Shown: positions 1 to 64,000 of the stretch, one piece after another | How the letters are laid out: each line of letters starts with the position of its first letter | Numbering within the stretch: the stretch's first letter is position 1 | Assembly (NCBI GenBank): GCA_029264955.1 | Contig: JARHYC010000020.1 | Coordinates: 1 to 64,000 of the forward strand | Direction: 5' to 3' | DNA: 64,000 bases | Source: Faecalibacterium sp. | GTDB taxonomy: Bacteria; Bacillota; Clostridia; Oscillospirales; Ruminococcaceae | The notes under the pieces: model-generated | What the model saw: only the letters and a program-made list of their open reading frames with translations | Told to the model about the DNA's origin: nothing | Databases searched by the model: none | Made by a program: the position numbers and the translations under genes

Positions 1-2
1 AC

Positions 3-39
3 AAAAAAGCGGTGCGACTTTAAATCGCACCGCTTTTTT
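3..39. terminator. terminator of htrA
   Basis: Perfect 15-bp inverted repeat with a 7-nt loop. A- and T-tracts flank the GC stem on both sides, so it can work in either direction. It lies 12 bp past the htrA stop on the minus strand. Confidence 0.85.
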
Positions 40-50
40 ATTTTTTCTGT

Positions 51-1493
51 TTAGTTCTGTGTCGGGGGTGTCTGCTGTTCCGGTGTCTCTGCCGCGGGCG
101 CACTTCTTTCGCCCAAAACCAGTTCAACCTGGAATGCCTTGCCCTTGCGCGCCACCGTCAAATTGATGGTGTCGCCCACATTATAACCCTTGATATAATT
201 GGTCAGCGTGTTAGAATCTGTTACTTCCACATCGCCAACACTCAGGATACGATCACCGGGTTTCAGACCTGCCTGCGCTGCGGCAGAACCGTCCTCTATC
301 GCGTAAATATACACACCGTAGCTGTTAACGCCGTAGTACTCTGCGCTTTCCGGACTATTCACTTCAACGATGGTAACCCCCATTGCAGGGCGTCCGTTGA
401 CATATCCGTTTTCAATCAGAGATGCTGCCACATCACGCGCCGTATTTACGGGAATTGCAAAGCCCAAGCCCTCAGCATTGTCACCACTGGATTTTGCATT
501 TACGACACCAATCAACTCGCCCTGCATATTGAACAGACCGCCGCCGGAGTTACCGGGAGATACGCTTGCGCTGGTCTGGATCAGGCTCATTTCATTGCCC
601 TCAACCATCACGCTACGGTTCAGTGCGCTCACAATACCGTCGGTCACCGTGCCGCCCAGTTCACCCAGAGGGTTACCCACCGCCACTACGATTTCACCAA
701 CAGCCAGTGTATCGCTGTCACCCATCACCGCGGGAACCAGATCGTTTGCTTCAATCTTAACCACAGCAATGTCACTTTCCGTATCTTCGCCAATCAGGGT
801 TGCGGGATAATCCTTATCCCCCAGCGTAACCGTGATATAGGATGCACCTGCTACCACGTGCGCATTGGTCATAATATAGCCGTCTTCGGTCATAACCACA
901 CCGCTGCCAGCACCGCTGATGACACGGTTCTGGTCATACCAGCCACCACGGCTTGCCACCATCTTTTCGGTAGTAATCACTGCCACGCTGGGGCTGACAA
1001 TCTTGGCAACCTCTGTCATGGACAGATTCTTGCCGCCAGTAGAAGTAATGGCCGTGCCGCCGTCCGGACGCTGAACCGTGTGCATTACCACATGGCCATT
1101 GCCGCCATTGCGGGAGGCATACATGGAACCCGCTACACCACCACCAAAGCCCACTACACCTGCCAGTGCAATGGTCAGCACGCGGGATGCGATGCCACGC
1201 GCATCGTGATGCTTACGGGGGCGCTTATTGTGCGGAGCCGCATTGCCGGATGCCGGTGGAGTCTGCGGCGGTACGGTACCGCCGGGCTGTGTATACGACT
1301 GCTCAAAATGCACACCGCCTGCCGGAGCCTGTGCAAAATCTGCCGGGTTCGGCTGCACAGTTTGTCCTTCCTGATTCGCAGCATTATTGCCGCTGGAGCC
1401 CACGTTCACATAACCGGTGTCCTCCTGCGGTGCGCCGCCGTTCTGGCGGTACAGGGAAGAATAATCATATTCCCACTTGTTTTCATCTGTCAT
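51..1493 (-). CDS. htrA: HtrA/DegP-like membrane-anchored serine protease
   Basis: Envelope quality-control protease of 480 aa. A cytoplasmic Gln/Pro/Gly-rich tail (residues 1-100) is followed by one membrane segment (about 103-125), an S1C trypsin-like domain (about 155-365) and one PDZ domain (about 370-465). The catalytic triad is visible: His212 in TNAHVV, Asp241 in SDIAVV, Ser316 in GNSGGG. The segment before the serine reads SASVSP where most HtrA proteins have DAAINP, and Pro after GNSGG is Gly; the triad itself is intact. The gene stands alone with its own terminator. A GAAAGGCAGG ribosome site precedes the ATG. Family membership is certain; substrates are unknown. Confidence 0.93.
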   Translation of the reverse strand: MTDENKWEYDYSSLYRQNGGAPQEDTGYVNVGSSGNNAANQEGQTVQPNPADFAQAPAGGVHFEQSYTQPGGTVPPQTPPASGNAAPHNKRPRKHHDARGIASRVLTIALAGVVGFGGGVAGSMYASRNGGNGHVVMHTVQRPDGGTAITSTGGKNLSMTEVAKIVSPSVAVITTEKMVASRGGWYDQNRVISGAGSGVVMTEDGYIMTNAHVVAGASYITVTLGDKDYPATLIGEDTESDIAVVKIEANDLVPAVMGDSDTLAVGEIVVAVGNPLGELGGTVTDGIVSALNRSVMVEGNEMSLIQTSASVSPGNSGGGLFNMQGELIGVVNAKSSGDNAEGLGFAIPVNTARDVAASLIENGYVNGRPAMGVTIVEVNSPESAEYYGVNSYGVYIYAIEDGSAAAQAGLKPGDRILSVGDVEVTDSNTLTNYIKGYNVGDTINLTVARKGKAFQVELVLGERSAPAAETPEQQTPPTQN

Positions 1494-1747
1494 AGTAATT
1501 CCTGCCTTTCAGGCTTCTTAGCGGCACAGAGCCGCCATTCAGAGCTGCCTTGATTTCTGTATCAAAGTATAAAAGATGTTTATGAAAATAATTATGAAGC
1601 GGGGTGAAGATTATGTGAAACACCCGCCTTTTGGGGCTTGCTGTTACGTCTTTGCTACGCTATCATACAAGCAGACTGTTATATTTATCATACAGGGAAA
1701 CCCGCTGCATTGCAAGCAGCATTTCCATTCTTTATAAGGAGCATACC

Positions 1748-2608
1748 ATGGAAATTTACCGCAGAGATGATAACTGGATTTTAGAAAAGGAAAATGAGGA
1801 AATCGGACTGGCGAAACTACGCCCCACCGAAGATGGCGGACATATTCCGATGCTTGTAATTGCGCCAGAATGGCGTCGCCGTGGCTACGGCAGCTATTTA
1901 ATGAAATATCTGCTGGCGCAGACTGGTGGTTTTTCCCGGGACACTGCCAGCTGCTATACCACACCCGCCCCGGCCGATGCAGCAGGAGCAGCTTTCCTGC
2001 AAAAATTTAGTTTTGCCCCTGGCAATGATGGTTTTTGGGTACGGCAGCGCAAGCCCGATTTGACCGCTGTACAGCTTGCCCAGCAGTTTCTTGCTACACA
2101 CTGCCCACAACCCAATCTGTGCGTAGATGCTACCTGCGGCAATGGCGGCGATACCGCCTTTTTATATGGGTTAGGCGGTCATGTGCTGGCAATGGACGTG
2201 CAGTCCGCCGCCTGTGAAAGCACTTCGGCTCGGCTGCGGAGTATGGATGCCGACGAAACCCGCTGGCAGGTGATTTGTGACAGCCACGCCAACCTGCGCA
2301 ACTATGTGCAGGCCGGCACAGCGGACATTATCATGTTCAACTTTGGCTGGCTGCCCGGTGCAGACCACAATACCTTCTCTACTGCCGAAAGCAGCATCCC
2401 CGCTTTGCAGTCTGCTTTGGATGCGCTGCGCACCGGCGGCATTTTGAGCGCGATTCTGTACAGCGGCAAAGTGATTGGTTCTGACGAAAAGCAAGCGGTG
2501 CTGAATTGGCTGCATAGTTTGCCTTTGACCCAATACACCGTGCTGGTTTGTGATTTTGCCAACTGGGCAGACACCGCCCCGCTGCCCTGCTTTGTGCTGA
2601 AAAAATAA
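1748..2608 (+). CDS. mnmM: GNAT acetyltransferase fused to MnmM (YtqB)-type tRNA methyltransferase
   Basis: Protein of 286 aa. The start ATG at 1748 is chosen because AAGGAG sits 7 nt upstream; in-frame extension further upstream has no ribosome site. Residues 1-100 form a GNAT fold with the acetyl-CoA loop RRRGYGS (43-49). Residues about 105-286 match the YtqB/rRNA_methylase family: SAM motif VDATCGNGGDT (126-136) and the family signature NFGWLPG (198-204). YtqB of Bacillus subtilis (MnmM) methylates nm5s2U34 of tRNA to mnm5s2U; that is family knowledge. The fused GNAT part has no known role here and could acetylate the same or another substrate. It is transcribed away from htrA. Confidence 0.82.
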   Translation: MEIYRRDDNWILEKENEEIGLAKLRPTEDGGHIPMLVIAPEWRRRGYGSYLMKYLLAQTGGFSRDTASCYTTPAPADAAGAAFLQKFSFAPGNDGFWVRQRKPDLTAVQLAQQFLATHCPQPNLCVDATCGNGGDTAFLYGLGGHVLAMDVQSAACESTSARLRSMDADETRWQVICDSHANLRNYVQAGTADIIMFNFGWLPGADHNTFSTAESSIPALQSALDALRTGGILSAILYSGKVIGSDEKQAVLNWLHSLPLTQYTVLVCDFANWADTAPLPCFVLKK

Positions 2609-2628
2609 CGGCAGGCATCAATTATATC

Positions 2629-2657
2629 TTGCGAAATGGCGCAGGATATCGTACAAT
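2629..2657 (+). promoter_or_regulatory. sigma-A promoter of prfC
   Basis: TTGCGA, 17-bp spacer, TACAAT. Predicted transcript start is near 2664, giving a leader of about 110 nt before prfC. Confidence 0.7.
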
Positions 2658-2772
2658 AGAGTATGTATGTGCTATTACAGGTTTATGCAAATGCGGAAAG
2701 AGGTATCCCCCATGTAAACCGATATTTCATGTCCGTCCGCTTTTAAGTAGAAACTAGAAAAGGAAATCATTT

Positions 2773-4395
2773 ATGACCAATCGTGAAGAGATCGAACGCC
2801 GCAGAACGTTCGCGATCATCAGCCACCCCGACGCGGGTAAAACAACACTGACCGAAAAGTTGCTTTTGTACGGTGGAGCCATCAACCAAGCCGGTTCCGT
2901 TAAGGGCAAGCAGAGCGCACGCCATGCTGTGTCTGACTGGATGGACATTGAAAAGCAGCGTGGCATTTCGGTTACCAGTTCCGTTTTGCAGTTTGAATAT
3001 AACGGCAAATGTGTGAACATTCTGGACACCCCTGGCCACCAGGATTTCTCTGAGGATACCTACCGTACCCTAATGGCGGCGGACAGCGCCGTCATGGTCA
3101 TCGACGCTGCTAAGGGCGTTGAGGCACAGACCATCAAGCTGTTCAAAGTTTGTACCCTGCGCCACATTCCCATTTTCACCTTTGTCAACAAGATGGACCG
3201 TGAAGCACGCGATCCCTTTGAACTAATGGAAAACATCGAGGAGATTCTGGGCATCAAGACCTACCCCATGAACTGGCCCATCGGCTGCGGCAAGCAGTTT
3301 AAGGGCGTGTTCGACCGCAACGAGCGCAAGGTTCTGGCCTTCGAGAGCGACGGCCGTGCCAACGGCGTCAAGAAGGTCAACGAGATTCAGGCAGAGCTGG
3401 GCAGTGCCGAACTGGATGAACTGCTGACCCCGGAGCTGCATAGCCAGCTGAACGATGAAATCGAGCTGCTGGATGGTGCTGCGGAAGAATTTGATTTGGA
3501 AAAGGTTCTGGCTGGTGAGCTGAGCCCGGTATTCTTTGGCTCCGCACTGACCAACTTCGGCGTACAGCCTTTCCTGGAAAACTTCTTGCGTCTGACCAGC
3601 GCACCGCTGGCTCGTGTGGACATCAACACCAATGCGCCTGTTGACCCGGCACAAGACGACTTCTCTGCTTTCGTGTTTAAGATTCAGGCAAACATGAACA
3701 AGGCACACCGTGACCGTATCGCATTCATGCGTATCTGCTCCGGCAAGTTCGAGCGCGGTATGGACGCTTATCACGTCCAGCAGGGCAAGAACATCAAGCT
3801 GGCCACTGGCACGCAGCTGATGGCGCAGGACCGTGCGATTGTGGATACTGCCTACGCAGGCGATATCATCGGTCTGTTTGATCCGGGTATCTTCTCCATC
3901 GGCGACACCCTGTGCACCGGCAAGAAGAAGGTTCAGTTTGCCGGTATTCCCACCTTTGCACCGGAACACTTCGCTCGTGTGGAACAGAAGGATACTATGA
4001 AGCGCAAACAGTTCGTGAAGGGTATGGAGCAGATTGCCCAGGAAGGTGCAATCCAGATCTTCCGCGAAGTAGGCGGCGGTATGGAAGAAGTTTACGTTGG
4101 CGTTGTGGGCGTTCTGCAGTTAGAAGTGCTTGAGTACCGCCTGAACACCGAGTACAACGTAGAAATCCGTATGCAGCAGCTGCCTTTCGAGCATCTGCGC
4201 TGGATCCAGAACGATCCGGACAGCTACAACCTGCGTGATCTGGACCTGACCAGCGATACCAAGCCCGTCGAGGATATGCGCGGCAACCGTTTGCTGCTGT
4301 TCACCAGTCCTTGGTCTATCAACTGGGCCGAGAGCCACAACGAAAACTTGCAGCTGAGCGAGTTCGGCAACGTGGACTTCAGCACCGACTACTAA
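2773..4395 (+). CDS. prfC: peptide chain release factor 3
   Basis: Translational GTPase that recycles RF1/RF2 from the ribosome after termination. It has 540 aa, the usual RF3 length. The G1 loop HPDAGKTT is at 18-25, G3 DTPGH at 85-89 and G4 NKMD at 139-142, followed by the beta-barrel domain II and the RF3-specific C-terminal domain. An AAAGGAAAT ribosome site precedes the ATG. It is monocistronic with its own promoter and a terminator shared with the convergent pulA. Confidence 0.96.
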   Translation: MTNREEIERRRTFAIISHPDAGKTTLTEKLLLYGGAINQAGSVKGKQSARHAVSDWMDIEKQRGISVTSSVLQFEYNGKCVNILDTPGHQDFSEDTYRTLMAADSAVMVIDAAKGVEAQTIKLFKVCTLRHIPIFTFVNKMDREARDPFELMENIEEILGIKTYPMNWPIGCGKQFKGVFDRNERKVLAFESDGRANGVKKVNEIQAELGSAELDELLTPELHSQLNDEIELLDGAAEEFDLEKVLAGELSPVFFGSALTNFGVQPFLENFLRLTSAPLARVDINTNAPVDPAQDDFSAFVFKIQANMNKAHRDRIAFMRICSGKFERGMDAYHVQQGKNIKLATGTQLMAQDRAIVDTAYAGDIIGLFDPGIFSIGDTLCTGKKKVQFAGIPTFAPEHFARVEQKDTMKRKQFVKGMEQIAQEGAIQIFREVGGGMEEVYVGVVGVLQLEVLEYRLNTEYNVEIRMQQLPFEHLRWIQNDPDSYNLRDLDLTSDTKPVEDMRGNRLLLFTSPWSINWAESHNENLQLSEFGNVDFSTDY

Positions 4396-4406
4396 GATTT
4401 TGCACC

Positions 4407-4446
4407 AAAAAGCCCCTTTGTGTGGAAAACACAAAGGGGCTTTTTT
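4407..4446. terminator. bidirectional terminator between prfC and pulA
   Basis: Long inverted repeat (AGCCCCTTTGTGT and its complement) flanked by A5 and T6. It lies between two convergent stop codons and can serve both genes. Confidence 0.9.
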
Positions 4447-4447
4447 C

Positions 4448-6403
4448 TTATCTCATTCCAAATACAGTTACACTTACCGGCATCACTGTGGTTTCCCCTT
4501 CGATGGAGGGTGTGCTATACTGCCACAGCGTTGAATCCGTGCCATTGCACAAAAGGTTCCATTTGCCTTCTGGCAGCTGTACTCTGCAATCCTTCGGCAG
4601 CGGATTATAATACACCGCAATCTTCCGCCAAGGGGTATCATCTTCCAAGTCTGCCGCAAGGGTCCATGCTACCATCGGCTCCGCCATATGCATAAACTGA
4701 ACGGCGTTGGGTGTGTGCGCATCCCATGCGCTCAAGCGGGGGAACTGTGCACGCAGCCCCAGCAAACCTTTATAGTAGGCAACCAGGTCGCTGTACTTTT
4801 CTGTGCGGGTCCAGTCCAGCTGATTGATTGTCTGGTCGCTGTTGTAGCTATTGTGTTCGCCCCATTTGGTACGGGCAAACTCCTCACCAGCCAGCATAAA
4901 GGGAATACCCAGACAAGTCAGGTAAATGCCGGCGCACATCCGGTTTTGTGCCAGTACACTTTCCTCATGGCTTTCGTAATCGGGAACCTGATGTGCCACT
5001 CGCTGCAATTTATCCCACAGCGTATAATTGTCATGCGCCGATACATAGCTAATGACCTGCCCCGGCGTTTTGGGGCAGAAATCCTTACTGCGGCACCATG
5101 CCGTTACACTATCACCCACACCGAAACGACTTTGCCACTGACCGCTCACATAACCCGGTTCGCGTGCATCAAAGCAGCTGCCTTTGATGGCGTCTCGTGT
5201 GCCATCCGAGAACACACCAATGCGGTCATCCAGGAGATACACATTCCCTTTATCACTTGCCATGGCGTGCATCGCACTGGCACCGCCCTGCCACGGTTCC
5301 CCATACATCAGAATGCTTTCCCCTCTGGGCAGTGCATCCAAAGCAGCCCGGGCTGCATTCATAGTATCCACATCAATCAGACCCATCAGGTCAAAGCGGA
5401 AGCCATCCAGATGGTACTCGCTCGCCCAGTACACCAGCGAATCCAAAATATAACGGCGGCACATCGTGCGTTCGCTGGCAAGTTCATTGCCGCATCCGCT
5501 GCCGTTAGAGGGCGTTCCGTCTGGATTCTGGCGAAAGAAATAATACGGCACCGTATCGTTCAGCGGATTTTCCCAGTGGTACATATGGTTATACACCACG
5601 TCCATGATGACACCGATTCCCGCTCTGTGCAGCGCCTGAATCATCTGTTTCAGCTCCTGCACCCGCACCTCGCCGCGGTATGGGTCAGTCGCATAACTGC
5701 CTTCCGGCACATTATAGTTAACCGGGTCATATCCCCAGTTGTAGCGGCGGGGTGTGGTACGTTCTTCGTTCACACTGCCGAAATCATAAATAGGCATCAG
5801 CTGCACATAAGAAACGCCCTGCTGTTTCAAGTAGTTCAGGCAGGTCGGGAACTTGCCCTCACCCCGCAGGGTGGTATCTGCATCGGTAAATGCCAGATAT
5901 TTCCCCTGATGTGCCAACGGAACGCCACTGGACAAATCCGAAGAAAAATCGCGTACACTGATTTCCCAAATCCAGCGGTTCTTCGGTGGAATATTGGGTC
6001 GGTTGTCCTTTTCCCATCCATCCGGATTTGCGGATTTAGGGCTGATAATCATACCGCGTAAACCATTGATGCCAGCAGTACGAGCATAAGGGTCCACGGT
6101 TTCCCGGTCAATACCGTCTACTGTAACGGAAAATGTATAATATCGCCCGTCCTGATCGCCTTCCAGCACGCAGCTCCAAACACCTTTTTCGCCGCGTTTG
6201 AGCGCAACTTCTTCTTCCGCCAAAGCCCCCTGCCCGTTGCGGTACAAAAGCACCGATACTTTTTCTGCCGTAGGTGCCCACAACCGCAGTGTGGTAGCCT
6301 GAGGGGTGTATTCCGGCCCCAGCGGGCCATCATAATCATATTGCTCCGCAAATTCCCGGCTTTCCAGCCATTCTTTCCAGCGCAGCGGCGAAATCTTATT
6401 CAT
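4448..6403 (-). CDS. pulA: type I pullulanase
   Basis: Debranching enzyme hydrolysing alpha-1,6 links in pullulan, starch and glycogen; cytoplasmic, as no signal peptide is present. 651 aa. A CBM48-like N-terminal domain (about 28-115) precedes a GH13 barrel. The type I pullulanase signature YNWGYDP is at 221-227. Catalytic residues are Asp338 (FRFD), Glu369 (GEP) and Asp458 (SAHDN). The ATG at 6403 is preferred over an in-frame TTG 24 bp upstream because GAAGGAG lies just before it. Single gene with a good promoter, probably for using stored glycogen or imported maltodextrins. Confidence 0.94.
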   Translation of the reverse strand: MNKISPLRWKEWLESREFAEQYDYDGPLGPEYTPQATTLRLWAPTAEKVSVLLYRNGQGALAEEEVALKRGEKGVWSCVLEGDQDGRYYTFSVTVDGIDRETVDPYARTAGINGLRGMIISPKSANPDGWEKDNRPNIPPKNRWIWEISVRDFSSDLSSGVPLAHQGKYLAFTDADTTLRGEGKFPTCLNYLKQQGVSYVQLMPIYDFGSVNEERTTPRRYNWGYDPVNYNVPEGSYATDPYRGEVRVQELKQMIQALHRAGIGVIMDVVYNHMYHWENPLNDTVPYYFFRQNPDGTPSNGSGCGNELASERTMCRRYILDSLVYWASEYHLDGFRFDLMGLIDVDTMNAARAALDALPRGESILMYGEPWQGGASAMHAMASDKGNVYLLDDRIGVFSDGTRDAIKGSCFDAREPGYVSGQWQSRFGVGDSVTAWCRSKDFCPKTPGQVISYVSAHDNYTLWDKLQRVAHQVPDYESHEESVLAQNRMCAGIYLTCLGIPFMLAGEEFARTKWGEHNSYNSDQTINQLDWTRTEKYSDLVAYYKGLLGLRAQFPRLSAWDAHTPNAVQFMHMAEPMVAWTLAADLEDDTPWRKIAVYYNPLPKDCRVQLPEGKWNLLCNGTDSTLWQYSTPSIEGETTVMPVSVTVFGMR

Positions 6404-6451
6404 GAATTCTCGTACTCCTTCAGGCAAATCGTTCCAGACTCATACGTTTTA

Positions 6452-6480
6452 ATAATAGCTTTTTTGCGGCATTTTTGCAA
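6452..6480 (-). promoter_or_regulatory. sigma-A promoter of pulA
   Basis: On the minus strand: TTGCAA, 17-bp spacer, TATTAT. Leader is about 40 nt. Confidence 0.7.
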
Positions 6481-6526
6481 GCAACTTCCCGATACGCAAG
6501 CAGTGCTTTCCCCATTGCCCCGTTTG

Positions 6527-6535
6527 TGCTACAAT
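6527..6535 (+). promoter_or_regulatory. extended -10 promoter of the AAA+ gene
   Basis: TGC directly before TACAAT (6530-6535), with no good -35 box. The same GTGCTAYAAT core recurs before the aldo/keto reductase and chrA genes of this window. Confidence 0.5.
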
Positions 6536-6579
6536 AGCGTCATCACCATCTTTATTTTATAATAATGGAGGGGTTTTTC

Positions 6580-8613
6580 ATGGGATATACAACCGACTGG
6601 GAAAATATCATGAACCACGCATTCGGAAAGGGCGGACGCCCCAACTTTGGCACAGACGCCGATGATGGGTTATCTGCCTCGCTGGATGCAATGACCCGCG
6701 CCTTGCAGGACCAACAAAAGGAGTTGGATGCCCGGATTCAGGCTCAGACCCGCGCCATAAAAGAAAGTGACGATGCCACCCAGCGCGCACTGCACGAAAG
6801 CCGCCAAATGCTCAAACAGATGGAAAACGACGGTCTTCTGGCAAAGGGAACCAGCCAAGTTTCACCGGAGCATCAGGGCAGTTTTCTGGGGCTTGCAGAT
6901 GCCATTAAAGAAAAAGTTCTGGGTCAGGATGCCTTCGTGGACAGTCTGGTGCGTGCTATGCGCCGCCCCTTTGTACTGGGTACAGAGGGGGAAACTGCAA
7001 AAAATGTAATTTTGATTTGCGGCAACGAGGGTACCGGCCGTCACTATGCGCTGTGCTGCGTTGCGCAGGAAATGGCGGCGCGGGGGCTGATTCGCAGCGA
7101 TGCGCCCGCCATGATGGATTTGGCACTATACAACGACCCCGGCGACGAAAAGCTGTTTTTGCAAGATTTGTATGCTGCTTTGCACGCGCCCGGCGAGATG
7201 CTGTTATTTGAGCATTACGAACAGTGCCACCCTGGTTTTTTGAATTTGCTGGCGGATTTGGCAATCCACGGCACCGCACAGCTGAACAGCCGCTATCTGG
7301 TGAAAGATGGTATTCTCGTAGATGCGGGCACCGCGCTGGCTCCCGGTACTGTGGGCAATTTGACCCCCCGCGGAAAATATATGATTTTCTTTTCTCCCAA
7401 TGGGCGGGAAAAGCTGGCAGACAAATTTGGTGCCGGCATGGTTGCTGCTGTGGGCGATGTATGCCAGACTGGTGCTTACACACCCGAAAACCTGCAAAAG
7501 TTGGCAGCACAAAGCCTGAATAAACTGGCGCAAAAGGTAAGTACCCGCCTGAATCTGAAACTGCGTGCAGGTGCAGACGTACGGGACTGGGTCGCTGCGC
7601 GGCATAATAAATCTGAGGGTGCGGGTGCCCTGGCAAGCATATGTGACCAGATGTTCCGTGCGCTGAGTGAATATTGTCTGGATCAGGATACTGCTCTGAC
7701 CGGGCAGGTCACGCTGACCATTCAGGACAACACCCCCTACTTTTCCATTGAAAACAACCCTGCACGTCCCCTGCTGGAGCTTTTACCGACAGAATATACC
7801 GGCGCACTGGATGCAGTTCAGCAGGAAATGGACCGTATTGTAGGCCTGACCGAACTGAAACAATATGTGATGGATCTGGCAGACAACGTGCGTGTACAAC
7901 AGCGCCGTGCCGAAGCTGGTCTTCCTACCAGCGACATCACCATGCACATGATTTTCTCCGGAAATCCGGGTACTGGTAAAACCACCATTGCCCGCCTGCT
8001 GGCCCGTTATCTGAAAGCCATCGGCGCACTGGACGGCGGTCAGCTGGTAGAAGTCAGCCGCGCTGATTTAGTTGGCCGATACAGTGGCCATACTGCTCCA
8101 CTGACCAACAGTGTGATTCAAAGTGCACTGGGCGGTGTGCTGTTCATTGACGAAGCATACAGCCTATATCGTGGCGAACAGGACAGCTTTGGTCTGGAAG
8201 CCATCGATACACTGGTCAAAGGCATGGAAGATCACCGCAACGATTTGGTGGTGGTTCTGGCTGGCTACACCCATGAAATGAACGAATTTTTGACGGCAAA
8301 CAGCGGTCTTGCCAGCCGCTTTCCCAACCAGCTGGAATTCCCGGATTACTCTGGCGAAGAGCTTCTGGCAATCACCAAGATTCAAGCCAAGGCGAAGGGC
8401 TATACGATTGACCCCGCCGCCGAACCCGCTTTGCTGGATTACTACACCGCCCAGCAGGCAGAAAATGCCGATACTGCGGGCAACGGACGCCTGGCACGAA
8501 ACACGCTGGAAAAGGCAATTTTGAATCAGAGCCGCCGCATTGCCAGTGATCTGAACGCTTCGCTGGAAACATTGCTCCCCAGCGATTTTTCTCTGGGCGA
8601 GAGCGCACAATAA
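6580..8613 (+). CDS. AAA+ protein: degenerate ClpB-type module plus intact CbbX/SpoVK-type module
   Basis: 677 aa. The ATG at 6580 is chosen because GGAGG (6567-6571) overlaps an earlier in-frame ATG and is well placed for this one. Residues about 36-85 look like a coiled coil. Residues about 105-400 resemble the second ATPase domain of ClpA/ClpB but are inactive: Walker A reads GNEGTGRH (Lys and Thr lost, 149-156) and the Walker B region reads LLFEHYEQCHP instead of LLxDExEKxHP. Residues about 410-677 are a CbbX/SpoVK-like ATPase with intact Walker A GNPGTGKT (461-468) and Walker B LFIDEAYSL (521-529). Related proteins remodel other proteins. The substrate is unknown; the gene is monocistronic. 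Confidence 0.8.
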   Translation: MGYTTDWENIMNHAFGKGGRPNFGTDADDGLSASLDAMTRALQDQQKELDARIQAQTRAIKESDDATQRALHESRQMLKQMENDGLLAKGTSQVSPEHQGSFLGLADAIKEKVLGQDAFVDSLVRAMRRPFVLGTEGETAKNVILICGNEGTGRHYALCCVAQEMAARGLIRSDAPAMMDLALYNDPGDEKLFLQDLYAALHAPGEMLLFEHYEQCHPGFLNLLADLAIHGTAQLNSRYLVKDGILVDAGTALAPGTVGNLTPRGKYMIFFSPNGREKLADKFGAGMVAAVGDVCQTGAYTPENLQKLAAQSLNKLAQKVSTRLNLKLRAGADVRDWVAARHNKSEGAGALASICDQMFRALSEYCLDQDTALTGQVTLTIQDNTPYFSIENNPARPLLELLPTEYTGALDAVQQEMDRIVGLTELKQYVMDLADNVRVQQRRAEAGLPTSDITMHMIFSGNPGTGKTTIARLLARYLKAIGALDGGQLVEVSRADLVGRYSGHTAPLTNSVIQSALGGVLFIDEAYSLYRGEQDSFGLEAIDTLVKGMEDHRNDLVVVLAGYTHEMNEFLTANSGLASRFPNQLEFPDYSGEELLAITKIQAKAKGYTIDPAAEPALLDYYTAQQAENADTAGNGRLARNTLEKAILNQSRRIASDLNASLETLLPSDFSLGESAQ

Positions 8614-8622
8614 TCTCATAAC

Positions 8623-8661
8623 AAAAATCCCCCGCCAATTCAGTTTGGCAGGGGGATTTTT
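8623..8661. terminator. bidirectional terminator
   Basis: Hairpin AAAAATCCCCCGCCAA/TTTGGC-AGGGGGATTTTT with one bulge, between convergent genes. Confidence 0.85.
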
Positions 8662-8705
8662 TATGTGGTTTTCAAAGCGAAATTCACCTTTCTGCGGCAA
8701 ATCCT

Positions 8706-10013
8706 TTAGTCTTTTGCAAACAGACCGCCGTTTCCGTTGAACAGTTCAAACGGGTCGATGCTCTTTTTGCCGATTTTTACATCCAGTGTCAGCGTTTCTG
8801 CTGCTGCACCAATCGGGTTATTCATTGCCAACTGGTTGCCTTCGCTGACCCAAATGTCTTGCAGTCCATATATGTAGCTGCGTACGCCACAGCCGTGGTC
8901 AATGACCACCGTGTTTCCGGTCAGTTTCAATTCACCTGCATACACTACCGTACCCGCTGTGGGGGTAATGACCTCAGTACCCGGCTCCGTCGCAAACACG
9001 GTGGAGTTGGACTTGCCACCTACCTGACCGTCATGCACTTTCTGCATTCCGTAACCAATCAAGATGCTTTGATACTGCACGGGCTTATCCCAAGCTACAA
9101 CCCACTGACGAGGACCGCTGGGCGCGCCATACAAGCGCCAGATAATATCACGGAACTCCTGCGCTGCACCTTCTAATGGCTCCGTTTCGGGCAACGCATC
9201 TGCTGTACCAAATGCCCGCTCTTTGACGCGCAGCTCCACCTGTGTTTCCACATCACCCATGGAAACCGTAATGGTGTGCTTTTTCACATCCGCATTATAT
9301 GCTGCACCCAGATAGCCGACCCAGCCGGAGCCTTCCGGCTGAAACTGCACCTCACCCAGTTCGCTTTTTAAAACAGGTGGTGTATCACCCAATAGCCCTG
9401 TTACATGAACCGCCACTGCATCACCTTGACGGATCTCATCTGCCGAGAGGGTCACACGCGGGGTTGCCAGCATTGTGAAGCTGAAACGGTATCCATACCA
9501 GCCCATTGGGCGGGCAGGCTGCTCTGCACGGGGATTTTTTGCTACCTTTGCGGTAGGCTGCGCCAGCATTTCCTGTGTTAGTCCGCTGGGCAAGCGCCAC
9601 AGCTGCATCTCTATATCATAAGTGCCGTTTTCCTGGAAATGAAAGTCTGCATACTCGTTCAGGCTGCCGGTAAATACCGTCTGACCGCTTTCCTTGTGGT
9701 GAATCTTCAGGAATACCTGCGCAGGGTCCGCCCATTCCGGAATGGTCAGTTCCGGGCGTGCTTCCGAAATATCCCCCAGCTTTTGCACGGTCAATGTATT
9801 ACTCTGTGCAAATACCCTGTCTGCCAGCGCACCAATCAACGGAACCTGCCAGCAATAACCATTCTTTTCCAGCGCAACCCCAGCAAAACTTACACCTTCA
9901 CTACTGGGCAAGTCATCCTCACCGACAGAATACCAGCTGATCCCAACCACGATGCCCAAAAACAGCACCACACCCAGCACCACGCCCAAGAGCCATAACA
10001 AAAAGCGCTTCAT
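8706..10013 (-). CDS. membrane-anchored M23/LytM-like protein, probably catalytically inactive
   Basis: 435 aa. Start ATG at 10013 follows GGGGAGGG; longer in-frame readings lack a ribosome site. One N-terminal membrane segment (about 5-25) is followed by an extracytoplasmic region and, near the end, an M23-type beta domain recognisable from VITPTAGTVVYAGE and NTVVIDHGCG. The zinc-binding HxxxD expected before TPTAG is absent (the stretch reads NSTVFATEP), and the Y-A-H-L-S histidine is replaced by YIYGLQ. It is therefore more likely a binding or regulatory pseudo-peptidase, as with EnvC- or SpoIIQ-type proteins, than an endopeptidase. Similarity to SpoIIQ is possible but not shown. Confidence 0.7.
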   Translation of the reverse strand: MKRFLLWLLGVVLGVVLFLGIVVGISWYSVGEDDLPSSEGVSFAGVALEKNGYCWQVPLIGALADRVFAQSNTLTVQKLGDISEARPELTIPEWADPAQVFLKIHHKESGQTVFTGSLNEYADFHFQENGTYDIEMQLWRLPSGLTQEMLAQPTAKVAKNPRAEQPARPMGWYGYRFSFTMLATPRVTLSADEIRQGDAVAVHVTGLLGDTPPVLKSELGEVQFQPEGSGWVGYLGAAYNADVKKHTITVSMGDVETQVELRVKERAFGTADALPETEPLEGAAQEFRDIIWRLYGAPSGPRQWVVAWDKPVQYQSILIGYGMQKVHDGQVGGKSNSTVFATEPGTEVITPTAGTVVYAGELKLTGNTVVIDHGCGVRSYIYGLQDIWVSEGNQLAMNNPIGAAAETLTLDVKIGKKSIDPFELFNGNGGLFAKD

Positions 10014-10036
10014 ACGCGTTTCCCTCCCCTGCATAC

Positions 10037-10096
10037 AAAAAAGCCGCAGACCTCTCCAAGACCTACCCATACAGAGTAAGCCGGACAGTCTGCGGC
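10037..10096 (-). terminator. terminator of the small acidic protein gene
   Basis: Minus-strand hairpin GCCGCAGAC/GTCTGCGGC with a long loop followed by T6. It ends just before the ribosome site of the M23-like gene, so some readthrough may feed that gene. Confidence 0.65.
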
Positions 10097-10107
10097 AAAC
10101 TTCGAAA

Positions 10108-10374
10108 TTACTCAGCAGTTTCTTCTGCGGGTTCTTCCACCGGTACTTCCTCAGCGGGTGCTTCGACAGCTTCTGCCTTACAAACCTGTTCCGGGTCAAT
10201 TTCGATTTCTACTTTCTGCTCTTCTTCCGGAGCCGTCTCATCATCACCGAACAGCAGTTCCTCGTACTCGTCCAGCTCCTTTTCGCGGCGGCGCAGGTAC
10301 ACTGCACCAACTGCCAGCGCACCGGCAGCAGCAGACAAAGCAGCAATCGCAGCGACAAAACCAGTCTTTTTCAT
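10108..10374 (-). CDS. small membrane-anchored protein with acidic tail
   Basis: 88 aa, not assigned to a family. Start ATG at 10374 follows AAAGGAG. Lys-Lys then a hydrophobic Ala/Val-rich segment (about 5-27) forms a single membrane helix, then a basic RRR stop-transfer patch, then a tail of about 50 residues very rich in Glu, Pro and Ala. No lipobox. Similar short YtxH-like proteins are common in Firmicutes, but function is not inferred. It has its own promoter and terminator. Confidence 0.7.
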   Translation of the reverse strand: MKKTGFVAAIAALSAAAGALAVGAVYLRRREKELDEYEELLFGDDETAPEEEQKVEIEIDPEQVCKAEAVEAPAEEVPVEEPAEETAE

Positions 10375-10435
10375 GGTAAAGCTCCTTTTCCTAAGCCCCA
10401 CAAAAATCTGTGAGGTGATATTTTGAATCGCCTTT

Positions 10436-10464
10436 ATTATAGCGATATTTTAGGTAAATTACAA
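10436..10464 (-). promoter_or_regulatory. sigma-A promoter of the small acidic protein gene
   Basis: Minus strand: TTGTAA, 17-bp spacer, TATAAT. The -35 box overlaps the last codons of mutY. Confidence 0.75.
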
Positions 10465-11544
10465 GATTTTCATTTTTGGCGGTTCCAGCATCTGCTTGCG
10501 GTACGCCTTAAACGCACCCGGTAAGGTATACTCTTGCTCCAACTGTTCTCGGCTTGCCCAAACATAGCCATCCGGCAAATCCTCCTTAGGTGCGTAAAAT
10601 TTCCAGCCTGACATATGCCATTCCAGATGGGTAAAGATATGCTTCGCCTTTGGCAGCGGATCGCACAAAGGCAAAGCGGTAAATGCCGCGGCGGTATCAA
10701 TGCCGATTTCTGCCAGTGCCTTTTGCATTTCTGCTGCGCTGACAAAAGAAGTATCCTCCCACAGGGGCGGCTCCCACAAACCCGCCAGCAAACCTGTTTT
10801 CGGGCGCTGATGCAAAAGCCAACCCGCCGGGCTTTCTACTAACGCAATCGCAACCGGAAGGACACGTCTTGCTTTGGGGCGTGCCTTTACCGGGAGCTGT
10901 AATGCCGTGCCGGCGGCACGTGCTTTGCAGAGCGCTTTCCAGGGGCATTGCTCGCATAGCGGCGCACCATTGGGCAAACACACCAACGCCCCCAATTCCA
11001 TAAGTGCCTGATTGAAATCACCCGGTGCTTCTTTGGGCTGTAATGCCGCCGCACGCGCGGTCAGCTCTTTTTTGACCGCTGGCTCACTCACACAGCGGCG
11101 GTCATCATCCAAACGAGACAGTACGCGAAGTACGTTTCCATCCACCGCAGGCACCGGAATACCAAAGCTGATAGACGCTACCGCACCGGCAGTATATGCG
11201 CCGATCCCCGGCAGTTTCAGCAGTGCGTCATAATCTGCGGGCAGTTCACCGCCATACTGTTCGCACACAATTTGTGCCGCTTTCTGCAAATTACGCACGC
11301 GGCTGTAATAACCAAGCCCTTCCCATAGTTTGTGCAGCTTTTCGCCATCACAAGCGGCAAGTGCCGGAATATCTGGGCACGCAGCCAAAAAGCGCTCATA
11401 ATAGGGCAGAACCGCTGTCATTCTGGTCTGTTGCAGCATGATCTCGCTCAGCCAGATATGATAAGGGGTTGGGTCCTGCCGAAAAGGCAGGGTACGCCGA
11501 TTGGCATAAAACCAATCCAACAAAAGGGATGCACATTGCTCCAT
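10459..11544 (-). CDS. mutY: A/G-specific adenine glycosylase
   Basis: Removes adenine mispaired with 8-oxoguanine. 361 aa. The catalytic Glu lies in LSEIMLQQT, the helix-hairpin-helix in KLPGIGAYTAG and the essential Asp in VDGNV. The 4Fe-4S loop reads Cys-x7-Cys-x2-Cys-x5-Cys. A Nudix-like C-terminal domain for 8-oxoG recognition follows. The ATG at 11544 is preferred over one 36 bp upstream because GGAG in the stop region of the preceding gene is positioned for it; the two genes are 4 bp apart and probably cotranscribed. Confidence 0.95.
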   Translation of the reverse strand: MEQCASLLLDWFYANRRTLPFRQDPTPYHIWLSEIMLQQTRMTAVLPYYERFLAACPDIPALAACDGEKLHKLWEGLGYYSRVRNLQKAAQIVCEQYGGELPADYDALLKLPGIGAYTAGAVASISFGIPVPAVDGNVLRVLSRLDDDRRCVSEPAVKKELTARAAALQPKEAPGDFNQALMELGALVCLPNGAPLCEQCPWKALCKARAAGTALQLPVKARPKARRVLPVAIALVESPAGWLLHQRPKTGLLAGLWEPPLWEDTSFVSAAEMQKALAEIGIDTAAAFTALPLCDPLPKAKHIFTHLEWHMSGWKFYAPKEDLPDGYVWASREQLEQEYTLPGAFKAYRKQMLEPPKMKIL

Positions 11545-11548
11545 AGAT

Positions 11549-13456
11549 TTACTCCGTAATTTGATAGATGGTGTATTCACCCTGCCGGAACCACACCGGA
11601 TACCGCTGGGCGTACCAATCTTCGTGATTTTGATAGTCGTTTCTTTCGTAGCTGGAATACATTACATAGTCCACATTCCATGTATGCAGCAGCTCCTCCG
11701 TGGGGGTTTCATACATCTCCCGCACGGCTGCATCCTGCGCTTCAAAGTGCATTCCGTGGAAATAGACATACAGGGACGAACCGCAGATGATTTGCCGACC
11801 CGCCAGCGAAGCCACCGGGTTCAAGTGCTGGCGCCCTGTTAAGAATACCGCATCCGGCGCGGTGTTTTCATCCACATACTCTGCCAGTGCAATACCGCTT
11901 GCATTAAACACCTGATAGTTGCTGATGGCTTCGCGCCCCAGCGTTAAGATGCCGGACAAGGTACCTGTCGATACCACAGCAGCCGCCAAAATTGCTTTTG
12001 CCGGGCGGCTGTGGATATGGGAAATCCAATCCCACACGGCACCCGCCACCAATATGCAGGTGAGCAAAAACCAGAAGTACAACAGCTTGATGTTATCGTA
12101 ATAGTTGGGCTGGAACACTACCAGCTCACTGATGACTTTTACGACAAAACCGCCTAAAAACAATCGGCGCATCGATTTATCCGCCCACAAAAATGCAGGA
12201 ATCATCAGGATATACACGATACCGATATTCTTAATATAGAACCAGAAAAAATTCTCTCCGGTTCCGTTGTTGACCCAGTTGAATACTGGCTGCAAAAAGC
12301 CATTACCTCCAGATGTCTGCCGAAAAATCACGCCGCATAACTGCGGAATACACAGTGCACCTGCTGTTGCCGCATAGCCAATCCAAGGGCGCAAACTTGC
12401 CCAGCTGCGGTTTTGAATCGCCTCTTTCGCCGGACGGCACAAGTACACCGCACTGACAATAACCATCATCAGCAAGCTGTGGGTCTGCATCAAGGGCATA
12501 CTGCCTGCCAAAAGGCCCAGCGCAAGCCACAGGTGTTTCTCGCCCTGAAAAGCAAACCGATACAGCAGGTACAAAGCCGGCATCGCCAGCGCCCAGCCCA
12601 TCAGTGTCGCACGCTGGGGAACCAGCAAATCCGCGATACAGTTGACCCAGCGGAGATTCCGTTCTACAAAGTTTGTGGGTGTAGTATAATATCCGGTAAA
12701 AATCGAAGCAAACTGTTCTTTGCTTCCCAGGAAATACAAAAAACCCAAGCCTGCACCATAAATGAACAGCAAACTGGCCAGAGTCGCTTTACCCGGATGC
12801 TGCAACACCTGCCGTGCCAGCAGCCACACACCGCCAAAAATACTGACCAGTGCCGGAATACACGGCAGAATATACGCAAATTTCAACCCTGCACCAAACA
12901 GCAGAAACACACTGGAAACGCTCTCGCACAAAAACGGATAGCCGAACACTTCCTGCCCCGCTAAAAGGGAATAATGGGGCGGCATTTTGCCGCTGACCGC
13001 AATATTTTTGATAAACGCAAGATGCATCGCAGTATCGCCGTAGCCGCTCTGACCTGTATAGTATGCCCCATTGGCAGGCTCATACCGCAGCACATGGGTA
13101 TACAACAGGTACACCGTCAGCAAAAAAGCAGGCAGACAGACAACCAGCATGCAGAGCCACTCCTGTTTGTGGTCTGACTGGATCTGTACCGCATTTTCAT
13201 GCAGCTTGTTATCATGCTTGCACCAAGCCCACACACCGCTTGCACCGACACACACACCACTGATGAATGCCGCTGGAGCTGTGAAGCCGATTCCCAATGC
13301 CGCAGCGGCTGGCAGCATTGCCAGCATTGCCGTGGCAATACCACATCCCACCGGAATCGTATGCAAAGCGCCCGCTGACGGTAAACACCGCCGCGCCAGC
13401 CCAATCCCTGCCCACACATACAATGCCATGTATGCGATACTTATTCGTTCACCCAT
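11549..13456 (-). CDS. polytopic membrane protein, GT-C glycosyltransferase-like
   Basis: 635 aa with about a dozen hydrophobic segments and a C-terminal soluble stretch of about 120 residues. The end (SYERNDY...RYPVWF...GEYTIYQIT) is typical of GT-C style membrane glycosyltransferases and the polyprenyl-linked sugar transferases of Clostridia. No catalytic residues can be assigned with confidence. The ATG follows GGAGGG. It lies 4 bp before mutY and so probably shares its transcript, without obvious functional link. An O-antigen/teichoic-type glycan role is only an inference. Confidence 0.6.
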   Translation of the reverse strand: MGERISIAYMALYVWAGIGLARRCLPSAGALHTIPVGCGIATAMLAMLPAAAALGIGFTAPAAFISGVCVGASGVWAWCKHDNKLHENAVQIQSDHKQEWLCMLVVCLPAFLLTVYLLYTHVLRYEPANGAYYTGQSGYGDTAMHLAFIKNIAVSGKMPPHYSLLAGQEVFGYPFLCESVSSVFLLFGAGLKFAYILPCIPALVSIFGGVWLLARQVLQHPGKATLASLLFIYGAGLGFLYFLGSKEQFASIFTGYYTTPTNFVERNLRWVNCIADLLVPQRATLMGWALAMPALYLLYRFAFQGEKHLWLALGLLAGSMPLMQTHSLLMMVIVSAVYLCRPAKEAIQNRSWASLRPWIGYAATAGALCIPQLCGVIFRQTSGGNGFLQPVFNWVNNGTGENFFWFYIKNIGIVYILMIPAFLWADKSMRRLFLGGFVVKVISELVVFQPNYYDNIKLLYFWFLLTCILVAGAVWDWISHIHSRPAKAILAAAVVSTGTLSGILTLGREAISNYQVFNASGIALAEYVDENTAPDAVFLTGRQHLNPVASLAGRQIICGSSLYVYFHGMHFEAQDAAVREMYETPTEELLHTWNVDYVMYSSYERNDYQNHEDWYAQRYPVWFRQGEYTIYQITE

Positions 13457-13534
13457 GGGACGCCCTCCTTTTTTGATTGCGGGGTTTGCCTACTTTGAAA
13501 TCTTTTTACCTTAGTACCTCTTTGTGCCATGCAT

Positions 13535-13585
13535 AAAAAAGAGGGCGACCATATGCCTTTTTCTGCAAAGTCATTGTTCGCCCTC
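13535..13585 (-). terminator. terminator of asnS
   Basis: Minus strand: GAGGGCGA, about 29-nt loop, TCGCCCTC, then T6. Confidence 0.8.
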
Positions 13586-13605
13586 CCTGATTCAATTTTT
13601 ATTGA

Positions 13606-14994
13606 TTAGAAGCCGTAAGCCGTACGGGGGAACGGCAGAACATCACGGATGTTCTGGATACCGGTCAAGTACATGACCAAACGCTCGAAGCCCACACCGT
13701 AACCAGCGTGCTCTACACCGCCAAACTTACGCAGATCCAGGTACCAACCGTAATCCTCGGTCTTCAGACCCAGCTCGTTCATACGAGCAACCAGCTTATC
13801 GTAGTTCTCTTCGCGCTGGCTGCCGCCAATCAGTTCACCAATGCCGGGTACCAGCATATCAGCTGCTGCAACAGTCTTGCCGTCGGCGTTCTGCTTCATG
13901 TAGAAGCTCTTGATTTCCTTGGGGTAATCGGTGACGAACACAGGCTTTTTGTACACAACCTCGGTCAGGTAGCGCTCGTGCTCGGTCTGAATATCAGTGC
14001 CCCACTGGACAGGGAACTGGAACTTCTTGTTGTTCTTTTCCAAAATCTCGATTGCCTCGGTGTAGGTCACGCGTGCAAAGTCGCTGTTTGCAACCAACTC
14101 CAAACGCTCGATCAGCCCCTTATCCACGAAAGAGTTGAAGAAGTTCATCTCATCGGGGCAGTTCTCCAGCACATATCGAATAACATACTTAATCAGCGCT
14201 TCGGCGTTGTCCATGTAGCCGGACAGATCGCAGAAAGCCATTTCCGGCTCAATCATCCAGAACTCCGCTGCATGACGGGTGGTGAAGGACTTTTCTGCAC
14301 GGAAGGTCGGCCCAAAGGTGTAAACCTTGCCAAATGCCATTGCCATAGCTTCCGCTTCCAGCTGGCCGGAAACGGTCAGGCTGACAGGCTTTTCGAAGAA
14401 GTCCTGGCTGTAATCCACGGCGCCGTCCTCAGTCTTGGGAACGTTGTTCAGATCCATGGTAGTAACCTGGAACATCTCGCCTGCACCTTCGCAGTCCGAT
14501 GCGGTAAACAGCGGGGTGTGTGCGTACACAAAGCCATTCTCCTGGAAGAAGCGGTGGATTGCAAAAGCAGCCACGCTGCGCACACGGAAAGCAGCACCAA
14601 AGGTATTGGTACGGGGGCGCAGGGTAGGCAGGGTACGCAGGTACTCCATGCTCATACGCTTTTTCTGCAGGGGGTACTCATCGGTAGGGCAGGTGCCCAG
14701 AATCTCAACGGTATCTGCATTCAGCTCAAAGGGCTGACGTGCTTCCGGTGTCAAAACCAGCTTGCCGGTAATTTTCATGCTGGTGTACAGGCCAGAGTGG
14801 ATCACTTCATCATAATTCGCAACCTTATCTGCCTGTAAGACGATCTGCAAGGTCTTGAAGCAGCCGCCGTCCGACAGTGCTACAAAGCCGATATTCTTGG
14901 AATCCCGGATATTCTTTGCCCAGCCGCAAACCGTAATGGTGCTGCCGTCGGCAGGAGTAGACGTATACAGGGATGCAATTTCAATTCGTTCCAT
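13606..14994 (-). CDS. asnS: asparaginyl-tRNA synthetase
   Basis: Class IIb synthetase charging tRNA-Asn. 462 aa, normal length. An OB-fold anticodon domain ([22 protein letters not shown]) is followed by motif 2 [21 protein letters not shown] and motif 3 [13 protein letters not shown]. The Phe-Thr-Thr-Arg-His after motif 2 and the FPRT ending fit AsnRS rather than AspRS. The ATG at 14994 has GGGAAG upstream. Its promoter is a consensus sigma-A site; the leader of about 50 nt is too short for a T-box. Confidence 0.95.
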
Positions 14995-15024
14995 GATTCT
15001 TCCCACTCTTTTTTCTAAAATTGT

Positions 15025-15081
15025 CGGCGATTCGCCGCATATACATTCAATTATTATAAAGGAATTTCTGCGCCTTGTAAA
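15025..15081 (-). promoter_or_regulatory. asnS promoter and leader palindrome
   Basis: Minus strand: TTTACA (15076-15081), 17-bp spacer, TATAAT (15053-15058). Downstream, around the expected +20, lies the palindrome CGGCGA-T-TCGCCG (15025-15037), a possible operator or leader hairpin. Confidence 0.7.
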
Positions 15082-15127
15082 GTCCCGCATCGGCATAAAC
15101 AGTCGATTCATCTGGTCTTTTTCCCGG

Positions 15128-16249
15128 TCAATCTTGCAGTAGTACCCGTGCCAGCGATTGTGCCGCAAGCCGCCCGGCATATAGCGCTTCGTTCAGATTT
15201 GTACCATGTCCGCCCACCTCCAGCAGCAATGCACCGGTAGAAAGATCCTGATTATAAAAGCGGTGGCTGTACAATACCGGTCGCGTCAGGCTCGGGTAAT
15301 CCGTTTCCATAGCAGACTGCCACGCCGCCGCAAACGCCAGATTCTGCATACAGTTGGGCAGCTTGACGGTACCACCGTTATCTGCGCCGGAAATAATCAT
15401 CACCTGTGCGGATTTGCGCCCATCAATTTCCGACACTGGGGCAATGCGTACACCGTCCGATTCGATGGCATCTCGATGTACATCCAAAATCACTTTGATA
15501 CTGGGGTACTTTTCCAGCCAGCTTTGTGCTACCGCACGGCTGTTGTCGTAGCTGGCGTTATAGCTGGGATAATCATTTAGTGTAGTATCATGTATGGTAT
15601 TGACCCCCGCTGCAGTGAGCACATCTGTCATCACCTGCCCCACCGCACAAACGCTGATGCTGTTGTCTGTACTGCGAGCCGTATCCCCCGGCGCATACCA
15701 CAACCCATTATGGGTTCGATAGCACTCAGTTGCGTGGGTATGCAAAATCAGTACCTGCGGTTCTGCGCTATTTTTTTCTATGGAAAACGGCAGCCCAGCC
15801 TGCACCGCCACTGCAATATCCTGCTGGCTGGTGCTTTTTGTGTTATTCCGAATCGTCGCCGGTCCACACGGTACAAACACTCCCCCCGCCGCTTGGCTGT
15901 AATGCTTCTCGGTTACTTTACCCGCTCCGGCAGGCGGATCCCCTTCCGGCAAATCGACCCAGTCGTTTATCTGGGGGGCGATATTGGCCGGCAACTCTGT
16001 TGGTGCGACTTGCTCTGGGGTTGGTTCCGGGATTTGGTCTGGTACTTGAGCAGGTGGATTCGGACTTTCCTTTGCTTGCGCTGCGGCTTGTTGCGACATC
16101 GCCGCCCGCATCGCAGGAACCGGACCTGCCAAAGCACTACCCGCCCCCAACGTCCATAGCGGAATCTGTGATGCCTTTGCCGCCAGGGAAATTGACAACG
16201 CCGCCCCTACCAGCGGCAAATAAAGCCAGTTTCGATTTGTTTTTCGCAT
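15128..16249 (-). CDS. spoIIP: stage II sporulation protein P
   Basis: Peptidoglycan amidase/endopeptidase of the DMP engulfment machine in the mother cell. 373 aa. An N-terminal membrane anchor is followed by a Pro/Gln-rich linker and the SpoIIP domain with LHTHATE, DVHRDA and [15 protein letters not shown] (zinc and catalytic positions of the family). Start ATG at 16249 follows AAGGGG; an in-frame GTG just upstream overlaps that site and is less likely. It is divergent from rpsT, partly recalling the rpsT-gpr-spoIIP order of Bacillus, but no gpr is present here. Confidence 0.93.
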
Positions 16250-16286
16250 TCCTGCACGCCCCTTTTCCACGAAATGTCCTGCCGTA

Positions 16287-16315
16287 TAGGTATGCAGCAG
16301 CGCAAAAGACTATGT
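16287..16315 (-). promoter_or_regulatory. candidate sigma-E promoter of spoIIP
   Basis: Minus strand: ACATAGT, 14-bp spacer, CATACCTA, close to the sigma-E pattern KMATATT-N14-CATACAHT. Mother-cell expression of spoIIP is known in Bacillus. Confidence 0.45.
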
Positions 16316-16362
16316 CTGCGCAAAAAAATTTCTTATTTTTCGTAAAAAAAAGCGAAAAACTA

Positions 16363-16392
16363 TTGCGTTATCGTCCTGACTTGTGCTATCAT
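16363..16392 (+). promoter_or_regulatory. promoter of rpsT
   Basis: TTGCGT, 18-bp spacer, TATCAT with the extended -10 element TGC. Confidence 0.55.
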
Positions 16393-16430
16393 AAGATGCA
16401 CTGTTATGGGTAGCTAAGGAGGTGGAACGA

Positions 16431-16691
16431 ATGCCTAATATCAAATCCCAGATGGATCGTGTTGTCCTGTCCGCTAAGCAGCAGGCTCGCAACAAGTCCG
16501 TTAAGACCAACCTGAAGACAGTCATCAAGGAGGCAGACGCTGCCATCGATGCTAAAGCCGCTGACAAGGACGCTGCTGTCCTGGCCGCTGTTTCCGCGAT
16601 CGACAAGGCTCGCGCCAAGGGTATCATCAAGAAGAGCACCGCTTCTCGCAAGATCAGCCGTATGGCTAAGCGTGCAAACAAGAACGCTTGA
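16431..16691 (+). CDS. rpsT: 30S ribosomal protein S20
   Basis: 86 aa, Lys/Ala-rich helical bundle that binds the 5' domain of 16S rRNA. It begins MPNIKSQ and shows the family pattern RNKSVKTNLKT and KGIIKKSTASRKISRMAK. Start ATG at 16431 is fixed by AAGGAGG at 16417-16423. Monocistronic, with its own promoter and terminator. Confidence 0.95.
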   Translation: MPNIKSQMDRVVLSAKQQARNKSVKTNLKTVIKEADAAIDAKAADKDAAVLAAVSAIDKARAKGIIKKSTASRKISRMAKRANKNA

Positions 16692-16716
16692 TTTTCCCTA
16701 CAGATTGATAGACTTA

Positions 16717-16756
16717 AACAAAGCCACTTATCCGCAAGGGTAAGTGGCTTTTGTTT
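16717..16756. terminator. terminator of rpsT, possibly also spoVAE
   Basis: Hairpin AAGCCACTTA/TAAGTGGCTT with flanking A- and T-rich tracts between convergent genes. Confidence 0.8.
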
Positions 16757-16773
16757 TGCTCTTTTTAATTGAA

Positions 16774-17130
16774 TCAGTTGGGGTCTTTGCTGCGGAAAAT
16801 CAGCGCTGCTGCTACGCCGCACACAAGACTTGCTGTAATACCGCCTGCCGCTGCGCCCAAACCGCCCGTCAGACAGCCGATCAGGCCTTTTTCTGCTACG
16901 GCTTCGGCTACGCCGGTTGCCAGCAAATGTCCAAATCCTAACAACGGCACCGATGCACCCGCGCCTGCCAAATCAACCAGCGGTTTATACAAGCCCAGTG
17001 CAGAAAGCACTACACCTGTCACCACATAGCCTGCCAAAATGCGGGCAGGGGTCAAGTTGGTCAGGTCAATAAATATCTGACCTACAGCGCAAATTGCGCC
17101 ACCAATCAAAAATGCCCATACAAACTGCAT
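16774..17130 (-). CDS. spoVAE: stage V sporulation protein AE (SpoVAEb)
   Basis: 118 aa, four hydrophobic segments, the length and pattern of the SpoVAC/SpoVAEb fold (GGAICAVGQ, GAGASVPLLGFGH). Part of the spore inner-membrane channel that loads and releases dipicolinic acid. GGAGAAAGG precedes the ATG. It lies 46 bp downstream of spoVAD in the same direction. Confidence 0.9.
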   Translation of the reverse strand: MQFVWAFLIGGAICAVGQIFIDLTNLTPARILAGYVVTGVVLSALGLYKPLVDLAGAGASVPLLGFGHLLATGVAEAVAEKGLIGCLTGGLGAAAGGITASLVCGVAAALIFRSKDPN

Positions 17131-17176
17131 TTCGTTTTCCTTTCTCCTGCTGGATCATACAGTTCCGGCAGGTATT

Positions 17177-18181
17177 TTATTTTTGTGCAACCAATTCCAC
17201 TAGATGAGCAATCCCTGGGATGGATTCTTTCTGTAAAAAAATCGGCTGACTCATCAGAGCGCCCGTTGCCACAAACAGCACCTTTTGATAGCCCCCCTGC
17301 ATTAAATTGGGTAAAATATGGCTGCACAATACTAATGCACTGCATCCACAGCCACTGCCGCCTGCCCCCACGGAAGGATCATCTCCATACAGCAGGCAGC
17401 CACAATCCTGATGATTCGTAAGTGCTATGCCTTCTCGTTGCATGAGCTCGTGCAGCAATTCGCTGCCCACCTTGCCCAAATCACCGGTGAAAATCACATC
17501 GTAATCCGTGGGGGCTTTATTGGTATCCTGAAAATAGCGCAGCAGAGTATCGGCTGCCGCAGGTGCCATGGCGGCACCCATATTGGTAATATCCTTGATT
17601 TGTAAGTCCTGTACACGCCCAAACGCCACAGACGGAACCTGCACGCCCGGTCCCGCTGGGTGCAGCAGCACACAGCCTGCTGCCGTAGCGGTCCACTGGG
17701 AAGTGGGGGTGCGCATTCCACCATAATCCAACGGCATACGGAACTGGCGTTCTGCCGCGCAGAAATGACTTGCCGTCATGGCAAGAACATTCTCACCTAC
17801 ACCGCCGCTGACCAGGCACGCCCCCAGTGCCAGACTTTCCGCCATAGTGCTGCACGCACCATACAGCCCTGTAAACGGAATTTTTAGCTGACGCATCGCA
17901 TAGCCGCTTGCGGTACATTGCGCCTGTAAATCACCCGCAAGCGCGAGATGAATCTGATCCAGCTGCAAGCCCGCCTTTTCGATACAGGTGCGCGCCGTTT
18001 CTTCCAACATTTGCGCCTCTGCTTTTTCCCAGCTTTTCTGATTCAGGCGGTTGTCTTCATATAATAAATCCAGCCCAGACGCTAACGGGCCATTGCTTTC
18101 TCTCTTACCTCCCGCAGATGCCCATGTCCCAATCACTGGCGGATGGGGCAGCTGTAACACAATTCCATTTCGTATCGCCAA
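17177..18181 (-). CDS. spoVAD: stage V sporulation protein AD
   Basis: 334 aa, thiolase-fold protein that binds dipicolinic acid on the spore inner membrane. It has the SpoVAD landmarks GTWASAGGKRESNGPL, GLYGACSTMAE and GSGCGCSA. The start is a TTG at 18181 with GGTGAG about 8 nt upstream; no in-frame ATG fits. Forms a unit with spoVAE; spoVAC lies 3 kb away. A weak forespore-type box (GCATA at 18230-18234) is present upstream but its -10 partner is poor. Confidence 0.92.
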   Translation of the reverse strand: MAIRNGIVLQLPHPPVIGTWASAGGKRESNGPLASGLDLLYEDNRLNQKSWEKAEAQMLEETARTCIEKAGLQLDQIHLALAGDLQAQCTASGYAMRQLKIPFTGLYGACSTMAESLALGACLVSGGVGENVLAMTASHFCAAERQFRMPLDYGGMRTPTSQWTATAAGCVLLHPAGPGVQVPSVAFGRVQDLQIKDITNMGAAMAPAAADTLLRYFQDTNKAPTDYDVIFTGDLGKVGSELLHELMQREGIALTNHQDCGCLLYGDDPSVGAGGSGCGCSALVLCSHILPNLMQGGYQKVLFVATGALMSQPIFLQKESIPGIAHLVELVAQK

Positions 18182-18271
18182 GAAATCTCACCATCCTCTC
18201 AAAAAAAGGTTTCCCGCCGGGCTGCCGGATATGCATATCGACTATCTTGACAATTTCTGTATTTTTTCACG

Positions 18272-18300
18272 TTCTTTTTATTTTGCATCTGTGCTATAAT
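18272..18300 (+). promoter_or_regulatory. promoter of the aldo/keto reductase gene
   Basis: TATAAT at 18295-18300 preceded by TGC (extended -10); weak -35 TTCTTT with a 17-bp spacer. Confidence 0.6.
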
Positions 18301-18351
18301 GAGCTTACTATAAAACGCATCTCAATTTTTTCGATAAAGGAGTGATTCTTC

Positions 18352-19356
18352 ATGGCTTATACTGCTAACCCGAATCGTTATAATGATATGGAATACGCCC
18401 GCTGTGGCCAAAGCGGATTGCAGTTGCCCCGCGTTGCCATGGGCTTTTGGCAAAACTTCGGTACCGACACCGATCCCACTACCATCAAAGAGCTGTGCTT
18501 TACCGCGCTGGACTGCGGTATCACCTATTTTGACCTGGCAAACAACTACGGTCCGGAACCGGGTGCTGCGGAACGCAACCTGGGTGAACTGCTGCGTACC
18601 GACCTGAAACCGTATCGTGACGAGCTGGTGATTTCTACCAAGGCCGGTCACCCTATGTGGCCTGGCCCCTATGGCAACTGGGGCAGCCGTAAGCACTTGA
18701 TTGCCAGCCTGGACCAGAGCCTGATGCGCTTGGGCGTGGACTATGTGGATATTTTCTACCATCACCGCATGGACCCCAATACCCCGCTGGAGGAAACCAT
18801 CAACACCCTGTGTGACATCGTTAAACAGGGCAAGGCGCTGTATATCGGTCTGTCCAAGTACGACGGCCCCCACATGGAGCGTGCAGCCCAGATGCTGGAA
18901 AAGCGTCACTGCCCCTTTATTGTGTGCCAGAATCGCTATAATATGCTGGACCGTACCATTGAGACCAATGGTCTGGAAAGCGCACTGCTGAAAAAGGATA
19001 AGGGCATGGTCGCATTCAGTCCGCTGGCCCGCGGTTTCCTGACCGACCGTTACTTCAACGGCATTCCGGAGGGCAGCTACGCAGCCCGCAACAAGGAATT
19101 TGCCCGCACCCTGACCGATAAGCGTCTGGCACAGGTGTCCTGCCTGAATGCACTGGCTGCAGAACGCGGTCAGACTTTAGCACAGATGGCTTTGTCTTGG
19201 GTGCTGCGTAATAAAGTGGTCACCACCGTTCTGGTTGGCGCAAGCACGTCGGAGCAGATTCGTGAAAATGCTGCGGCAGCCTGCCAGAATCATCACTTTA
19301 CGGATGTGGAGCTGAATTCCATCGACGCCATTCTGGATCTGCCCCATCAGGCTTAA
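18352..19356 (+). CDS. aldo/keto reductase, YghZ/AKR14 type
   Basis: 334 aa TIM-barrel NAD(P)H oxidoreductase. The AKR tetrad is visible: Asp and Tyr in FDLANNYG, Lys in STKAG, His in YHHRMD. The YghZ subgroup signatures NYGPEPGAAERN and MWPGPYGNWGSRK are present; E. coli YghZ reduces L-glyceraldehyde 3-phosphate and methylglyoxal-like aldehydes. Substrate here is inferred only from the family. AAAGGAG precedes the ATG. Transcribed alone, and inserted between spoVAD and spoVAC on the opposite strand. Confidence 0.9.
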   Translation: MAYTANPNRYNDMEYARCGQSGLQLPRVAMGFWQNFGTDTDPTTIKELCFTALDCGITYFDLANNYGPEPGAAERNLGELLRTDLKPYRDELVISTKAGHPMWPGPYGNWGSRKHLIASLDQSLMRLGVDYVDIFYHHRMDPNTPLEETINTLCDIVKQGKALYIGLSKYDGPHMERAAQMLEKRHCPFIVCQNRYNMLDRTIETNGLESALLKKDKGMVAFSPLARGFLTDRYFNGIPEGSYAARNKEFARTLTDKRLAQVSCLNALAAERGQTLAQMALSWVLRNKVVTTVLVGASTSEQIRENAAAACQNHHFTDVELNSIDAILDLPHQA

Positions 19357-19376
19357 AGCACTGTCGTTACAATTCC

Positions 19377-19412
19377 AAATCTTCCACGGACCCGGTTCGT
19401 GGAAGATTTTTT
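19377..19412 (+). terminator. terminator of the aldo/keto reductase gene
   Basis: AAATCTTCCACG/CGTGGAAGATTT followed by T-run. It ends just before the ribosome site of the next gene, so readthrough is likely its source of expression. Confidence 0.8.
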
Positions 19413-19426
19413 GTTCGGAGGAACTT

Positions 19427-21091
19427 ATGCACACATCATTCCCTAAGACGGACCGCTGCGCAATGCGCCGCCATTTACTGGCTTTTGGTCTGACTGCTTT
19501 CATCTTTGTTGCAACTTACGCCTTGTTTGGAATTCGATACTACACCAACGACGATGCCACACTGGCAAATATTGCAGCAGGCGCTTACGGCGATTCGATT
19601 CACATGGTTTATGTAAACGTTCTGTTTGCCTTTTTGCTGCGTCCACTGCATCTGCTGGCTCCTGCATTAAACTGGTATGTTTTGGTGCAGATCGCTTTGA
19701 TGTTCGCCGCCGCTGTACTGCTGATTGACCTTGCGCTGGACAAGCTGGGCACAGTGAAAGGTACCCTTTTAACTACAATTATCGCACTTCCCTTTTCTTC
19801 GATTCTTTTGCAGCGTTTCCAATATGTACATACCAGCGGCTTTTTGCTGTGCGCAGGTCTCATTTTGATTGCAGTTACGCTGGGGCGCCCGAATATCCGC
19901 ACCGTTTGCGGTGTCCTGCTTGCTCTGGTGGGCAGTATGCTGCGTTGGCCTAATTTTCTGGCTATGGGCGGACTTTCTGCCGCACTATTGCTGGGGTACT
20001 TTTTCCAGCTGGACCGAGAAGGCAAAAAGAAAGCCGTCGCCACCATGCTGGTGTTGTTTGTCCTGATTTTTGGCGCAAAGGGTTTTGACACCTGGTATTA
20101 CCAGCAGGACCCGGACTGGAAATACTTTACCGAATACAACGATGCCCGCACCGCTTTCAGCGACTATGCTGTGTATCACATTGAGGGCGACACCAATGCA
20201 TTCTGTGCCGAAGGTATTTTCAGCCCGCTGGAATCTACCATGATGATGCGCTGGGACTTTTACGACCCCGCAATTTACACACCGGAAAAAGTGCAGGCTG
20301 CTGCTGCAAGCATCCCCCATCGTCCGCTGACCTATGCCGTAAAAGAAACAGTCAAGACTGGACTTTCTCTGCTGTACGGCACCTACTACCATTGGCTGGT
20401 TGCCGGACTGGCGCTGTACGCATTGTTCTGCGTAAAGTTCAACAAAAAAGCACTGCCGCTGTGGGGCACCATCGGTATGTTTGGGCTGATGCTGTTCTAT
20501 TTGAAATACCTGAACCGTTTCCCCAGTTATGTAGAGGCTCCGCTTTTGCTGGCACTGATTTTGTACAGCATCTGCTGCCTGCATCTTGCCGACCACCGCA
20601 ATCCGATTCGTATTGAATTTTTAGCTGGTTTTTTAGTATTTCTGCTGATTCAGTATCCCGCGGTTTTCCAGTCCCTGCGTGCGGAAGCAAAAATCCAGAA
20701 AGAGCGCCGCGCTATGGAAGAAATTTACTTTCAGGCTATGAACGAAGACAAAGATCACTTATACCTGCTGTCCACCGAAGCGATTACCGTATGTGCCGGC
20801 CTGGATGTGACGAATCCCCGACCGGAAAACTTCTATTCCAATGTAGTACATTACGGCGGTTGGCTCAGCGGTGCGCCCACCTGCAAAGAAGCAATGGCGC
20901 AGTATGGTGTGACACGCCCAATTGTAGACGCTGTGGACAACCCCAATGTCTATTTGGGTTATCACGGAATTGAATACGCAGCCGCTTATGCCAGCGAGCA
21001 GCTGGGCTGCCCAGTGGAAGCTGTCGATTGTGGTCCCAATGCATTTGCCCCGTATCAGCTGCGTCGCATCACCGAAACACCCGAACCCTAA
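19427..21091 (+). CDS. polytopic membrane protein, possible glycosyltransferase
   Basis: 554 aa with about ten hydrophobic segments. The first extracytoplasmic loop contains YYTNDDATLANIAAGAY, an Asp pair in the position where GT-C enzymes keep acidic catalytic residues; the C-terminal 170 residues are mostly soluble. No family could be named with certainty. CGGAGG precedes the ATG at 19427. No own promoter was found; it may be read through from the gene upstream. Confidence 0.55.
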   Translation: MHTSFPKTDRCAMRRHLLAFGLTAFIFVATYALFGIRYYTNDDATLANIAAGAYGDSIHMVYVNVLFAFLLRPLHLLAPALNWYVLVQIALMFAAAVLLIDLALDKLGTVKGTLLTTIIALPFSSILLQRFQYVHTSGFLLCAGLILIAVTLGRPNIRTVCGVLLALVGSMLRWPNFLAMGGLSAALLLGYFFQLDREGKKKAVATMLVLFVLIFGAKGFDTWYYQQDPDWKYFTEYNDARTAFSDYAVYHIEGDTNAFCAEGIFSPLESTMMMRWDFYDPAIYTPEKVQAAAASIPHRPLTYAVKETVKTGLSLLYGTYYHWLVAGLALYALFCVKFNKKALPLWGTIGMFGLMLFYLKYLNRFPSYVEAPLLLALILYSICCLHLADHRNPIRIEFLAGFLVFLLIQYPAVFQSLRAEAKIQKERRAMEEIYFQAMNEDKDHLYLLSTEAITVCAGLDVTNPRPENFYSNVVHYGGWLSGAPTCKEAMAQYGVTRPIVDAVDNPNVYLGYHGIEYAAAYASEQLGCPVEAVDCGPNAFAPYQLRRITETPEP

Positions 21092-21101
21092 AATCCAACA
21101 C

Positions 21102-21139
21102 AAAAAATCCCGCCGCAGCAGTGCTGTGGTGGGATTTTT
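21102..21139. terminator. bidirectional terminator
   Basis: AAAAAATCCCGCCGCAGCA/TGTGGTGGGATTTTT between a plus-strand membrane protein gene and minus-strand spoVAC. Confidence 0.8.
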
Positions 21140-21191
21140 CTGCAATAATCGCCCAGGTTCATTCGTATAGACTTTGAAAGTGTTTTGCTGT

Positions 21192-21638
21192 TCAGCCGGC
21201 TGCGCCAGTAAAAAACAGAATCAAACCATAAATGACACTTGCCAGTGTGCCGTACACAATTACAGGTCCGGCAATCAAAAACATTTTCGCCGCAACGCCC
21301 GGCACAAATCCTTCTGTGCTGAATTCAATCGCCGGGCTGACCACTGCATTTGCGAAACCAGTGATAGGTACCAGCGTACCGGCACCCGCGTGGGCTGCTA
21401 ATTTGCAGTACCAGCCAAGACCTGTCGTGATTGCCGAAAGAGCAATCAGCGTTGCACTGACCAAAAGTCCTGCTTCTTTTTCTTCTGCCCCTTGCCAAAG
21501 ATAAACTTGGCGCAGCACCTCGCCCAACAGGCAGATACTGCCGCCTACACAAAACGCCCACAAGCAGTCTTTGATAATGGGTGAATTCGGGCTTGCCTTT
21601 TTGGTCATCTGCCCGTATTGCTCCGGTGTAATATCCAT
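21192..21638 (-). CDS. spoVAC: stage V sporulation protein AC
   Basis: 148 aa membrane protein, mechanosensitive component of the dipicolinic acid channel. The cytoplasmic N-terminus is followed by CLWAFCVGGSICLLGE and AGAGTLVPITGFANAVVSPAIEFSTEG, typical of SpoVAC. Start ATG at 21638 follows AAAGGAGGA. It stands alone, separated from spoVAD-spoVAE by two plus-strand genes, which is unlike the contiguous spoVA operon of Bacillus and Clostridium. Confidence 0.93.
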   Translation of the reverse strand: MDITPEQYGQMTKKASPNSPIIKDCLWAFCVGGSICLLGEVLRQVYLWQGAEEKEAGLLVSATLIALSAITTGLGWYCKLAAHAGAGTLVPITGFANAVVSPAIEFSTEGFVPGVAAKMFLIAGPVIVYGTLASVIYGLILFFTGAAG

Positions 21639-21660
21639 GGTATCTTCCTCCTTTTGGGCA

Positions 21661-21691
21661 TAGTATTTCCCGCGGCTCATCGGTTTTATAC
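21661..21691 (-). promoter_or_regulatory. sigma-F/sigma-G type forespore promoter of spoVAC
   Basis: Minus strand: GTATA, 16-bp spacer, GGAAATACTA. This is a full match to the sigma-F pattern GYWTA-N16-GGNNANAHTR as known from B. subtilis. Confidence 0.6.
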
Positions 21692-21758
21692 GGACAGATT
21701 GGGCATTTTTTTGCTGAATTTCTCCTTTTTTTCACCATTTCTTCGCAGGTTTCCCCAT

Positions 21759-21787
21759 TTGCAAACCAGCCCCCTGTATGTTACAAT
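21759..21787 (+). promoter_or_regulatory. sigma-A promoter of the DUF4358-MBOAT-DHHW genes
   Basis: TTGCAA, 17-bp spacer, TACAAT; leader about 70 nt. Confidence 0.75.
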
Positions 21788-21862
21788 ACATACTACACAG
21801 CAATGTATTTTCTGCCTGTTTTGGGGCAGATTAAAATTGAAAACAAATACGAGGTATTGATT

Positions 21863-22414
21863 ATGAAACTCACTAAAATTTTTGCAGTTGTCGTTTCCCT
21901 GACCCTGTGCGCTGGTGTTCTGGTTGGCTGCGGCGGTAACGACGCTCCTTCTAACAGCGGCTCTGGCTCCAACTCTGATTTCCAGTCTCAGAGCAGCAGC
22001 GAGAACAACGCTGTTGACGTAAAGGCCGCTGCAGACGCTGTTCTGGCTGCCAACCCTATTTCCAACCAGCTGGCTCTGGATGACAATACCGTCAAGTTGG
22101 ACATCGCACTGCCGGAAGGCAGCTTCGTTGCTTACGCAGGCGCACTGAGCAACGATCAGGACGATGCCGGTCGTGTCATCGTTGTGCAGTATGCAGACGG
22201 TCAGGAAAAGGCGGTTAAGGATGCACTGGAAACCTACCGCCAGAATCAGGTTGCTTTCTTTGGCAACTATCCTGAGTTCGCAGACGCACAGAACAATCTG
22301 AAGAGCAACTACGCTCTGGTTTCCGGCAATGGCATGGCGATTCTGACTGTGGCAAGCAACGAGTGCACTGACACTGCTGCAATGGTTTCCGCCGCAGAAG
22401 GCTGCGTCAAGTAA
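21863..22414 (+). CDS. DUF4358 lipoprotein
   Basis: 183 aa. A signal peptide with lipobox ends LVG-Cys23, then a Ser/Asn/Gly-rich linker, then a DUF4358 domain (about 55-183). Start ATG at 21863 follows GAGG. DUF4358 proteins are of unknown function but are often encoded beside MBOAT and DHHW genes in Clostridia, as here, suggesting an accessory subunit on the outer face of the membrane for O-acylation. That role is inference from neighbourhood only. Confidence 0.78.
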   Translation: MKLTKIFAVVVSLTLCAGVLVGCGGNDAPSNSGSGSNSDFQSQSSSENNAVDVKAAADAVLAANPISNQLALDDNTVKLDIALPEGSFVAYAGALSNDQDDAGRVIVVQYADGQEKAVKDALETYRQNQVAFFGNYPEFADAQNNLKSNYALVSGNGMAILTVASNECTDTAAMVSAAEGCVK

Positions 22415-22439
22415 ATCACCCCCTTGAATAAAAAATGTG

Positions 22440-22471
22440 AGGCCGGTGCCGATACGGCACCGGCCTTTTTT
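22440..22471 (+). terminator. terminator between DUF4358 and MBOAT genes
   Basis: Very stable GC hairpin (AGGCCGGTGCCG with 3-nt loop) and T6, ending 3 bp before the ribosome site of the next gene. It should make the lipoprotein more abundant than the acyltransferase. Confidence 0.85.
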
Positions 22472-22487
22472 GCAGGAGGAATGTGCT

Positions 22488-23906
22488 TTGGTATTTAGTA
22501 CGGTTGCTTTTTTGTTCCGATTTCTTCCCATTACGCTGCTGCTTTACTATGTAGCACCGTATAAGCTGAAAAACACAGTGCTGTTTATTTGCAGCTTGGT
22601 GTTCTACTGCTGGGGCGAGGTCAAGTTCTTCCCGGTGATGCTGGTATTGATTGCCATCAACTACATCTCCGGCCTTGCTATGGAAAAATTTTCAGAGCAT
22701 AAGGGTGTGCGGCTCTTCTGGCTCTGGTTCGCTGTAGTGGGCAGCTTGAGTATGCTGGTGTTCTTCAAGTACACCAACTTCATCCTAACCAGTATAAATA
22801 CACTATTTGGTCTTTCCATTGAACTGATTAAAGGTGTGGAAGTGTTGCCGCTGGGTATCAGCTTCTACACTTTCCAGACCTTGAGCTATTCCATTGACGT
22901 ATATCGCAATGAGGTAAAAGCCGAGCATAACGTGATTAACTTTGGTGCGTATGTGGTCATGTTCCCGCAGCTGATTGCCGGCCCTATCGTGAAATACCGC
23001 GAAGTGTCCGACCAACTGCACGTTTACAAGAACCGCTACAACTTGGCGCAAATCGAAGAGGGCGTTACTCTGTTCATCTTCGGCATGGCGAAAAAGGTTC
23101 TGTTAGCAGATACTGTCGGCAAATTGTGGTCTGATATTGTGGGTGTTGCCGGCGATCCGACCATTACTAGCATCGGTCTGGCAAATGCTTCTACGCCGCT
23201 GGTCTGGCTGGGTATTATCGCCTACTCGTTCCAGCTGTACTTTGACTTCTCCGGTTACTCTATGATGGGTATCGGCATGGGCAAGATGCTGGGCTTTAAT
23301 TTCCCGGATAACTTCAACCTGCCATATATTTCCCGCTCCATCACGGAGTTCTGGCGCCGCTGGCACATCAGCTTAGGCAGCTGGTTCCGTGAGTATGTGT
23401 ACATTCCGCTGGGCGGCAACCGCCACGGCCTGCGCCGCCAGATTTTCAACATCTTTGTGGTTTGGGCACTCACCGGCATTTGGCACGGCGCCAACTGGAA
23501 CTTCATCTGCTGGGGCCTGTATTACTTCGTCCTGCTGATGATTGAAAAAGCATTCCTGCTGCGCTATCTGCAAAAGGGCAAAATCTGGCCCCACATCTAC
23601 ACCTTGTTCTTTGTTGTCATTGGCTGGGCAATGTTTGTGGGCAATGAACCGGGTGTGCAGTTTGGTTTGCTGTTCCGCAAGCTGTTCGTCCCCAGTGCAG
23701 GTGTATCGCCCATTTATTTCCTGCGCAGCTATGGCGTATTGCTGATTGTTTCAGTAATCTGCTCTACACCACTCATTCAGAAGGTTTGGAACGTTTTGAA
23801 AAAGCGCACCTGGACCCGCCTTTTGACGCTGGGTACCCTTTTGCTGGTCACTGTCGCTTATATCGTCGGCAGCACCAACAGTCCCTTCCTATACTTCAAT
23901 TTCTAA
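22488..23906 (+). CDS. MBOAT-family O-acyltransferase (AlgI/DltB-like)
   Basis: 472 aa, about 10-12 membrane segments. It starts with TTG at 22488, placed 8 nt after AGGAGG; an ATG at 22481 is out of frame and meets a stop after five codons. The N-terminus then reads MVFSTVAFLFRFLP, as in AlgI relatives. The MBOAT catalytic His lies in TGIWHGANWNF; SGYSMMGIGMGKMLGFNFPDNF and FWRRWHISLGSWFREYVYIPLGG are family hallmarks. It moves acyl (usually acetyl) groups across the membrane to an extracellular glycan, working with the DHHW protein encoded 18 bp downstream. Confidence 0.92.
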   Translation: MVFSTVAFLFRFLPITLLLYYVAPYKLKNTVLFICSLVFYCWGEVKFFPVMLVLIAINYISGLAMEKFSEHKGVRLFWLWFAVVGSLSMLVFFKYTNFILTSINTLFGLSIELIKGVEVLPLGISFYTFQTLSYSIDVYRNEVKAEHNVINFGAYVVMFPQLIAGPIVKYREVSDQLHVYKNRYNLAQIEEGVTLFIFGMAKKVLLADTVGKLWSDIVGVAGDPTITSIGLANASTPLVWLGIIAYSFQLYFDFSGYSMMGIGMGKMLGFNFPDNFNLPYISRSITEFWRRWHISLGSWFREYVYIPLGGNRHGLRRQIFNIFVVWALTGIWHGANWNFICWGLYYFVLLMIEKAFLLRYLQKGKIWPHIYTLFFVVIGWAMFVGNEPGVQFGLLFRKLFVPSAGVSPIYFLRSYGVLLIVSVICSTPLIQKVWNVLKKRTWTRLLTLGTLLLVTVAYIVGSTNSPFLYFNF

Positions 23907-23924
23907 TGAAAGGAGCATGACCTT

Positions 23925-25133
23925 ATGGCTAAGCACGTTTCCCATAAAAAGTCTTCTGGCAAGATTTTTTCTCAGTTGAAGCAGTACCCGGTCCTGCTGC
24001 TTTTCTTTGGTTTTTTGCTGATCATGTTTGTTGCGGACTGCATCACCCCTTACCGGGATTACAGCGAGTTGGAAAACACCAAATTCCAGCCCCGCCCCAC
24101 CCTGACTATACAAGATCTGACGGGGCGCGATCCCATCCAGAAAATCAACACATTCTTTACCAATTACTCCGAATTTTTCAAGCAGCAGATTGCCGGTCGT
24201 GATAGCTGGATCAATCTGCACGCTGCCTGCGAGCAGCTGATTTTCCAGAAGAAGGATTACGGCAATATGCTGCTGGGCAAGGACGGTATGGAGTTCGCCC
24301 GCACCTACGGTTTGACTGCTGAAGAAAACACCCTGCTGGAAAAGAACGTTTCCTCTGTAGAAAATATCGGCCAGCGCTATCCAGGTCTGATTACTGCGAT
24401 GGTTGTGCCTTCCGCCGCCACCATTTATAAGGAGAAGGTCCCCACAGGAGCTCCTCTGCTGGATGAAGATGCCCTGCTGGATGATGTCTTTACGCGACTG
24501 GGCGGCAGCGTTTCTGTTCTGGACGTACGCGAGGCTCTGCGCGCGCATAGTGACGAACAGCTGTTCTATCGCACCGACCACCACTGGACCACTGACGGCG
24601 CTTATTACGCCTATGAGGCATTGTGCCAGCAGTTGGGTCTGACACCGTTCGACCGCAGCGCACACACTGCTGTGAACGTAGAAGATTTCTATGGCACCAG
24701 TTGGGCAAAGTGCCGCCAACCTTTTGCAAAGCCCGACACCATCACTTACTACGATTTGGACACACCGCTGACGCTGTATAACGCTACCGGCAACGCACAG
24801 TTCCAGGAGCTGGAAACCACCGGTCTGTATGATCTGGACAAGTTCGAAACTTACGACAAGTACAGCGCTTTCCTGCACGGCAACAACGGTTACTCCCGCA
24901 TTCAGGGCAAGGGCGAAGGCAGCATCCTGGTTGTAAAGGACAGCTACGCCAACAGCCTGGTTCCCTTCCTGACCGAGAACTACGCCACCATTGATGTGGT
25001 GGACTTCCGTGGTTACCGCTTTGGTTTGGATGCACTGATTGAACAGAACAACTACGATGCTGTTTTGGTTCTGTACAGCTTCGCCAGCTTCAAGTCCGAT
25101 CCGTTCCTGAATCGTCTGGCATTTGTAGGCTAA
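23925..25133 (+). CDS. DHHW-motif extracytoplasmic O-acetyltransferase partner (AlgJ/AlgX-like)
   Basis: 402 aa. An N-terminal membrane segment (about 22-42) anchors an SGNH-like domain outside. The DHHW motif appears as RTDHHWTTDGAYYAY, and the nucleophile-type block as VVKDSYANSLVPFL. Family members complete acetyl transfer to exopolysaccharide or wall glycans handed over by an MBOAT protein. AAAGGAG precedes the ATG. It is the last gene of the set. Confidence 0.88.
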   Translation: MAKHVSHKKSSGKIFSQLKQYPVLLLFFGFLLIMFVADCITPYRDYSELENTKFQPRPTLTIQDLTGRDPIQKINTFFTNYSEFFKQQIAGRDSWINLHAACEQLIFQKKDYGNMLLGKDGMEFARTYGLTAEENTLLEKNVSSVENIGQRYPGLITAMVVPSAATIYKEKVPTGAPLLDEDALLDDVFTRLGGSVSVLDVREALRAHSDEQLFYRTDHHWTTDGAYYAYEALCQQLGLTPFDRSAHTAVNVEDFYGTSWAKCRQPFAKPDTITYYDLDTPLTLYNATGNAQFQELETTGLYDLDKFETYDKYSAFLHGNNGYSRIQGKGEGSILVVKDSYANSLVPFLTENYATIDVVDFRGYRFGLDALIEQNNYDAVLVLYSFASFKSDPFLNRLAFVG

Positions 25134-25148
25134 GTATTTCTTCAAAAC

Positions 25149-25190
25149 AAAAAGCCCACCGGAGAGGGATTTCCCTCCGGTGGGCTTTTT
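25149..25190. terminator. bidirectional terminator
   Basis: AAAAAGCCCACCGGAG/CTCCGGTGGGCTTTTT between convergent genes. Confidence 0.9.
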
Positions 25191-25211
25191 CTATGTTTGA
25201 TTTGTGTTTGC

Positions 25212-26135
25212 TTAGTCTGCTTTGCGCTCTTTCCAGTACAGCAATGCACCGCAGATGAACAACGGCAATGCACCCAGTACGCCTACCGGCATGGGGCCCA
25301 TCAGGGTATCCTTGGCATATTCCATACGCAGGAACAAAATACCCAGACCTGCTGCCGCATTAAAGCCACCATGGAACAATGCAGGAGCCCAGATGGAACC
25401 GGTCTTTTCATAGCACCAGTCCAGCACAAAGCTCAGTGCCACCGTAACCAAGCAGAACAGCAACATACCCGCCAGCACCATGTACCAAGGCGACTGGGAA
25501 ATTGGCATTTGGTACTCATAGCCTGCCAGTAGAATCACCGGCCAATGCCATACACCCCACACCAAGCCTGTTACCACATTGGCGCGCGCACGACCAATCT
25601 GTTTTGCCAGACGTGGCTGCATCCAGCCACGCCAGCCGGCTTCCTCACCAATTGCCAGGAACATATTGATAAATGCAGCAAACAGAATGTTGATGACCTG
25701 TACGCCGCACAGCTGGAATGCAGAAACACCCGCATACATCTGCTCGTACATCTCCTGACCGATTGCTGCCGTCAAATAAGAAGATGCTGTCGGGTCAAAA
25801 CGAGCCGGGAATACACCATAGTACACCACCATGCCCAGAGCCGTCAGCACAACGGGAGCAATCCATACCAAGAACCAGCGGCCCATACGGCCTTTGAACT
25901 GAGGCATCCAGCCCTGAATGCCCGTTTTCGCTGCAGACAAGCCACGATACCGGATGAATACCGCCGCAATGGGTGCAACCATGGCAAAGGACAAAAGCGG
26001 CGTAAACAGGTCGGCTCTTCCGCTCATCACAAAGTAAGATGCCGCAAACTGGCAGATCCAGCCGATGGCAAAGGTCATCACCAGATACATCACAAGATCT
26101 TTACTGATTTTCATTGATTTTTGTTCTTCTTGCAT
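25212..26135 (-). CDS. CPBP-family intramembrane metalloprotease
   Basis: 307 aa, about eight membrane segments. The CAAX/bacteriocin-processing motifs are present: EEAGWR (Glu-Glu-x3-Arg), a His in GVWHWP, and HGGFN. Members cleave membrane substrates or confer bacteriocin self-immunity; the substrate here is unknown. The ATG at 26135 is chosen because GGTGG precedes it; in-frame reading upstream runs into the helicase gene. It lies 37 bp after the DEAD-box gene, probably in one transcript. Confidence 0.85.
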   Translation of the reverse strand: MQEEQKSMKISKDLVMYLVMTFAIGWICQFAASYFVMSGRADLFTPLLSFAMVAPIAAVFIRYRGLSAAKTGIQGWMPQFKGRMGRWFLVWIAPVVLTALGMVVYYGVFPARFDPTASSYLTAAIGQEMYEQMYAGVSAFQLCGVQVINILFAAFINMFLAIGEEAGWRGWMQPRLAKQIGRARANVVTGLVWGVWHWPVILLAGYEYQMPISQSPWYMVLAGMLLFCLVTVALSFVLDWCYEKTGSIWAPALFHGGFNAAAGLGILFLRMEYAKDTLMGPMPVGVLGALPLFICGALLYWKERKAD

Positions 26136-26172
26136 TTTCAATTCACCACCGTTTTTTATTTGTTTTACAGGC

Positions 26173-27360
26173 TTAGAAGTAGGAGCGGACTTGGAAACGA
26201 TCGCTGTTGTCCTGCCTCTTTTCCACCACGATATGCTCGTGATTGAAATCAAATTTTACCGAGCTGCATAAATCCGTATTGCGGGTCAGCCGCAGCAGCT
26301 CGGTCACACGTTTTTTCTCTTCCGGCGTATAGAACAGATAACTGACACCTTCACGCTTTGCGCGGCCGGTACGACCAATACGGTGGGTGTAGTGTTCATT
26401 TTCACTGGGAACATCGTAGTTCACCACCGCATCCACATCATCCACGTCGATACCGCGTGCCGCCACGTCGGTCGCTACCAAAACGCTCAGTTTGCCGGAA
26501 CGGAACAAATCCATAATGCGATTCCGCTCCGCCTGACTCATATCGCCATGCAGGCAGTCCACCGAGAAGTTCAGTCGTGCCAGCTGATTTGCCAGCGTTG
26601 CCGTCTGAAACTTAGTATCACAGAACACCATCACGCGCTGATAGCCCTCGCCCACGATGACCTGTGCCAAGTCTGCCAGCTTATTGCGACCGCTGGTTTC
26701 CAGCATATACTGGGTGATTTTCGGCTGGCTTTCTTCCTTGGGCTGCACCACGATTTCCTCTGCATCCTGCTGATACAGCCAGCCAATATCCATAACCTCA
26801 CGGCTGATGGTTGCAGAGAACAAGTACAGATGCTTGCGCGTTTTCATCAGATCCAGAATGTGGCGCACATCCTTATAAAAGCCCATATTCAGCATTTCGT
26901 CGGCTTCATCCAATACAACTTGCTCCACATGAGAAAGATCAACAGAATGGCGCTTATACAAATCCATCAAGCGCCCCGGTGTTGCCACCACAATCTGGCA
27001 GCCTTTTGCCAGCTTTGCCGCCTGACGCTCCAGATTGGAACCGCCATACACACACACCACGCGAATTTCCGGCAGAAAATGGCACAGTTCGGTCATTTCC
27101 TGGGCAATCTGCTGTGCCAGCTCACGGGTAGGTGCCATAATCACGCTCTGGGGAAACATTGCAGTTGGGTCGGTCTTTTCAATAATGGGAATCCCGAAAG
27201 CGCAAGTCTTGCCGGTACCGGTGGGGGCTTTTGCGGTCACATCGTGACCTGCCAGCATCAATGGAATGGCTTTTTCCTGCACCTCGGTCATTTCGGTAAA
27301 GCCCATGCGCTCCACCGCTTGGCGGATCTGCGGGCTGCAATTCAATTCACTGTACAGCAT
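26173..27360 (-). CDS. DEAD-box RNA helicase
   Basis: 395 aa, the two-RecA-domain core with only a short tail and no DbpA/CsdA-type RNA-binding extension. Motif I APTGTGKT (45-52), motif II DEAD (151-154), motif III SAT (182-184), motif VI HRIGRTGRAKREG. The Q motif Gln lies in EMTEVQEKAIP. Roles in this family are ribosome assembly or mRNA decay. AAGGAG precedes the ATG. Confidence 0.93.
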   Translation of the reverse strand: MLYSELNCSPQIRQAVERMGFTEMTEVQEKAIPLMLAGHDVTAKAPTGTGKTCAFGIPIIEKTDPTAMFPQSVIMAPTRELAQQIAQEMTELCHFLPEIRVVCVYGGSNLERQAAKLAKGCQIVVATPGRLMDLYKRHSVDLSHVEQVVLDEADEMLNMGFYKDVRHILDLMKTRKHLYLFSATISREVMDIGWLYQQDAEEIVVQPKEESQPKITQYMLETSGRNKLADLAQVIVGEGYQRVMVFCDTKFQTATLANQLARLNFSVDCLHGDMSQAERNRIMDLFRSGKLSVLVATDVAARGIDVDDVDAVVNYDVPSENEHYTHRIGRTGRAKREGVSYLFYTPEEKKRVTELLRLTRNTDLCSSVKFDFNHEHIVVEKRQDNSDRFQVRSYF

Positions 27361-27479
27361 AAAGAAAGCTCCTTCTATTTTCGCGCACTGCTATAGAGGC
27401 AGGCATTATTGCTCATATTATACAAGACAAAAAATCCTGTGTTTTTTATTGTATCACAGCCATGCCGCCGGGTAAACGG

Positions 27480-27515
27480 CAAAAAAAAATGCCGCTGACC
27501 TCAATCGGGTCTGCG
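27480..27515 (-). terminator. probable terminator of the HU gene
   Basis: Minus strand: GCAGACC/GGTCAGC hairpin (one mismatch) then GGCA and T9. Confidence 0.5.
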
Positions 27516-27532
27516 ACACTCTCATTTTGCGA

Positions 27533-27820
27533 TTATTCTGCGACTTCGTCGCTCAGCTTCTGCTTAAAGCGACCGCTGGCCTTAAAGCCAGGGATAGAAG
27601 TGGATTCCAAACGGCTGGAAACCTTGGTCTTGGGGTTGGTGTAAGCCTTGGGCTTGCGGGGACGCATCTCAAAGCGGCCGAAACCTGCGATGGTGACCTT
27701 CTCATTTTCACGCAGGCAATCTGCAATCTGGTCAAACAGTGCATCCATGGTGTTCTCCACCTGCTGGGTGGTATAGCCGGTACGCTCGGCCACAGTAACG
27801 ATCATTTGGGAACGAGTCAT
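27533..27820 (-). CDS. hup: HU-family DNA-binding protein
   Basis: 95 aa nucleoid protein. It carries the HU/IHF dimer fold: Thr-Arg-Ser-Gln start, GFGRFEMRPRKPKAYTNPKT (beta arm region), ending in GRFKQKLSDEV. AGGAGG precedes the ATG. Monocistronic, with its promoter between it and carB. Two inverted repeats lie in its control region. Confidence 0.93.
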   Translation of the reverse strand: MTRSQMIVTVAERTGYTTQQVENTMDALFDQIADCLRENEKVTIAGFGRFEMRPRKPKAYTNPKTKVSSRLESTSIPGFKASGRFKQKLSDEVAE

Positions 27821-27843
27821 AAAACTGAAAAACCTCCTGGAAT

Positions 27844-27897
27844 CTTAGCAACTCTATCGAAAAACCGCGCACGGCGGTGAAATCGAACGTTGCTAAG
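27844..27897 (-). repeat. widely spaced inverted repeat around the HU transcript start
   Basis: GTTGCTAAG (27889-27897) overlaps the -10/+1 region; its perfect 9-bp complement CTTAGCAAC is at 27844-27852. Between them ACCGC-GCACG-GCGGT (27864-27878) forms an inner hairpin. Operator pair or leader RNA fold. Confidence 0.5.
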
Positions 27898-27924
27898 TAT
27901 ACCAGAAGGCTTCTCTTATTGCGA
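27896..27924 (-). promoter_or_regulatory. promoter of the HU gene
   Basis: Minus strand: TCGCAA, 17-bp spacer, TATACT. Confidence 0.55.
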
Positions 27925-27925
27925 C

Positions 27926-27948
27926 ACAATACACGCAAAGTGTATTGT
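27926..27948. repeat. perfect inverted repeat between carB and the HU promoter
   Basis: ACAATACAC-N5-GTGTATTGT, 9-bp arms, abutting the HU -35 box and 25 bp past the carB stop. No T-run follows on the minus strand, so it is more likely an operator or mRNA 3' stem than a terminator. Confidence 0.6.
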
Positions 27949-27973
27949 TTTACACGCGAATATTTATCCTATT

Positions 27974-30900
27974 TTAGCGATGCAGCGTGGCAATATCAAC
28001 CAGCGGAACTTTCTTCATTTCGTGGTCGCTGCGCAGGCACTGTACCAGAGATTTTGCCGTATCTACGGCAGTAATGCAAGGGATACTCAGTTCAACGGTC
28101 TTGCGGCGCAGCTTGACGGAATCGCGCTGCGGATCACGGCCGCGGGCACTGGTAGAGAATACATAATCCACGTTGCCGCTCTGCAGCAGGTCCAGAATGT
28201 TGGGGCCTTCGTCAGAGATGGGGCGCACCATGTTGCAAGGAATCATATGCTTGTTCAGCCAAGCGCAAGTGCCGGCAGTGCCGTACAGTTTGTAGCCCAT
28301 ATCACGCATCTGCCATGCAATCTCCAGGAACTCGGGCTTATCGGTATCCTTCACGCTGAATACGCAGCAGGAATCCGGGCTGGAGGGAGTCTTCAGGGCG
28401 TAGCCGGAACCGACCATGCCCTTCAGCAGAGCATCGTGGTAGTTGGGCGCAATGCCCAGAACTTCACCGGTGGACTTCATTTCAGGACCAAACTGGGTAT
28501 CAACGCCGTGCAGCTTTTCAAAGCTGAAGACGGGAACCTTAACAGCCACATAAGGAGCAGTGGGGTACAGACCAGTGCCGTAGCCCATATCAGCCAGCTT
28601 CTCGCCCAGGCAGCAGCGCACAGCCAGGTCGACCATAGGCACGCCGGTAACCTTAGAGATATACGGCACGGTACGAGAAGAACGAGGATTGACCTCGATG
28701 ACATAAACATCATCACCGGAAACCGCGTACTGCACGTTAACCAGACCAACAACCTTCAGCTCACGCGCAAAGCGACCCGTGTATTCCACCATAGTGTCGA
28801 TTGCTTTCTGAGAGATATGCTGGGTGGGGTAGACACAGATGGAGTCGCCAGAGTGAACGCCGGTACGCTCGACCTGCTCCATAACGCCAGGCACTAAGTA
28901 GTCAGTGCCGTCGCAGATTGCATCGACCTCGCACTCACGGCCGGTAATATACTTATCCAGCAGAACAGGGTGATCCATATCCACATGAGCGGTGATAACA
29001 CCCATATATTCGATGACGTCTTCCTTGGTATAAGCAACGATCATGTTCTGGCCGCCCAGAACGTAAGAGGGACGCATCAGCACAGGCAGACCGACTTCTT
29101 CAGCGGCAGCCAGCGCTTCTTCCAGGTTATAAACGGTACGGCCGGGTGCGCGGGGAATCTGGCAGCGCTCCAGCAGTTCGTCAAAACGCTCGCGGTCCTC
29201 AGCTTCGTCGATTGCGTCAGCCGGAGTGCCCAGGATGGGCATACCGATTTCGTCCATGTGCTTTGCCAGCTTGATTGCGGTCTGACCGCCAAACTGAACC
29301 ACGCAAGCATCGGGCTTTTCGGTAGCGATAACGTTATCAACACTTTCCGGGGTCAGCGGATCGAAGTACAGGCGGTCGCCGGTATCAAAGTCGGTAGAAA
29401 CGGTCTCGGGGTTGTTGTTGATGATGACCGTCTCGCAGCCGTGCTTCTTCAGCGTCCATACGCAGTGCACAGAGCAGTAGTCGAACTCAATGCCCTGACC
29501 GATACGGATGGGGCCGGAACCGAAGACCAGAATCTTCTTCTTTTTGCCTTCCTCAGCTTCTTTCTTCGCCAGGAAGTTTGCAGCTTCGTTGTCCTCGTCG
29601 TAAGTAGAGTAGAAATACGGGGTGGACGCAGCAAACTCAGCGGCGCAGGTATCAACCATCTTGTAGCCAGCGTGCAGCGGCTCGCAGGGCAGTTCTTCCA
29701 CCTGAGCCAGACGCTTGATAGTCTTATCCATAAAGCCGTACTGTTTAGCCTGCTTGTACTGTGCAACGCTCAGATTGCCGTTGCAAGCAGCCAGACCCAG
29801 CTCCAGATTTGCCAGGTGCTGCAGCTTATCCAGGAACCACCAGTCAATCTTGGTGATGTTGTAGATCACTTCGTGAGAAATACCGCGCTTCAGCGCTTCA
29901 TATACGCAGAACATACGCTCCGCGTCCTGCACATGCAGCTGCTGTACCAGAGCATCGTTGTCCAGCCCTTCCAGCGTGTTCAGGGTCAGGGTTTCCATGC
30001 CCAGCTCAATAGAAGTGACAGCTTTCATGATAGCCAGCTCAAAGCTGTTACCAATGGACATGACTTCGCCGGTAGCCATCATCTGGGTACCCAGGCTCTT
30101 GTCTGCGTAAACGAACTTATCGAAGGGCCACTTGGGGTACTTAACAACAATATAGTCAACGGTCGGCTCGAAGCAAGCGCTGGTAGTGCCGGTAACGTCA
30201 TTGCGGATCTCGTCCAGAGTGTAGCCGATTGCGATCTTGGTTGCAACCTTCGCGATGGGGTAACCGGTAGCCTTAGAAGCCAGTGCAGAAGAACGAGAAA
30301 CACGGGGGTTGACTTCGATCACTGCGTACTCGAAGCTATCAGGCTTCAGCGCGAACTGGCAGTTGCAGCCGCCCTCGATGCCCAGCTCGTTGATGATGTC
30401 CAGCGCAGCGGTGCGCAGCATCTGGAACTCTTTATCGGTCAGGGTCTGGCTGGGTGCCACAACGATGGAGTCACCGGTATGGATACCGACAGGGTCAACG
30501 TTTTCCATACTGCAAATAGTAATTGCGTTGCCTTTGCTGTCGCGCATGACCTCGAATTCGATTTCCTTCCAGCCGGAAATGCACTTCTCGACCAGAATCT
30601 GGTGAATAGGAGACAGGCGCAGACCGTTGGTGCCGATTTCAATCAGCTTAGCCTTGTCCTCGCAGATACCGCCGCCGGTACCACCCATGGTGAATGCAGG
30701 GCGAACGATAACGGGATAGCCGATTTCGTCTGCAACACGCAGTGCGTCTTCCATGTTCTCAACAACCTCAGAAGGGATGCTGGGCTGGTTCAGCTTGTCC
30801 ATGGTTTCCTTGAACAGCTCACGGTCCTCAGCGCGGTCGATGGTCTCAGGCTTGCAAGCCAGCAGACGGATGCCGTGCTCCTCCAGATAGCCGGAGCGAG

Positions 30901-31207
30901 CCAGCTCCATAGACATATTCAGACCGGTCTGGCCGCCCAGGTTGGGCAGCACGGAATCGGGCTTTTCGATGTCCAGAATGCGCTTGACCACTTCCAGGGT
31001 CATAGGCTCGATATACACATGATCGGCGATTTCCGGGTCGGTCATGATGGTAGCGGGGTTAGAGTTCAGCAGAACAGTCTCGATGCCTTCTGCCTTCAGG
31101 GCGCGGCAAGCCTGGGTACCGGAATAGTCGAACTCAGCGGCCTGGCCAATGATGATAGGACCGGAACCAATGACCAGTACCTTCTTGATGCTCATATCTC
31201 TAGGCAT
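27974..31207 (-). CDS. carB: carbamoyl phosphate synthase large subunit
   Basis: 1077 aa, normal full length. Two ATP-grasp halves (each starting with a GSGPI-type loop: VIGSGPIIIGQAAEFDYSG and VFGSGPIRIGQGIEFDYC) phosphorylate bicarbonate and carbamate; the C-terminal MGS-like domain (about 940-1077) carries allosteric sites. It also holds the ammonia-using site, so it can work with free NH3. ATG at 31207 follows AGGAGG and lies 1 bp after the carA stop, so the two subunits are translationally coupled. Last gene of the pyr operon; no strong terminator follows. Confidence 0.96.
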   Translation of the reverse strand: MPRDMSIKKVLVIGSGPIIIGQAAEFDYSGTQACRALKAEGIETVLLNSNPATIMTDPEIADHVYIEPMTLEVVKRILDIEKPDSVLPNLGGQTGLNMSMELARSGYLEEHGIRLLACKPETIDRAEDRELFKETMDKLNQPSIPSEVVENMEDALRVADEIGYPVIVRPAFTMGGTGGGICEDKAKLIEIGTNGLRLSPIHQILVEKCISGWKEIEFEVMRDSKGNAITICSMENVDPVGIHTGDSIVVAPSQTLTDKEFQMLRTAALDIINELGIEGGCNCQFALKPDSFEYAVIEVNPRVSRSSALASKATGYPIAKVATKIAIGYTLDEIRNDVTGTTSACFEPTVDYIVVKYPKWPFDKFVYADKSLGTQMMATGEVMSIGNSFELAIMKAVTSIELGMETLTLNTLEGLDNDALVQQLHVQDAERMFCVYEALKRGISHEVIYNITKIDWWFLDKLQHLANLELGLAACNGNLSVAQYKQAKQYGFMDKTIKRLAQVEELPCEPLHAGYKMVDTCAAEFAASTPYFYSTYDEDNEAANFLAKKEAEEGKKKKILVFGSGPIRIGQGIEFDYCSVHCVWTLKKHGCETVIINNNPETVSTDFDTGDRLYFDPLTPESVDNVIATEKPDACVVQFGGQTAIKLAKHMDEIGMPILGTPADAIDEAEDRERFDELLERCQIPRAPGRTVYNLEEALAAAEEVGLPVLMRPSYVLGGQNMIVAYTKEDVIEYMGVITAHVDMDHPVLLDKYITGRECEVDAICDGTDYLVPGVMEQVERTGVHSGDSICVYPTQHISQKAIDTMVEYTGRFARELKVVGLVNVQYAVSGDDVYVIEVNPRSSRTVPYISKVTGVPMVDLAVRCCLGEKLADMGYGTGLYPTAPYVAVKVPVFSFEKLHGVDTQFGPEMKSTGEVLGIAPNYHDALLKGMVGSGYALKTPSSPDSCCVFSVKDTDKPEFLEIAWQMRDMGYKLYGTAGTCAWLNKHMIPCNMVRPISDEGPNILDLLQSGNVDYVFSTSARGRDPQRDSVKLRRKTVELSIPCITAVDTAKSLVQCLRSDHEMKKVPLVDIATLHR

Positions 31208-31208
31208 A

Positions 31209-32315
31209 TTACTGCGCCTCCTTTGCATTCTTTACCTGATCCAGGAAGCGATCGAACAAGAACTCGGTTTCCTTGGGGCCACCGTTAGCTTCCGGGTTGA
31301 ACTGTACTGTGAAGCAGTTCCAGCACTTATACTGGATGCCTTCGCAGCTGCCGTCGTTGGCATTGATCTGTGCAACAGTGCCTACTTCAGCGGGCAGCTT
31401 TTCGCTGTCAACTGCGTAGCCGTGCCCCTGTGCAGTGATATAGGTGCGGCCGCCAGCCAGGTCGGTGACGGGCTGGTTTGCGCCGTGGTGGCCGTGCTTC
31501 ATCTTAACGGTGGGCACACCAGCAGCTGCAGCTGCAACCAGATGGCCCAAGCCGATACCGAAAACAGGCTTACCCAGGTCCAGAATTTCCTTTGCGTTTG
31601 CCACGATTTCCGGCACATCCGAAGCATCACCGGGGCCTGCGCTCAGCAGGATGCCGTCCGGGTTCAGAGCAGAAATATCTGCTGCGGTGGTGTATGCGGG
31701 CACAACCGTAACCTTGCTGCCGCGCTTGGTCAGGCAGCGGATGGTGTTGCGCTTGGTGCCGTAGTCCACCAGAACTACATGGGTGTCACCTTCCGGATTG
31801 TAAACCGCAGCTTCCTTGCAGGTAACGGTCTTAACACCGTCAGCAGCCTTGAAGCCTTCAATGTCAGCCATCAGCGCAGCACGGCGGTCGGCATTTGCCG
31901 GATCGGCCGGGTCAAACTCGGTGGTAATTGCGCCGTTCATGGAACCGCTCTCACGCAGGATGCGGGTCAGGTGACGGGTATCCACACCACAGATACCAAC
32001 CGTGCCGTTTGCCTTCAAAAAATCCTCAAAGGTGTACTGGCAGCGGAAGTTGGAGGGCGTGTGGCAGGCTTCGCGGACGATAATGCCGTTTGCCCAAACC
32101 GAATCGGACTCCTTGTCCTCATCGTTCATGCCATAGTTGCCCACCATGGGATAGGTCTGAGCAACCAGTGCGCCGTAGGATGCGGGATCTGTCAGGCCTT
32201 CCTGGAAGCCAACAACACCGGTGGAGAAAATAACCTCACCAAGCGTAGTGCCCGGGCAGCCCAAAGACTCGCCTGCGAACACCATGCCATTTGCCAAAAG
32301 CAGATATGCGTTCAT
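31209..32315 (-). CDS. carA: carbamoyl phosphate synthase small subunit with inactivated glutaminase site
   Basis: 368 aa. The N-terminal CarA domain and the class I amidotransferase fold are complete and well conserved (GPGD, VKMKHGHHG, ITAQGHGY). The catalytic residues are not: the nucleophile Cys269 of E. coli is Gly255 (codon GGC at 31551-31553), Gln273 is Leu259, Asn311 is Gly297, and His353 is Asn340 (codon AAC at 31296-31298); Glu342 of the PE pair stays. The frame is intact, so this is no pseudogene. It should bind CarB but not hydrolyse glutamine. ATG at 32315 follows GAGGT; an upstream in-frame TTG overlaps that site. Confidence 0.94.
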   Translation of the reverse strand: MNAYLLLANGMVFAGESLGCPGTTLGEVIFSTGVVGFQEGLTDPASYGALVAQTYPMVGNYGMNDEDKESDSVWANGIIVREACHTPSNFRCQYTFEDFLKANGTVGICGVDTRHLTRILRESGSMNGAITTEFDPADPANADRRAALMADIEGFKAADGVKTVTCKEAAVYNPEGDTHVVLVDYGTKRNTIRCLTKRGSKVTVVPAYTTAADISALNPDGILLSAGPGDASDVPEIVANAKEILDLGKPVFGIGLGHLVAAAAAGVPTVKMKHGHHGANQPVTDLAGGRTYITAQGHGYAVDSEKLPAEVGTVAQINANDGSCEGIQYKCWNCFTVQFNPEANGGPKETEFLFDRFLDQVKNAKEAQ

Positions 32316-32370
32316 GTTTTTACCTCGTGTATCCAATCAGCTTAAAGGGTTTACAATACAGGTTTGCAGA

Positions 32371-32964
32371 TTACAGGCTCTGCTTTGCCTCCTGCTTCAT
32401 CTTGCGGCTGCCCAGATGAACCAGGGGCAGCTTGCCTTCCTTGCAGATGGGGCATTCGTCTGCCTCGTAGTTGGGCAGATCCAGCTTTGCAGCGCTTGCA
32501 ATGATGGGAATGGGAGAAGGCGCGTCAGCCTTGGTGCGGTCTACCACGCAGCAGATGCCCAGGCACTCGCCGCCAGCCTCTTCGATGACACGCTTAGTTT
32601 CCAGGCTGGAGATACCAGTGGTAACAACGTCCTCTGCAATGATGCACTTTTCACCCGGCTGGATGGAGAAGCGCTTCAGGCACATCTGGTTGTCCACACG
32701 CTCGGTGAAGATAGCGCGTTTGCCGGTCTGACGAGCCAGCTCGTAAGCGTAAACGATACCGCCCATGGCAGGTCCTACAATCACATCCACATCCATTTCA
32801 CGGACCTTCTCTGCGATTTTTTCCATAACGGCAGCGCACTTATCCGGATGCTGCTGCAGGTATGCCATCTGGCAATATGCGCTGGAATGGCGGCCGCTGG
32901 ACAGCAGGAAGTGACCTTCCAGAAATGCGTCACAGCTCTTCAAAATCTCGATTACGTCGCTCAT
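32371..32964 (-). CDS. pyrE: orotate phosphoribosyltransferase
   Basis: 197 aa. Joins orotate and PRPP to give OMP. The PRPP loop CIIAEDVVTTGISS and the dimer-loop region GRHSSAYCQ are present. A short Cys-bearing tail (ADECPICKEGKLPLVHLGSRK), as in many clostridial PyrE proteins, ends the chain. AAAGGAG precedes the ATG. The 134-bp gap upstream, unusual in this tight operon, holds a promoter. Confidence 0.95.
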   Translation of the reverse strand: MSDVIEILKSCDAFLEGHFLLSSGRHSSAYCQMAYLQQHPDKCAAVMEKIAEKVREMDVDVIVGPAMGGIVYAYELARQTGKRAIFTERVDNQMCLKRFSIQPGEKCIIAEDVVTTGISSLETKRVIEEAGGECLGICCVVDRTKADAPSPIPIIASAAKLDLPNYEADECPICKEGKLPLVHLGSRKMKQEAKQSL

Positions 32965-32985
32965 GCTTTACTCTCCTTTTGCTTT

Positions 32986-33048
32986 TGAGCCAAAAGGCTC
33001 AGGCTTTTCACTATCTTTTATTTTATCACAGGGAAATAGGCATTGCAA
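32986..33048 (-). promoter_or_regulatory. internal promoter for pyrE-carA-carB with leader hairpin
   Basis: Minus strand: TTGCAA (33043-33048), 17-bp spacer, TAAAAT (33020-33025). In the short leader a TGAGCC-AAAA-GGCTCA stem (32986-33001) stands just before the pyrE ribosome site. It allows transcription independent of the pyr attenuator. Confidence 0.65.
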
Positions 33049-33098
33049 TTTCCCAGAGGTGAAATCAGAAGTATTACTTATGTGGCATCGTTGTTTTT

Positions 33099-34016
33099 TC
33101 AGCGTGCACAGCCACGGATTTCATCCAGTGTCTTTACGCCGTTTTTATCCATCCACTCTGCCATTTCTTCGCCGATCGTCTGCATTGCACGGGGATTTGC
33201 AAAATTTGCAGCACCCACCTGTACCGCAGTAGCACCTGCCATGATGAACTCCAGTGCGTCACGGCCGGTAGCGATACCGCCCAGACCCACCACCGGGATA
33301 TTCACAGCACCGACTGCCTGCCATACCATGCGCAGTGCAATGGGGCGAACCGCCGGGCCAGACAGACCTGCAAAGATATTGTTGAATACCGGCTTGCGCT
33401 TTTCCAAATCGATGGCACAAGCCTGGAAAGTATTAGTCAGACTGATACCATCTGCGCCCGCAGCTTCCACCGCCTTGCACATATCGGGGATGTTCTCCGC
33501 CTGAGGGCTGAGCTTGACCAGAAGCGGCTTCTTGCACACATCGCGTACCATCTTAACCATGGTACCCGCAGCTTCTGCCTTGACGCCGTATGCCATACCG
33601 CCAACCTTGACATTGGGGCAGCTGATGTTCAGCTCGATGATATCCACACCCGTTTCGCTGAGCATTTCAGCGCCCTGGATGTATTCTTCCTCGTTATGTC
33701 CGCCCAAGTTTGCCAGCGTTACGATGCCGTACTGTTCCTTCAGGCGCAGCATCTGGGGCAACTCCACATCAATGAAGTGCTGCACACCGGGATTCTGCAA
33801 ACCGATGGAGTTAATCAGTCCGGAGGGCGTTTCGTGCAGGCGCACACCCTCGTTGCCGTACTGACCATGCAGGGTCAGCCCCTTGCCGGAAATACCGCCG
33901 ATCTTGGAAAGATCGATCAGGTCTTCATACTCCGGGCCGTAACCTACGGTACCGGATGCACCGATGACCGGGCTGTGCATGGCAAAGCCAAATAGGTTTG
34001 TAGACAGATCAGACAT
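33099..34016 (-). CDS. pyrD: dihydroorotate dehydrogenase type 1B catalytic subunit
   Basis: 305 aa FMN TIM barrel. The active-site Cys lies in NISCPNVKVGG, the NAD-linked type 1B signature. It works as a heterotetramer with PyrK. Start ATG at 34016 follows AAAGGAGG and overlaps the end of pyrK by 8 bp; longer in-frame readings into pyrK are not credible. Confidence 0.95.
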   Translation of the reverse strand: MSDLSTNLFGFAMHSPVIGASGTVGYGPEYEDLIDLSKIGGISGKGLTLHGQYGNEGVRLHETPSGLINSIGLQNPGVQHFIDVELPQMLRLKEQYGIVTLANLGGHNEEEYIQGAEMLSETGVDIIELNISCPNVKVGGMAYGVKAEAAGTMVKMVRDVCKKPLLVKLSPQAENIPDMCKAVEAAGADGISLTNTFQACAIDLEKRKPVFNNIFAGLSGPAVRPIALRMVWQAVGAVNIPVVGLGGIATGRDALEFIMAGATAVQVGAANFANPRAMQTIGEEMAEWMDKNGVKTLDEIRGCAR

Positions 34017-34788
34017 GGACCAGCACCTCCTTTGCATCAAATACAGGGCCATCCTTGCAGATGCTGACCGCCTGTTCCCGTGTGGTCTTGCAGGTGCAGC
34101 CCAGGCAGGCACCGATACCGCAAGCCATCTTGGCTTCCAGACTGCACAGGCACTTTGCACCTGCTGCAACCGCACCGCTTGCTGCATTCTTCATCATGGG
34201 AGTCGGACCGCAAAGCAGAACTAAGTCATAATCGTTGGGGTCATACAGCTGGGTAACAAAGCCCTTTGCGCCAGCCTTGCCGCTGTCGGTAGCAATCTTC
34301 AGGCTCTTTGCTAGCCCTTCGTATTTTTCCGTTTCATAAGGCACATCGGTGAAACCGAAGCAAACATCCGGTGCGTTGCCGGCTTGTGCCAGCTCGCGCA
34401 CGGTCTGGTACAGGGGGGCGGTGCCGATACCGCCGCCAACCACCAGAATGCGATTATATTCCTTCGCCAGAGCTGCGGTATCAAAACCATTACCCATGGG
34501 GCCTGTCACCTGAAAGTGATCGCCAGCTGCCAGCTTTGCCAGCTTTTCGGTACCGTGACCCTTGACCTGATACAAGAACTGCAGCTCGTGCTTTTCCGGG
34601 TCCCAGCTATGTACGCTGATGGGGCGGGACAAAAACGGTTCCTCGTCATGTCCCCAAGCACGCAGGGTATAGAACTGACCTGCACGGGGTGCGTGTTCCA
34701 TATCGGTCCACAGCACCTTCAGCAGGCAGATATTTTCTTCTACAACGGTCTGATCCAAGACTGCCGCATCACAGCATACTGCACGCAT
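34009..34788 (-). CDS. pyrK: dihydroorotate dehydrogenase electron transfer subunit
   Basis: 259 aa. FAD-binding RPISVHSW, NAD-binding VVGGGIGTAPLY, and 2Fe-2S ligands Cys-x4-Cys-x2-Cys-x12-Cys beginning CGIGACLGC. Passes electrons from PyrD to NAD+. The ATG lies 20 bp inside pyrF and has AGGAGG upstream. Confidence 0.95.
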   Translation of the reverse strand: MRAVCCDAAVLDQTVVEENICLLKVLWTDMEHAPRAGQFYTLRAWGHDEEPFLSRPISVHSWDPEKHELQFLYQVKGHGTEKLAKLAAGDHFQVTGPMGNGFDTAALAKEYNRILVVGGGIGTAPLYQTVRELAQAGNAPDVCFGFTDVPYETEKYEGLAKSLKIATDSGKAGAKGFVTQLYDPNDYDLVLLCGPTPMMKNAASGAVAAGAKCLCSLEAKMACGIGACLGCTCKTTREQAVSICKDGPVFDAKEVLVHV

Positions 34789-35638
34789 GAGCGATATCCT
34801 CCTTCATACGAACACATTCGTTGTAAGCTGCTTCGTCGAATGCAACGCCGGGCTGTTTCTTCCAAGCCAGCAGGATGCCACGGCTGGAGTTGACCACGCC
34901 GCCGTTGGAGTTGTTCAGGTACAGAGCAATGTCCTCAGCCTTGCCGCCTTGTGCGCCGTAGCCGGGAATCAGGAAGAAGCTATCCTTGTAGCGTGCGCGA
35001 ATCTCGCTTGCTTCTTCTGCATGGGTACCACCGATCACCAAACCAATGCTGCTGTAACCGTGTTCGCCCATGTAGTTCTTGCCAACTTCAGTCACCTTGT
35101 CGCCGACCAGGTCGTAAACGTGACGACCGTCTGCCAACTTCTCATACTCGAAGTCCTTAGCGCCCTGGTTCGAGGTACGGCACAGAACGAACATACCCTT
35201 GCCCTGCTTTTCTGCGTAGGGCAGGTAGGGGGACAGGCTGTCCAGACCCATGTAAGGTGCCAGGGTAATCATGTCAGCCTCAAAGTCGCCCTCAAAGTGA
35301 GCCTTTGCATACATTTCAGCAGTCTTTGCAATGTCGCCGCGCTTGATGTCAGCGATGACGGGAATGCCGGCTTCACGCACAGCCTTCAGGGTTTCTGCAT
35401 AGCAGCGCATACCGTCCAGACCCATAGATTCATAGTAAGCAATCTGAACCTTGAAGCAGCCAGCCACGGGAGCGGTTGCTGCAATCAGTGCCTTGTTGTA
35501 ACGCAGAACGCTCTCACCGACCGTTTCACCAGCTTGAGCAAAGCCTTCGGGCAGGTAGGAAAAATCGGTATCCAGACCTACGCAAACGGGGCCGCGGGCT
35601 GCAACGCCCTCATACAGTTTGTCCATGCAAGTAATCAT
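34769..35638 (-). CDS. pyrF: orotidine 5'-phosphate decarboxylase (long, type 2)
   Basis: 289 aa, the longer PyrF subfamily. Catalytic Lys-Asp array in VIADIKRGDI; substrate loop GYGAQGG. Makes UMP from OMP. AGGAGG precedes the ATG. Confidence 0.95.
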   Translation of the reverse strand: MITCMDKLYEGVAARGPVCVGLDTDFSYLPEGFAQAGETVGESVLRYNKALIAATAPVAGCFKVQIAYYESMGLDGMRCYAETLKAVREAGIPVIADIKRGDIAKTAEMYAKAHFEGDFEADMITLAPYMGLDSLSPYLPYAEKQGKGMFVLCRTSNQGAKDFEYEKLADGRHVYDLVGDKVTEVGKNYMGEHGYSSIGLVIGGTHAEEASEIRARYKDSFFLIPGYGAQGGKAEDIALYLNNSNGGVVNSSRGILLAWKKQPGVAFDEAAYNECVRMKEDIAHACSML

Positions 35639-35673
35639 AAATCAATTCCTCCTGTTTTGTACTGCGTTTTCTA

Positions 35674-36861
35674 TTACACCTGATAGGTGATCTTGCCGCC
35701 CTTGATGGTAGTGCAGACCTTGCCGTACAGGGTCATGCCATCAAAGGGGCAGTTTTTCGACTTAGAATGGAAGGTTTCCTTGTTCACCACATACGGAGTG
35801 TCCAGATCCACCAGAACCAGGTCTGCGTCATAGCCCGGCTCCACAACGCCCTTACTGCCCAGACCCATAATGCGGGCAGGATTTTCGCTCATCAGGCTGC
35901 TCAGCACAGACAGCGGGATGTTTTCCTGTTTACACAGCTTGGTGTAGCAAATGCCGAATGCGGTTTCCAGACCGACCATACCGGCTGCACCCTTCAGCTT
36001 GTCTTCCTCGCTGTGGGGGGCGTGATCTGTACCAATGGCATCTACCACGCCGGCGCGAATGCCATCCACAAGTGCCTGTACATCGTCTGCTTCCCGAATG
36101 GGCGGGTTTACACGGTAATCACAAGTATCCTTTGTGTACCACAGGTGATGGGGGGTCACTTCGCAGGTGACCGGAGCGCCCTGCCACTTTGCCTGGGCAA
36201 TCGCTTCGATGGAACCACGGGTAGACACATGGCACATATGCAGGCGGGTCTGATAATACTGGGACAAATACAGGTTGCGTACCGTTTCGATATCCTCTGC
36301 CAAACGGTAATCCCAGGGAGAGATTTCCATATCCTCTGCATGGCTCATCACAGTGATGTCCTTCTGGTGGCAGATGGCGAAAGCCTTTGCCATCACGTTC
36401 GTGCTCTGCACACCGTGGCCGTCCTCCGAGATGAACTTGACGTTCTCCGGCAGGCTCTTCAGGTGGTCGATATCCATACCGTCGAAGCTGCTGGTGATGG
36501 ACACCGTCTGGTTTGCTTCGCACAAACCGATTTCCTTTACCTTCTGCTCAATCTGCCAAGCCATGCCTGGGTCGCTCATAACGGGTTTGGTATTGGGCAT
36601 CAGGTTCACAAAGGTGTAACCACCTGCCGCAGCAGCAGCGCTTCCGGTTGCCAGATCTTCCTTATACTCAAAACCAGGGGTACGCCAGTGACAGTGCAAA
36701 TCGATGAACGCAGGCAGAACCGTTTTGCCTGCTGCCTCCAGCACCGTTTCGTCCGGCCGGAGCAGTCCCTCCAGCCCTGTGCCCACAGCAGCGATTTTTC
36801 CATCGCGCAGCAACAGGTCTGTGGGCTGGCCTGCGGCGGTGACAGCATTGCGGATCAGCAT
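35674..36861 (-). CDS. pyrC: dihydroorotase
   Basis: 395 aa class I amidohydrolase. Metal ligands DLHCHWR (family DxHxH), the HAED and CHVST histidines, and the final TDHAPH are visible. First structural gene of the operon; AAGGAG precedes the ATG, about 65 nt after the attenuator. pyrB is not in this operon. Confidence 0.94.
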   Translation of the reverse strand: MLIRNAVTAAGQPTDLLLRDGKIAAVGTGLEGLLRPDETVLEAAGKTVLPAFIDLHCHWRTPGFEYKEDLATGSAAAAAGGYTFVNLMPNTKPVMSDPGMAWQIEQKVKEIGLCEANQTVSITSSFDGMDIDHLKSLPENVKFISEDGHGVQSTNVMAKAFAICHQKDITVMSHAEDMEISPWDYRLAEDIETVRNLYLSQYYQTRLHMCHVSTRGSIEAIAQAKWQGAPVTCEVTPHHLWYTKDTCDYRVNPPIREADDVQALVDGIRAGVVDAIGTDHAPHSEEDKLKGAAGMVGLETAFGICYTKLCKQENIPLSVLSSLMSENPARIMGLGSKGVVEPGYDADLVLVDLDTPYVVNKETFHSKSKNCPFDGMTLYGKVCTTIKGGKITYQV

Positions 36862-36926
36862 AATTGACAGCTCCTTTTCCTTAGATTGCTTCCAGTATAA
36901 AACATTTCACCTAATTAAAAAACGGC

Positions 36927-36960
36927 AAAAAAAAACTTTTCCTATAAAATAGGAAAAGTT
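36927..36960 (-). terminator. pyr operon attenuator
   Basis: Minus strand: 11-bp stem AACTTTTCCTA/TAGGAAAAGTT with 5-nt loop followed by T9. It sits between the leader peptide and pyrC. Its 5' arm begins at the leader stop codon, so a ribosome that reaches the stop would block the hairpin. Confidence 0.88.
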
Positions 36961-37033
36961 AAGTTGTCCAATATAAAAAGGGAAAAGCAGTACAGCTGTT
37001 ATAAAACGCAAAGTAAACGTTAAAACGGCCCAT
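36959..37033 (-). CDS. pyr operon leader peptide, 24 aa
   Basis: Short reading frame with AAGGAG 6 nt before its ATG, in the transcribed leader of pyrC. Of 24 codons, five are Phe (all TTT), three Tyr and one Leu (TTA), plus a Trp, giving long U-rich mRNA stretches; it ends with TAA overlapping the attenuator stem. An early part can fold as AACG/CGUU, a possible pause hairpin. This matches the design of the E. coli pyrBI leader, where low UTP stalls polymerase in U-rich pause sites, the ribosome catches up, and the terminator is not formed. Sensing of Phe/Tyr supply is the alternative but fits the downstream genes less well. No homologous leader is known to me in this group. Confidence 0.75.
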   Translation of the reverse strand: MGRFNVYFAFYNSCTAFPFLYWTT

Positions 37034-37074
37034 TGTGTACTCCTTTTCTCATCCTTGTTTTTTGCTTTCGAGAT

Positions 37075-37103
37075 ATTGTATCATACCCCTTTATCGCTGT
37101 CAA
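37075..37103 (-). promoter_or_regulatory. sigma-A promoter of the pyr operon
   Basis: Minus strand: perfect TTGACA, 17-bp spacer, TACAAT; start near 37068, about 35 nt before the leader peptide. Confidence 0.85.
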
Positions 37104-37154
37104 CTGACTTTTTTGCTTTCTGCGAAACAAATCCAGCTTTTTCTTATGCAAACT

Positions 37155-37210
37155 GACAAAACACCGCACAAGCCATTCGGGTGGTGTGTTTTCCTTTGGC
37201 TCGTGCGGTG
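37155..37210 (-). terminator. terminator of the acidic lipoprotein gene
   Basis: Minus strand: CACCGCAC-G-AGCCA paired with TGGCT-T-GTGCGGTG, then TTTTG. Weak T-tract. Isolates the operon promoter of pyrC from the upstream gene. Confidence 0.55.
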
Positions 37211-37275
37211 AAAAATCAGATTTTATTCTGTTTGATGCCTTTTATGCTGCACCAACTGACGGTGCAAAACCCCAA

Positions 37276-38358
37276 TCAGTCATCATCCTCATCCAGATCC
37301 TCTGTATCGTCATCATCCTTGTCATCCAAGTCGTCCTTGTCGTCGTCCGGTTCCTTGTCATCATCCAGATCGTCCACATCATCTGCATCATCATCCAGAT
37401 CATCATCGTCAAGGTCACCCTTGTCATGCAGATCGTCAGCATCGTCCAAATCGTCGTCATCATCCAGATCGTCCAGGTCATCCGCATTGTTATCCAGATC
37501 CATTCCCAGATAATCCTCGGCGTCGTAATCAATCACCAAGCGGTCGCCATTCCAGTTTGCTTGCTTAACCTGACTTCTTGCCGTTTCGTTCAGCGCCTTG
37601 GCAGAAATGCCTGTCGGCAGATTTGCAGCAGACTCGATTTCAATTTCGATACGGTGCCCTGTGTTCTCCACCTCTTCCACATAGTAGTTGGCAGCTTCCA
37701 CCTTGTCGATCAGCTTTAACACGGTTTCTCTTACATCACTGCCAACAAACCCTTCATACACTCTTTCAATCTTGTTGTCATCACCGCTGACAACCATGGT
37801 TACTTTACCGTTGCTTTCGTAGAAAACTTCGATGTCATCGTCATCGATGTAATCTACCGTTTCGCCGTAGATATAATCTTCCGGCGCATAATCCAGCACC
37901 TGGACAGAGCTGTTCCACTGGGACTGTTCTACCTGCTTTTGGGTTTCTGCAACTACATCATCCAAAAAAGTATCGCTGGGAAGTGTAGAGCCCGGTTCAA
38001 TTCCAATCGAAATCTTGCGCTCCTGTGTACCGTCTTCGATGTCGGTTACAAAATAGCCGGCCTTACCGATTTCATTGACCAGATCACTAACGACCTGTTG
38101 GGTTTCCAACCCCTTGTAACCATCGTACCCATCCAAAATTTTCCGCCCGTCATCGTTGCGTGCTTCAACGCTCACCACGTCACCGTTGCCATCATAGAAA
38201 ACCGCCACTTCCGGGTTCACACTGAGGGTCAGCACACCGCCCGGCGTATAGCTGATTCCGTCTGCGCTCGCCACTTCTCCACAACCCGCCATTGCGGAAA
38301 CACCCATTGTCAATGCAAGACCCATTGCGATATTACGCATCCAATTCATCTTTTTCAT
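37276..38358 (-). CDS. lipoprotein with two RsgI-ectodomain-like repeats and Asp-rich tail
   Basis: 360 aa. Signal peptide with lipobox AMAG-Cys26. Two copies of the domain found outside the membrane in anti-sigma RsgI: about 38-170 (VLTLSVNPEVAVFYDGNG, DDGRKILDGYDGYKG) and about 171-285 (IEVFYESNGKVTMVV...YEGFVG). The first keeps the Asn48-Pro49 pair where RsgI proteins self-cleave; the second lacks it. Residues about 286-360 are almost only Asp with Leu, Glu and Lys, possibly binding Ca2+ or other cations. No sigma-binding domain. ATG at 38358 follows AAGGAGG. It carries the same promoter as sigI-rsgI, so it is probably in the SigI regulon. Confidence 0.78.
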   Translation of the reverse strand: MKKMNWMRNIAMGLALTMGVSAMAGCGEVASADGISYTPGGVLTLSVNPEVAVFYDGNGDVVSVEARNDDGRKILDGYDGYKGLETQQVVSDLVNEIGKAGYFVTDIEDGTQERKISIGIEPGSTLPSDTFLDDVVAETQKQVEQSQWNSSVQVLDYAPEDYIYGETVDYIDDDDIEVFYESNGKVTMVVSGDDNKIERVYEGFVGSDVRETVLKLIDKVEAANYYVEEVENTGHRIEIEIESAANLPTGISAKALNETARSQVKQANWNGDRLVIDYDAEDYLGMDLDNNADDLDDLDDDDDLDDADDLHDKGDLDDDDLDDDADDVDDLDDDKEPDDDKDDLDDKDDDDTEDLDEDDD

Positions 38359-38416
38359 ATTGAATTCCTCCTTGAAGAAATTTGATTTTGTGTTTTCGGC
38401 TTTCTTTGCCTTGCAT

Positions 38417-38455
38417 ATATAGATTCCGTATCCCAGCCGCCAAAAGTGGGGTCGC
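38417..38455 (-). promoter_or_regulatory. SigI-type promoter of the lipoprotein gene
   Basis: Minus strand: GCGACCCC, 14 bp, GGATACGG then A-TCTATA. It aligns without gaps to the promoter before sigI (41105-41143). ACCCC and CGGA resemble the -35 ACCCCC and -10 CGWA elements known for SigI. Confidence 0.65.
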
Positions 38456-38459
38456 CGCA

Positions 38460-38700
38460 AAAAATATTTTCTTTTTTTGCAAAAAACATCCATATGTCTG
38501 TATTTGCAAGACAGTAACAAGTCAAACAACTGGCAGAGACGCTTCCCTGTCGGCTGTTTGAACCTATAAGTGACGTTTATTAGCCCTTTTGATTCCGCCC
38601 ACAGTTTCCATTCACACGATTTTCGCGCAGGGAGGGCGATAAATCTGTTCGGTAAATTCCAATGAAGTCTACAATTTTTATGATTCATCATCGTTAAAAA
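38460..38700. other. intergenic stretch without recognised gene
   Basis: AT-rich except for an imperfect inverted repeat near 38522-38563 (CAAACA...TGTTTG) without a T-run. No coding signal seen between the two divergent promoters. Confidence 0.5.
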
Positions 38701-38707
38701 ACCAACA

Positions 38708-38736
38708 TTGATTCTTATTTAACACTCATTTATAAT
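38708..38736 (+). promoter_or_regulatory. sigma-A promoter of the secreted peptide gene
   Basis: TTGATT, 17-bp spacer, TATAAT; leader about 33 nt. Confidence 0.75.
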
Positions 38737-38774
38737 ATCTAACATATAAAAGACGACAGAAAGAGGTGATTCCA

Positions 38775-38960
38775 ATGGGTCAGAAAAACCGCTGTCTATT
38801 TTTCTCCCCAGCTATAACGACAGAACCCGTTACAAAACAATTCTTAGCCTGCATTCTTTCACTTGCAGTGGTGCTGTCCCTATCGGTTTCTGCTTTTGCT
38901 GCTGATACAAGTGTTCCCACCGATTGCAACGAGTCTCTGTCTGATGCGCATTTGATATAA
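38775..38960 (+). CDS. small secreted peptide precursor
   Basis: 61 aa, no family recognised. ATG at 38775 follows GAGGTGA. A basic N-terminus and hydrophobic core (FLACILSLAVVLSLSVSAFA) end in an AFA-Ala type signal peptidase I site, leaving a mature peptide of about 17 residues, acidic, with one Cys. The gene has a consensus promoter and a 4-TM membrane protein gene 17 bp downstream. It could be a signalling peptide or bacteriocin-like product, or a truncated secreted protein; the sequence does not decide. Confidence 0.6.
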   Translation: MGQKNRCLFFSPAITTEPVTKQFLACILSLAVVLSLSVSAFAADTSVPTDCNESLSDAHLI

Positions 38961-38977
38961 CACATAAGGAAGATCCT

Positions 38978-39385
38978 ATGATGAAAAAAACGCTTACTTT
39001 TATTCCCTTTGTTTTCATGCCCATCTCTTATATTTATGTAGTATGCAGCGGCTTATCTGATGCAGGCGTCCTTTTATACTTTGCGGTCGCACTGTCTTGG
39101 CTGCCAATCGCAATTTGCCTTTTGTATTTTCTTGCCGAACGCATGAAGAAGATTGTCCTTGCGGAATCCGGCATGATTCTACACATGATCTTTTCTTGCT
39201 TTGCGTTCTCGACGTACTATTTTTCTTTCATTTGTTTTGTACAGAGAATGGGCTTTGTAAACAAGTCGATCGGCTACCGTGTTCATTCTATCCTGTTACT
39301 TTTTTGCATCATCTTTGTTTTCTTTCAGTATTTTGCTTGCATGAAAGCTTTAAAAGCACGAACTCACCCCAATCATAATACTTGA
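38978..39385 (+). CDS. small 4-TM membrane protein
   Basis: 135 aa, four hydrophobic segments (about 5-24, 30-50, 65-85, 98-120) with short loops and a basic C-terminus; family unknown. Either of two adjacent ATGs may be used; AGGAAG precedes. Base composition is clearly more AT-rich than the neighbouring genes, hinting at separate ancestry. Being the only partner of the secreted peptide gene, it could be its exporter, immunity protein or receptor, but nothing in the sequence proves this. Confidence 0.6.
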   Translation: MMKKTLTFIPFVFMPISYIYVVCSGLSDAGVLLYFAVALSWLPIAICLLYFLAERMKKIVLAESGMILHMIFSCFAFSTYYFSFICFVQRMGFVNKSIGYRVHSILLLFCIIFVFFQYFACMKALKARTHPNHNT

Positions 39386-39393
39386 GAAAATAA

Positions 39394-39433
39394 GAAAAGG
39401 CGTTTCCCTTTTAAGTGGGAAACGCCTTTTCTC
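39394..39433. terminator. terminator of the two-gene peptide unit
   Basis: GAAAAGGCGTTTCCC/GGGAAACGCCTTTTC, 15-bp perfect stem. Confidence 0.85.
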
Positions 39434-39553
39434 ATTCAAATCATTTCATTTCTGAAAATCCATCTGTTGCAGATATTACCACACCGATACAAGCAGAATC
39501 ACATCTTTGTTCCGCGTAACATCTCACCCTTGGGGATATAAGATGCGGTCTTG

Positions 39554-40360
39554 TTACTCGTCGGTATCGTCCCCATCTTCGTCAGAGTCATCCTCCTGGT
39601 CGTCTTCCGATTCGTTCCCGCCGTCATCCTCTTCGGACAAATCTTCGGATTCATCATCCTCGTCAGCGTCGTCTGCATCGTCCGATTTCTCGGTGTCATC
39701 CTCTAATGCATCATCCGGATCTTCATCCACATCGTCGCCTGTATCCTCGTCCAAATCGTCTGAATTATCCTCATCCAGCAAATCATCCCAGTCATCCAAA
39801 TCCACCAGCACATCCAGGCGTTCTGCCAGATAGTCGTCCAGTTCTGCGCGCACATCCTCACCATACTGTGCTGCCCAATCTGCATCCTTTGCATCGACAC
39901 GCAGGGTAATGCTGTCACCGGATTTGAGATAGTGTAGTGCTATCGCACGTTCTACTAACTCCTGCACCACCTGATCTCTGCTTTTCTGTTTATACTGGTA
40001 ACCTTCCAGCAAAATGCTGCCATCGGCGTCACCCGCTTCCAGCTCAACCACCTTGTCCTGACGGTTCACACCAATGCGCACCTGTGGGTTAATATCCAAA
40101 TAGACCGACGCATACGCTACCTGACCCTGATACAAAAAAACCGTTACTGCCAGCATTGCACAAGCCGCCACCGTAGCTGCTGAATACAACAGCGGAAGTG
40201 CTCTCTTGCGCTTCTTTTCCGGGGTGGGCACCTGCATTTCGACCACATGGGTCACCATCTGCCCCACCTGATAATTCAGGTTTGCCACTTTCAAGAACCG
40301 ACCATCTTCACTCATCACTACGGCAAATCCCGGATGACATTCCATCACCATATATTTCAT
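39554..40360 (-). CDS. rsgI: anti-sigma-I factor RsgI with acidic tail
   Basis: 268 aa. Cytoplasmic RsgI N-terminal domain (1-50; VMECHPGFAVVMSEDGRFLKV), one membrane helix (about 54-77), then the RsgI middle domain with LDINPQVRIGV, whose Asn91-Pro92 is the position of self-cleavage in studied RsgI proteins. Instead of the carbohydrate-binding modules of clostridial RsgI, residues about 187-268 are nearly all Asp/Glu/Ser. AAAGGAGG precedes the ATG, which overlaps the sigI stop by 4 bp (ATGA). Holds SigI at the membrane until a signal arrives. Confidence 0.88.
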   Translation of the reverse strand: MKYMVMECHPGFAVVMSEDGRFLKVANLNYQVGQMVTHVVEMQVPTPEKKRKRALPLLYSAATVAACAMLAVTVFLYQGQVAYASVYLDINPQVRIGVNRQDKVVELEAGDADGSILLEGYQYKQKSRDQVVQELVERAIALHYLKSGDSITLRVDAKDADWAAQYGEDVRAELDDYLAERLDVLVDLDDWDDLLDEDNSDDLDEDTGDDVDEDPDDALEDDTEKSDDADDADEDDESEDLSEEDDGGNESEDDQEDDSDEDGDDTDE

Positions 40361-41085
40361 GCCAGCGGCCTCCTTTCCCGCAAGACCCGTCTCAGATGTC
40401 CACGCATGATTTCATATCCGTTGGTCTGCACCAGAAGCATCACCAAAATGTACTTGCGATGCCGCTCCAGCGTTTTACGCTCCACACCACTGCCTTTGAC
40501 CAGTTTCGACATCGGCAGCTTTTGGGTGCGCAGTAGCTCTTCCAGCAATTTCGGATTCTCTCCTGCCCAGCGAATAGCTCGCTTGCAGGCTTCCAACGTA
40601 CGTTCCTGTTTGGGTGCGTTGTCTGCCACATCCGTAAAACTGACACCAAACGTCTGCATCACCGCCGCCAGCTCTAAAATTTCCTCTCGGGTCGCTTGCT
40701 GCGTTTCTGCTTCTTCGATGGGGTTGCTGGTTTCCTGCAAGGTATCCGCCAGCGTTCTGTCATCCTCTCCTCCAGCGGGTTCTTCCAAAGAAACCGCATC
40801 GGCACGATGCATCTGCTTCCGCTGTTCATCCAACAGACGGCTGCGAATCCGCATTGCCGCATAGGCTAAAAAGCTGCCGCGCTCCTGTGCATAACCCAGA
40901 ATTGCTTCATGGAATGCCATCATCGCAATACTGAACGCATCATCCTGTTCGGTGCAGAATTTGGAAATCGTACGGGATGCTTCCGCACGGATAAACGGAA
41001 GATAGGCACGAATCAGCGCATCCGCTTTCTGAACATCTTTTTTCGCAGCGTACACTTCTGCGGTGATTTCTGTATCCTGCTGCAT
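40357..41085 (-). CDS. sigI: RNA polymerase sigma factor SigI
   Basis: 242 aa sigma-70 family member of the SigI group. Region 2 is seen in ADALIRAYLPFIRAEASRTISKF and EQDDAFSIAMMAFHEAI; the C-terminal SigI DNA-binding part has RRVL/KYILVMLLV features. ATG at 41085 follows AAGGAG. Forms a two-gene operon with rsgI and has an upstream promoter like that of the acidic lipoprotein, consistent with self-activation. Confidence 0.9.
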   Translation of the reverse strand: MQQDTEITAEVYAAKKDVQKADALIRAYLPFIRAEASRTISKFCTEQDDAFSIAMMAFHEAILGYAQERGSFLAYAAMRIRSRLLDEQRKQMHRADAVSLEEPAGGEDDRTLADTLQETSNPIEEAETQQATREEILELAAVMQTFGVSFTDVADNAPKQERTLEACKRAIRWAGENPKLLEELLRTQKLPMSKLVKGSGVERKTLERHRKYILVMLLVQTNGYEIMRGHLRRVLRERRPLA

Positions 41086-41104
41086 ACCCCCACTCCTTTC
41101 CTTA

Positions 41105-41143
41105 TTATAGAATCCGTATCCAACCCGGTAAAATCGGGGTCGC
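41105..41143 (-). promoter_or_regulatory. SigI-type autoregulated promoter of sigI-rsgI
   Basis: Minus strand: GCGACCCC, 14 bp, GGATACGG then A-TCTATA, about 20 nt before the start codon. Same elements and spacing as at 38417-38455. Confidence 0.65.
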
Positions 41144-41210
41144 ACTGTGTTTTCTTTTATTGTAAAAAATTCAGGCCGGAAAACCAAGCCTTTTCCCGAC
41201 TTTCCAAAAT

Positions 41211-41242
41211 AAAAACGTCGGCAAGCTAGGTTGCCGACGTTT
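41211..41242 (-). terminator. terminator of the GT-C-like gene
   Basis: AAACGTCGGCAA/TTGCCGACGTTT with T5 on the minus strand. It also separates sigI from that gene. Confidence 0.85.
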
Positions 41243-41256
41243 GGCATCTGCCTGAT

Positions 41257-42816
41257 TCACCGCAGACAGATTTTCTTTGCTTTTTCTTGCAACACCGCTG
41301 AAAAAGATGCGAAACTGTGTACCGTCATCACAAGGAATATGGGCACATAATTAAGCAAATACCGTGACCTGGTTTCCCACAGGCACAAAAACAAAAACAG
41401 ACCAAACACAGCAATCGCACAAGGTAAAAGTGGCAGCGCGCTCGAATTTTTCTGCAACAGCCGCATACCGGTAATCACAGCACAGACCAAATTCAAAAGC
41501 AGCATTCCCTGACAGATGATGGCTACATATTCAAATTTTGCACCTCTGTAATCAAAAAACTGATCCAGTGATGAGGCACTGCGCTGATCCCAGTTCAGTT
41601 TGATCGCAGAATAGTAGGTACCGTCAGCCCAGGTAAAGGTCAGCTTTTCTCGCAGATGTTCGATCATGCCGGAAAGCCCATACGCTTTTCCACGGCGCAG
41701 AATTTCCTGCTTTACAAAAGCGTCCCGCTGTTCTGCCGGTACCGAAAGCGTCATTTGGTAATCATCATTACAGTAACCGCCATTGCCGTTCATTCCCATC
41801 ATGACCCAGTGCAGCTTGGGGATATGCATTTCCGGATTTTCCGGCAATAACAAATCTGAGCTGCGGCACAGCGTACCGAGCGGAAAGTACACCAACACAA
41901 ACATGCAAGCAAGCATCGCACACGCCTGCAACAGTCTGCGCCCCGAAAGGGTGACCAGCGCATCGATTGCAATGGCAATCAAGATGAATCCTGCCGAAAT
42001 CTTCAGCATCATGCCAAGCGCTGCAACAACTGCCGTCCCTGCACAAAAAGCCATTGCCTGACGCGTTTTTCCTTGTGCGAAGCGCTCCTTCGCGTACAGC
42101 CACAGCAGATATGCCCCAATCGGAAACGGCAGCGTTAACGTATCCGTGTAATACACCGCTGTATAGGAAAGCAGCGGCAGCGTCAACACACAGAGAGATA
42201 CATACAACAAGCCTGCCATGTATCGCTGGGTCAGCTTTTTCACCACAAAAAAGCCCAGTACAAGCGCAAGATCAATCATCACAATATTCAGACCGATTCC
42301 GATTGTATGCATATCGGCAACCAGCCATCCAAACAACCGAAATGCCGTATGCAGCAGCAAAAAGTATGGGATGTTATTCGGATATATCTGGAAATACTGC
42401 ACGCCGCATTGCTCCAAATAAGGACCAACCGGATATCCTGCCCTTTCAGCGTTTACCACATTTTTTGTGATATAGGCAATGTTGGTAAAATCCCAGGTGC
42501 CCACATAGTCCGTTGGATAAAAACTACGGGCAAATACCAGTTGCAGTGTTAAAAAAAGCAAAAAGAACGCAATCACACCAAAACGCTTTGCCCACTTAGC
42601 TATCTGGTGACCCGCCAACTTTTGCCCGATCCACTGCCCAATCAAAAGGAAAAGCACGCTGCCAAATCCCGCGGCTGTGAAAACCTTGAGAATAGATATT
42701 GGCCGCAAACGAATGATATGACTTCCCTGTGTCAGGCACAGATAGCTCAGTAAGCAAAAGGTCATGCAGAACACAACCGAAAAGATTCTGCGCAAAAGAA
42801 CCTGTACCTTTGTCAC
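41257..42816 (-). CDS. polytopic membrane protein, GT-C/GT39-like glycosyltransferase
   Basis: 519 aa, about 11-12 hydrophobic segments. The first large loop has YPTDYVGTWDFTNIAY, with acidic residues where GT39-type enzymes keep their catalytic Asp. The late LWETRSRYLLNYVPIF block is common to membrane mannosyl/arabinosyl-type transferases. Start is GTG at 42816 after GAGGAGG. Donor and acceptor unknown; a wall or teichoic-acid glycan role is an inference. Monocistronic. Confidence 0.65.
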   Translation of the reverse strand: MTKVQVLLRRIFSVVFCMTFCLLSYLCLTQGSHIIRLRPISILKVFTAAGFGSVLFLLIGQWIGQKLAGHQIAKWAKRFGVIAFFLLFLTLQLVFARSFYPTDYVGTWDFTNIAYITKNVVNAERAGYPVGPYLEQCGVQYFQIYPNNIPYFLLLHTAFRLFGWLVADMHTIGIGLNIVMIDLALVLGFFVVKKLTQRYMAGLLYVSLCVLTLPLLSYTAVYYTDTLTLPFPIGAYLLWLYAKERFAQGKTRQAMAFCAGTAVVAALGMMLKISAGFILIAIAIDALVTLSGRRLLQACAMLACMFVLVYFPLGTLCRSSDLLLPENPEMHIPKLHWVMMGMNGNGGYCNDDYQMTLSVPAEQRDAFVKQEILRRGKAYGLSGMIEHLREKLTFTWADGTYYSAIKLNWDQRSASSLDQFFDYRGAKFEYVAIICQGMLLLNLVCAVITGMRLLQKNSSALPLLPCAIAVFGLFLFLCLWETRSRYLLNYVPIFLVMTVHSFASFSAVLQEKAKKICLR

Positions 42817-42939
42817 TGTTGTTTCCTCCTCATTTCTAAAAATATCCTACCACTCCCCTTGGCTGCATACTAAAATGGCAGAGCTATTGTGTCGTAGTTC
42901 CGAATATAAAAAAAGAAACTGTCATCCGCGCCCCTGCTA

Positions 42940-43105
42940 TCACTTTTTCATAATGACAACTTTCAGCATTGGATCGTTGACTGCCACCTGTACGCCAATG
43001 TTCGCCACATCGGCGATGGTAGCTGCCCCTTCCTGCAAGATGATTTCATTCTCCTACAGTATAGCTTTCTGCCAAACGCTTTGCAATCCCACGGAAACTT
43101 TGGCT
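42940..43105 (-). pseudogene. possible decayed gene remnant
   Basis: No intact gene lies in 42817-43287. Read on the minus strand, FRGIAKRLAESYTVGE stops at 43046-43048, and an overlapping frame continues NEIILQEGAATIADVANI and VNDPMLKVVIMKK to a stop at 42940. Together they read like one protein end broken by a frame change. The family was not recognised. Confidence 0.3.
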
Positions 43106-43176
43106 GATTTAAGATGCCGCGGTTTTCCACTGGAAATTGTCATCTTGTGGAAAAACGGACAACGTCACTTCCAGAC

Positions 43177-43214
43177 AAAAATGCGCCCCCAACCTTTCGG
43201 CTGGGGGCGCATTC
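43177..43214 (-). terminator. terminator of ppdK
   Basis: Minus strand: AATGCGCCCCCAGC, CGAAAG loop, GTTGGGGGCGCATTTTT. Confidence 0.85.
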
Positions 43215-43287
43215 AATCGTTCGAATATATATCCTCAGGCTAGCATAGCCTTAGTTGCAGTGGGTTATGTAAGAAGCCCTTTGGCAA

Positions 43288-45954
43288 TTACTTGCGGGGG
43301 TTCTTGATCGCAGCCTGTGCAGCAGCCAGACGTGCGATAGGCACACGGTAGGGAGAGCAGGACACATAGTCCAGACCAACGCCGTGGCAGAACTCAACAG
43401 ACGTGGGGTCACCACCGTGCTCGCCGCAGATGCCCAGACCCAGGTTGGGGTTGGTCTCACGGCCAGCAGCTGCTGCCATCTTGACCAGCTTGCCAACACC
43501 GTTCTGATCCAGGTGCTGGAACGGATCGCTCTCGTAGATCTTGGTGTCGTAGTAAGCAGTCAGGAACTTAGCTGCGTCATCACGGCTGAAACCAAAGGTC
43601 ATCTGAGTCAGGTCATTGGTACCGAAGGAGAAGAAGTCTGCTTCCTTAGCGATATCACCAGCAGTCAGAGCTGCACGGGGAATCTCGATCATGGTGCCAA
43701 CTTCGTACTTCATATCAACGCCAGCCTCAGCGATCAGCTTGTCAGCAGTCTCGACAACAACGTTCTTGACGTACTTCAGCTCCTTGACCTCGCCAACCAG
43801 CGGAATCATGATGTGAGGAGTGATCATCTTACCGGTTTCTGCGCTGACATTCAAAGCTGCCTTGATGACAGCGCGTGTCTGCATTGCAGCAATCTCGGGA
43901 TAAGTAACAGCCAGACGGCAGCCACGGTGACCCATCATGGGGTTGAACTCATGCAGACCCTCAACGATGTTGGTCAGCTCTTCAGCGGTCAGGCCCATAT
44001 CTGCAGCCAGCTCTGCGATGTCCTCAGCCTTGGTGGGCAGGAACTCGTGCAGAGGCGGATCCAGGTAACGGATGGTCATAGGACGATCGCCCAGGATGCG
44101 GTACATCGCCTCGAAGTCGCCCTGCTGATAGGGCTCAACCTTAGCCAGAGCAGCCTCGCGAGCCTCAACGGTGCGTGCGCAGATCATCTCACGGACAGCC
44201 TTGATGCGGTCCTCTGCAAAGAACATGTGCTCGGTACGGCACAGGCCGATGCCTTCAGCGCCCATGTCAACACCCTGCTGCGCATCACGCGGGTTATCAG
44301 CGTTGGTCATAACCTTCAGCTGGCGAGCTGCATCAGCCCACTGCATGAAGCGGTTGAAGTTCTTGTTGCCGGTAGCAGCAACGGTAGCAACCTTCTCACC
44401 ATAGACGTTACCAGTGGAGCCGTCCAGAGAAATCCAGTCGCCGCCAACAAACTTATGGCCATTGATTTCGAAGGTCTTGTTAGCCTCGTCAATCTTGATT
44501 TCGTTATCATTTGCACAGCCGGAAACACAGCAGGTACCCATGCCACGTGCAACAACAGCTGCGTGGCTGGTCATACCGCCGCGCATGGTCAGGATACCCT
44601 GAGATACCTGCATACCGACGATGTCTTCGGGCGTGGTCTCCAGGCGAACCAGGACAACCTTGTCCATCTTGCCGGACTTAACCATCTCTTCTGCCTCTTC
44701 AGCAGAGAAGACCAGCTGGCCGCAAGCGGAACCGGGAGAAGCTGCCAGACCCTTGCCGACAACCTCAGCTGCCTTCAGAGCAGCTGCATCGAACTGGGGA
44801 TGCAGCAGGGTGTCCAGCTGCTTAGGCTCAACGCGCAGGACAGCTTCCTGCTCGGTGATCATGCCTTCGTCAACCAGGTCGCAAGCAATCTGCAGTGCAG
44901 CCTGAGCGGTACGCTTACCGTTACGGGTCTGCAGCATGAACAGGTGGCCATCCTCAATGGTGAACTCCATATCCTGCATATCGCGGAAGTAGTTCTCCAA
45001 ACGGGTAGCGATCTCAACAAACTGGTTGTAAACCTCAGGCATCTGCTCCTGCAGGTGAGAGATGGGAGAAGGAGTACGGATGCCAGCGACAACGTCTTCG
45101 CCCTGCGCATTGATCAGGTACTCACCCATCAGCTTCTTAGCGCCGGTAGCGGGATCACGGGTAAATGCAACGCCCGTGCCGGAGTTCATGCCGGAGTTAC
45201 CGAAAGCCATCTGCTGAACGTTAACAGCAGTACCCCACTCATAGGGGATTTCATTCATCTTGCGGTAAACGTTTGCGCGGGGGTTGTCCCAGCTGCGGAA
45301 AACAGCCTTGACAGCACCAATCAGCTGCTCACGAGGATCCTGAGGGAACTCGGAGCCCTGGCGCTCACGGTAAATCTGCTTGAACTGAACAACCAGCTCC
45401 TTCAGGTCATCAGCAGTCAGATCAACGTCCAGCTTGATGCCCTTAGCTTCCTTCATTTCGTCGATCTTCTCTTCAAAGAAGCTCTTGCCCAGCTCCATAA
45501 CAACGTCGGAGTACATCTGGATGAAACGGCGGTAGCAGTCGTAAGCGAAACGGGGGTTGTTGGTCTTCTTTGCCAGACCTTCAACGGCCTGGTCGTTCAG
45601 GCCCAGGTTCAGGATGGTATCCATCATGCCAGGCATGGACATACGCGCACCGGAGCGAACAGAAACCAGCAGGGGGTTGTCGATATCGCCAAACTTCTTG
45701 CCGGTGATCTCTTCCAGACCCTTCACATGCTCAAAGATGTCGGCCTCGATCTCCGCATTGATCTGACGGTCATCTGCATAGTACTGGGTGCAAGCCTCGG
45801 TGCTGATCGTAAAGCCCTGAGGAACCGGCATACCTGCAGCAGTCATCTCTGCCAGGCCTGCGCCTTTACCACCCAAAATGTTCTTCATCGTGACCTTGTC
45901 GCCCTTGAAAGCGTCATTGCCCTCGGTGAAGTAGTACAAGTACTTCTTGCTCAT
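43288..45954 (-). CDS. ppdK: pyruvate phosphate dikinase
   Basis: 888 aa. Interconverts pyruvate, ATP and phosphate with PEP, AMP and PPi; in anaerobes it often runs toward pyruvate. An ATP-grasp domain (GGKGAGLAEM near the start), the phosphorylated His464 in GGMTSHAAV, and the PEP barrel with its catalytic Cys in LGICGEHGGDP are complete. ATG at 45954 follows GGAGG. Codon use is strongly biased, as in highly expressed genes. Monocistronic; -10 TATAAT at 46028-46033 with a poor -35. Confidence 0.96.
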   Translation of the reverse strand: MSKKYLYYFTEGNDAFKGDKVTMKNILGGKGAGLAEMTAAGMPVPQGFTISTEACTQYYADDRQINAEIEADIFEHVKGLEEITGKKFGDIDNPLLVSVRSGARMSMPGMMDTILNLGLNDQAVEGLAKKTNNPRFAYDCYRRFIQMYSDVVMELGKSFFEEKIDEMKEAKGIKLDVDLTADDLKELVVQFKQIYRERQGSEFPQDPREQLIGAVKAVFRSWDNPRANVYRKMNEIPYEWGTAVNVQQMAFGNSGMNSGTGVAFTRDPATGAKKLMGEYLINAQGEDVVAGIRTPSPISHLQEQMPEVYNQFVEIATRLENYFRDMQDMEFTIEDGHLFMLQTRNGKRTAQAALQIACDLVDEGMITEQEAVLRVEPKQLDTLLHPQFDAAALKAAEVVGKGLAASPGSACGQLVFSAEEAEEMVKSGKMDKVVLVRLETTPEDIVGMQVSQGILTMRGGMTSHAAVVARGMGTCCVSGCANDNEIKIDEANKTFEINGHKFVGGDWISLDGSTGNVYGEKVATVAATGNKNFNRFMQWADAARQLKVMTNADNPRDAQQGVDMGAEGIGLCRTEHMFFAEDRIKAVREMICARTVEAREAALAKVEPYQQGDFEAMYRILGDRPMTIRYLDPPLHEFLPTKAEDIAELAADMGLTAEELTNIVEGLHEFNPMMGHRGCRLAVTYPEIAAMQTRAVIKAALNVSAETGKMITPHIMIPLVGEVKELKYVKNVVVETADKLIAEAGVDMKYEVGTMIEIPRAALTAGDIAKEADFFSFGTNDLTQMTFGFSRDDAAKFLTAYYDTKIYESDPFQHLDQNGVGKLVKMAAAAGRETNPNLGLGICGEHGGDPTSVEFCHGVGLDYVSCSPYRVPIARLAAAQAAIKNPRK

Positions 45955-46178
45955 ACATTTACCTCCAATATATTTGCTTCGGCGCGCCGCGCCGGGCACA
46001 ACAAAACTTTTTGTGCTTGCGTCATCAATTATAACAAATTGCACAAAATTGCGCCAGACTTATATTGTGAATTTTCGGTCAATATTCAGGGCGATTTTGG
46101 CCTGTTTTTTGTGCATTTCACTTGAAATTTTGATGTTTTTAAGGTAAACTATTATGGGATAGAATCAAAGAAGTTTAT

Positions 46179-46192
46179 ACTAGTATACTAGT
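46179..46192. repeat. perfect palindrome before the glmU-like gene
   Basis: ACTAGTATACTAGT, 14 bp, ending 1-2 bp before the GGAGG ribosome site. Candidate operator or translational control element. Confidence 0.5.
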
Positions 46193-46207
46193 TGGAGGTG
46201 TTACACC

Positions 46208-46969
46208 ATGTTCGATACCGACAATCGTGCTTTACAGCAGGCAGAGCAAAAACTCATGGAATCCGAAACCGCTGCGCGCCGTATTTTGCTACATCACATT
46301 GCAGCCGGTGTTGCAATCGCATCGTCTAACATCGTCATTGAAGACACGGTCGTGATTGAGCCGGGCGCAACCATTTTGCCCGGAACCATCCTGCGTGGCA
46401 GCACCGTCATCGGTGCAGGTTGCGTCATAGGTCCCAACACACTGATTGAGGACAGTACCATCGGTGCAGGCACTACGGTCAACGCCAGCCAGATTTACGG
46501 CAGCTGCATCGGCGAAAAGAATAACATCGGTCCTTTCACCCATGTACGCGTCAACACCGTTACCGACTACGGCGTACATTTAGGTGCTTATGTGGAAACC
46601 AAAAATTCCAATCTGGCACGGGGCAACACGGTCAGCCACCTGACCTACATCGGCGACAGCGACGTGGGCAAGTACTGCAACTTTGGCTGCGGCACCGTCA
46701 CCAGCAACTATGATGGTAAGGACAAGCACCGTACCACCATCGGCGACTACTGCTTCATCGGCTGCAACACCAACCTGATTGCACCGGTACGCGTGGGCGA
46801 CGGTGCGTATACCGCAGCAGGCAGCACCATTACTAACAATGTTCCTGCCGGAGATCTGGGCATTGCACGTCAGCGCCAGACCAATCTGGAAGGCTGGGCA
46901 AAGCCCCGCTTAGAAGCATACATCGCGAAGAAAACCAAGCTGGAAGAAGAGCAAAAATCCAAGGGCTGA
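46208..46969 (+). CDS. stand-alone GlmU-type acetyltransferase domain (left-handed beta-helix)
   Basis: 253 aa, matching only the C-terminal half of GlmU: hexapeptide repeats from about 40 on, then NIGPFTHVRV, LGAYVETKNSNLARGNTVSHLTYIGD (with the acetyltransferase His), GTVTSNYDGKDKHRTTIGD, and ARQRQTNLEGW. It should acetylate glucosamine-1-phosphate. The nucleotidyltransferase half (GxGxxTRM-type loop) is absent; a separate protein must make UDP-GlcNAc. The order glmU-like, pth, mfd recalls the Bacillus glmU-prs-ctc-pth-mfd block. GGAGGTG precedes the ATG. Confidence 0.85.
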   Translation: MFDTDNRALQQAEQKLMESETAARRILLHHIAAGVAIASSNIVIEDTVVIEPGATILPGTILRGSTVIGAGCVIGPNTLIEDSTIGAGTTVNASQIYGSCIGEKNNIGPFTHVRVNTVTDYGVHLGAYVETKNSNLARGNTVSHLTYIGDSDVGKYCNFGCGTVTSNYDGKDKHRTTIGDYCFIGCNTNLIAPVRVGDGAYTAAGSTITNNVPAGDLGIARQRQTNLEGWAKPRLEAYIAKKTKLEEEQKSKG

Positions 46970-47016
46970 GCCAACTTTCTTACCACATTTGAATAACAGC
47001 AAAGGATACGCACAAA

Positions 47017-47592
47017 ATGGAAAATGATATCTGGCTGGTTGCCGGTCTGGGCAACCCCGAAAAGAAATATGACGGCACCCGCCACAATGCAGGCTTTGCC
47101 GGCATTGACTACTTGGCTGACAAGTGGAGCATCCCAGTCAACAAAACCAAGTTCCAGGGCTTGTACGGGCAAGGCGAAGTCGATGGGCACAAGGTGTTTC
47201 TGCTCAAACCGCTGACCTACATGAACCTATCTGGTCAGAGCATTGCACCGCTGGCGACTTTCTACAAGATTCCGGCGAACCATGTGATCGTACTGTGCGA
47301 CGATGTGACGCAGGCGCCCGGTAAGCTGCGCATTCGGCCTTCCGGTTCTGCCGGCGGACACAACGGCTTGAAGAGCATTATCGCCAGCCTGGGCAGCGAT
47401 CAGTTTGCCCGCATTCGCATGGGCGTAGGCACCAAGCCGCATCCGGATTACGATCTGGCCGACTGGGTGTTGGGCAAGTTCCCGCCCGAAGACAAAAAGG
47501 CGTTGGAAGATCGTTTTGCCGATATTGCCGCTGCTGCGCTGCTGATTATGGAGAACAATCTGGGTCAGGCACAGAACAAGTACAATCGATGA
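47017..47592 (+). CDS. pth: peptidyl-tRNA hydrolase
   Basis: 191 aa. Releases tRNA from drop-off peptidyl-tRNA. GLGNPEKKYDGTRHNAGF contains the catalytic His, FLLKPLTYMNLSGQSI and the GGHNGLKSI loop follow. AAAGGA precedes the ATG. Lies 47 bp after the glmU-like gene and 23 bp before mfd, probably one operon. Confidence 0.96.
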   Translation: MENDIWLVAGLGNPEKKYDGTRHNAGFAGIDYLADKWSIPVNKTKFQGLYGQGEVDGHKVFLLKPLTYMNLSGQSIAPLATFYKIPANHVIVLCDDVTQAPGKLRIRPSGSAGGHNGLKSIIASLGSDQFARIRMGVGTKPHPDYDLADWVLGKFPPEDKKALEDRFADIAAAALLIMENNLGQAQNKYNR

Positions 47593-47615
47593 TGCCGCTT
47601 TTGAGGTGATCTTTC

Positions 47616-50600
47616 ATGTACAAAACATTACTCAAACAAACAACGGAATACGAAAAGATCACGGCGTCGCTGCACTCTCCAGGTGCTGCGGCGCTTTTCG
47701 GCATTCCAGCCGCCGGGCGTGCCTTGTTGTACGCTGCGATTGCGAAAGAAACCGGACGTCCTCTATGCATCGTTACACCGGGCGAGGCCGAAGCGACACG
47801 CTTTGCCGCTGACCTGTCCACATTAGGTGCACCCGCAGCAGTTTTTCCGCCCCGTGACTTTGTGCTTCGCCCCATTGAGGGCACCGGCCGTGAATATGAA
47901 TACCGCCGTCTGGCTGTGCTTGGTGATTTAGCAGGCGGACGCTTGCAGGCGGTTTGTGTACCTGCCGAAGCGCTGCTGCAATACACCATGCCGAAAGCAG
48001 ATTTCTGTGCCAACACCCTGACGCTGAAACCCGGCATGGAATATGACCAGAATACTTTGATACGCCGCTTTTATGCTGCCGGCTATATCCGCCGCGCGCA
48101 GGTAGACGGGCCGGGGCAGTTCTCGGTGCGCGGCGACATCGTAGACTTGTACGCACCTGACATGAAACAGCCCGTGCGTATTGAATACTGGGGCGATGAA
48201 ATCGACTCCATCTCCAGCTTTGATATGCTGACCCAACGCCGTGAAGACCCACTGGAAAAGATTTATCTTTCTCCTGCGCGTGAGGTGCTGTTCGGTGATA
48301 CCGCACAGACCGCCGAATCCTTGCGCAGTTGGCTGGCGGGACATAAAGGCAAAAAGAAAGCTACGTTGGAAACGGTCATGGCCGGGGATTTAGCTCTGCT
48401 GGACAGTGGCTCCATGCCGGAGGCGATGGACAAATACCTGGGTGTGCGCTACCCAAAACCCGCAACCATTCTGAACCATTTGGACGACCCGATCCTGATT
48501 TTAGAAGAGCCATGTTCCATCCGGGATGCCCAAAAAGCAACCCAGATGCGCCGGGACGGCGAAATGGAAGCGCTGCTGGAAGATGGCGTGATCTGTCCCG
48601 GATTGGATCAACTCTATCTGGACCAGACCGACTTGGACCGTTTTGTGGACCAGTACCCCACACTCTTGTGCGAAAATTTCATGCGCAGTCTGCACGGCTA
48701 CCGCCTGAAGGATTTGATTGATACCCCTGCCCACGCTCTGCCCAACTGGAGCGGCGAACTGGCTTTACTGGTAGAGGATTTGGACCCACTGCTGGCGCAG
48801 AGCTATGCGGTCACATTGCTGGCAGGCACGCCAAAAGGTGCCTCTGCACTATGCCGCGACTTGATAGACCGGGGCTATTCGGTTTCTATGAGCCGAGATG
48901 TTCTGCCCCGCCCCGGCGTGGTCCAGGTATTGCCCGGGCATTTATCCGGCGGCTGTGATTTACCGTTCGCCCGGTATGCGCTGATTACCAGCCGACGGGC
49001 TGCCGCAGCGGAAGGCAGCGAAAAGAAACGCCGCAAAAACAAAGATGCGCTTTCCAGCCTGAGTGATGTGAAGCCGGGCGACTATGTGGTGCATCAGAAT
49101 CACGGTATTGGCATCTATTCCGGCATCCAGCGTTTGGAAGTGCAGGGTGCCATTAAAGATTATCTGAAAGTGCAGTATTCCGGTGCGGACGTGTTGTATG
49201 TTCCCGTCACCCAGCTGGACTTGTTGAGCCGTTACACCGCCCCCGGCGATGAAGAAAAAGTCAAACTGGCAAAGTTGGGCGGCGACGCTTGGCAAAAAAC
49301 CCGCAGCCGTGTCAAAAAAGCCACTGAGGACATGGCGAAAGAGCTGATTGCTCTATATGCCCGCCGACAAAAAGCAGAGGGTTTTGCATTCCCGCCAGAT
49401 GGCGACTGGCAGCGGGATTTCGAAACCCGCTTTGCTTATGACGAAACCGACGACCAGCTGAATGCCACTGCCGAAATCAAACGGGATATGGAGCAGCCGC
49501 ACCCCATGGACCGACTGCTATGCGGCGACGTGGGCTTTGGTAAAACCGAAGTGGCACTGCGTGCCGCATTCAAGGCAATCATGGGCGGCAAACAGGTTGC
49601 CATCTTAGCACCCACTACGCTGTTGGCTTGGCAGCATTACAACACCATCGTAAGCCGCATGGAGGCCTTCCCTGTAAAAATCGGCCTGCTGAACCGTATG
49701 CGCAGTACCAAGCAGCAGAAACAGACGCTTGCAGATTTGCGCTCTGGTGTGCTGGACATTGTAGTCGGCACCCATCGACTGCTTTCCAAAGATGTACAAT
49801 TTAAGGATTTGGGGCTTGTCGTCATTGACGAAGAGCAACGCTTTGGTGTCAAGCATAAAGAAGCCCTGAAAACCAACTTTATCGGTGTGGATATGCTGAC
49901 CTTATCTGCCACACCGATTCCCCGCACATTGAATATGGCAATGAGCGGTATCCGTGATATGTCCACCATTGAGCAGCCTCCTTTTGAGCGTCAGCCTGTG
50001 GAGACCTACGTCATGGAATACAACGCGCCCATTGTTGCACAGGCAATTAAAAAAGAACTGGCACGCGGTGGTCAGGTGTATTATCTGCATAACCGCGTAG
50101 ACACGCTGGAGGAAACTGCTGCACGGATTTCCAAAATGGTACCGGGCGCACGCATGGGCCTGGCACATGGTAAAATGAGCGAAGACGAATTGGGCAGCGT
50201 TTGGCAGCACCTGATTGACGGCGAAATTGACGTACTGGTCTGCACGACCTTGATCGAAACCGGTATCGACGTGCGCAACTGCAACACCCTGATTATTGAA
50301 GACGCCGACCGCATGGGTCTGTCACAGCTATATCAGATTCGCGGTCGTGTGGGCCGCAGCGGACGCAAAGCCTATGCTTACTTTACTTTCCGCCGGGACA
50401 AAGTTCTGAACGATATTGCCCGCAAGCGTTTGAACGCCATCCGCGAATTTACTTCGTTTGGTTCCGGTTTCCGCATTGCCATGCGTGACTTGCAGATTCG
50501 CGGCGCAGGCAGTCTGCTGGGTCATAGTCAGCATGGCCACATGGAATCTGTCGGTTACGATTTGTATATTAAGATGTTGAATCAGGCGATTGCCCAGGCA

Positions 50601-51080
50601 AAGGGCGAGCCTATCCAACATGACAAGAGCGAAAGCCTCATCGACATTCGCGTGGACGCGTATATCCCGGAAAAATATATCCCGGACAGCGAGGGCCGCA
50701 TCGAAGCTTACAAGCGCATTGCTGCCATCCAAACCCCGGAAGATGCCGCCGACGTATTGGACGAACTGATCGACCGTTACGGCGACCCGCCGCCCTCTGT
50801 CAGCAGCCTGGTCAGCGTTTCTCTGGTGCGCGTGCTGGCTGCCAGCTTGGGCGTATACGAGGTCACCCAGAAGAAGGACGTGCTGACCTTGTGGCTGAAC
50901 GAGCTGAGTGTGGAAATGATCCGCAAGCTTCTGCTTGCATGGGAGGGTCGTGTGATTCCCGGTGCCGGTGCAAAACCGTATCTGTCCATTACGCTGCATA
51001 ATGACGAACAACCCTTGGCGTTGTTAAAGGCAGTATTGGAAAGCATGACCCAGCCCATCGACCAGCCAAACGAAGCATAA
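47616..51080 (+). CDS. mfd: transcription-repair coupling factor
   Basis: 1154 aa translocase that frees stalled RNA polymerase and recruits UvrA. A UvrB-like N-terminal half is followed by the polymerase-interaction domain (about 480-560, VVHQNHGIGIYSGI) and a RecG-like motor with Walker A GDVGFGKT (637-644) and DEEQ (738-741). The C-terminal TRCF domain is complete. GAGGTGA precedes the ATG. Confidence 0.97.
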   Translation: MYKTLLKQTTEYEKITASLHSPGAAALFGIPAAGRALLYAAIAKETGRPLCIVTPGEAEATRFAADLSTLGAPAAVFPPRDFVLRPIEGTGREYEYRRLAVLGDLAGGRLQAVCVPAEALLQYTMPKADFCANTLTLKPGMEYDQNTLIRRFYAAGYIRRAQVDGPGQFSVRGDIVDLYAPDMKQPVRIEYWGDEIDSISSFDMLTQRREDPLEKIYLSPAREVLFGDTAQTAESLRSWLAGHKGKKKATLETVMAGDLALLDSGSMPEAMDKYLGVRYPKPATILNHLDDPILILEEPCSIRDAQKATQMRRDGEMEALLEDGVICPGLDQLYLDQTDLDRFVDQYPTLLCENFMRSLHGYRLKDLIDTPAHALPNWSGELALLVEDLDPLLAQSYAVTLLAGTPKGASALCRDLIDRGYSVSMSRDVLPRPGVVQVLPGHLSGGCDLPFARYALITSRRAAAAEGSEKKRRKNKDALSSLSDVKPGDYVVHQNHGIGIYSGIQRLEVQGAIKDYLKVQYSGADVLYVPVTQLDLLSRYTAPGDEEKVKLAKLGGDAWQKTRSRVKKATEDMAKELIALYARRQKAEGFAFPPDGDWQRDFETRFAYDETDDQLNATAEIKRDMEQPHPMDRLLCGDVGFGKTEVALRAAFKAIMGGKQVAILAPTTLLAWQHYNTIVSRMEAFPVKIGLLNRMRSTKQQKQTLADLRSGVLDIVVGTHRLLSKDVQFKDLGLVVIDEEQRFGVKHKEALKTNFIGVDMLTLSATPIPRTLNMAMSGIRDMSTIEQPPFERQPVETYVMEYNAPIVAQAIKKELARGGQVYYLHNRVDTLEETAARISKMVPGARMGLAHGKMSEDELGSVWQHLIDGEIDVLVCTTLIETGIDVRNCNTLIIEDADRMGLSQLYQIRGRVGRSGRKAYAYFTFRRDKVLNDIARKRLNAIREFTSFGSGFRIAMRDLQIRGAGSLLGHSQHGHMESVGYDLYIKMLNQAIAQAKGEPIQHDKSESLIDIRVDAYIPEKYIPDSEGRIEAYKRIAAIQTPEDAADVLDELIDRYGDPPPSVSSLVSVSLVRVLAASLGVYEVTQKKDVLTLWLNELSVEMIRKLLLAWEGRVIPGAGAKPYLSITLHNDEQPLALLKAVLESMTQPIDQPNEA

Positions 51081-51182
51081 TACAGATTTCATGTATTTTC
51101 TATGGCATCTGCGCGCATTTCGTGCTAAACTGGTATGCAGTATCATGCTGCCGACCCGCCGGGGCGGCAAGAAGGAGTTAAC

Positions 51183-52307
51183 ATGAAAAAACGTATCATT
51201 GCTTTGCTGTGTGCTGCTATCATGGCTTTAAGCCTGGCTGGCTGCACCATTTCCTCCACCCCCAGCACCGTTGGTACCATCGGTGAAACCGAAATCACCT
51301 CCGGTATGTATCTGCTGAGCCAGTATCAGGGTTACTTCTCTGCGCTGGAAGCTGCCAACGCACAGACCCCCGCTGAAGGCGAAACCCTGCCCGCTTATGC
51401 ACAGATGCCGGTAAAGGATTTTCTGAAGGAAACCATCACCATCAACGATGAGAAAACTCTGGTTTCCGATTACGTTGCCGCACAGACTATGAAGAACATC
51501 CAGTACTTTGCTGCTGTGGATGCCGCTTTCACCGCTCTGAACGGCGAATTGTCTGAAGAGGACATCGCAGCCGCAGATTCCAATGCGCAGAGCATCTGGA
51601 GCGCAAACGAGGCGTTGTACAAGAAGAACGGCTTCAGCCTGGCTACCGTACAGCAGTATCAGTACACCCTGAGCAAGGCTGACGCCCTGATGGAGCTGGT
51701 TTACGGTGAAAATGGCACCGAGGCCGTTTCCGACGATGAACTGAAGGCGCATTTGGATGAAGACCTGTGGTTTGTATACTACTCTGCTGTGCCTGTGTAC
51801 AACACCCAGAACTTCCAGATTACTGACGAAAACACCGCAAAGGTCACCGAGATTTGCCAGAGCGCATTGGACAACTTCAATGCGGAAAAGGAAACCACCG
51901 ATGACGTGTACCAGCTGTTCCGCAACAAAATGACCTCCGGTCTGCCTGCTGCATACGAAGCTCTGGGCAACACCTACGTTCCCGAAGCTGCTCTGTCCAG
52001 CCAGCTACTGAATGAAGCTTCTCTGAACCAGTACTTCTCTGCTGAGTCCGCGCAGAAGATTCGCGACCTGAAGAACGGTGAAGCTGTCATGATTACCGAT
52101 TCCGGTTTTGCTATTGAGTTGTACCAGCGTGTTGATCCCGTCGCTACCGGCGAATGGGAAAACCTGCGCGAAACGGCTCTGTACACCGTTTACGGCGAAC
52201 ACCTGCAGGATGCTCTGATTGAGTATGGCGCAACGCTGGAAAGCAATCTGGATACCGGCGCTATGAGCAAGATGCCTGCAAACAAGATTGTTCCTGCTCT
52301 GGGCTAA
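51183..52307 (+). CDS. PrsA/SurA-like lipoprotein
   Basis: 374 aa. Signal peptide with lipobox SLAG-Cys21. The helical architecture (ITSGMYLLSQYQGYF, VKDFLKETITINDEKTLVSDYVAAQ) is that of SurA_N/PrsA chaperones, which often follow mfd in Clostridia. No clear parvulin PPIase domain was found, so it may be a foldase-like chaperone without isomerase activity. AAGGAG precedes the ATG. A TGCTAAACT element at 51123-51131 may be an extended -10 promoter. Confidence 0.72.
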   Translation: MKKRIIALLCAAIMALSLAGCTISSTPSTVGTIGETEITSGMYLLSQYQGYFSALEAANAQTPAEGETLPAYAQMPVKDFLKETITINDEKTLVSDYVAAQTMKNIQYFAAVDAAFTALNGELSEEDIAAADSNAQSIWSANEALYKKNGFSLATVQQYQYTLSKADALMELVYGENGTEAVSDDELKAHLDEDLWFVYYSAVPVYNTQNFQITDENTAKVTEICQSALDNFNAEKETTDDVYQLFRNKMTSGLPAAYEALGNTYVPEAALSSQLLNEASLNQYFSAESAQKIRDLKNGEAVMITDSGFAIELYQRVDPVATGEWENLRETALYTVYGEHLQDALIEYGATLESNLDTGAMSKMPANKIVPALG

Positions 52308-52328
52308 ACATTCTATTCTCTGAAACAC

Positions 52329-52363
52329 AAGAGCGGCTGACCAATCGGTCAGCCGCTCTTCTT
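52329..52363 (+). terminator. terminator of the PrsA-like gene
   Basis: AAGAGCGGCTGACC/GGTCAGCCGCTCTT with 4-nt loop and T-rich tail, overlapping the convergent trmO end. Confidence 0.85.
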
Positions 52364-53059
52364 TTATTGTTGTGTCCTAATATCAGTTACCGTCAGCACT
52401 TTTTCCGCTACGGTAAACTTAATGTCATATCCGGCAAAGCTCAAGCCGTACACTCGCTGCGGATCGTCCTGATAGGCGGGGCGGGGATCCTGCGCCAGTA
52501 CATCCAATGCAGACTGCCGCTTTTCCGCAGGCAACCTTTCCAAAAGCGTATCCGGGCATTCCACGGTCAGCGCGTAATCCAGCTTTTGTGCGCCGAAACC
52601 ACCGCGGGCATCCGGGTGGCTGTCCACATACGGCAGATAAGGCTTGATATCATAGATGGGGGTACCGTCCAGCAGGTCGGCACCCGCTACCTTCAGTACA
52701 GGGCCTTCCGGTGTATCCCAATCCACGCCAATCAGCTTTACACAGGAAAGCCCCAATGGATTCGGGCGGAAGGGGGAACGCGTTGCAAACACGCCCATGC
52801 GGGTATTGCCGCCCAAACGCGGTGGACGTACGGTCGGGTGCCATGCGGTGTGTTTGTTCGCGGAAAAACGCCACACCAGCCACAAATAATCATAATCCTC
52901 TATGCCGCGCAAAATTTCCGGGTCGCGACATTCCGGTGCCAGCACAATACGAGCGGTCAAGCTTTCAATCAAACCGCTCTGACGTGGGATTCCAAACTTC
53001 TCCGAAAAATCCGACCGGATATGAGCTACCGGTTCCATTACAAATGTTTCTTGGGACAT
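52364..53059 (-). CDS. trmO: tRNA m6t6A37 methyltransferase TrmO (TsaA/YaeB)
   Basis: 231 aa. N6-methylates t6A37 of tRNA-Thr using SAM in a beta-barrel fold. Landmarks are PVAHIRSDFSEKFGIPRQ, the RPPRLGGN turn, GVFATRSPFRPNPLGLS and ADLLDGTPIYDIKPYLPY. A C-terminal extension as in E. coli YaeB is present. ATG at 53059 follows AAAGGAG. Monocistronic. Confidence 0.92.
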   Translation of the reverse strand: MSQETFVMEPVAHIRSDFSEKFGIPRQSGLIESLTARIVLAPECRDPEILRGIEDYDYLWLVWRFSANKHTAWHPTVRPPRLGGNTRMGVFATRSPFRPNPLGLSCVKLIGVDWDTPEGPVLKVAGADLLDGTPIYDIKPYLPYVDSHPDARGGFGAQKLDYALTVECPDTLLERLPAEKRQSALDVLAQDPRPAYQDDPQRVYGLSFAGYDIKFTVAEKVLTVTDIRTQQ

Positions 53060-53110
53060 AAGGGCTCCTTTCGTGCCTGGCACGCTTTTGCGGGCACTGT
53101 TCTGCATTTT

Positions 53111-53140
53111 ATCATAACACACGGCATCGGTATCATGCAA
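53111..53140 (-). promoter_or_regulatory. promoter of trmO
   Basis: Minus strand: TTGCAT, 18-bp spacer, TATGAT. Confidence 0.6.
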
Positions 53141-53197
53141 CCATAAGCATCCTATATCACAACTGCTTCAATCGCTCTGTAAGTTAATTGCAACAAG

Positions 53198-53232
53198 AAA
53201 AAGCTCCGCCCACAAATGTGAGCGGAGCTTTT
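53198..53232 (-). terminator. terminator of the mgl operon
   Basis: AAAAGCTCCGC/GCGGAGCTTTT hairpin with T5 on the minus strand. Confidence 0.85.
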
Positions 53233-53264
53233 ATAGGTATGGGAATTGCACCCCAAGTCAGGAA

Positions 53265-54338
53265 TCACTTCTTGACCAGGTACTTGCGCATATCCAGTGC
53301 GCATGCAAACAGGATGATACCACCCTTGATGACGTAGATCAGGTCCTGGCTGATATGCATCATGTTCAGGCCGACGAAGATCAAACGCAGCATCAAAACA
53401 CCGATGACAACGCCGCTGATCTTACCGATACCACCTACGAAGCTGACGCCACCGATGACACATGCTGCAATAGCATCCAGCTCGTAGTTCAGTCCAGTGT
53501 TTGCCGTGTTAGAAGCAACGCGAGCGCCCTCGATGAAGCCGGTAACGCCGTACATTGCACCTGCCAGAGCGAAGACCATAACGGTGGTCTTGAACACATT
53601 AACACCGGAAACACGGGCTGCTTCTTCGTTAGCGCCCAGAGCGAACATATTCTTACCAAAGGTGGTCTTGTTCCAGATAATCCACATAATAGCGGTCAGC
53701 AGCAGGGACATCCAAACATAGTTGGGAATAGGCGTACCAGCAATCTTCAGGAAGCTGCCGGTGATGAATTCAGAGTAGGATGCATCCAGACCAGAAATTG
53801 CCATACCTGCATTGTTGCCAGCCTTAACGTACAGCAGCAGCATGGTAAAGACAATCAGCTGGGTACCCAGGGTAACGATAAAGGGATGCAGCTTGAACTT
53901 TGCTACGAAGAAACCGTTGAAGCAGCCAATCAGAGCGCCGATCACCATAACAGCCACCAGAACCAGCAGCACCGGAGGAGGCGTCAGGTTGGGCCACATC
54001 TTGCTGGCTGCGTCCACAGCCTGCAGCAAAGAAGCAGAGATACATGCGGTCAGACCAACGATGCGGCCTGCGGACAGGTCCGTACCGGTCAGAACAATAC
54101 AGCCGCCGATACCCAGTGCGATGGGCAGGTACACGCAGGTCTGAGACAGAATGTTGATAATAGAAGACGGCTGAATGAACAGCGGGTTCTTAATTGCAAT
54201 GACAACGATTGCGATTGCCATCAGGATCAGCAAGGCGTTATTCAGCAGAGTATCCTTTACTCGCTGAGCAGTCCAAGGCTTCTTTTCTGCCTGGGCAGCC
54301 TTCATCTTTTTTTCAAGCGTTTTGCTCTCGATACTCAT
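53265..54338 (-). CDS. mglC: galactose/methyl-galactoside ABC transporter permease
   Basis: 357 aa, BPD_transp_2 family permease with about nine to ten membrane segments. GIGGCIVLTGTDLSAGR, the coupling-helix zone GANEEAARVSGVNVFKT, and GGVSFVGGIGKISG are MglC/RbsC hallmarks. GGGAGG precedes the ATG; 17 bp after mglA. A long charged N-terminal extension (1-30) is cytoplasmic. Confidence 0.92.
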   Translation of the reverse strand: MSIESKTLEKKMKAAQAEKKPWTAQRVKDTLLNNALLILMAIAIVVIAIKNPLFIQPSSIINILSQTCVYLPIALGIGGCIVLTGTDLSAGRIVGLTACISASLLQAVDAASKMWPNLTPPPVLLVLVAVMVIGALIGCFNGFFVAKFKLHPFIVTLGTQLIVFTMLLLYVKAGNNAGMAISGLDASYSEFITGSFLKIAGTPIPNYVWMSLLLTAIMWIIWNKTTFGKNMFALGANEEAARVSGVNVFKTTVMVFALAGAMYGVTGFIEGARVASNTANTGLNYELDAIAACVIGGVSFVGGIGKISGVVIGVLMLRLIFVGLNMMHISQDLIYVIKGGIILFACALDMRKYLVKK

Positions 54339-54355
54339 TTTCGTGGTTCCTCCCC

Positions 54356-55855
54356 TTACACATACTTAGCCGCCAGAGTAAGGATCTCTTCCTGGCTAGT
54401 ATTCTTTGCATCGACTTCACCAGCAACTCTGCCGCCGGACATAACAATGATACGGTCGCAGACACCCAGCAGCTCAGGCATTTCGGACGATACCATGATA
54501 ACGCCCTTACCTGCCTTTGCCAGATCAATGATCAGCTGGTAAATTTCGTATTTTGCACCAACATCGATACCACGCGTCGGCTCATCCAGCAGCAGAACTT
54601 CCGGATTGGTCAGCAGCCAGCGGCCAATGATGACCTTTTGCTGGTTACCGCCGGACAGGCTGCGGATCTGAGTCCGATAGCTGGGAGTCTTGATGTGCAT
54701 TGCATCAATGGCCCACTGGGTCTTTTCGATCATCTTCTTGTCGCTCAGCCAGAAGCCGCCAACCAGATAATCCTTCATGCTGGAAACCACGGTGTTGTCC
54801 AGGATGCTGCGGATACCGAAAATACCAGTAGCGCGGCGCTCCTCCGTCAACAGAGCAAAACCGTTCTGAATCGCTTCTTTGGGGTTCTTATTCTGTATTT
54901 CCTTGCCGTGCAGCTTCATTGTGCCGCCCTCACGGGTCATTGCGCCAAAGATATTCTCCAGCATTTCGGTACGGCCTGCGCCGTCCAAACCTGCCAGACC
55001 CAGAATTTCGCCCTTATGTAACTGCAGGCTTGCATCCTTCAGCTGCGTGTATTTACCGGAAATCCCTTGAACATCCAGAATGACATCACCCACCACATTA
55101 TCCTTGGGCGGGAAGCGGTTGGTCAGCTCACGGCCGACCATCAGCTTGATGATTTCATCCATGCTAATGGAAGCCGTTTCACGAGTCGTGACATACTGGC
55201 CATCACGCATGATAGTGATTTCATCTGAAATCCGCTTGATTTCATCCATCTTATGGCTGATGTAAATAATGCCGCAGCCTCTATCACGCAGCATATTGAT
55301 GATACGGAACAGGTGCTCCACTTCCGTCTCATTCAGAGAAGATGTGGGTTCGTCGAAAACGATAATCTTGGAATTGTAGCTGACTGCCTTTGCGATTTCC
55401 ACCATCTGCCGCTGAGAAACAGGCAGAGTGCTCATAACCGCCTTGGGATCAACAGAAACCTGCAGGTCATCAAAGATTTCCTGGGTGCGCTTGCGCATCA
55501 TTTTCTCATTGACCACCAAATGTCCAACCGTGGGGTAACGGCCCAGCCACAGGTTATCGGTAACCGTGCGGGTCAACGCCTGGTTCAACTCCTGGTGTAC
55601 CATTGCGACGCCGTTTTCCAGTGCCTCTTTGGAACTCTTGAAGTTTACCTCTTTGCCGTCCAGCAGGATGGTGCCGCTGTCTTTGGAATAAATACCAAAC
55701 AGGCACTTCATCAATGTGGACTTGCCCGCTCCGTTCTCACCCATCAGAGCATGGACCGTACCCGGTCGAACCGTAAGATTTACATCATCCAGAGCTTTTA
55801 CGCCCGGGAACTCCTTACAGATACCGCGCATCTCTAGCAATGCCGGCTGCTCCAT
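54356..55855 (-). CDS. mglA: galactose/methyl-galactoside ABC transporter ATPase
   Basis: 499 aa with two ABC domains. First: Walker [10 protein letters not shown], signature [13 protein letters not shown], Walker [10 protein letters not shown]. Second: GLDGAGRTE (the degenerate loop normal in MglA/RbsA), [29 protein letters not shown]. Powers uptake by MglC. AGGAGG precedes the ATG. Confidence 0.94.
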
Positions 55856-55931
55856 AGTTTTCTCCTCCTTTATATGGTGTCCTTTCTGTCACCGCCATGT
55901 GCGTGCCAGAAATCTGGGGTTGCGATTCAAG

Positions 55932-55966
55932 AAAAAAAGCGGGGCTACCCTTCCGGCAGCCCCGCT
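55932..55966 (-). terminator. intercistronic terminator-like hairpin between mglB and mglA
   Basis: Minus strand: AGCGGGGCT/AGCCCCGCT and T7, 66 bp before mglA. It probably lets most transcripts stop after mglB, giving excess binding protein, or protects its mRNA. Confidence 0.8.
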
Positions 55967-56025
55967 CCATAAGCCAGTGCTTGGAAAAAGGATGTTTCAA
56001 ACGCAAATTCCGCAATATAGATTGA

Positions 56026-57153
56026 TTAGCTCATCTTTGCGTAAGGAACGTTAATCTTGTTGACACCTTTCTTGAAGTTGTACTTCTCTGTGTTCGCCAG
56101 CAGATCTGCACCTTCGTTTACGTTCTTGACCAAGGTTGCAATGGTTGCAGCCATAGCCTCGCCGTCCTGCTTAACAGTACCGGTCATCTGGTTCTTAGCA
56201 ATCTTGTCCAGAGCGGAGTCCATTGCGTCAACGCCGTAAACAGGGATGGTGATGGAACCTTCCTTGCCGGTGTTGTAGCCCAGTGCCTGCAGTGCTGCGA
56301 TTGCGCCCTCAGCCATACCGTCATTGTTCGCAATGATCAGCTCGACCATGTTCTTGTTTGCTTCAGTGTAAGAAGCCAAAATGGTATTCATGTAGTCGGT
56401 AGCTGCCTGTGCGGACCAAGCACCGGTGGGGTCAACCAGGAACTTGTCAGCATTCTTTTCATCGTAGAACACCAGCTTGGGCAGACCGGCTGCGACCAAC
56501 TTCTCGTTTGCATCTTCGACGGAGAACTTCGTACGGAACTCAGCCTCGTCGTTACCTTCCTGGCCCTTGAACATGACGTAAGAAATCTTGCCGTCGCCGT
56601 TCAGGTCGGTCTTCTCAAAGTTCTTGACCAGGAAATCACCGATCATCTCGCCCTGCATATGGCCTGCTTCGGGAGCGTCGGTGCCAACGAATGCGCATCT
56701 GTCATAGCTCTGGATGATGCTGTCCTCAACTGCACGGTTGAAGAAAATAACGGGGACGCCAGCATCCTGAGCCGCCTTGACAACCTGCTTTGCAGCATCG
56801 GGAGAAGAGGTCTCAACGATATTAACGATCAGCAGGTTCACACCGTTGGTAATAGCGGTATTGATCTGGTCCATCTGCTGGCCCTGATTGGTCTGCGCAT
56901 CGAAGTTATCGTATGCAATGCCTGCGTCCTTCAGCTCCTTATCCAGAGCGGTACGAACGGTGGTGATGTAAGCATCCGCAAAGTTGTAGTAGAAAACGCC
57001 AGCCTTAATGCCGGTTGCACCAGCTGCGCTGTTTTCGCCGCCAGCGGGGTTGTTTGCGGGAGAATCGCTGTTGTCACCACAAGCGGTCAGTGCCACTGCA
57101 CTTGCAACGATAGCAGAAGCCTTCAGAAAACTACGACGAGAAATCTTTTCCAT
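56026..57153 (-). CDS. mglB: galactose/glucose-binding lipoprotein MglB with twin-arginine-like signal
   Basis: 375 aa periplasmic-binding-protein type 1 fold. The signal peptide carries SRRSFLKAS, a match to the Tat consensus, and a lipobox ALTA-Cys. The Ca2+ loop typical of glucose/galactose-binding protein is seen as DLNGDGKIS. GNDEAEFR, NNDGMAEGAIAAL and PVYGVDAMDSAL are MglB ligand-site blocks. Ligand is probably galactose or glucose. GAAGGAAGG precedes the ATG. First and most expressed gene of mglBAC. Confidence 0.92.
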   Translation of the reverse strand: MEKISRRSFLKASAIVASAVALTACGDNSDSPANNPAGGENSAAGATGIKAGVFYYNFADAYITTVRTALDKELKDAGIAYDNFDAQTNQGQQMDQINTAITNGVNLLIVNIVETSSPDAAKQVVKAAQDAGVPVIFFNRAVEDSIIQSYDRCAFVGTDAPEAGHMQGEMIGDFLVKNFEKTDLNGDGKISYVMFKGQEGNDEAEFRTKFSVEDANEKLVAAGLPKLVFYDEKNADKFLVDPTGAWSAQAATDYMNTILASYTEANKNMVELIIANNDGMAEGAIAALQALGYNTGKEGSITIPVYGVDAMDSALDKIAKNQMTGTVKQDGEAMAATIATLVKNVNEGADLLANTEKYNFKKGVNKINVPYAKMS

Positions 57154-57204
57154 AATAAGTACCTTCCTTCAGTCTTATAAATTGGATGAGTCGATATTCA
57201 CTTT

Positions 57205-57265
57205 TCGCGCGGAATGCTGCGCGATTCACTAGTCATAGTATAGTCTTTTCCGGGGTAGGTTGCAA
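57205..57265 (-). promoter_or_regulatory. mgl promoter and candidate operator
   Basis: Minus strand: TTGCAA (57260-57265), 17-bp spacer, TATACT (57237-57242). Just after the expected start lies TCGCGC-N8-GCGCGA (57205-57224), placed as an operator for a repressor, perhaps LacI-type. Confidence 0.65.
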
Positions 57266-57620
57266 TCGAACAAATAGCCAACATTTCCGGATTTCTTTCA
57301 GCGCATTGTACAACTACAATCCTTTTTTTGCATCATTTATCCATAATACACCACAACAGTTCATAGTTTTATTTCATATTATCATTTTCTTTTGTGCAGT
57401 TTTTTGTCATTTTGAATCCCCCCTGTATCCAGCTCTCACCCCGCATCCTCTATTGCAAGGAGCCTGCCCCCCTCTTTTCTTCGCTTGGGTCATGCTTCAT
57501 TAGTCTATATCGAAAATGCGACGCGAAAAGCCAAAAAAGCAAAATATCGTCCTCTTTTTGTGCCGATTCTTTTCTGTTTTCCATCCAATAAACAAAAATT
57601 TGCAACATTTCCTGACGGGC
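57266..57620. other. AT-rich intergenic stretch
   Basis: No gene, RNA fold or repeat of note was found between the mgl promoter and the chrA promoter. Confidence 0.5.
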
Positions 57621-57623
57621 ATT

Positions 57624-57654
57624 TTGCTTTTGGTCGCGAATACCGTGCTATAAT
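57624..57654 (+). promoter_or_regulatory. promoter of the chrA pair
   Basis: TGC-TATAAT (extended -10) with TTGCTT 19 bp upstream. Confidence 0.6.
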
Positions 57655-57680
57655 AGAAAGAAAAAACGGAGGTTCACACA

Positions 57681-58244
57681 GTGAAGCGAAGTGAGCTTTT
57701 ACGAAAACTATTTGTGTCCACACTGTACCTCAGTGCATTTACCTTTGGCGGAGGTTATGTCATCGTCAGCCTGATGCAGAAAAAATTTGTGGATGAATAT
57801 CACTGGATTGAAGAGCGCGAAATGCTGGATCTGATCGCCATTGCCCAATCCTCACCCGGACCGATTGCTGTAAACGGTGCCATCGTGGTCGGCTATAAAC
57901 TAGCAGGTGTAGTGGGCGCACTGACGGCGATTGTTTCCACCGTTATTCCGCCGTTTGTTATCATCTCGCTGGTTTCCGCATTTTACACACTCTTCCGAAA
58001 TAGCTTTATCGTGAGTAAAATGCTGGAAGGGATGCAGGCTGGTGTGGGTGCTGTGATTGCATCTGTGGTGTTTCGCATGGCATCCGGTATTGTGTCCAGT
58101 AAGAATCTCTTTTCCATGGGTATCCTGCTTGCCGCCTTTGTGGCTGTTTGCATTTATAAAGTAAACGTGGTATACGTCATTCTGTCCTGTGCGGTGCTTG
58201 GTGCCGTTTACACCATTCTGACGCAAAGGAGAAATCATCTATGA
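57681..58244 (+). CDS. chrA: chromate/oxyanion transporter, short-chain CHR subunit 1
   Basis: 187 aa, about six membrane segments, half the size of full ChrA. Has FTFGGGYVIVSLMQKKFV and AQSSPGPIAVNGA, the CHR signature. Start is GTG at 57681 after CGGAGG. Its stop overlaps the next start by 4 bp; such pairs act as heterodimers. The CHR family exports chromate in some bacteria; the natural anion in gut anaerobes is unclear. Confidence 0.9.
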   Translation: MKRSELLRKLFVSTLYLSAFTFGGGYVIVSLMQKKFVDEYHWIEEREMLDLIAIAQSSPGPIAVNGAIVVGYKLAGVVGALTAIVSTVIPPFVIISLVSAFYTLFRNSFIVSKMLEGMQAGVGAVIASVVFRMASGIVSSKNLFSMGILLAAFVAVCIYKVNVVYVILSCAVLGAVYTILTQRRNHL

Positions 58245-58807
58245 GCATTTATCTGCAGCTGTTTTTCAGCTTTCTCCAAATCGGCGCGCTCAGCTTCGGC
58301 GGCGGATACGCCGCAATTCCCTTGATTCAAAATCAGGTGGTCGATACCCACAGCTGGATGTCCATGGCGGAATTTACTGACCTGGTCACCATTTCCGAAA
58401 TGACTCCCGGTCCGGTCGCCATCAACTCTGCTACCTTTGTGGGCCTTAAAATAGCCGGACTGCCGGGTGCCTTAGCCGCTACATTGGGCTGTGTTCTACC
58501 ATCCTGCATCATCGTGATGCTGATTGCCAAGCTCTACTTAAAATATCGCGATTTGTCCCTTTTACAGGGCATTCTGAGTGCATTACGTCCCGCCGTTGTG
58601 GCAATGATTGCTTCGGCTGGCGTTTCCATTTTGATTTCCGCATTCTGGGGCGGCACCGCTGCCATTGCACTGGCAAACACACACTGGCATCTGGTAATCA
58701 TTTTTGCGATCTGCTTATTCCTATTAGAAAAGTACAAGATGAATCCCATTGTGATTATGCTCTCCGCCGGCGCAATGAACCTGATTTTCTCCCTGGTCAT
58801 CCGCTGA
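58241..58807 (+). CDS. chrA: chromate/oxyanion transporter, short-chain CHR subunit 2
   Basis: 188 aa partner of the preceding protein. LSFGGGYAAIPLIQNQVV and SEMTPGPVAINSATFVG repeat the CHR signature in the second half of the transporter. AAAGGAG lies inside the end of subunit 1. The pair is convergent with the molybdenum cofactor operon. Confidence 0.9.
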   Translation: MSIYLQLFFSFLQIGALSFGGGYAAIPLIQNQVVDTHSWMSMAEFTDLVTISEMTPGPVAINSATFVGLKIAGLPGALAATLGCVLPSCIIVMLIAKLYLKYRDLSLLQGILSALRPAVVAMIASAGVSILISAFWGGTAAIALANTHWHLVIIFAICLFLLEKYKMNPIVIMLSAGAMNLIFSLVIR

Positions 58808-58825
58808 CTCATATTCCTAGACACA

Positions 58826-58872
58826 AAAGAACCGTCCTTCTCTGTCTTTCGACAAAGAGGAACGGTTTTCTT
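58826..58872. terminator. bidirectional terminator between chrA and mobB
   Basis: Hairpin AAAGAACCGT.../...AACGGTTTTCTTT with an internal imperfect stem, between convergent genes. Confidence 0.7.
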
Positions 58873-58877
58873 TTTCC

Positions 58878-59378
58878 TTATTTCAGATTTGCAAGCGGCT
58901 GTGCCTGGTCCAGTACAAACTGACAAATACCGTCAATATCGTCCAAACCAAACATCGGCACCCCCTGCAAGGTTTCGTCATCTGTCACCACAGCAAGGTA
59001 ATGTTCCGGTGGATAGGGCAGTCCCTTACCGGTTGCCTTGCGGCAAATACCGATCTGGGGAAGCTTTTCCTGCTTGTAGCCTTCTACCAAAATCAAATCC
59101 ACGTCATGCACCATGGCAATATTGTCATAGAGTGTGCGGGGACGCTGTTCGATAACAGCTGTTTTTTTCGGAGAGGAAACAACGGTCATGTCGGCACCCG
59201 CATGGGCAAACCGCCAGGAGTCTTTGCCCTCATGGTCGATTTCAAAATCGTGTGCATCGTGCTTGATGACCGCAACCCGCAAGCCCTGCGCCTTCAGCTT
59301 CCGTACCAGCTTTTCCACCAAGGTGGTTTTACCCGTGCCGGAAAATGCGGCAAATCCGATAATTCTGGGAGTATCCAT
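58878..59378 (-). CDS. mobB: molybdopterin-guanine dinucleotide biosynthesis protein MobB
   Basis: 166 aa GTP-binding accessory protein. Walker A FSGTGKTT (12-19), IKHDAHDFEIDHEGKDSWRFAHAGA as in MobB, and LILVEGYKQEKLPQI. ATG at 59378 follows GAAAGG. Last gene of the cofactor operon. MobA is not in the window. Confidence 0.92.
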   Translation of the reverse strand: MDTPRIIGFAAFSGTGKTTLVEKLVRKLKAQGLRVAVIKHDAHDFEIDHEGKDSWRFAHAGADMTVVSSPKKTAVIEQRPRTLYDNIAMVHDVDLILVEGYKQEKLPQIGICRKATGKGLPYPPEHYLAVVTDDETLQGVPMFGLDDIDGICQFVLDQAQPLANLK

Positions 59379-59407
59379 GGTATGCCTTTCCTGTATCTGG
59401 CCAGCTG

Positions 59408-59803
59408 TCAGTTCAGCTCGGTTTCCACGACACATTCCTTCTTGATTTTTCCTACCAGGAACTGGAGCGCATCAATCACGCGTGGGCGGATGTCGCCGCC
59501 AATCAACACATACATGATGTCATCACCCGCATCCAGCTGACCTTCGTTCAGCCAAACTCTTACATAATAAATACCATCCAGGGCACGTGCCTGTTCCACC
59601 GCAGCATTCAGCTTGGCGGCATCGTAGGAAAAGTGCATACCCACAACAGGCTTGGTGTCAGATGCACCATTGCGCACCATCGCTTTTGCAGTTTCACGCA
59701 CAGTACCGTTATGGAACAGATACATACCGACCTTGCCGGCATTCGGCTCGGCTTTTGCTTCTTTGATCCACTGATCCATCGAAGGGGAAATCTTCTTGCT
59801 CAT
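59408..59803 (-). CDS. moaE: MoaE-like molybdopterin synthase catalytic subunit
   Basis: 131 aa. Shows the MoaE pattern GTVRETAKAMVR...VGMHFSYDAAKLNAAVEQA, an acidic GDDIMYVLIGGDIRPRVIDALQFLVGKIKKE end with lysines near the active-site positions. Alignment of the two catalytic Lys of E. coli MoaE is not exact by eye. No moaD gene is adjacent. Sits 11 bp after the mog gene. Confidence 0.65.
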   Translation of the reverse strand: MSKKISPSMDQWIKEAKAEPNAGKVGMYLFHNGTVRETAKAMVRNGASDTKPVVGMHFSYDAAKLNAAVEQARALDGIYYVRVWLNEGQLDAGDDIMYVLIGGDIRPRVIDALQFLVGKIKKECVVETELN

Positions 59804-59814
59804 GACGTTCTCCT

Positions 59815-60318
59815 TTATTTCACCGGAGCGGCGCAGTCTGCCGACCCCTCCGAGCAGAGCATATCCAAGCCGTGACCAATCGCACCAATCACAGACAAGA
59901 TATTTTCCTTAGCAGCCTTTTCGCTGCCCGGCAGGTTGACAATCAAACTGCGTCCGCGAATACCTGCTGCGCTGCGGGACAGGCAGCCACGTGGGGTAAC
60001 CTGCATACTTGCTGCACGCATTGCTTCGGGGATGCCACGGGTTTCCCGCTCTACCACAGCCAAAGTAGCTTCCGGCGTAATATCGCGGGGAGAAAATCCC
60101 GTACCACCCGTGGTGACAATCAAAGTGATTTTTCGCTCATCACAGCAGGCAATCAGTTCGTTTTCGATTTCTGCCTTTTCGTCCGGGATGATGCTGGTGT
60201 ACTGTACGTCATAGCCGTTTTCTTTGAGAATCGCTGCTACTGCGGGGCCGCTGGTGTCCACACGCTCACCGCGAGAGCCTTTATCGCTGACGGTAATCAC
60301 TGCTGCTGTGTATGCCAT
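59815..60318 (-). CDS. mog: molybdopterin adenylyltransferase (MogA/MoaB family)
   Basis: 167 aa. Activates molybdopterin with AMP. SDKGSRGERVDTSGP at the start, then TTGGTGFSPRDITPEATL, the MPT-binding motif, and NLPGSEKAAKE. ATG at 60318 is 1 bp after the moaC stop with GGGAGGAAG before it. Confidence 0.93.
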   Translation of the reverse strand: MAYTAAVITVSDKGSRGERVDTSGPAVAAILKENGYDVQYTSIIPDEKAEIENELIACCDERKITLIVTTGGTGFSPRDITPEATLAVVERETRGIPEAMRAASMQVTPRGCLSRSAAGIRGRSLIVNLPGSEKAAKENILSVIGAIGHGLDMLCSEGSADCAAPVK

Positions 60319-60319
60319 A

Positions 60320-60814
60320 TTATGCTTCCTCCCGCTTAAAATCGCCATGAACGCCGCCGGTCTTACGCAGCAGACGAATGTCAGAAATGACAATATCCTT
60401 CTGGATTGCCTTGCACATATCGTAAACAGTCAGTGCTGCCGTAGATACAGCGGTCAGCGCTTCCATTTCCACACCGGTACGGCCTGCGCAGGAAACCGTT
60501 GCTTCGATTTCCACGCTGTAACGGCTTTCGTCCAGCCACAGCTTCATATCGATACCATCCACCTGAACCGGGTGGCACATGGGGATCAAATCCGGGGTAC
60601 GCTTGGCACCCATAATGCCAGCTACCTGTGCAACTGTCAGCACATCGCCCTTTTTCATGCCGCCGGTGCGGATACGCTCAAAGGTTTCTGCGCTGACCAG
60701 CACGCGTGCGCCAGCAGTTGCCTCGCGGCGGGAAGGATCTTTTTCGCCCACATCCACCATCTTTGCACGGCCCTGGTCGTTAAAATGCGTAAAATCGTCC
60801 ATATTCTGTACCAT
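60320..60814 (-). CDS. moaC: cyclic pyranopterin monophosphate synthase
   Basis: 164 aa. Second step of molybdopterin synthesis, after MoaA. MVDVGEKDPSRREATA, IPMCHP, GVEMEALTAVSTAALTVYDMCKA and the Lys-Thr-Gly-Gly end match MoaC. AGGAG precedes the ATG. Confidence 0.96.
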   Translation of the reverse strand: MVQNMDDFTHFNDQGRAKMVDVGEKDPSRREATAGARVLVSAETFERIRTGGMKKGDVLTVAQVAGIMGAKRTPDLIPMCHPVQVDGIDMKLWLDESRYSVEIEATVSCAGRTGVEMEALTAVSTAALTVYDMCKAIQKDIVISDIRLLRKTGGVHGDFKREEA

Positions 60815-60852
60815 ATCGTACCACTCCTATTTTCTTGCAGTGTCGGCGCAAA

Positions 60853-61806
60853 TCAGCCGCCGATCTGGTTCATATTACGTCCTGCCTGACTGCGGTGATC
60901 TACGGAAAGTTCATCATGTTCTTCCGGTTTTGCACCGATTGCACGCTGGAACTGGCGCAGCATCTGCTCCCGATCCAAACCCTTGATATTAAATTCCTCT
61001 GCCGAATGCAGACAGGGCTTCAGCTTGCCGTCTGCTGTCAGGCGAATGCGGTTGCACTGGGAGCAGAACTTGTTGCTCACCGGGCTGATCAGACCTACAT
61101 TACCCTGCGCACCGGGCAGACGATACAGTTTTGCTACACTGCCATCCGCATCCTGTGGAACAGCGTCCGGCAGATGATCCAATACTACCGTGTTGGGCAG
61201 ATAAGCCTCCGGGCCGAAATCGCCGCCATCATACATAGGCATCAGCTCGATGAAACGCACATCCACCGGGTATTTCTTGGTCAGATCGGTCAGCGCAATG
61301 ATTTCGTCATCGTTAAAGCCGCCAATCAGGATGGCGTTGATTTTCACATGTTCAAAGCCTGCATCCAGCGCAGCATGAATCCCCGCCAACGCCTGATCCA
61401 GATGACCAATGCGGGTAATGCGATGGTATTTTTCCGGATTTAGGGTATCCAGGCTGATATTGATGCGGTTTACGCCCGCTTCCTTCAAAGGCTTTGCCAA
61501 TGCGGGCAGGGCAATGCCGTTGGTGGTAATACCCACATCTTCAATACCGGGCACCGCAGCGGCACGACGGCAAATGGAAACGATATTCTTTTTTACCAGC
61601 GGTTCTCCGCCTGTGATACGCACTTTCGTTACGCCCAGAGATGCTGCGGTTTCTACCGCTGCAATCATTTCATCTTCGGTGAGCATTTCCGCGTGGTCTT
61701 TTTTGCAGATGCCGTCTTCCGGCATACAATAGCGGCAGCGCAGGTTGCACAGCTCCGTTACCGACAAACGCAGATAGGTTACACGCCGTCCAAATGTATC
61801 AATCAT
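60853..61806 (-). CDS. moaA: GTP 3',8-cyclase
   Basis: 317 aa radical SAM enzyme. N-terminal cluster Cys20-x3-Cys24-x2-Cys27, SAM motif ITGGEPL, C-terminal second cluster CSQCNRIRLTADGKLKPC, and the essential C-terminal Gly-Gly. ATG at 61806 is 1 bp after the preceding stop; GGGAGA before it. Confidence 0.96.
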   Translation of the reverse strand: MIDTFGRRVTYLRLSVTELCNLRCRYCMPEDGICKKDHAEMLTEDEMIAAVETAASLGVTKVRITGGEPLVKKNIVSICRRAAAVPGIEDVGITTNGIALPALAKPLKEAGVNRINISLDTLNPEKYHRITRIGHLDQALAGIHAALDAGFEHVKINAILIGGFNDDEIIALTDLTKKYPVDVRFIELMPMYDGGDFGPEAYLPNTVVLDHLPDAVPQDADGSVAKLYRLPGAQGNVGLISPVSNKFCSQCNRIRLTADGKLKPCLHSAEEFNIKGLDREQMLRQFQRAIGAKPEEHDELSVDHRSQAGRNMNQIGG

Positions 61807-61807
61807 T

Positions 61808-62824
61808 TTAGTATCTCCCAAATGTACAGGTCGGGAAGTGGCACACCTTGCACATCCGGCAAAGTCCGCCCTCCTCCAGACGAATCAAATCCTGTTTGGT
61901 CAGCTTATCGCCGGTAAAAATCTGCGGCAGCAGCACGTCAAAAATTGTGGTGGGCAGGCTGATTGCTGCACCCGGTACGCCCAGGATTGCCACGTCATCC
62001 TTATATGCCACCAGCGTCATATTGCCCGGCTGTGCGGGCACGCCGTGGGTTATAATATCTGCGCCCAGATTGCGGATTGCGGTAGGGGTCAAGTCGTCCG
62101 GGTCTACCGACATACCGCCGGTGAAAATCAGAATATCTGCGCCCTCGTCCAGATATTTCTGACCTGCAGCGGTAATCATATCCAAATCGTCGTCACAGAT
62201 GGTCACACCCAAAATTTCGCTGGGGTACTGCTTCATCTTGTGGCGCACTACAGGCTCGAACTTATCCTGAATGCGTCCGGTGTAAACTTCCGAACCGGTC
62301 ACGACCACACCCACCTTTTTGTGCTGGTAGGGGCGCAGATCCAGCAGCTTCTGATCCTTGCACAGAGCTTCTGCCTGAATGATCTGCTCTTCTTGGGTCA
62401 CCAGCGGGACAATGCGCATGGATGCCAGCCGGTCGCCTGCTTCTACCGGGAAATGATCCGGCAGGGTACAAATGGTAATATCACCAATGGAGTTGATCTG
62501 GTGCAAAAGGGCAGTATTCACACGGAACATACCGCGGGTATCTGCCATCAGCAGAACCTTGCCCTCTGCGGGACCGTTGTAGTGTGCGCCTTCCACAGGA
62601 GCCATCGCAGCCATACGGCGCGCGCAATCCTCCTCGTGGATTTCGCCGGCATTTTCTTCCCAGACAAACACCGTGCGTTTGCCGATGTCCAGCAGCTTGG
62701 GAATGTCTTCTTTTTGAATCACATGACCGCGCTTAAAAGCTGCCCCCTTAAACCCATCATACATCGCTGTGATATCGTGGCACAGTTCCATGCCCACAGC
62801 ATCTTCTACCTTGACTTTTTTCAT
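61808..62824 (-). CDS. molybdopterin-binding protein with C-terminal Cys cluster
   Basis: 338 aa. The C-terminal two thirds carry a MoCF/MPT-binding fold: VVVTGSEVYTGRIQDKFEPVV, IFTGGMSVDPDDLTPTAIR, VPGAAISLPTTIFDVLLPQI. The N-terminal 150 residues are not MoeA-like in order. The chain ends in CRMCKVCHFPTCTFGRY, four Cys and one His that could hold a metal or Fe-S. Such proteins accompany MoeA in Clostridia; exact step unknown. Start overlaps the moeA stop by 4 bp (ATGA). Confidence 0.8.
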   Translation of the reverse strand: MKKVKVEDAVGMELCHDITAMYDGFKGAAFKRGHVIQKEDIPKLLDIGKRTVFVWEENAGEIHEEDCARRMAAMAPVEGAHYNGPAEGKVLLMADTRGMFRVNTALLHQINSIGDITICTLPDHFPVEAGDRLASMRIVPLVTQEEQIIQAEALCKDQKLLDLRPYQHKKVGVVVTGSEVYTGRIQDKFEPVVRHKMKQYPSEILGVTICDDDLDMITAAGQKYLDEGADILIFTGGMSVDPDDLTPTAIRNLGADIITHGVPAQPGNMTLVAYKDDVAILGVPGAAISLPTTIFDVLLPQIFTGDKLTKQDLIRLEEGGLCRMCKVCHFPTCTFGRY

Positions 62825-64000
62825 AACAGAAATCCTTTCAGCGTTGTATCTTTTGGGACGGGGCCACTGCCCGCCGGGACGATTGCCATTACATTGCAGT
62901 TAATTGTACTGCTCAAAATCACGTTGCCCTGATCCTGCGGCAGATGCATCCGCACAGTGCCATCCGACAAATCCAGCCGACCGCGCAGCAGGCGGGTCTG
63001 GGGGCTCTTTTTGCGGAAATCCTCGTTCAGGGTCACATTGATTTCCCGATAGCCGGGCCGGCGATAGCCAGCCATCTTGCGCAAAGCGGGCAATGCCACC
63101 GCATAGAAATTGGTCATGGAGGAAGCGGGATTACCGGACAAGCCGCAAACCGCTTTGCCATCCTTTACACCGTAAGCGCAAGCCATACCGGGCTTGAGCG
63201 CCACACCTCGGAACAAAATTTCAATACCTGCGCGCTCCATTGCGTCCGGCGTCAAATCATAATCGCCCACCGAAACGCCGCCAGTAGAAATCACCGCATC
63301 ACAACATTCCAATCCCTGACGGAAACGTGCTGCGATTTTCTCCACATCGTCGCCTGCCAGGCCCAGATAAACCGGTTCAAAACCAGCATGACGCAATGCA
63401 GTTTCTAAGGTATGGCGGTTGGAGTTGCGAATCTTACCGGGCCGCAGTGCTTCCTCTGCTTCAATCACTTCGTTACCAGTGGAAAGAATCCCCACCCGCA
63501 AGGTGCGATACACCAAAGGCTGGGTTACGCCCTGCGAAGCCAAAGTACCCGCCGTACCTGCATCAATCACATCGCCCCTTTGTGCCAGCACTTTACCGAT
63601 TTGTACATCTTCTCCCGTGCGGACGATATTCGCACCGGATTTATAGGTACGCAGCAGTGTGACCTGCTGGGCATCAAAGCGTGTGTCTTCATATTTACAT
63701 ACTACATCCGCCCCCTGCGGAATCGGCGCCCCCGTCAGAATCTTTGCCGCAGTACCCGCTGTAACTGTTTTGGTGGGAACCGCACCTGCGGGTACTTCCT
63801 CTAAAATCGTCAGCGTGACCGGATTTTCTGCCGAAGCCTGTACCGAATCCTCCGCACGGAAAGCATATCCATCATAAGGGGAACGGTCGAATGGGGGAAT
63901 ATTTTCTGCTGCCGTCAAATCGTTCGCCAAAATGCGTCCGCCGCACTGGTCAATCGCAACCAGTTCTGTGTTCACTACCGAAACCCGGTCCATTAGCAGC
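62821..64000 (-). CDS. moeA: molybdopterin molybdenumtransferase MoeA, 5' end outside window
   Basis: At least 393 codons are present; the reading frame stays open to the window edge and about 15 N-terminal residues are missing compared with MoeA. It inserts molybdate into adenylated molybdopterin. IPPFDRSPYDGYAFR, ILTGAPIPQGAD, GILSTGNEV, STGGVSVGDYD and GLSGNPASSM are MoeA motifs. First visible gene of the operon; any promoter or Moco riboswitch would lie beyond 64000. Confidence 0.94.
   Translation of the reverse strand, partial: LLMDRVSVVNTELVAIDQCGGRILANDLTAAENIPPFDRSPYDGYAFRAEDSVQASAENPVTLTILEEVPAGAVPTKTVTAGTAAKILTGAPIPQGADVVCKYEDTRFDAQQVTLLRTYKSGANIVRTGEDVQIGKVLAQRGDVIDAGTAGTLASQGVTQPLVYRTLRVGILSTGNEVIEAEEALRPGKIRNSNRHTLETALRHAGFEPVYLGLAGDDVEKIAARFRQGLECCDAVISTGGVSVGDYDLTPDAMERAGIEILFRGVALKPGMACAYGVKDGKAVCGLSGNPASSMTNFYAVALPALRKMAGYRRPGYREINVTLNEDFRKKSPQTRLLRGRLDLSDGTVRMHLPQDQGNVILSSTINCNVMAIVPAGSGPVPKDTTLKGFLL

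Follow-up and report, generated by a model that had tools for sequence, protein, structure and literature searches.

A U-rich leader ORF ending at a terminator before the pyrimidine operon of Faecalibacterium and related genera: a probable translation-dependent attenuator

The pyr operon and its leader

The window analysed in this study is a 64,000-nt stretch of a Faecalibacterium sp. genome (GenBank assembly GCA_029264955.1, contig JARHYC010000020.1, positions 1 to 64,000), and the genome as a whole is 1.88 Mb long and 99.6% complete. A pyrimidine operon lies on the minus strand of the window in the order pyrC-F-K-D-E-carA-carB. Its genes were located as follows.

35674..36861 (-), pyrC (dihydroorotase), first gene of the operon; Pfam Amidohydro_1, the name pyrC being taken from the operon context
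27974..35638 (-), remainder of the operon after pyrC, from pyrF to carB (ORFs)
34769-35638 (-), pyrF, ORF with Pfam/NCBIfam match
34009-34788 (-), pyrK, ORF with Pfam/NCBIfam match
33099-34187 (-), pyrD, ORF with Pfam/NCBIfam match
32371-32964 (-), pyrE, ORF with Pfam/NCBIfam match
31209-32336 (-), carA, ORF with Pfam/NCBIfam match
27974-31228 (-), carB, ORF named from its sequence and context

Between the promoter and pyrC we read a short leader with the following parts.

37098..37103 (-), -35 element TTGACA, read directly from the letters
37075..37080 (-), -10 element TACAAT after a 17-nt spacer, read directly from the letters
37036..37056 (-), 5' strand of a predicted SD-sequestering stem, including the leader SD; from predicted folds and the swap test against other genera
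37045-37040 (-), leader SD AAGGAG, read directly from the letters
36959..37033 (-), leader ORF MGRFNVYFAFYNSCTAFPFLYWTT*, 24 codons and UAA, with its ATG at 37033; read from the sequence
36978..36994 (-), 3' strand of the predicted SD-sequestering stem, which is the U-rich later part of the leader ORF; from predicted folds
36934..36960 (-), terminator hairpin AACUUUUCCUAU-UUU-AUAGGAAAAGUU, 12 bp; from the letters and a predicted fold
36927..36935 (-), U9 tract of the terminator, followed by GCC; read directly from the letters

The original prediction had described a TTGACA-N17-TACAAT promoter, an AAGGAG and a 24-codon U-rich leader at this place, and all of these were recovered when the letters were read. 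It had further put the leader's UAA inside the terminator's 5' arm, with U9 and pyrC coming next, which agrees with our reading: two of the three UAA bases lie inside the arm, and pyrC starts at 36861. The hairpin itself is present, but its stem counts 12 bp and not the 11 bp that had been claimed, and the first two U's of the U9 tract are paired within it. Similar -35 and -10 elements were seen upstream of many leader ORFs of relatives, as judged by eye and uncounted.

A strong separate hairpin followed by TTTT was observed at 37162-37210 (-), between an upstream RsgI-like gene and the pyr promoter. It is probably the terminator of that gene, so that the terminator of the pyr leader would not simply be the end of the upstream unit. 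Further upstream, at 37276-38691 (-), 39554-40360 (-) and 40357-41247 (-), are encoded two RsgI-like anti-sigma proteins, which have long Asp-rich tails, and a sigma-70 region 2 protein.

The pyrB gene of Faecalibacterium is not linked to this operon. No leader was seen before it by eye in 15 of the 30 fetched loci, and in these 15 inspected loci pyrB lies close behind another ORF (e.g., L165). In addition, 13 of the 31 genus genomes contain two pyrB matches over the cut-off.

Conservation of the leader and the position of its stop codon

The DNA upstream of pyrC was read in genomes of the genus and the family, and, for operons beginning with pyrB, upstream of that gene. The leader arrangement was present in 69 of the 72 loci searched and absent in three, with some genomes counted twice in this tally. 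After identical sequences had been removed, 61 distinct leaders were obtained, all from one family; they stand before pyrC or pyrB and come from 17 genera by the numbering of the genome search. The leader frame and the ribosome site, which according to the original prediction should be conserved upstream of the pyr genes of relatives, are kept in these 61 leaders. Their start codons are ATG (54), TTG (4) and GTG (3), and the ORFs are 16-67 codons long (median 28). Within the genus, the leader was detected in all 30 genomes with a full-length pyrC match; the 31st genome (G026) gave no such match and was left out. The 28 family genomes fetched for the leader from outside the genus were taken for their closer PyrC type (E below 1e-100) and were not drawn at random.

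Several leaders required manual handling. Those of L018, L021, L105, L106, L117B and L120B had been missed or misplaced by the script and were placed by eye, and the terminator hairpin of L120B is weak. L125B proved to be a false leader call and was dropped, and L122B and L123B yielded none. Another gene precedes pyrC in L030, L031, L044, L045 and L047, which were excluded from the pyrC set; L030 and L031 came back into the analysis via pyrB. In G203 the contig starts within pyrB.

No standard leader was found upstream in three genomes, G145, G198 and G081, which possess the related PyrC type and lack PyrR. By eye, the regions upstream of pyrB in G145 (L122/L145) and G198 (L123/L146) contain an SD followed by stretches rich in U, together with weak hairpins and ORFs that may start at TTG, and they may be diverged forms of the leader. 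Among 11 further family genomes without PyrR that carry a distant PyrC, 10 had no leader; in the other (L135) an 11-codon match was rejected as spurious, being the tail of an upstream gene.

The terminator could also be followed by its sequence. The hairpin is kept mostly as CTTTTCC..GGAAAAG across the leaders, although the arms do vary (CUUUUCC/GGAAGAG, CAUUUUCC/GGAAAAUG, GCUUUCC/GGAAAGC). The pattern CTTTTCCN{2,13}GGAAAAGT8 matched once in the window's genome. In the genus it was present in 26 of the 31 genomes, once per genome and always at the pyr operon as judged against the pyrC coordinates, and in the family it was found in 15 of 197 genomes, once each and again all at the pyr operon. 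In a sample of the order, two of 295 genomes (26 of which belong to the same family) carried it, both of them members of the genus. The pattern is narrow, and leaders with other hairpin arms escape it. An earlier version, the T-run of which was too strict, had matched 5/31 genomes and was replaced. A covariance model derived from a plain MAFFT alignment of the terminator was discarded as well; it gave a wrong structure, in which the 3' arm was paired with the U-tract, and exact patterns were used instead.

Directly after the U9 tract of the window's leader stands a GCC (36924-36926, minus strand). A T-run followed by GCC occurs in 47 of the 61 leaders, and in the sampled part of the window's genome GCC follows just 6 of 138 runs of T7 or longer. 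The U-tract of E. coli pyrL is followed by GCCC (L199, near 2919, minus strand).

In 54/61 leaders the stop overlaps the hairpin by 2-3 nt, so that the ORF ends at the hairpin base; it lies inside or beyond the hairpin in six and falls 7 nt short of it in one. Taken together, in 60 of the 61 leaders the stop codon reaches into the 5' arm of the terminator or lies beyond it. In one genus (L124/L147, from G108) the ORF runs through the whole terminator, the hairpin of which is clear. As a control we used about 464 kb of the window's genome (400 kb in stretches plus the window) with 357 predicted genes, and sought hairpins within 100 nt of each. A terminator-like hairpin was detected near 89 of the 357 genes. 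It overlapped the stop codon in one of the 89, the median gap was 20 nt, and the hairpin started within 5 nt of the stop in 8, within 10 nt in 20 and within 12 nt in 23 of them. For B. subtilis, terminators a few nt behind the stop codons have been reported and taken to indicate runaway transcription (in the available part of PMC7858274). By our own count, the spacing between stop and terminator in the window's genome is less close than that reported for B. subtilis.

We also examined the reading frame. Upstream of the hairpin, the 61 leaders contain a single stop in the leader frame, the own stop of one leader, compared to 45 and 31 stops in the other two frames. The pN/pS ratio, calculated for four groups with at least four members each, was 0.49-0.87 in the true frame and 0.46-1.28 in the shifted frames, and in one group of four leaders a shifted frame had a lower value (0.46) than the true one (0.75). 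Moreover, the leader peptides differ from genus to genus. Judged by these comparisons, the leaders retain an open frame up to the hairpin, with a peptide that is only weakly constrained, as would be expected if translation itself counts.

U content and SD complementarity of the leader ORF

The leader codons are rich in U. Phe makes up 16% of the leader residues versus 3% in neighbouring genes, and it is encoded by UUU 186 times and by UUC 78 times, although only 141 UUU codons would be expected from local usage. When the last 30 nt of each leader were compared with synonymous recodings of the same peptide, the mean number of U was 13.1 versus 10.7; the observed value was above the recoded one in 56/61 leaders, and the excess was individually significant (p ≤ 0.05) in 28/61. 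L116 and L118 had no long ORF from which to take local codon usage, and their recoding was done with near-uniform codons. Thus, the U-rich leader codons proposed in the original prediction hold more U than the peptide needs, as pausing dependent on UTP would require.

Part of this U-richness could come from complementing the purine-rich SD. The U content away from the SD partner was measured in 16 leaders (among them L116), in which that partner ends 12-67 nt before the terminator. Here the last six codons contained 8.9 U versus 7.3 after recoding, and the observed value was the higher one in 16/16. On the strength of this uniform excess, U near the terminator seems to be selected for its own sake, beyond the needs of the peptide.

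The predicted fold of the window's leader pairs the SD with the leader ORF. The same tendency was evident in 27 representative leaders, 26 of which folded better than the mean of their codon shuffles (mean z -2.0); the pairing probability of the SD was 0.84 versus 0.70 in the shuffles and was higher in 24 of the 27. Within Faecalibacterium, covariation offered little: in two group alignments the stem columns were mostly invariant or changed on one side, and each alignment contained a single two-sided pair change per consensus. Because covariation was this thin, we used swaps between genera together with controls. In this swap test the duplex between the SD region and the ORF of a leader is compared with swapped pairs, which controls for composition. 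The duplex of a leader with its own partner had a mean energy of -20.2 kcal/mol compared to -16.3 kcal/mol for swapped pairs; 34 of 40 leaders did better than expected, and six showed no advantage of their own pairing. With one leader per genus the z value was -6.1, whereas the control region just upstream of the SD gave a borderline -1.6 (p 0.05-0.06).

Ordinary genes, taken from the window's genome only, behaved differently. One hundred of 225 such genes showed no advantage of the own SD-ORF pairing (-11.2 versus -11.5), and in 40 genes the SD pairing was 0.56 versus 0.57 in shuffles, with a mean fold z of -0.5. These comparisons, which depend on modelled folds, suggest that the SD-ORF complementarity is specific to each leader, absent in ordinary genes, and under selection. 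The 3' strand of the stem lies within 15 nt of the terminator in 41 of the 61 leaders, and its position is not fixed. In E. coli pyrL, a single sequence, SD pairing was 0.73 versus 0.76 in codon shuffles and showed no excess. The original prediction had held that no alternative fold was evident, and this stands insofar as no clear anti-terminator was found; however, it overlooked the pairing of the leader SD region with the leader ORF in predicted folds.

Proposed mechanism and alternatives

We propose that the pyr leader is probably a cis-acting, translation-dependent transcription attenuator, which most likely reads UTP and has an SD trap added to it. We infer the UTP signal, the polymerase pausing, the timing of SD closure and the occlusion of the terminator by a ribosome from the position before the pyr genes, the selection on U and the pyrBI precedent, as laid out in the available parts of PMC5021804 and PMC4824070. 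The outcome would be decided by RNA polymerase, the structure of the RNA and one ribosome. When UTP is plentiful, polymerase would cross the U-tracts fast and the U-rich strand would fold back onto the SD; with the SD closed, the leader would stay untranslated, the terminator would form, and transcription would halt before pyrC. When UTP is scarce, polymerase would hesitate at the U-tracts, the trap would close late, and the SD would be open for longer, allowing a ribosome to load. This ribosome would reach the stop codon close behind the polymerase and cover the 5' arm of the terminator, and the polymerase would read through into the operon. An E. coli terminator is repressed when a ribosome stands at a stop codon a few bases upstream of it, and a ribosome protects about 10 nt past its A site (both from the available part of PMC4824070). 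With such a footprint, the terminator 5' arm would be covered by a ribosome that has reached the leader stop.

The Bacillota are classed, in the part of PMC13323073 available, among the species whose transcription is runaway, polymerase moving ahead of the ribosomes, so the proximity of a ribosome to the polymerase cannot be assumed. In E. coli, a terminator in the first 100 bp of a coding region is efficient unless pausing couples the ribosome to polymerase (PMC4824070, as far as available). A gate at ribosome loading would spare the leader the need for a ribosome that generally keeps pace, and would thereby answer the runaway objection.

The nearest known relative in design is the pyrBI leader (pyrL) of E. 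coli. In both, a short U-rich leader ORF with its own SD precedes pyr genes, and an intrinsic terminator lies at the end of the ORF; in several genera of the family the leader even precedes pyrB, and in the one genus with an ORF running through the hairpin (G108) the layout is that of pyrL. In E. coli pyrBI a ribosome can occupy the terminator, according to the parts of PMC5021804 and PMC4824070 that deal with the mechanism. However, the pyrL ORF extends through the terminator, whereas in 54/61 family leaders it ends at the hairpin base; the family leaders have a predicted SD-ORF stem, apparently under selection; their hairpin is U/A-rich with U in the 5' arm; and the host belongs to the Bacillota, with an operon starting with pyrC or pyrB. 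The pyrBI-style reading of the original prediction is partly supported: the conserved frame and SD, the excess of U and the absence of a PyrR over the cut-off agree with it, but the analogy is incomplete in the end of the ORF at the hairpin base and in the SD-ORF stem, in which the leader is unlike pyrL. We propose that the leader works like pyrBI and, since the ORF end and the SD stem differ, is not simply a member of that class. A stop codon just before a terminator is known from the E. coli rph-pyrE attenuator, in which ribosome and polymerase are coupled under UTP control. The leaders of the family resemble it in having the stop codon at the terminator, but they use a dedicated ORF of 16-67 codons instead of the full rph gene.

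A plain attenuator of the pyrBI type would suffice if only the race between polymerase and ribosome mattered, the SD-ORF complementarity serving as a pause hairpin or having no role. The logic would be the same and the layout is similar to that of pyrL, and U is still in excess near the terminator in leaders whose SD partner is located elsewhere. Moreover, the short pyrBI leader is one in which translation can become coupled to transcription through pausing (from the available part of PMC4824070), and in vitro the pause in E. coli pyrL appears to be independent of an RNA hairpin or NusA (PMC9291695, in the part available). We nevertheless regard this simpler reading as unlikely, though well worth keeping in mind. 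The complementarity is leader-specific across genera and absent in ordinary genes of the window's genome, which suggests selection, and if a pause hairpin were to act on the terminator its position would have to be fixed, which that of the 3' strand is not, being within 15 nt of the terminator in 41 of 61 leaders.

A trans-acting regulator other than PyrR might bind the leader or its conserved terminator hairpin, with the short ORF being secondary. Indeed, the primary sequence CUUUUCC..GGAAAAG shows more conservation than a terminator as such would seem to require. Against this, the ORF, the SD and the position of the stop are conserved over 17 genera, the terminator arms do vary between leaders, and no Rfam family matched anywhere in the window at the gathering score. 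The sub-threshold Rfam matches were taken as chance (ncr1575, 31.3 bits against a cut-off of 60; PyrR RF00515, 21.1 against 54). We consider such a regulator improbable.

The richness of the leader peptide in Phe could point to a leader of the tnaC or trpL type that senses the nascent peptide or an amino acid. However, UUU is preferred over UUC beyond local usage, the peptides differ between genera, and to our knowledge Phe has no link to pyrimidines. No run of codons for an amino-acid product of the operon was found, the Phe-rich leader sitting on a pyrimidine operon. Nor was there a convincing anti-terminator: pairing of the SD with the terminator 5' arm was weak, the 5' arm pairing with sequence upstream of it at a mean of 0.22 over 27 leaders and above 0.5 in three of them. 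Sensing of this type is accordingly very improbable.

The control of pyrimidine genes in Firmicutes is usually attributed to PyrR. In B. subtilis and other Firmicutes the PyrR attenuator uses a protein sensor and alternative RNA folds, and terminates transcription before the pyr genes when pyrimidines are plentiful. The operon and the proposed outcome are the same here, but no pyrR gene over the cut-off was found in the leader-bearing genomes. The original prediction had suggested a look for pyrR in the genome; the cut-off of the PyrR model (138 bits) was exceeded in none of the 31 genus genomes, the best score being 29.9 bits. The window's genome contains eight genes with a phosphoribosyltransferase domain, none of them best matched by PyrR but by other families. 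In the sample of 197 family genomes, PyrR was over the cut-off in 86 and in none of the 27 that bear the leader (Fisher p 5e-8, uncorrected for relatedness and with the 27 having been sought by PyrC type). Among the matches listed, PyrR-bearing genomes with a PyrC carry the more distant PyrC type, often beside pyrR as judged by eye. By subtraction, 84 of the 197 genomes have neither PyrR over the cut-off nor an identified leader, their pyr upstream regions having been inspected in a minority. The absence of PyrR does not imply the leader: of the PyrR-less genomes described above, G145, G198 and G081 had no standard leader, and none of the 11 with a distant PyrC had a credible one.

Patterns for the PyrR box matched none of the 61 leaders, and the same patterns matched just 2 of 10 PyrR-bearing family loci. 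Two Clostridium relatives carry, in place of the leader, repeats that we take to be PyrR-box-like. No Rfam match over the cut-off was obtained in 12 further loci, namely 10 around the pyrR genes of relatives and the two from Clostridium; since Rfam was silent even at the 10 pyrR loci, its silence was not counted against PyrR boxes. Overlooked PyrR-type attenuation thus has next to nothing in its favour beyond the frequency of PyrR in the wider family, as it is contradicted by the lack of a pyrR gene in a 99.6% complete genome, by the 0/31 result in the genus, by the assignment of the phosphoribosyltransferase-domain genes to other families and, more weakly, by the PyrR-box patterns, which miss 8 of 10 PyrR-bearing relatives.

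We found no prior description of this leader type in the literature searched, mostly open-access journals. The translation-dependent attenuator with its SD trap might, as a more tentative idea that we hold at somewhat less than even, represent a distinct class of UTP sensor in the Bacillota, taking the place of PyrR in some members of the family, the U-rich strand both reporting UTP and shutting the SD. If this is true, the speed of polymerase would be turned into a yes/no choice on ribosome loading, and a ribosome-dependent attenuator would be workable where polymerase outruns the ribosomes. A pyrBI-like attenuator kept in 17 genera of gut Clostridia in which no PyrR is detectable would mean that attenuation of the ribosome-dependent kind occurs there, and the SD trap suggests how. 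The leader would be a compact natural reporter with which to ask if, and under which conditions, ribosomes keep pace with polymerase in a Gram-positive commensal; it also offers a testable account of how the regulation of a core pathway may switch its mechanism.
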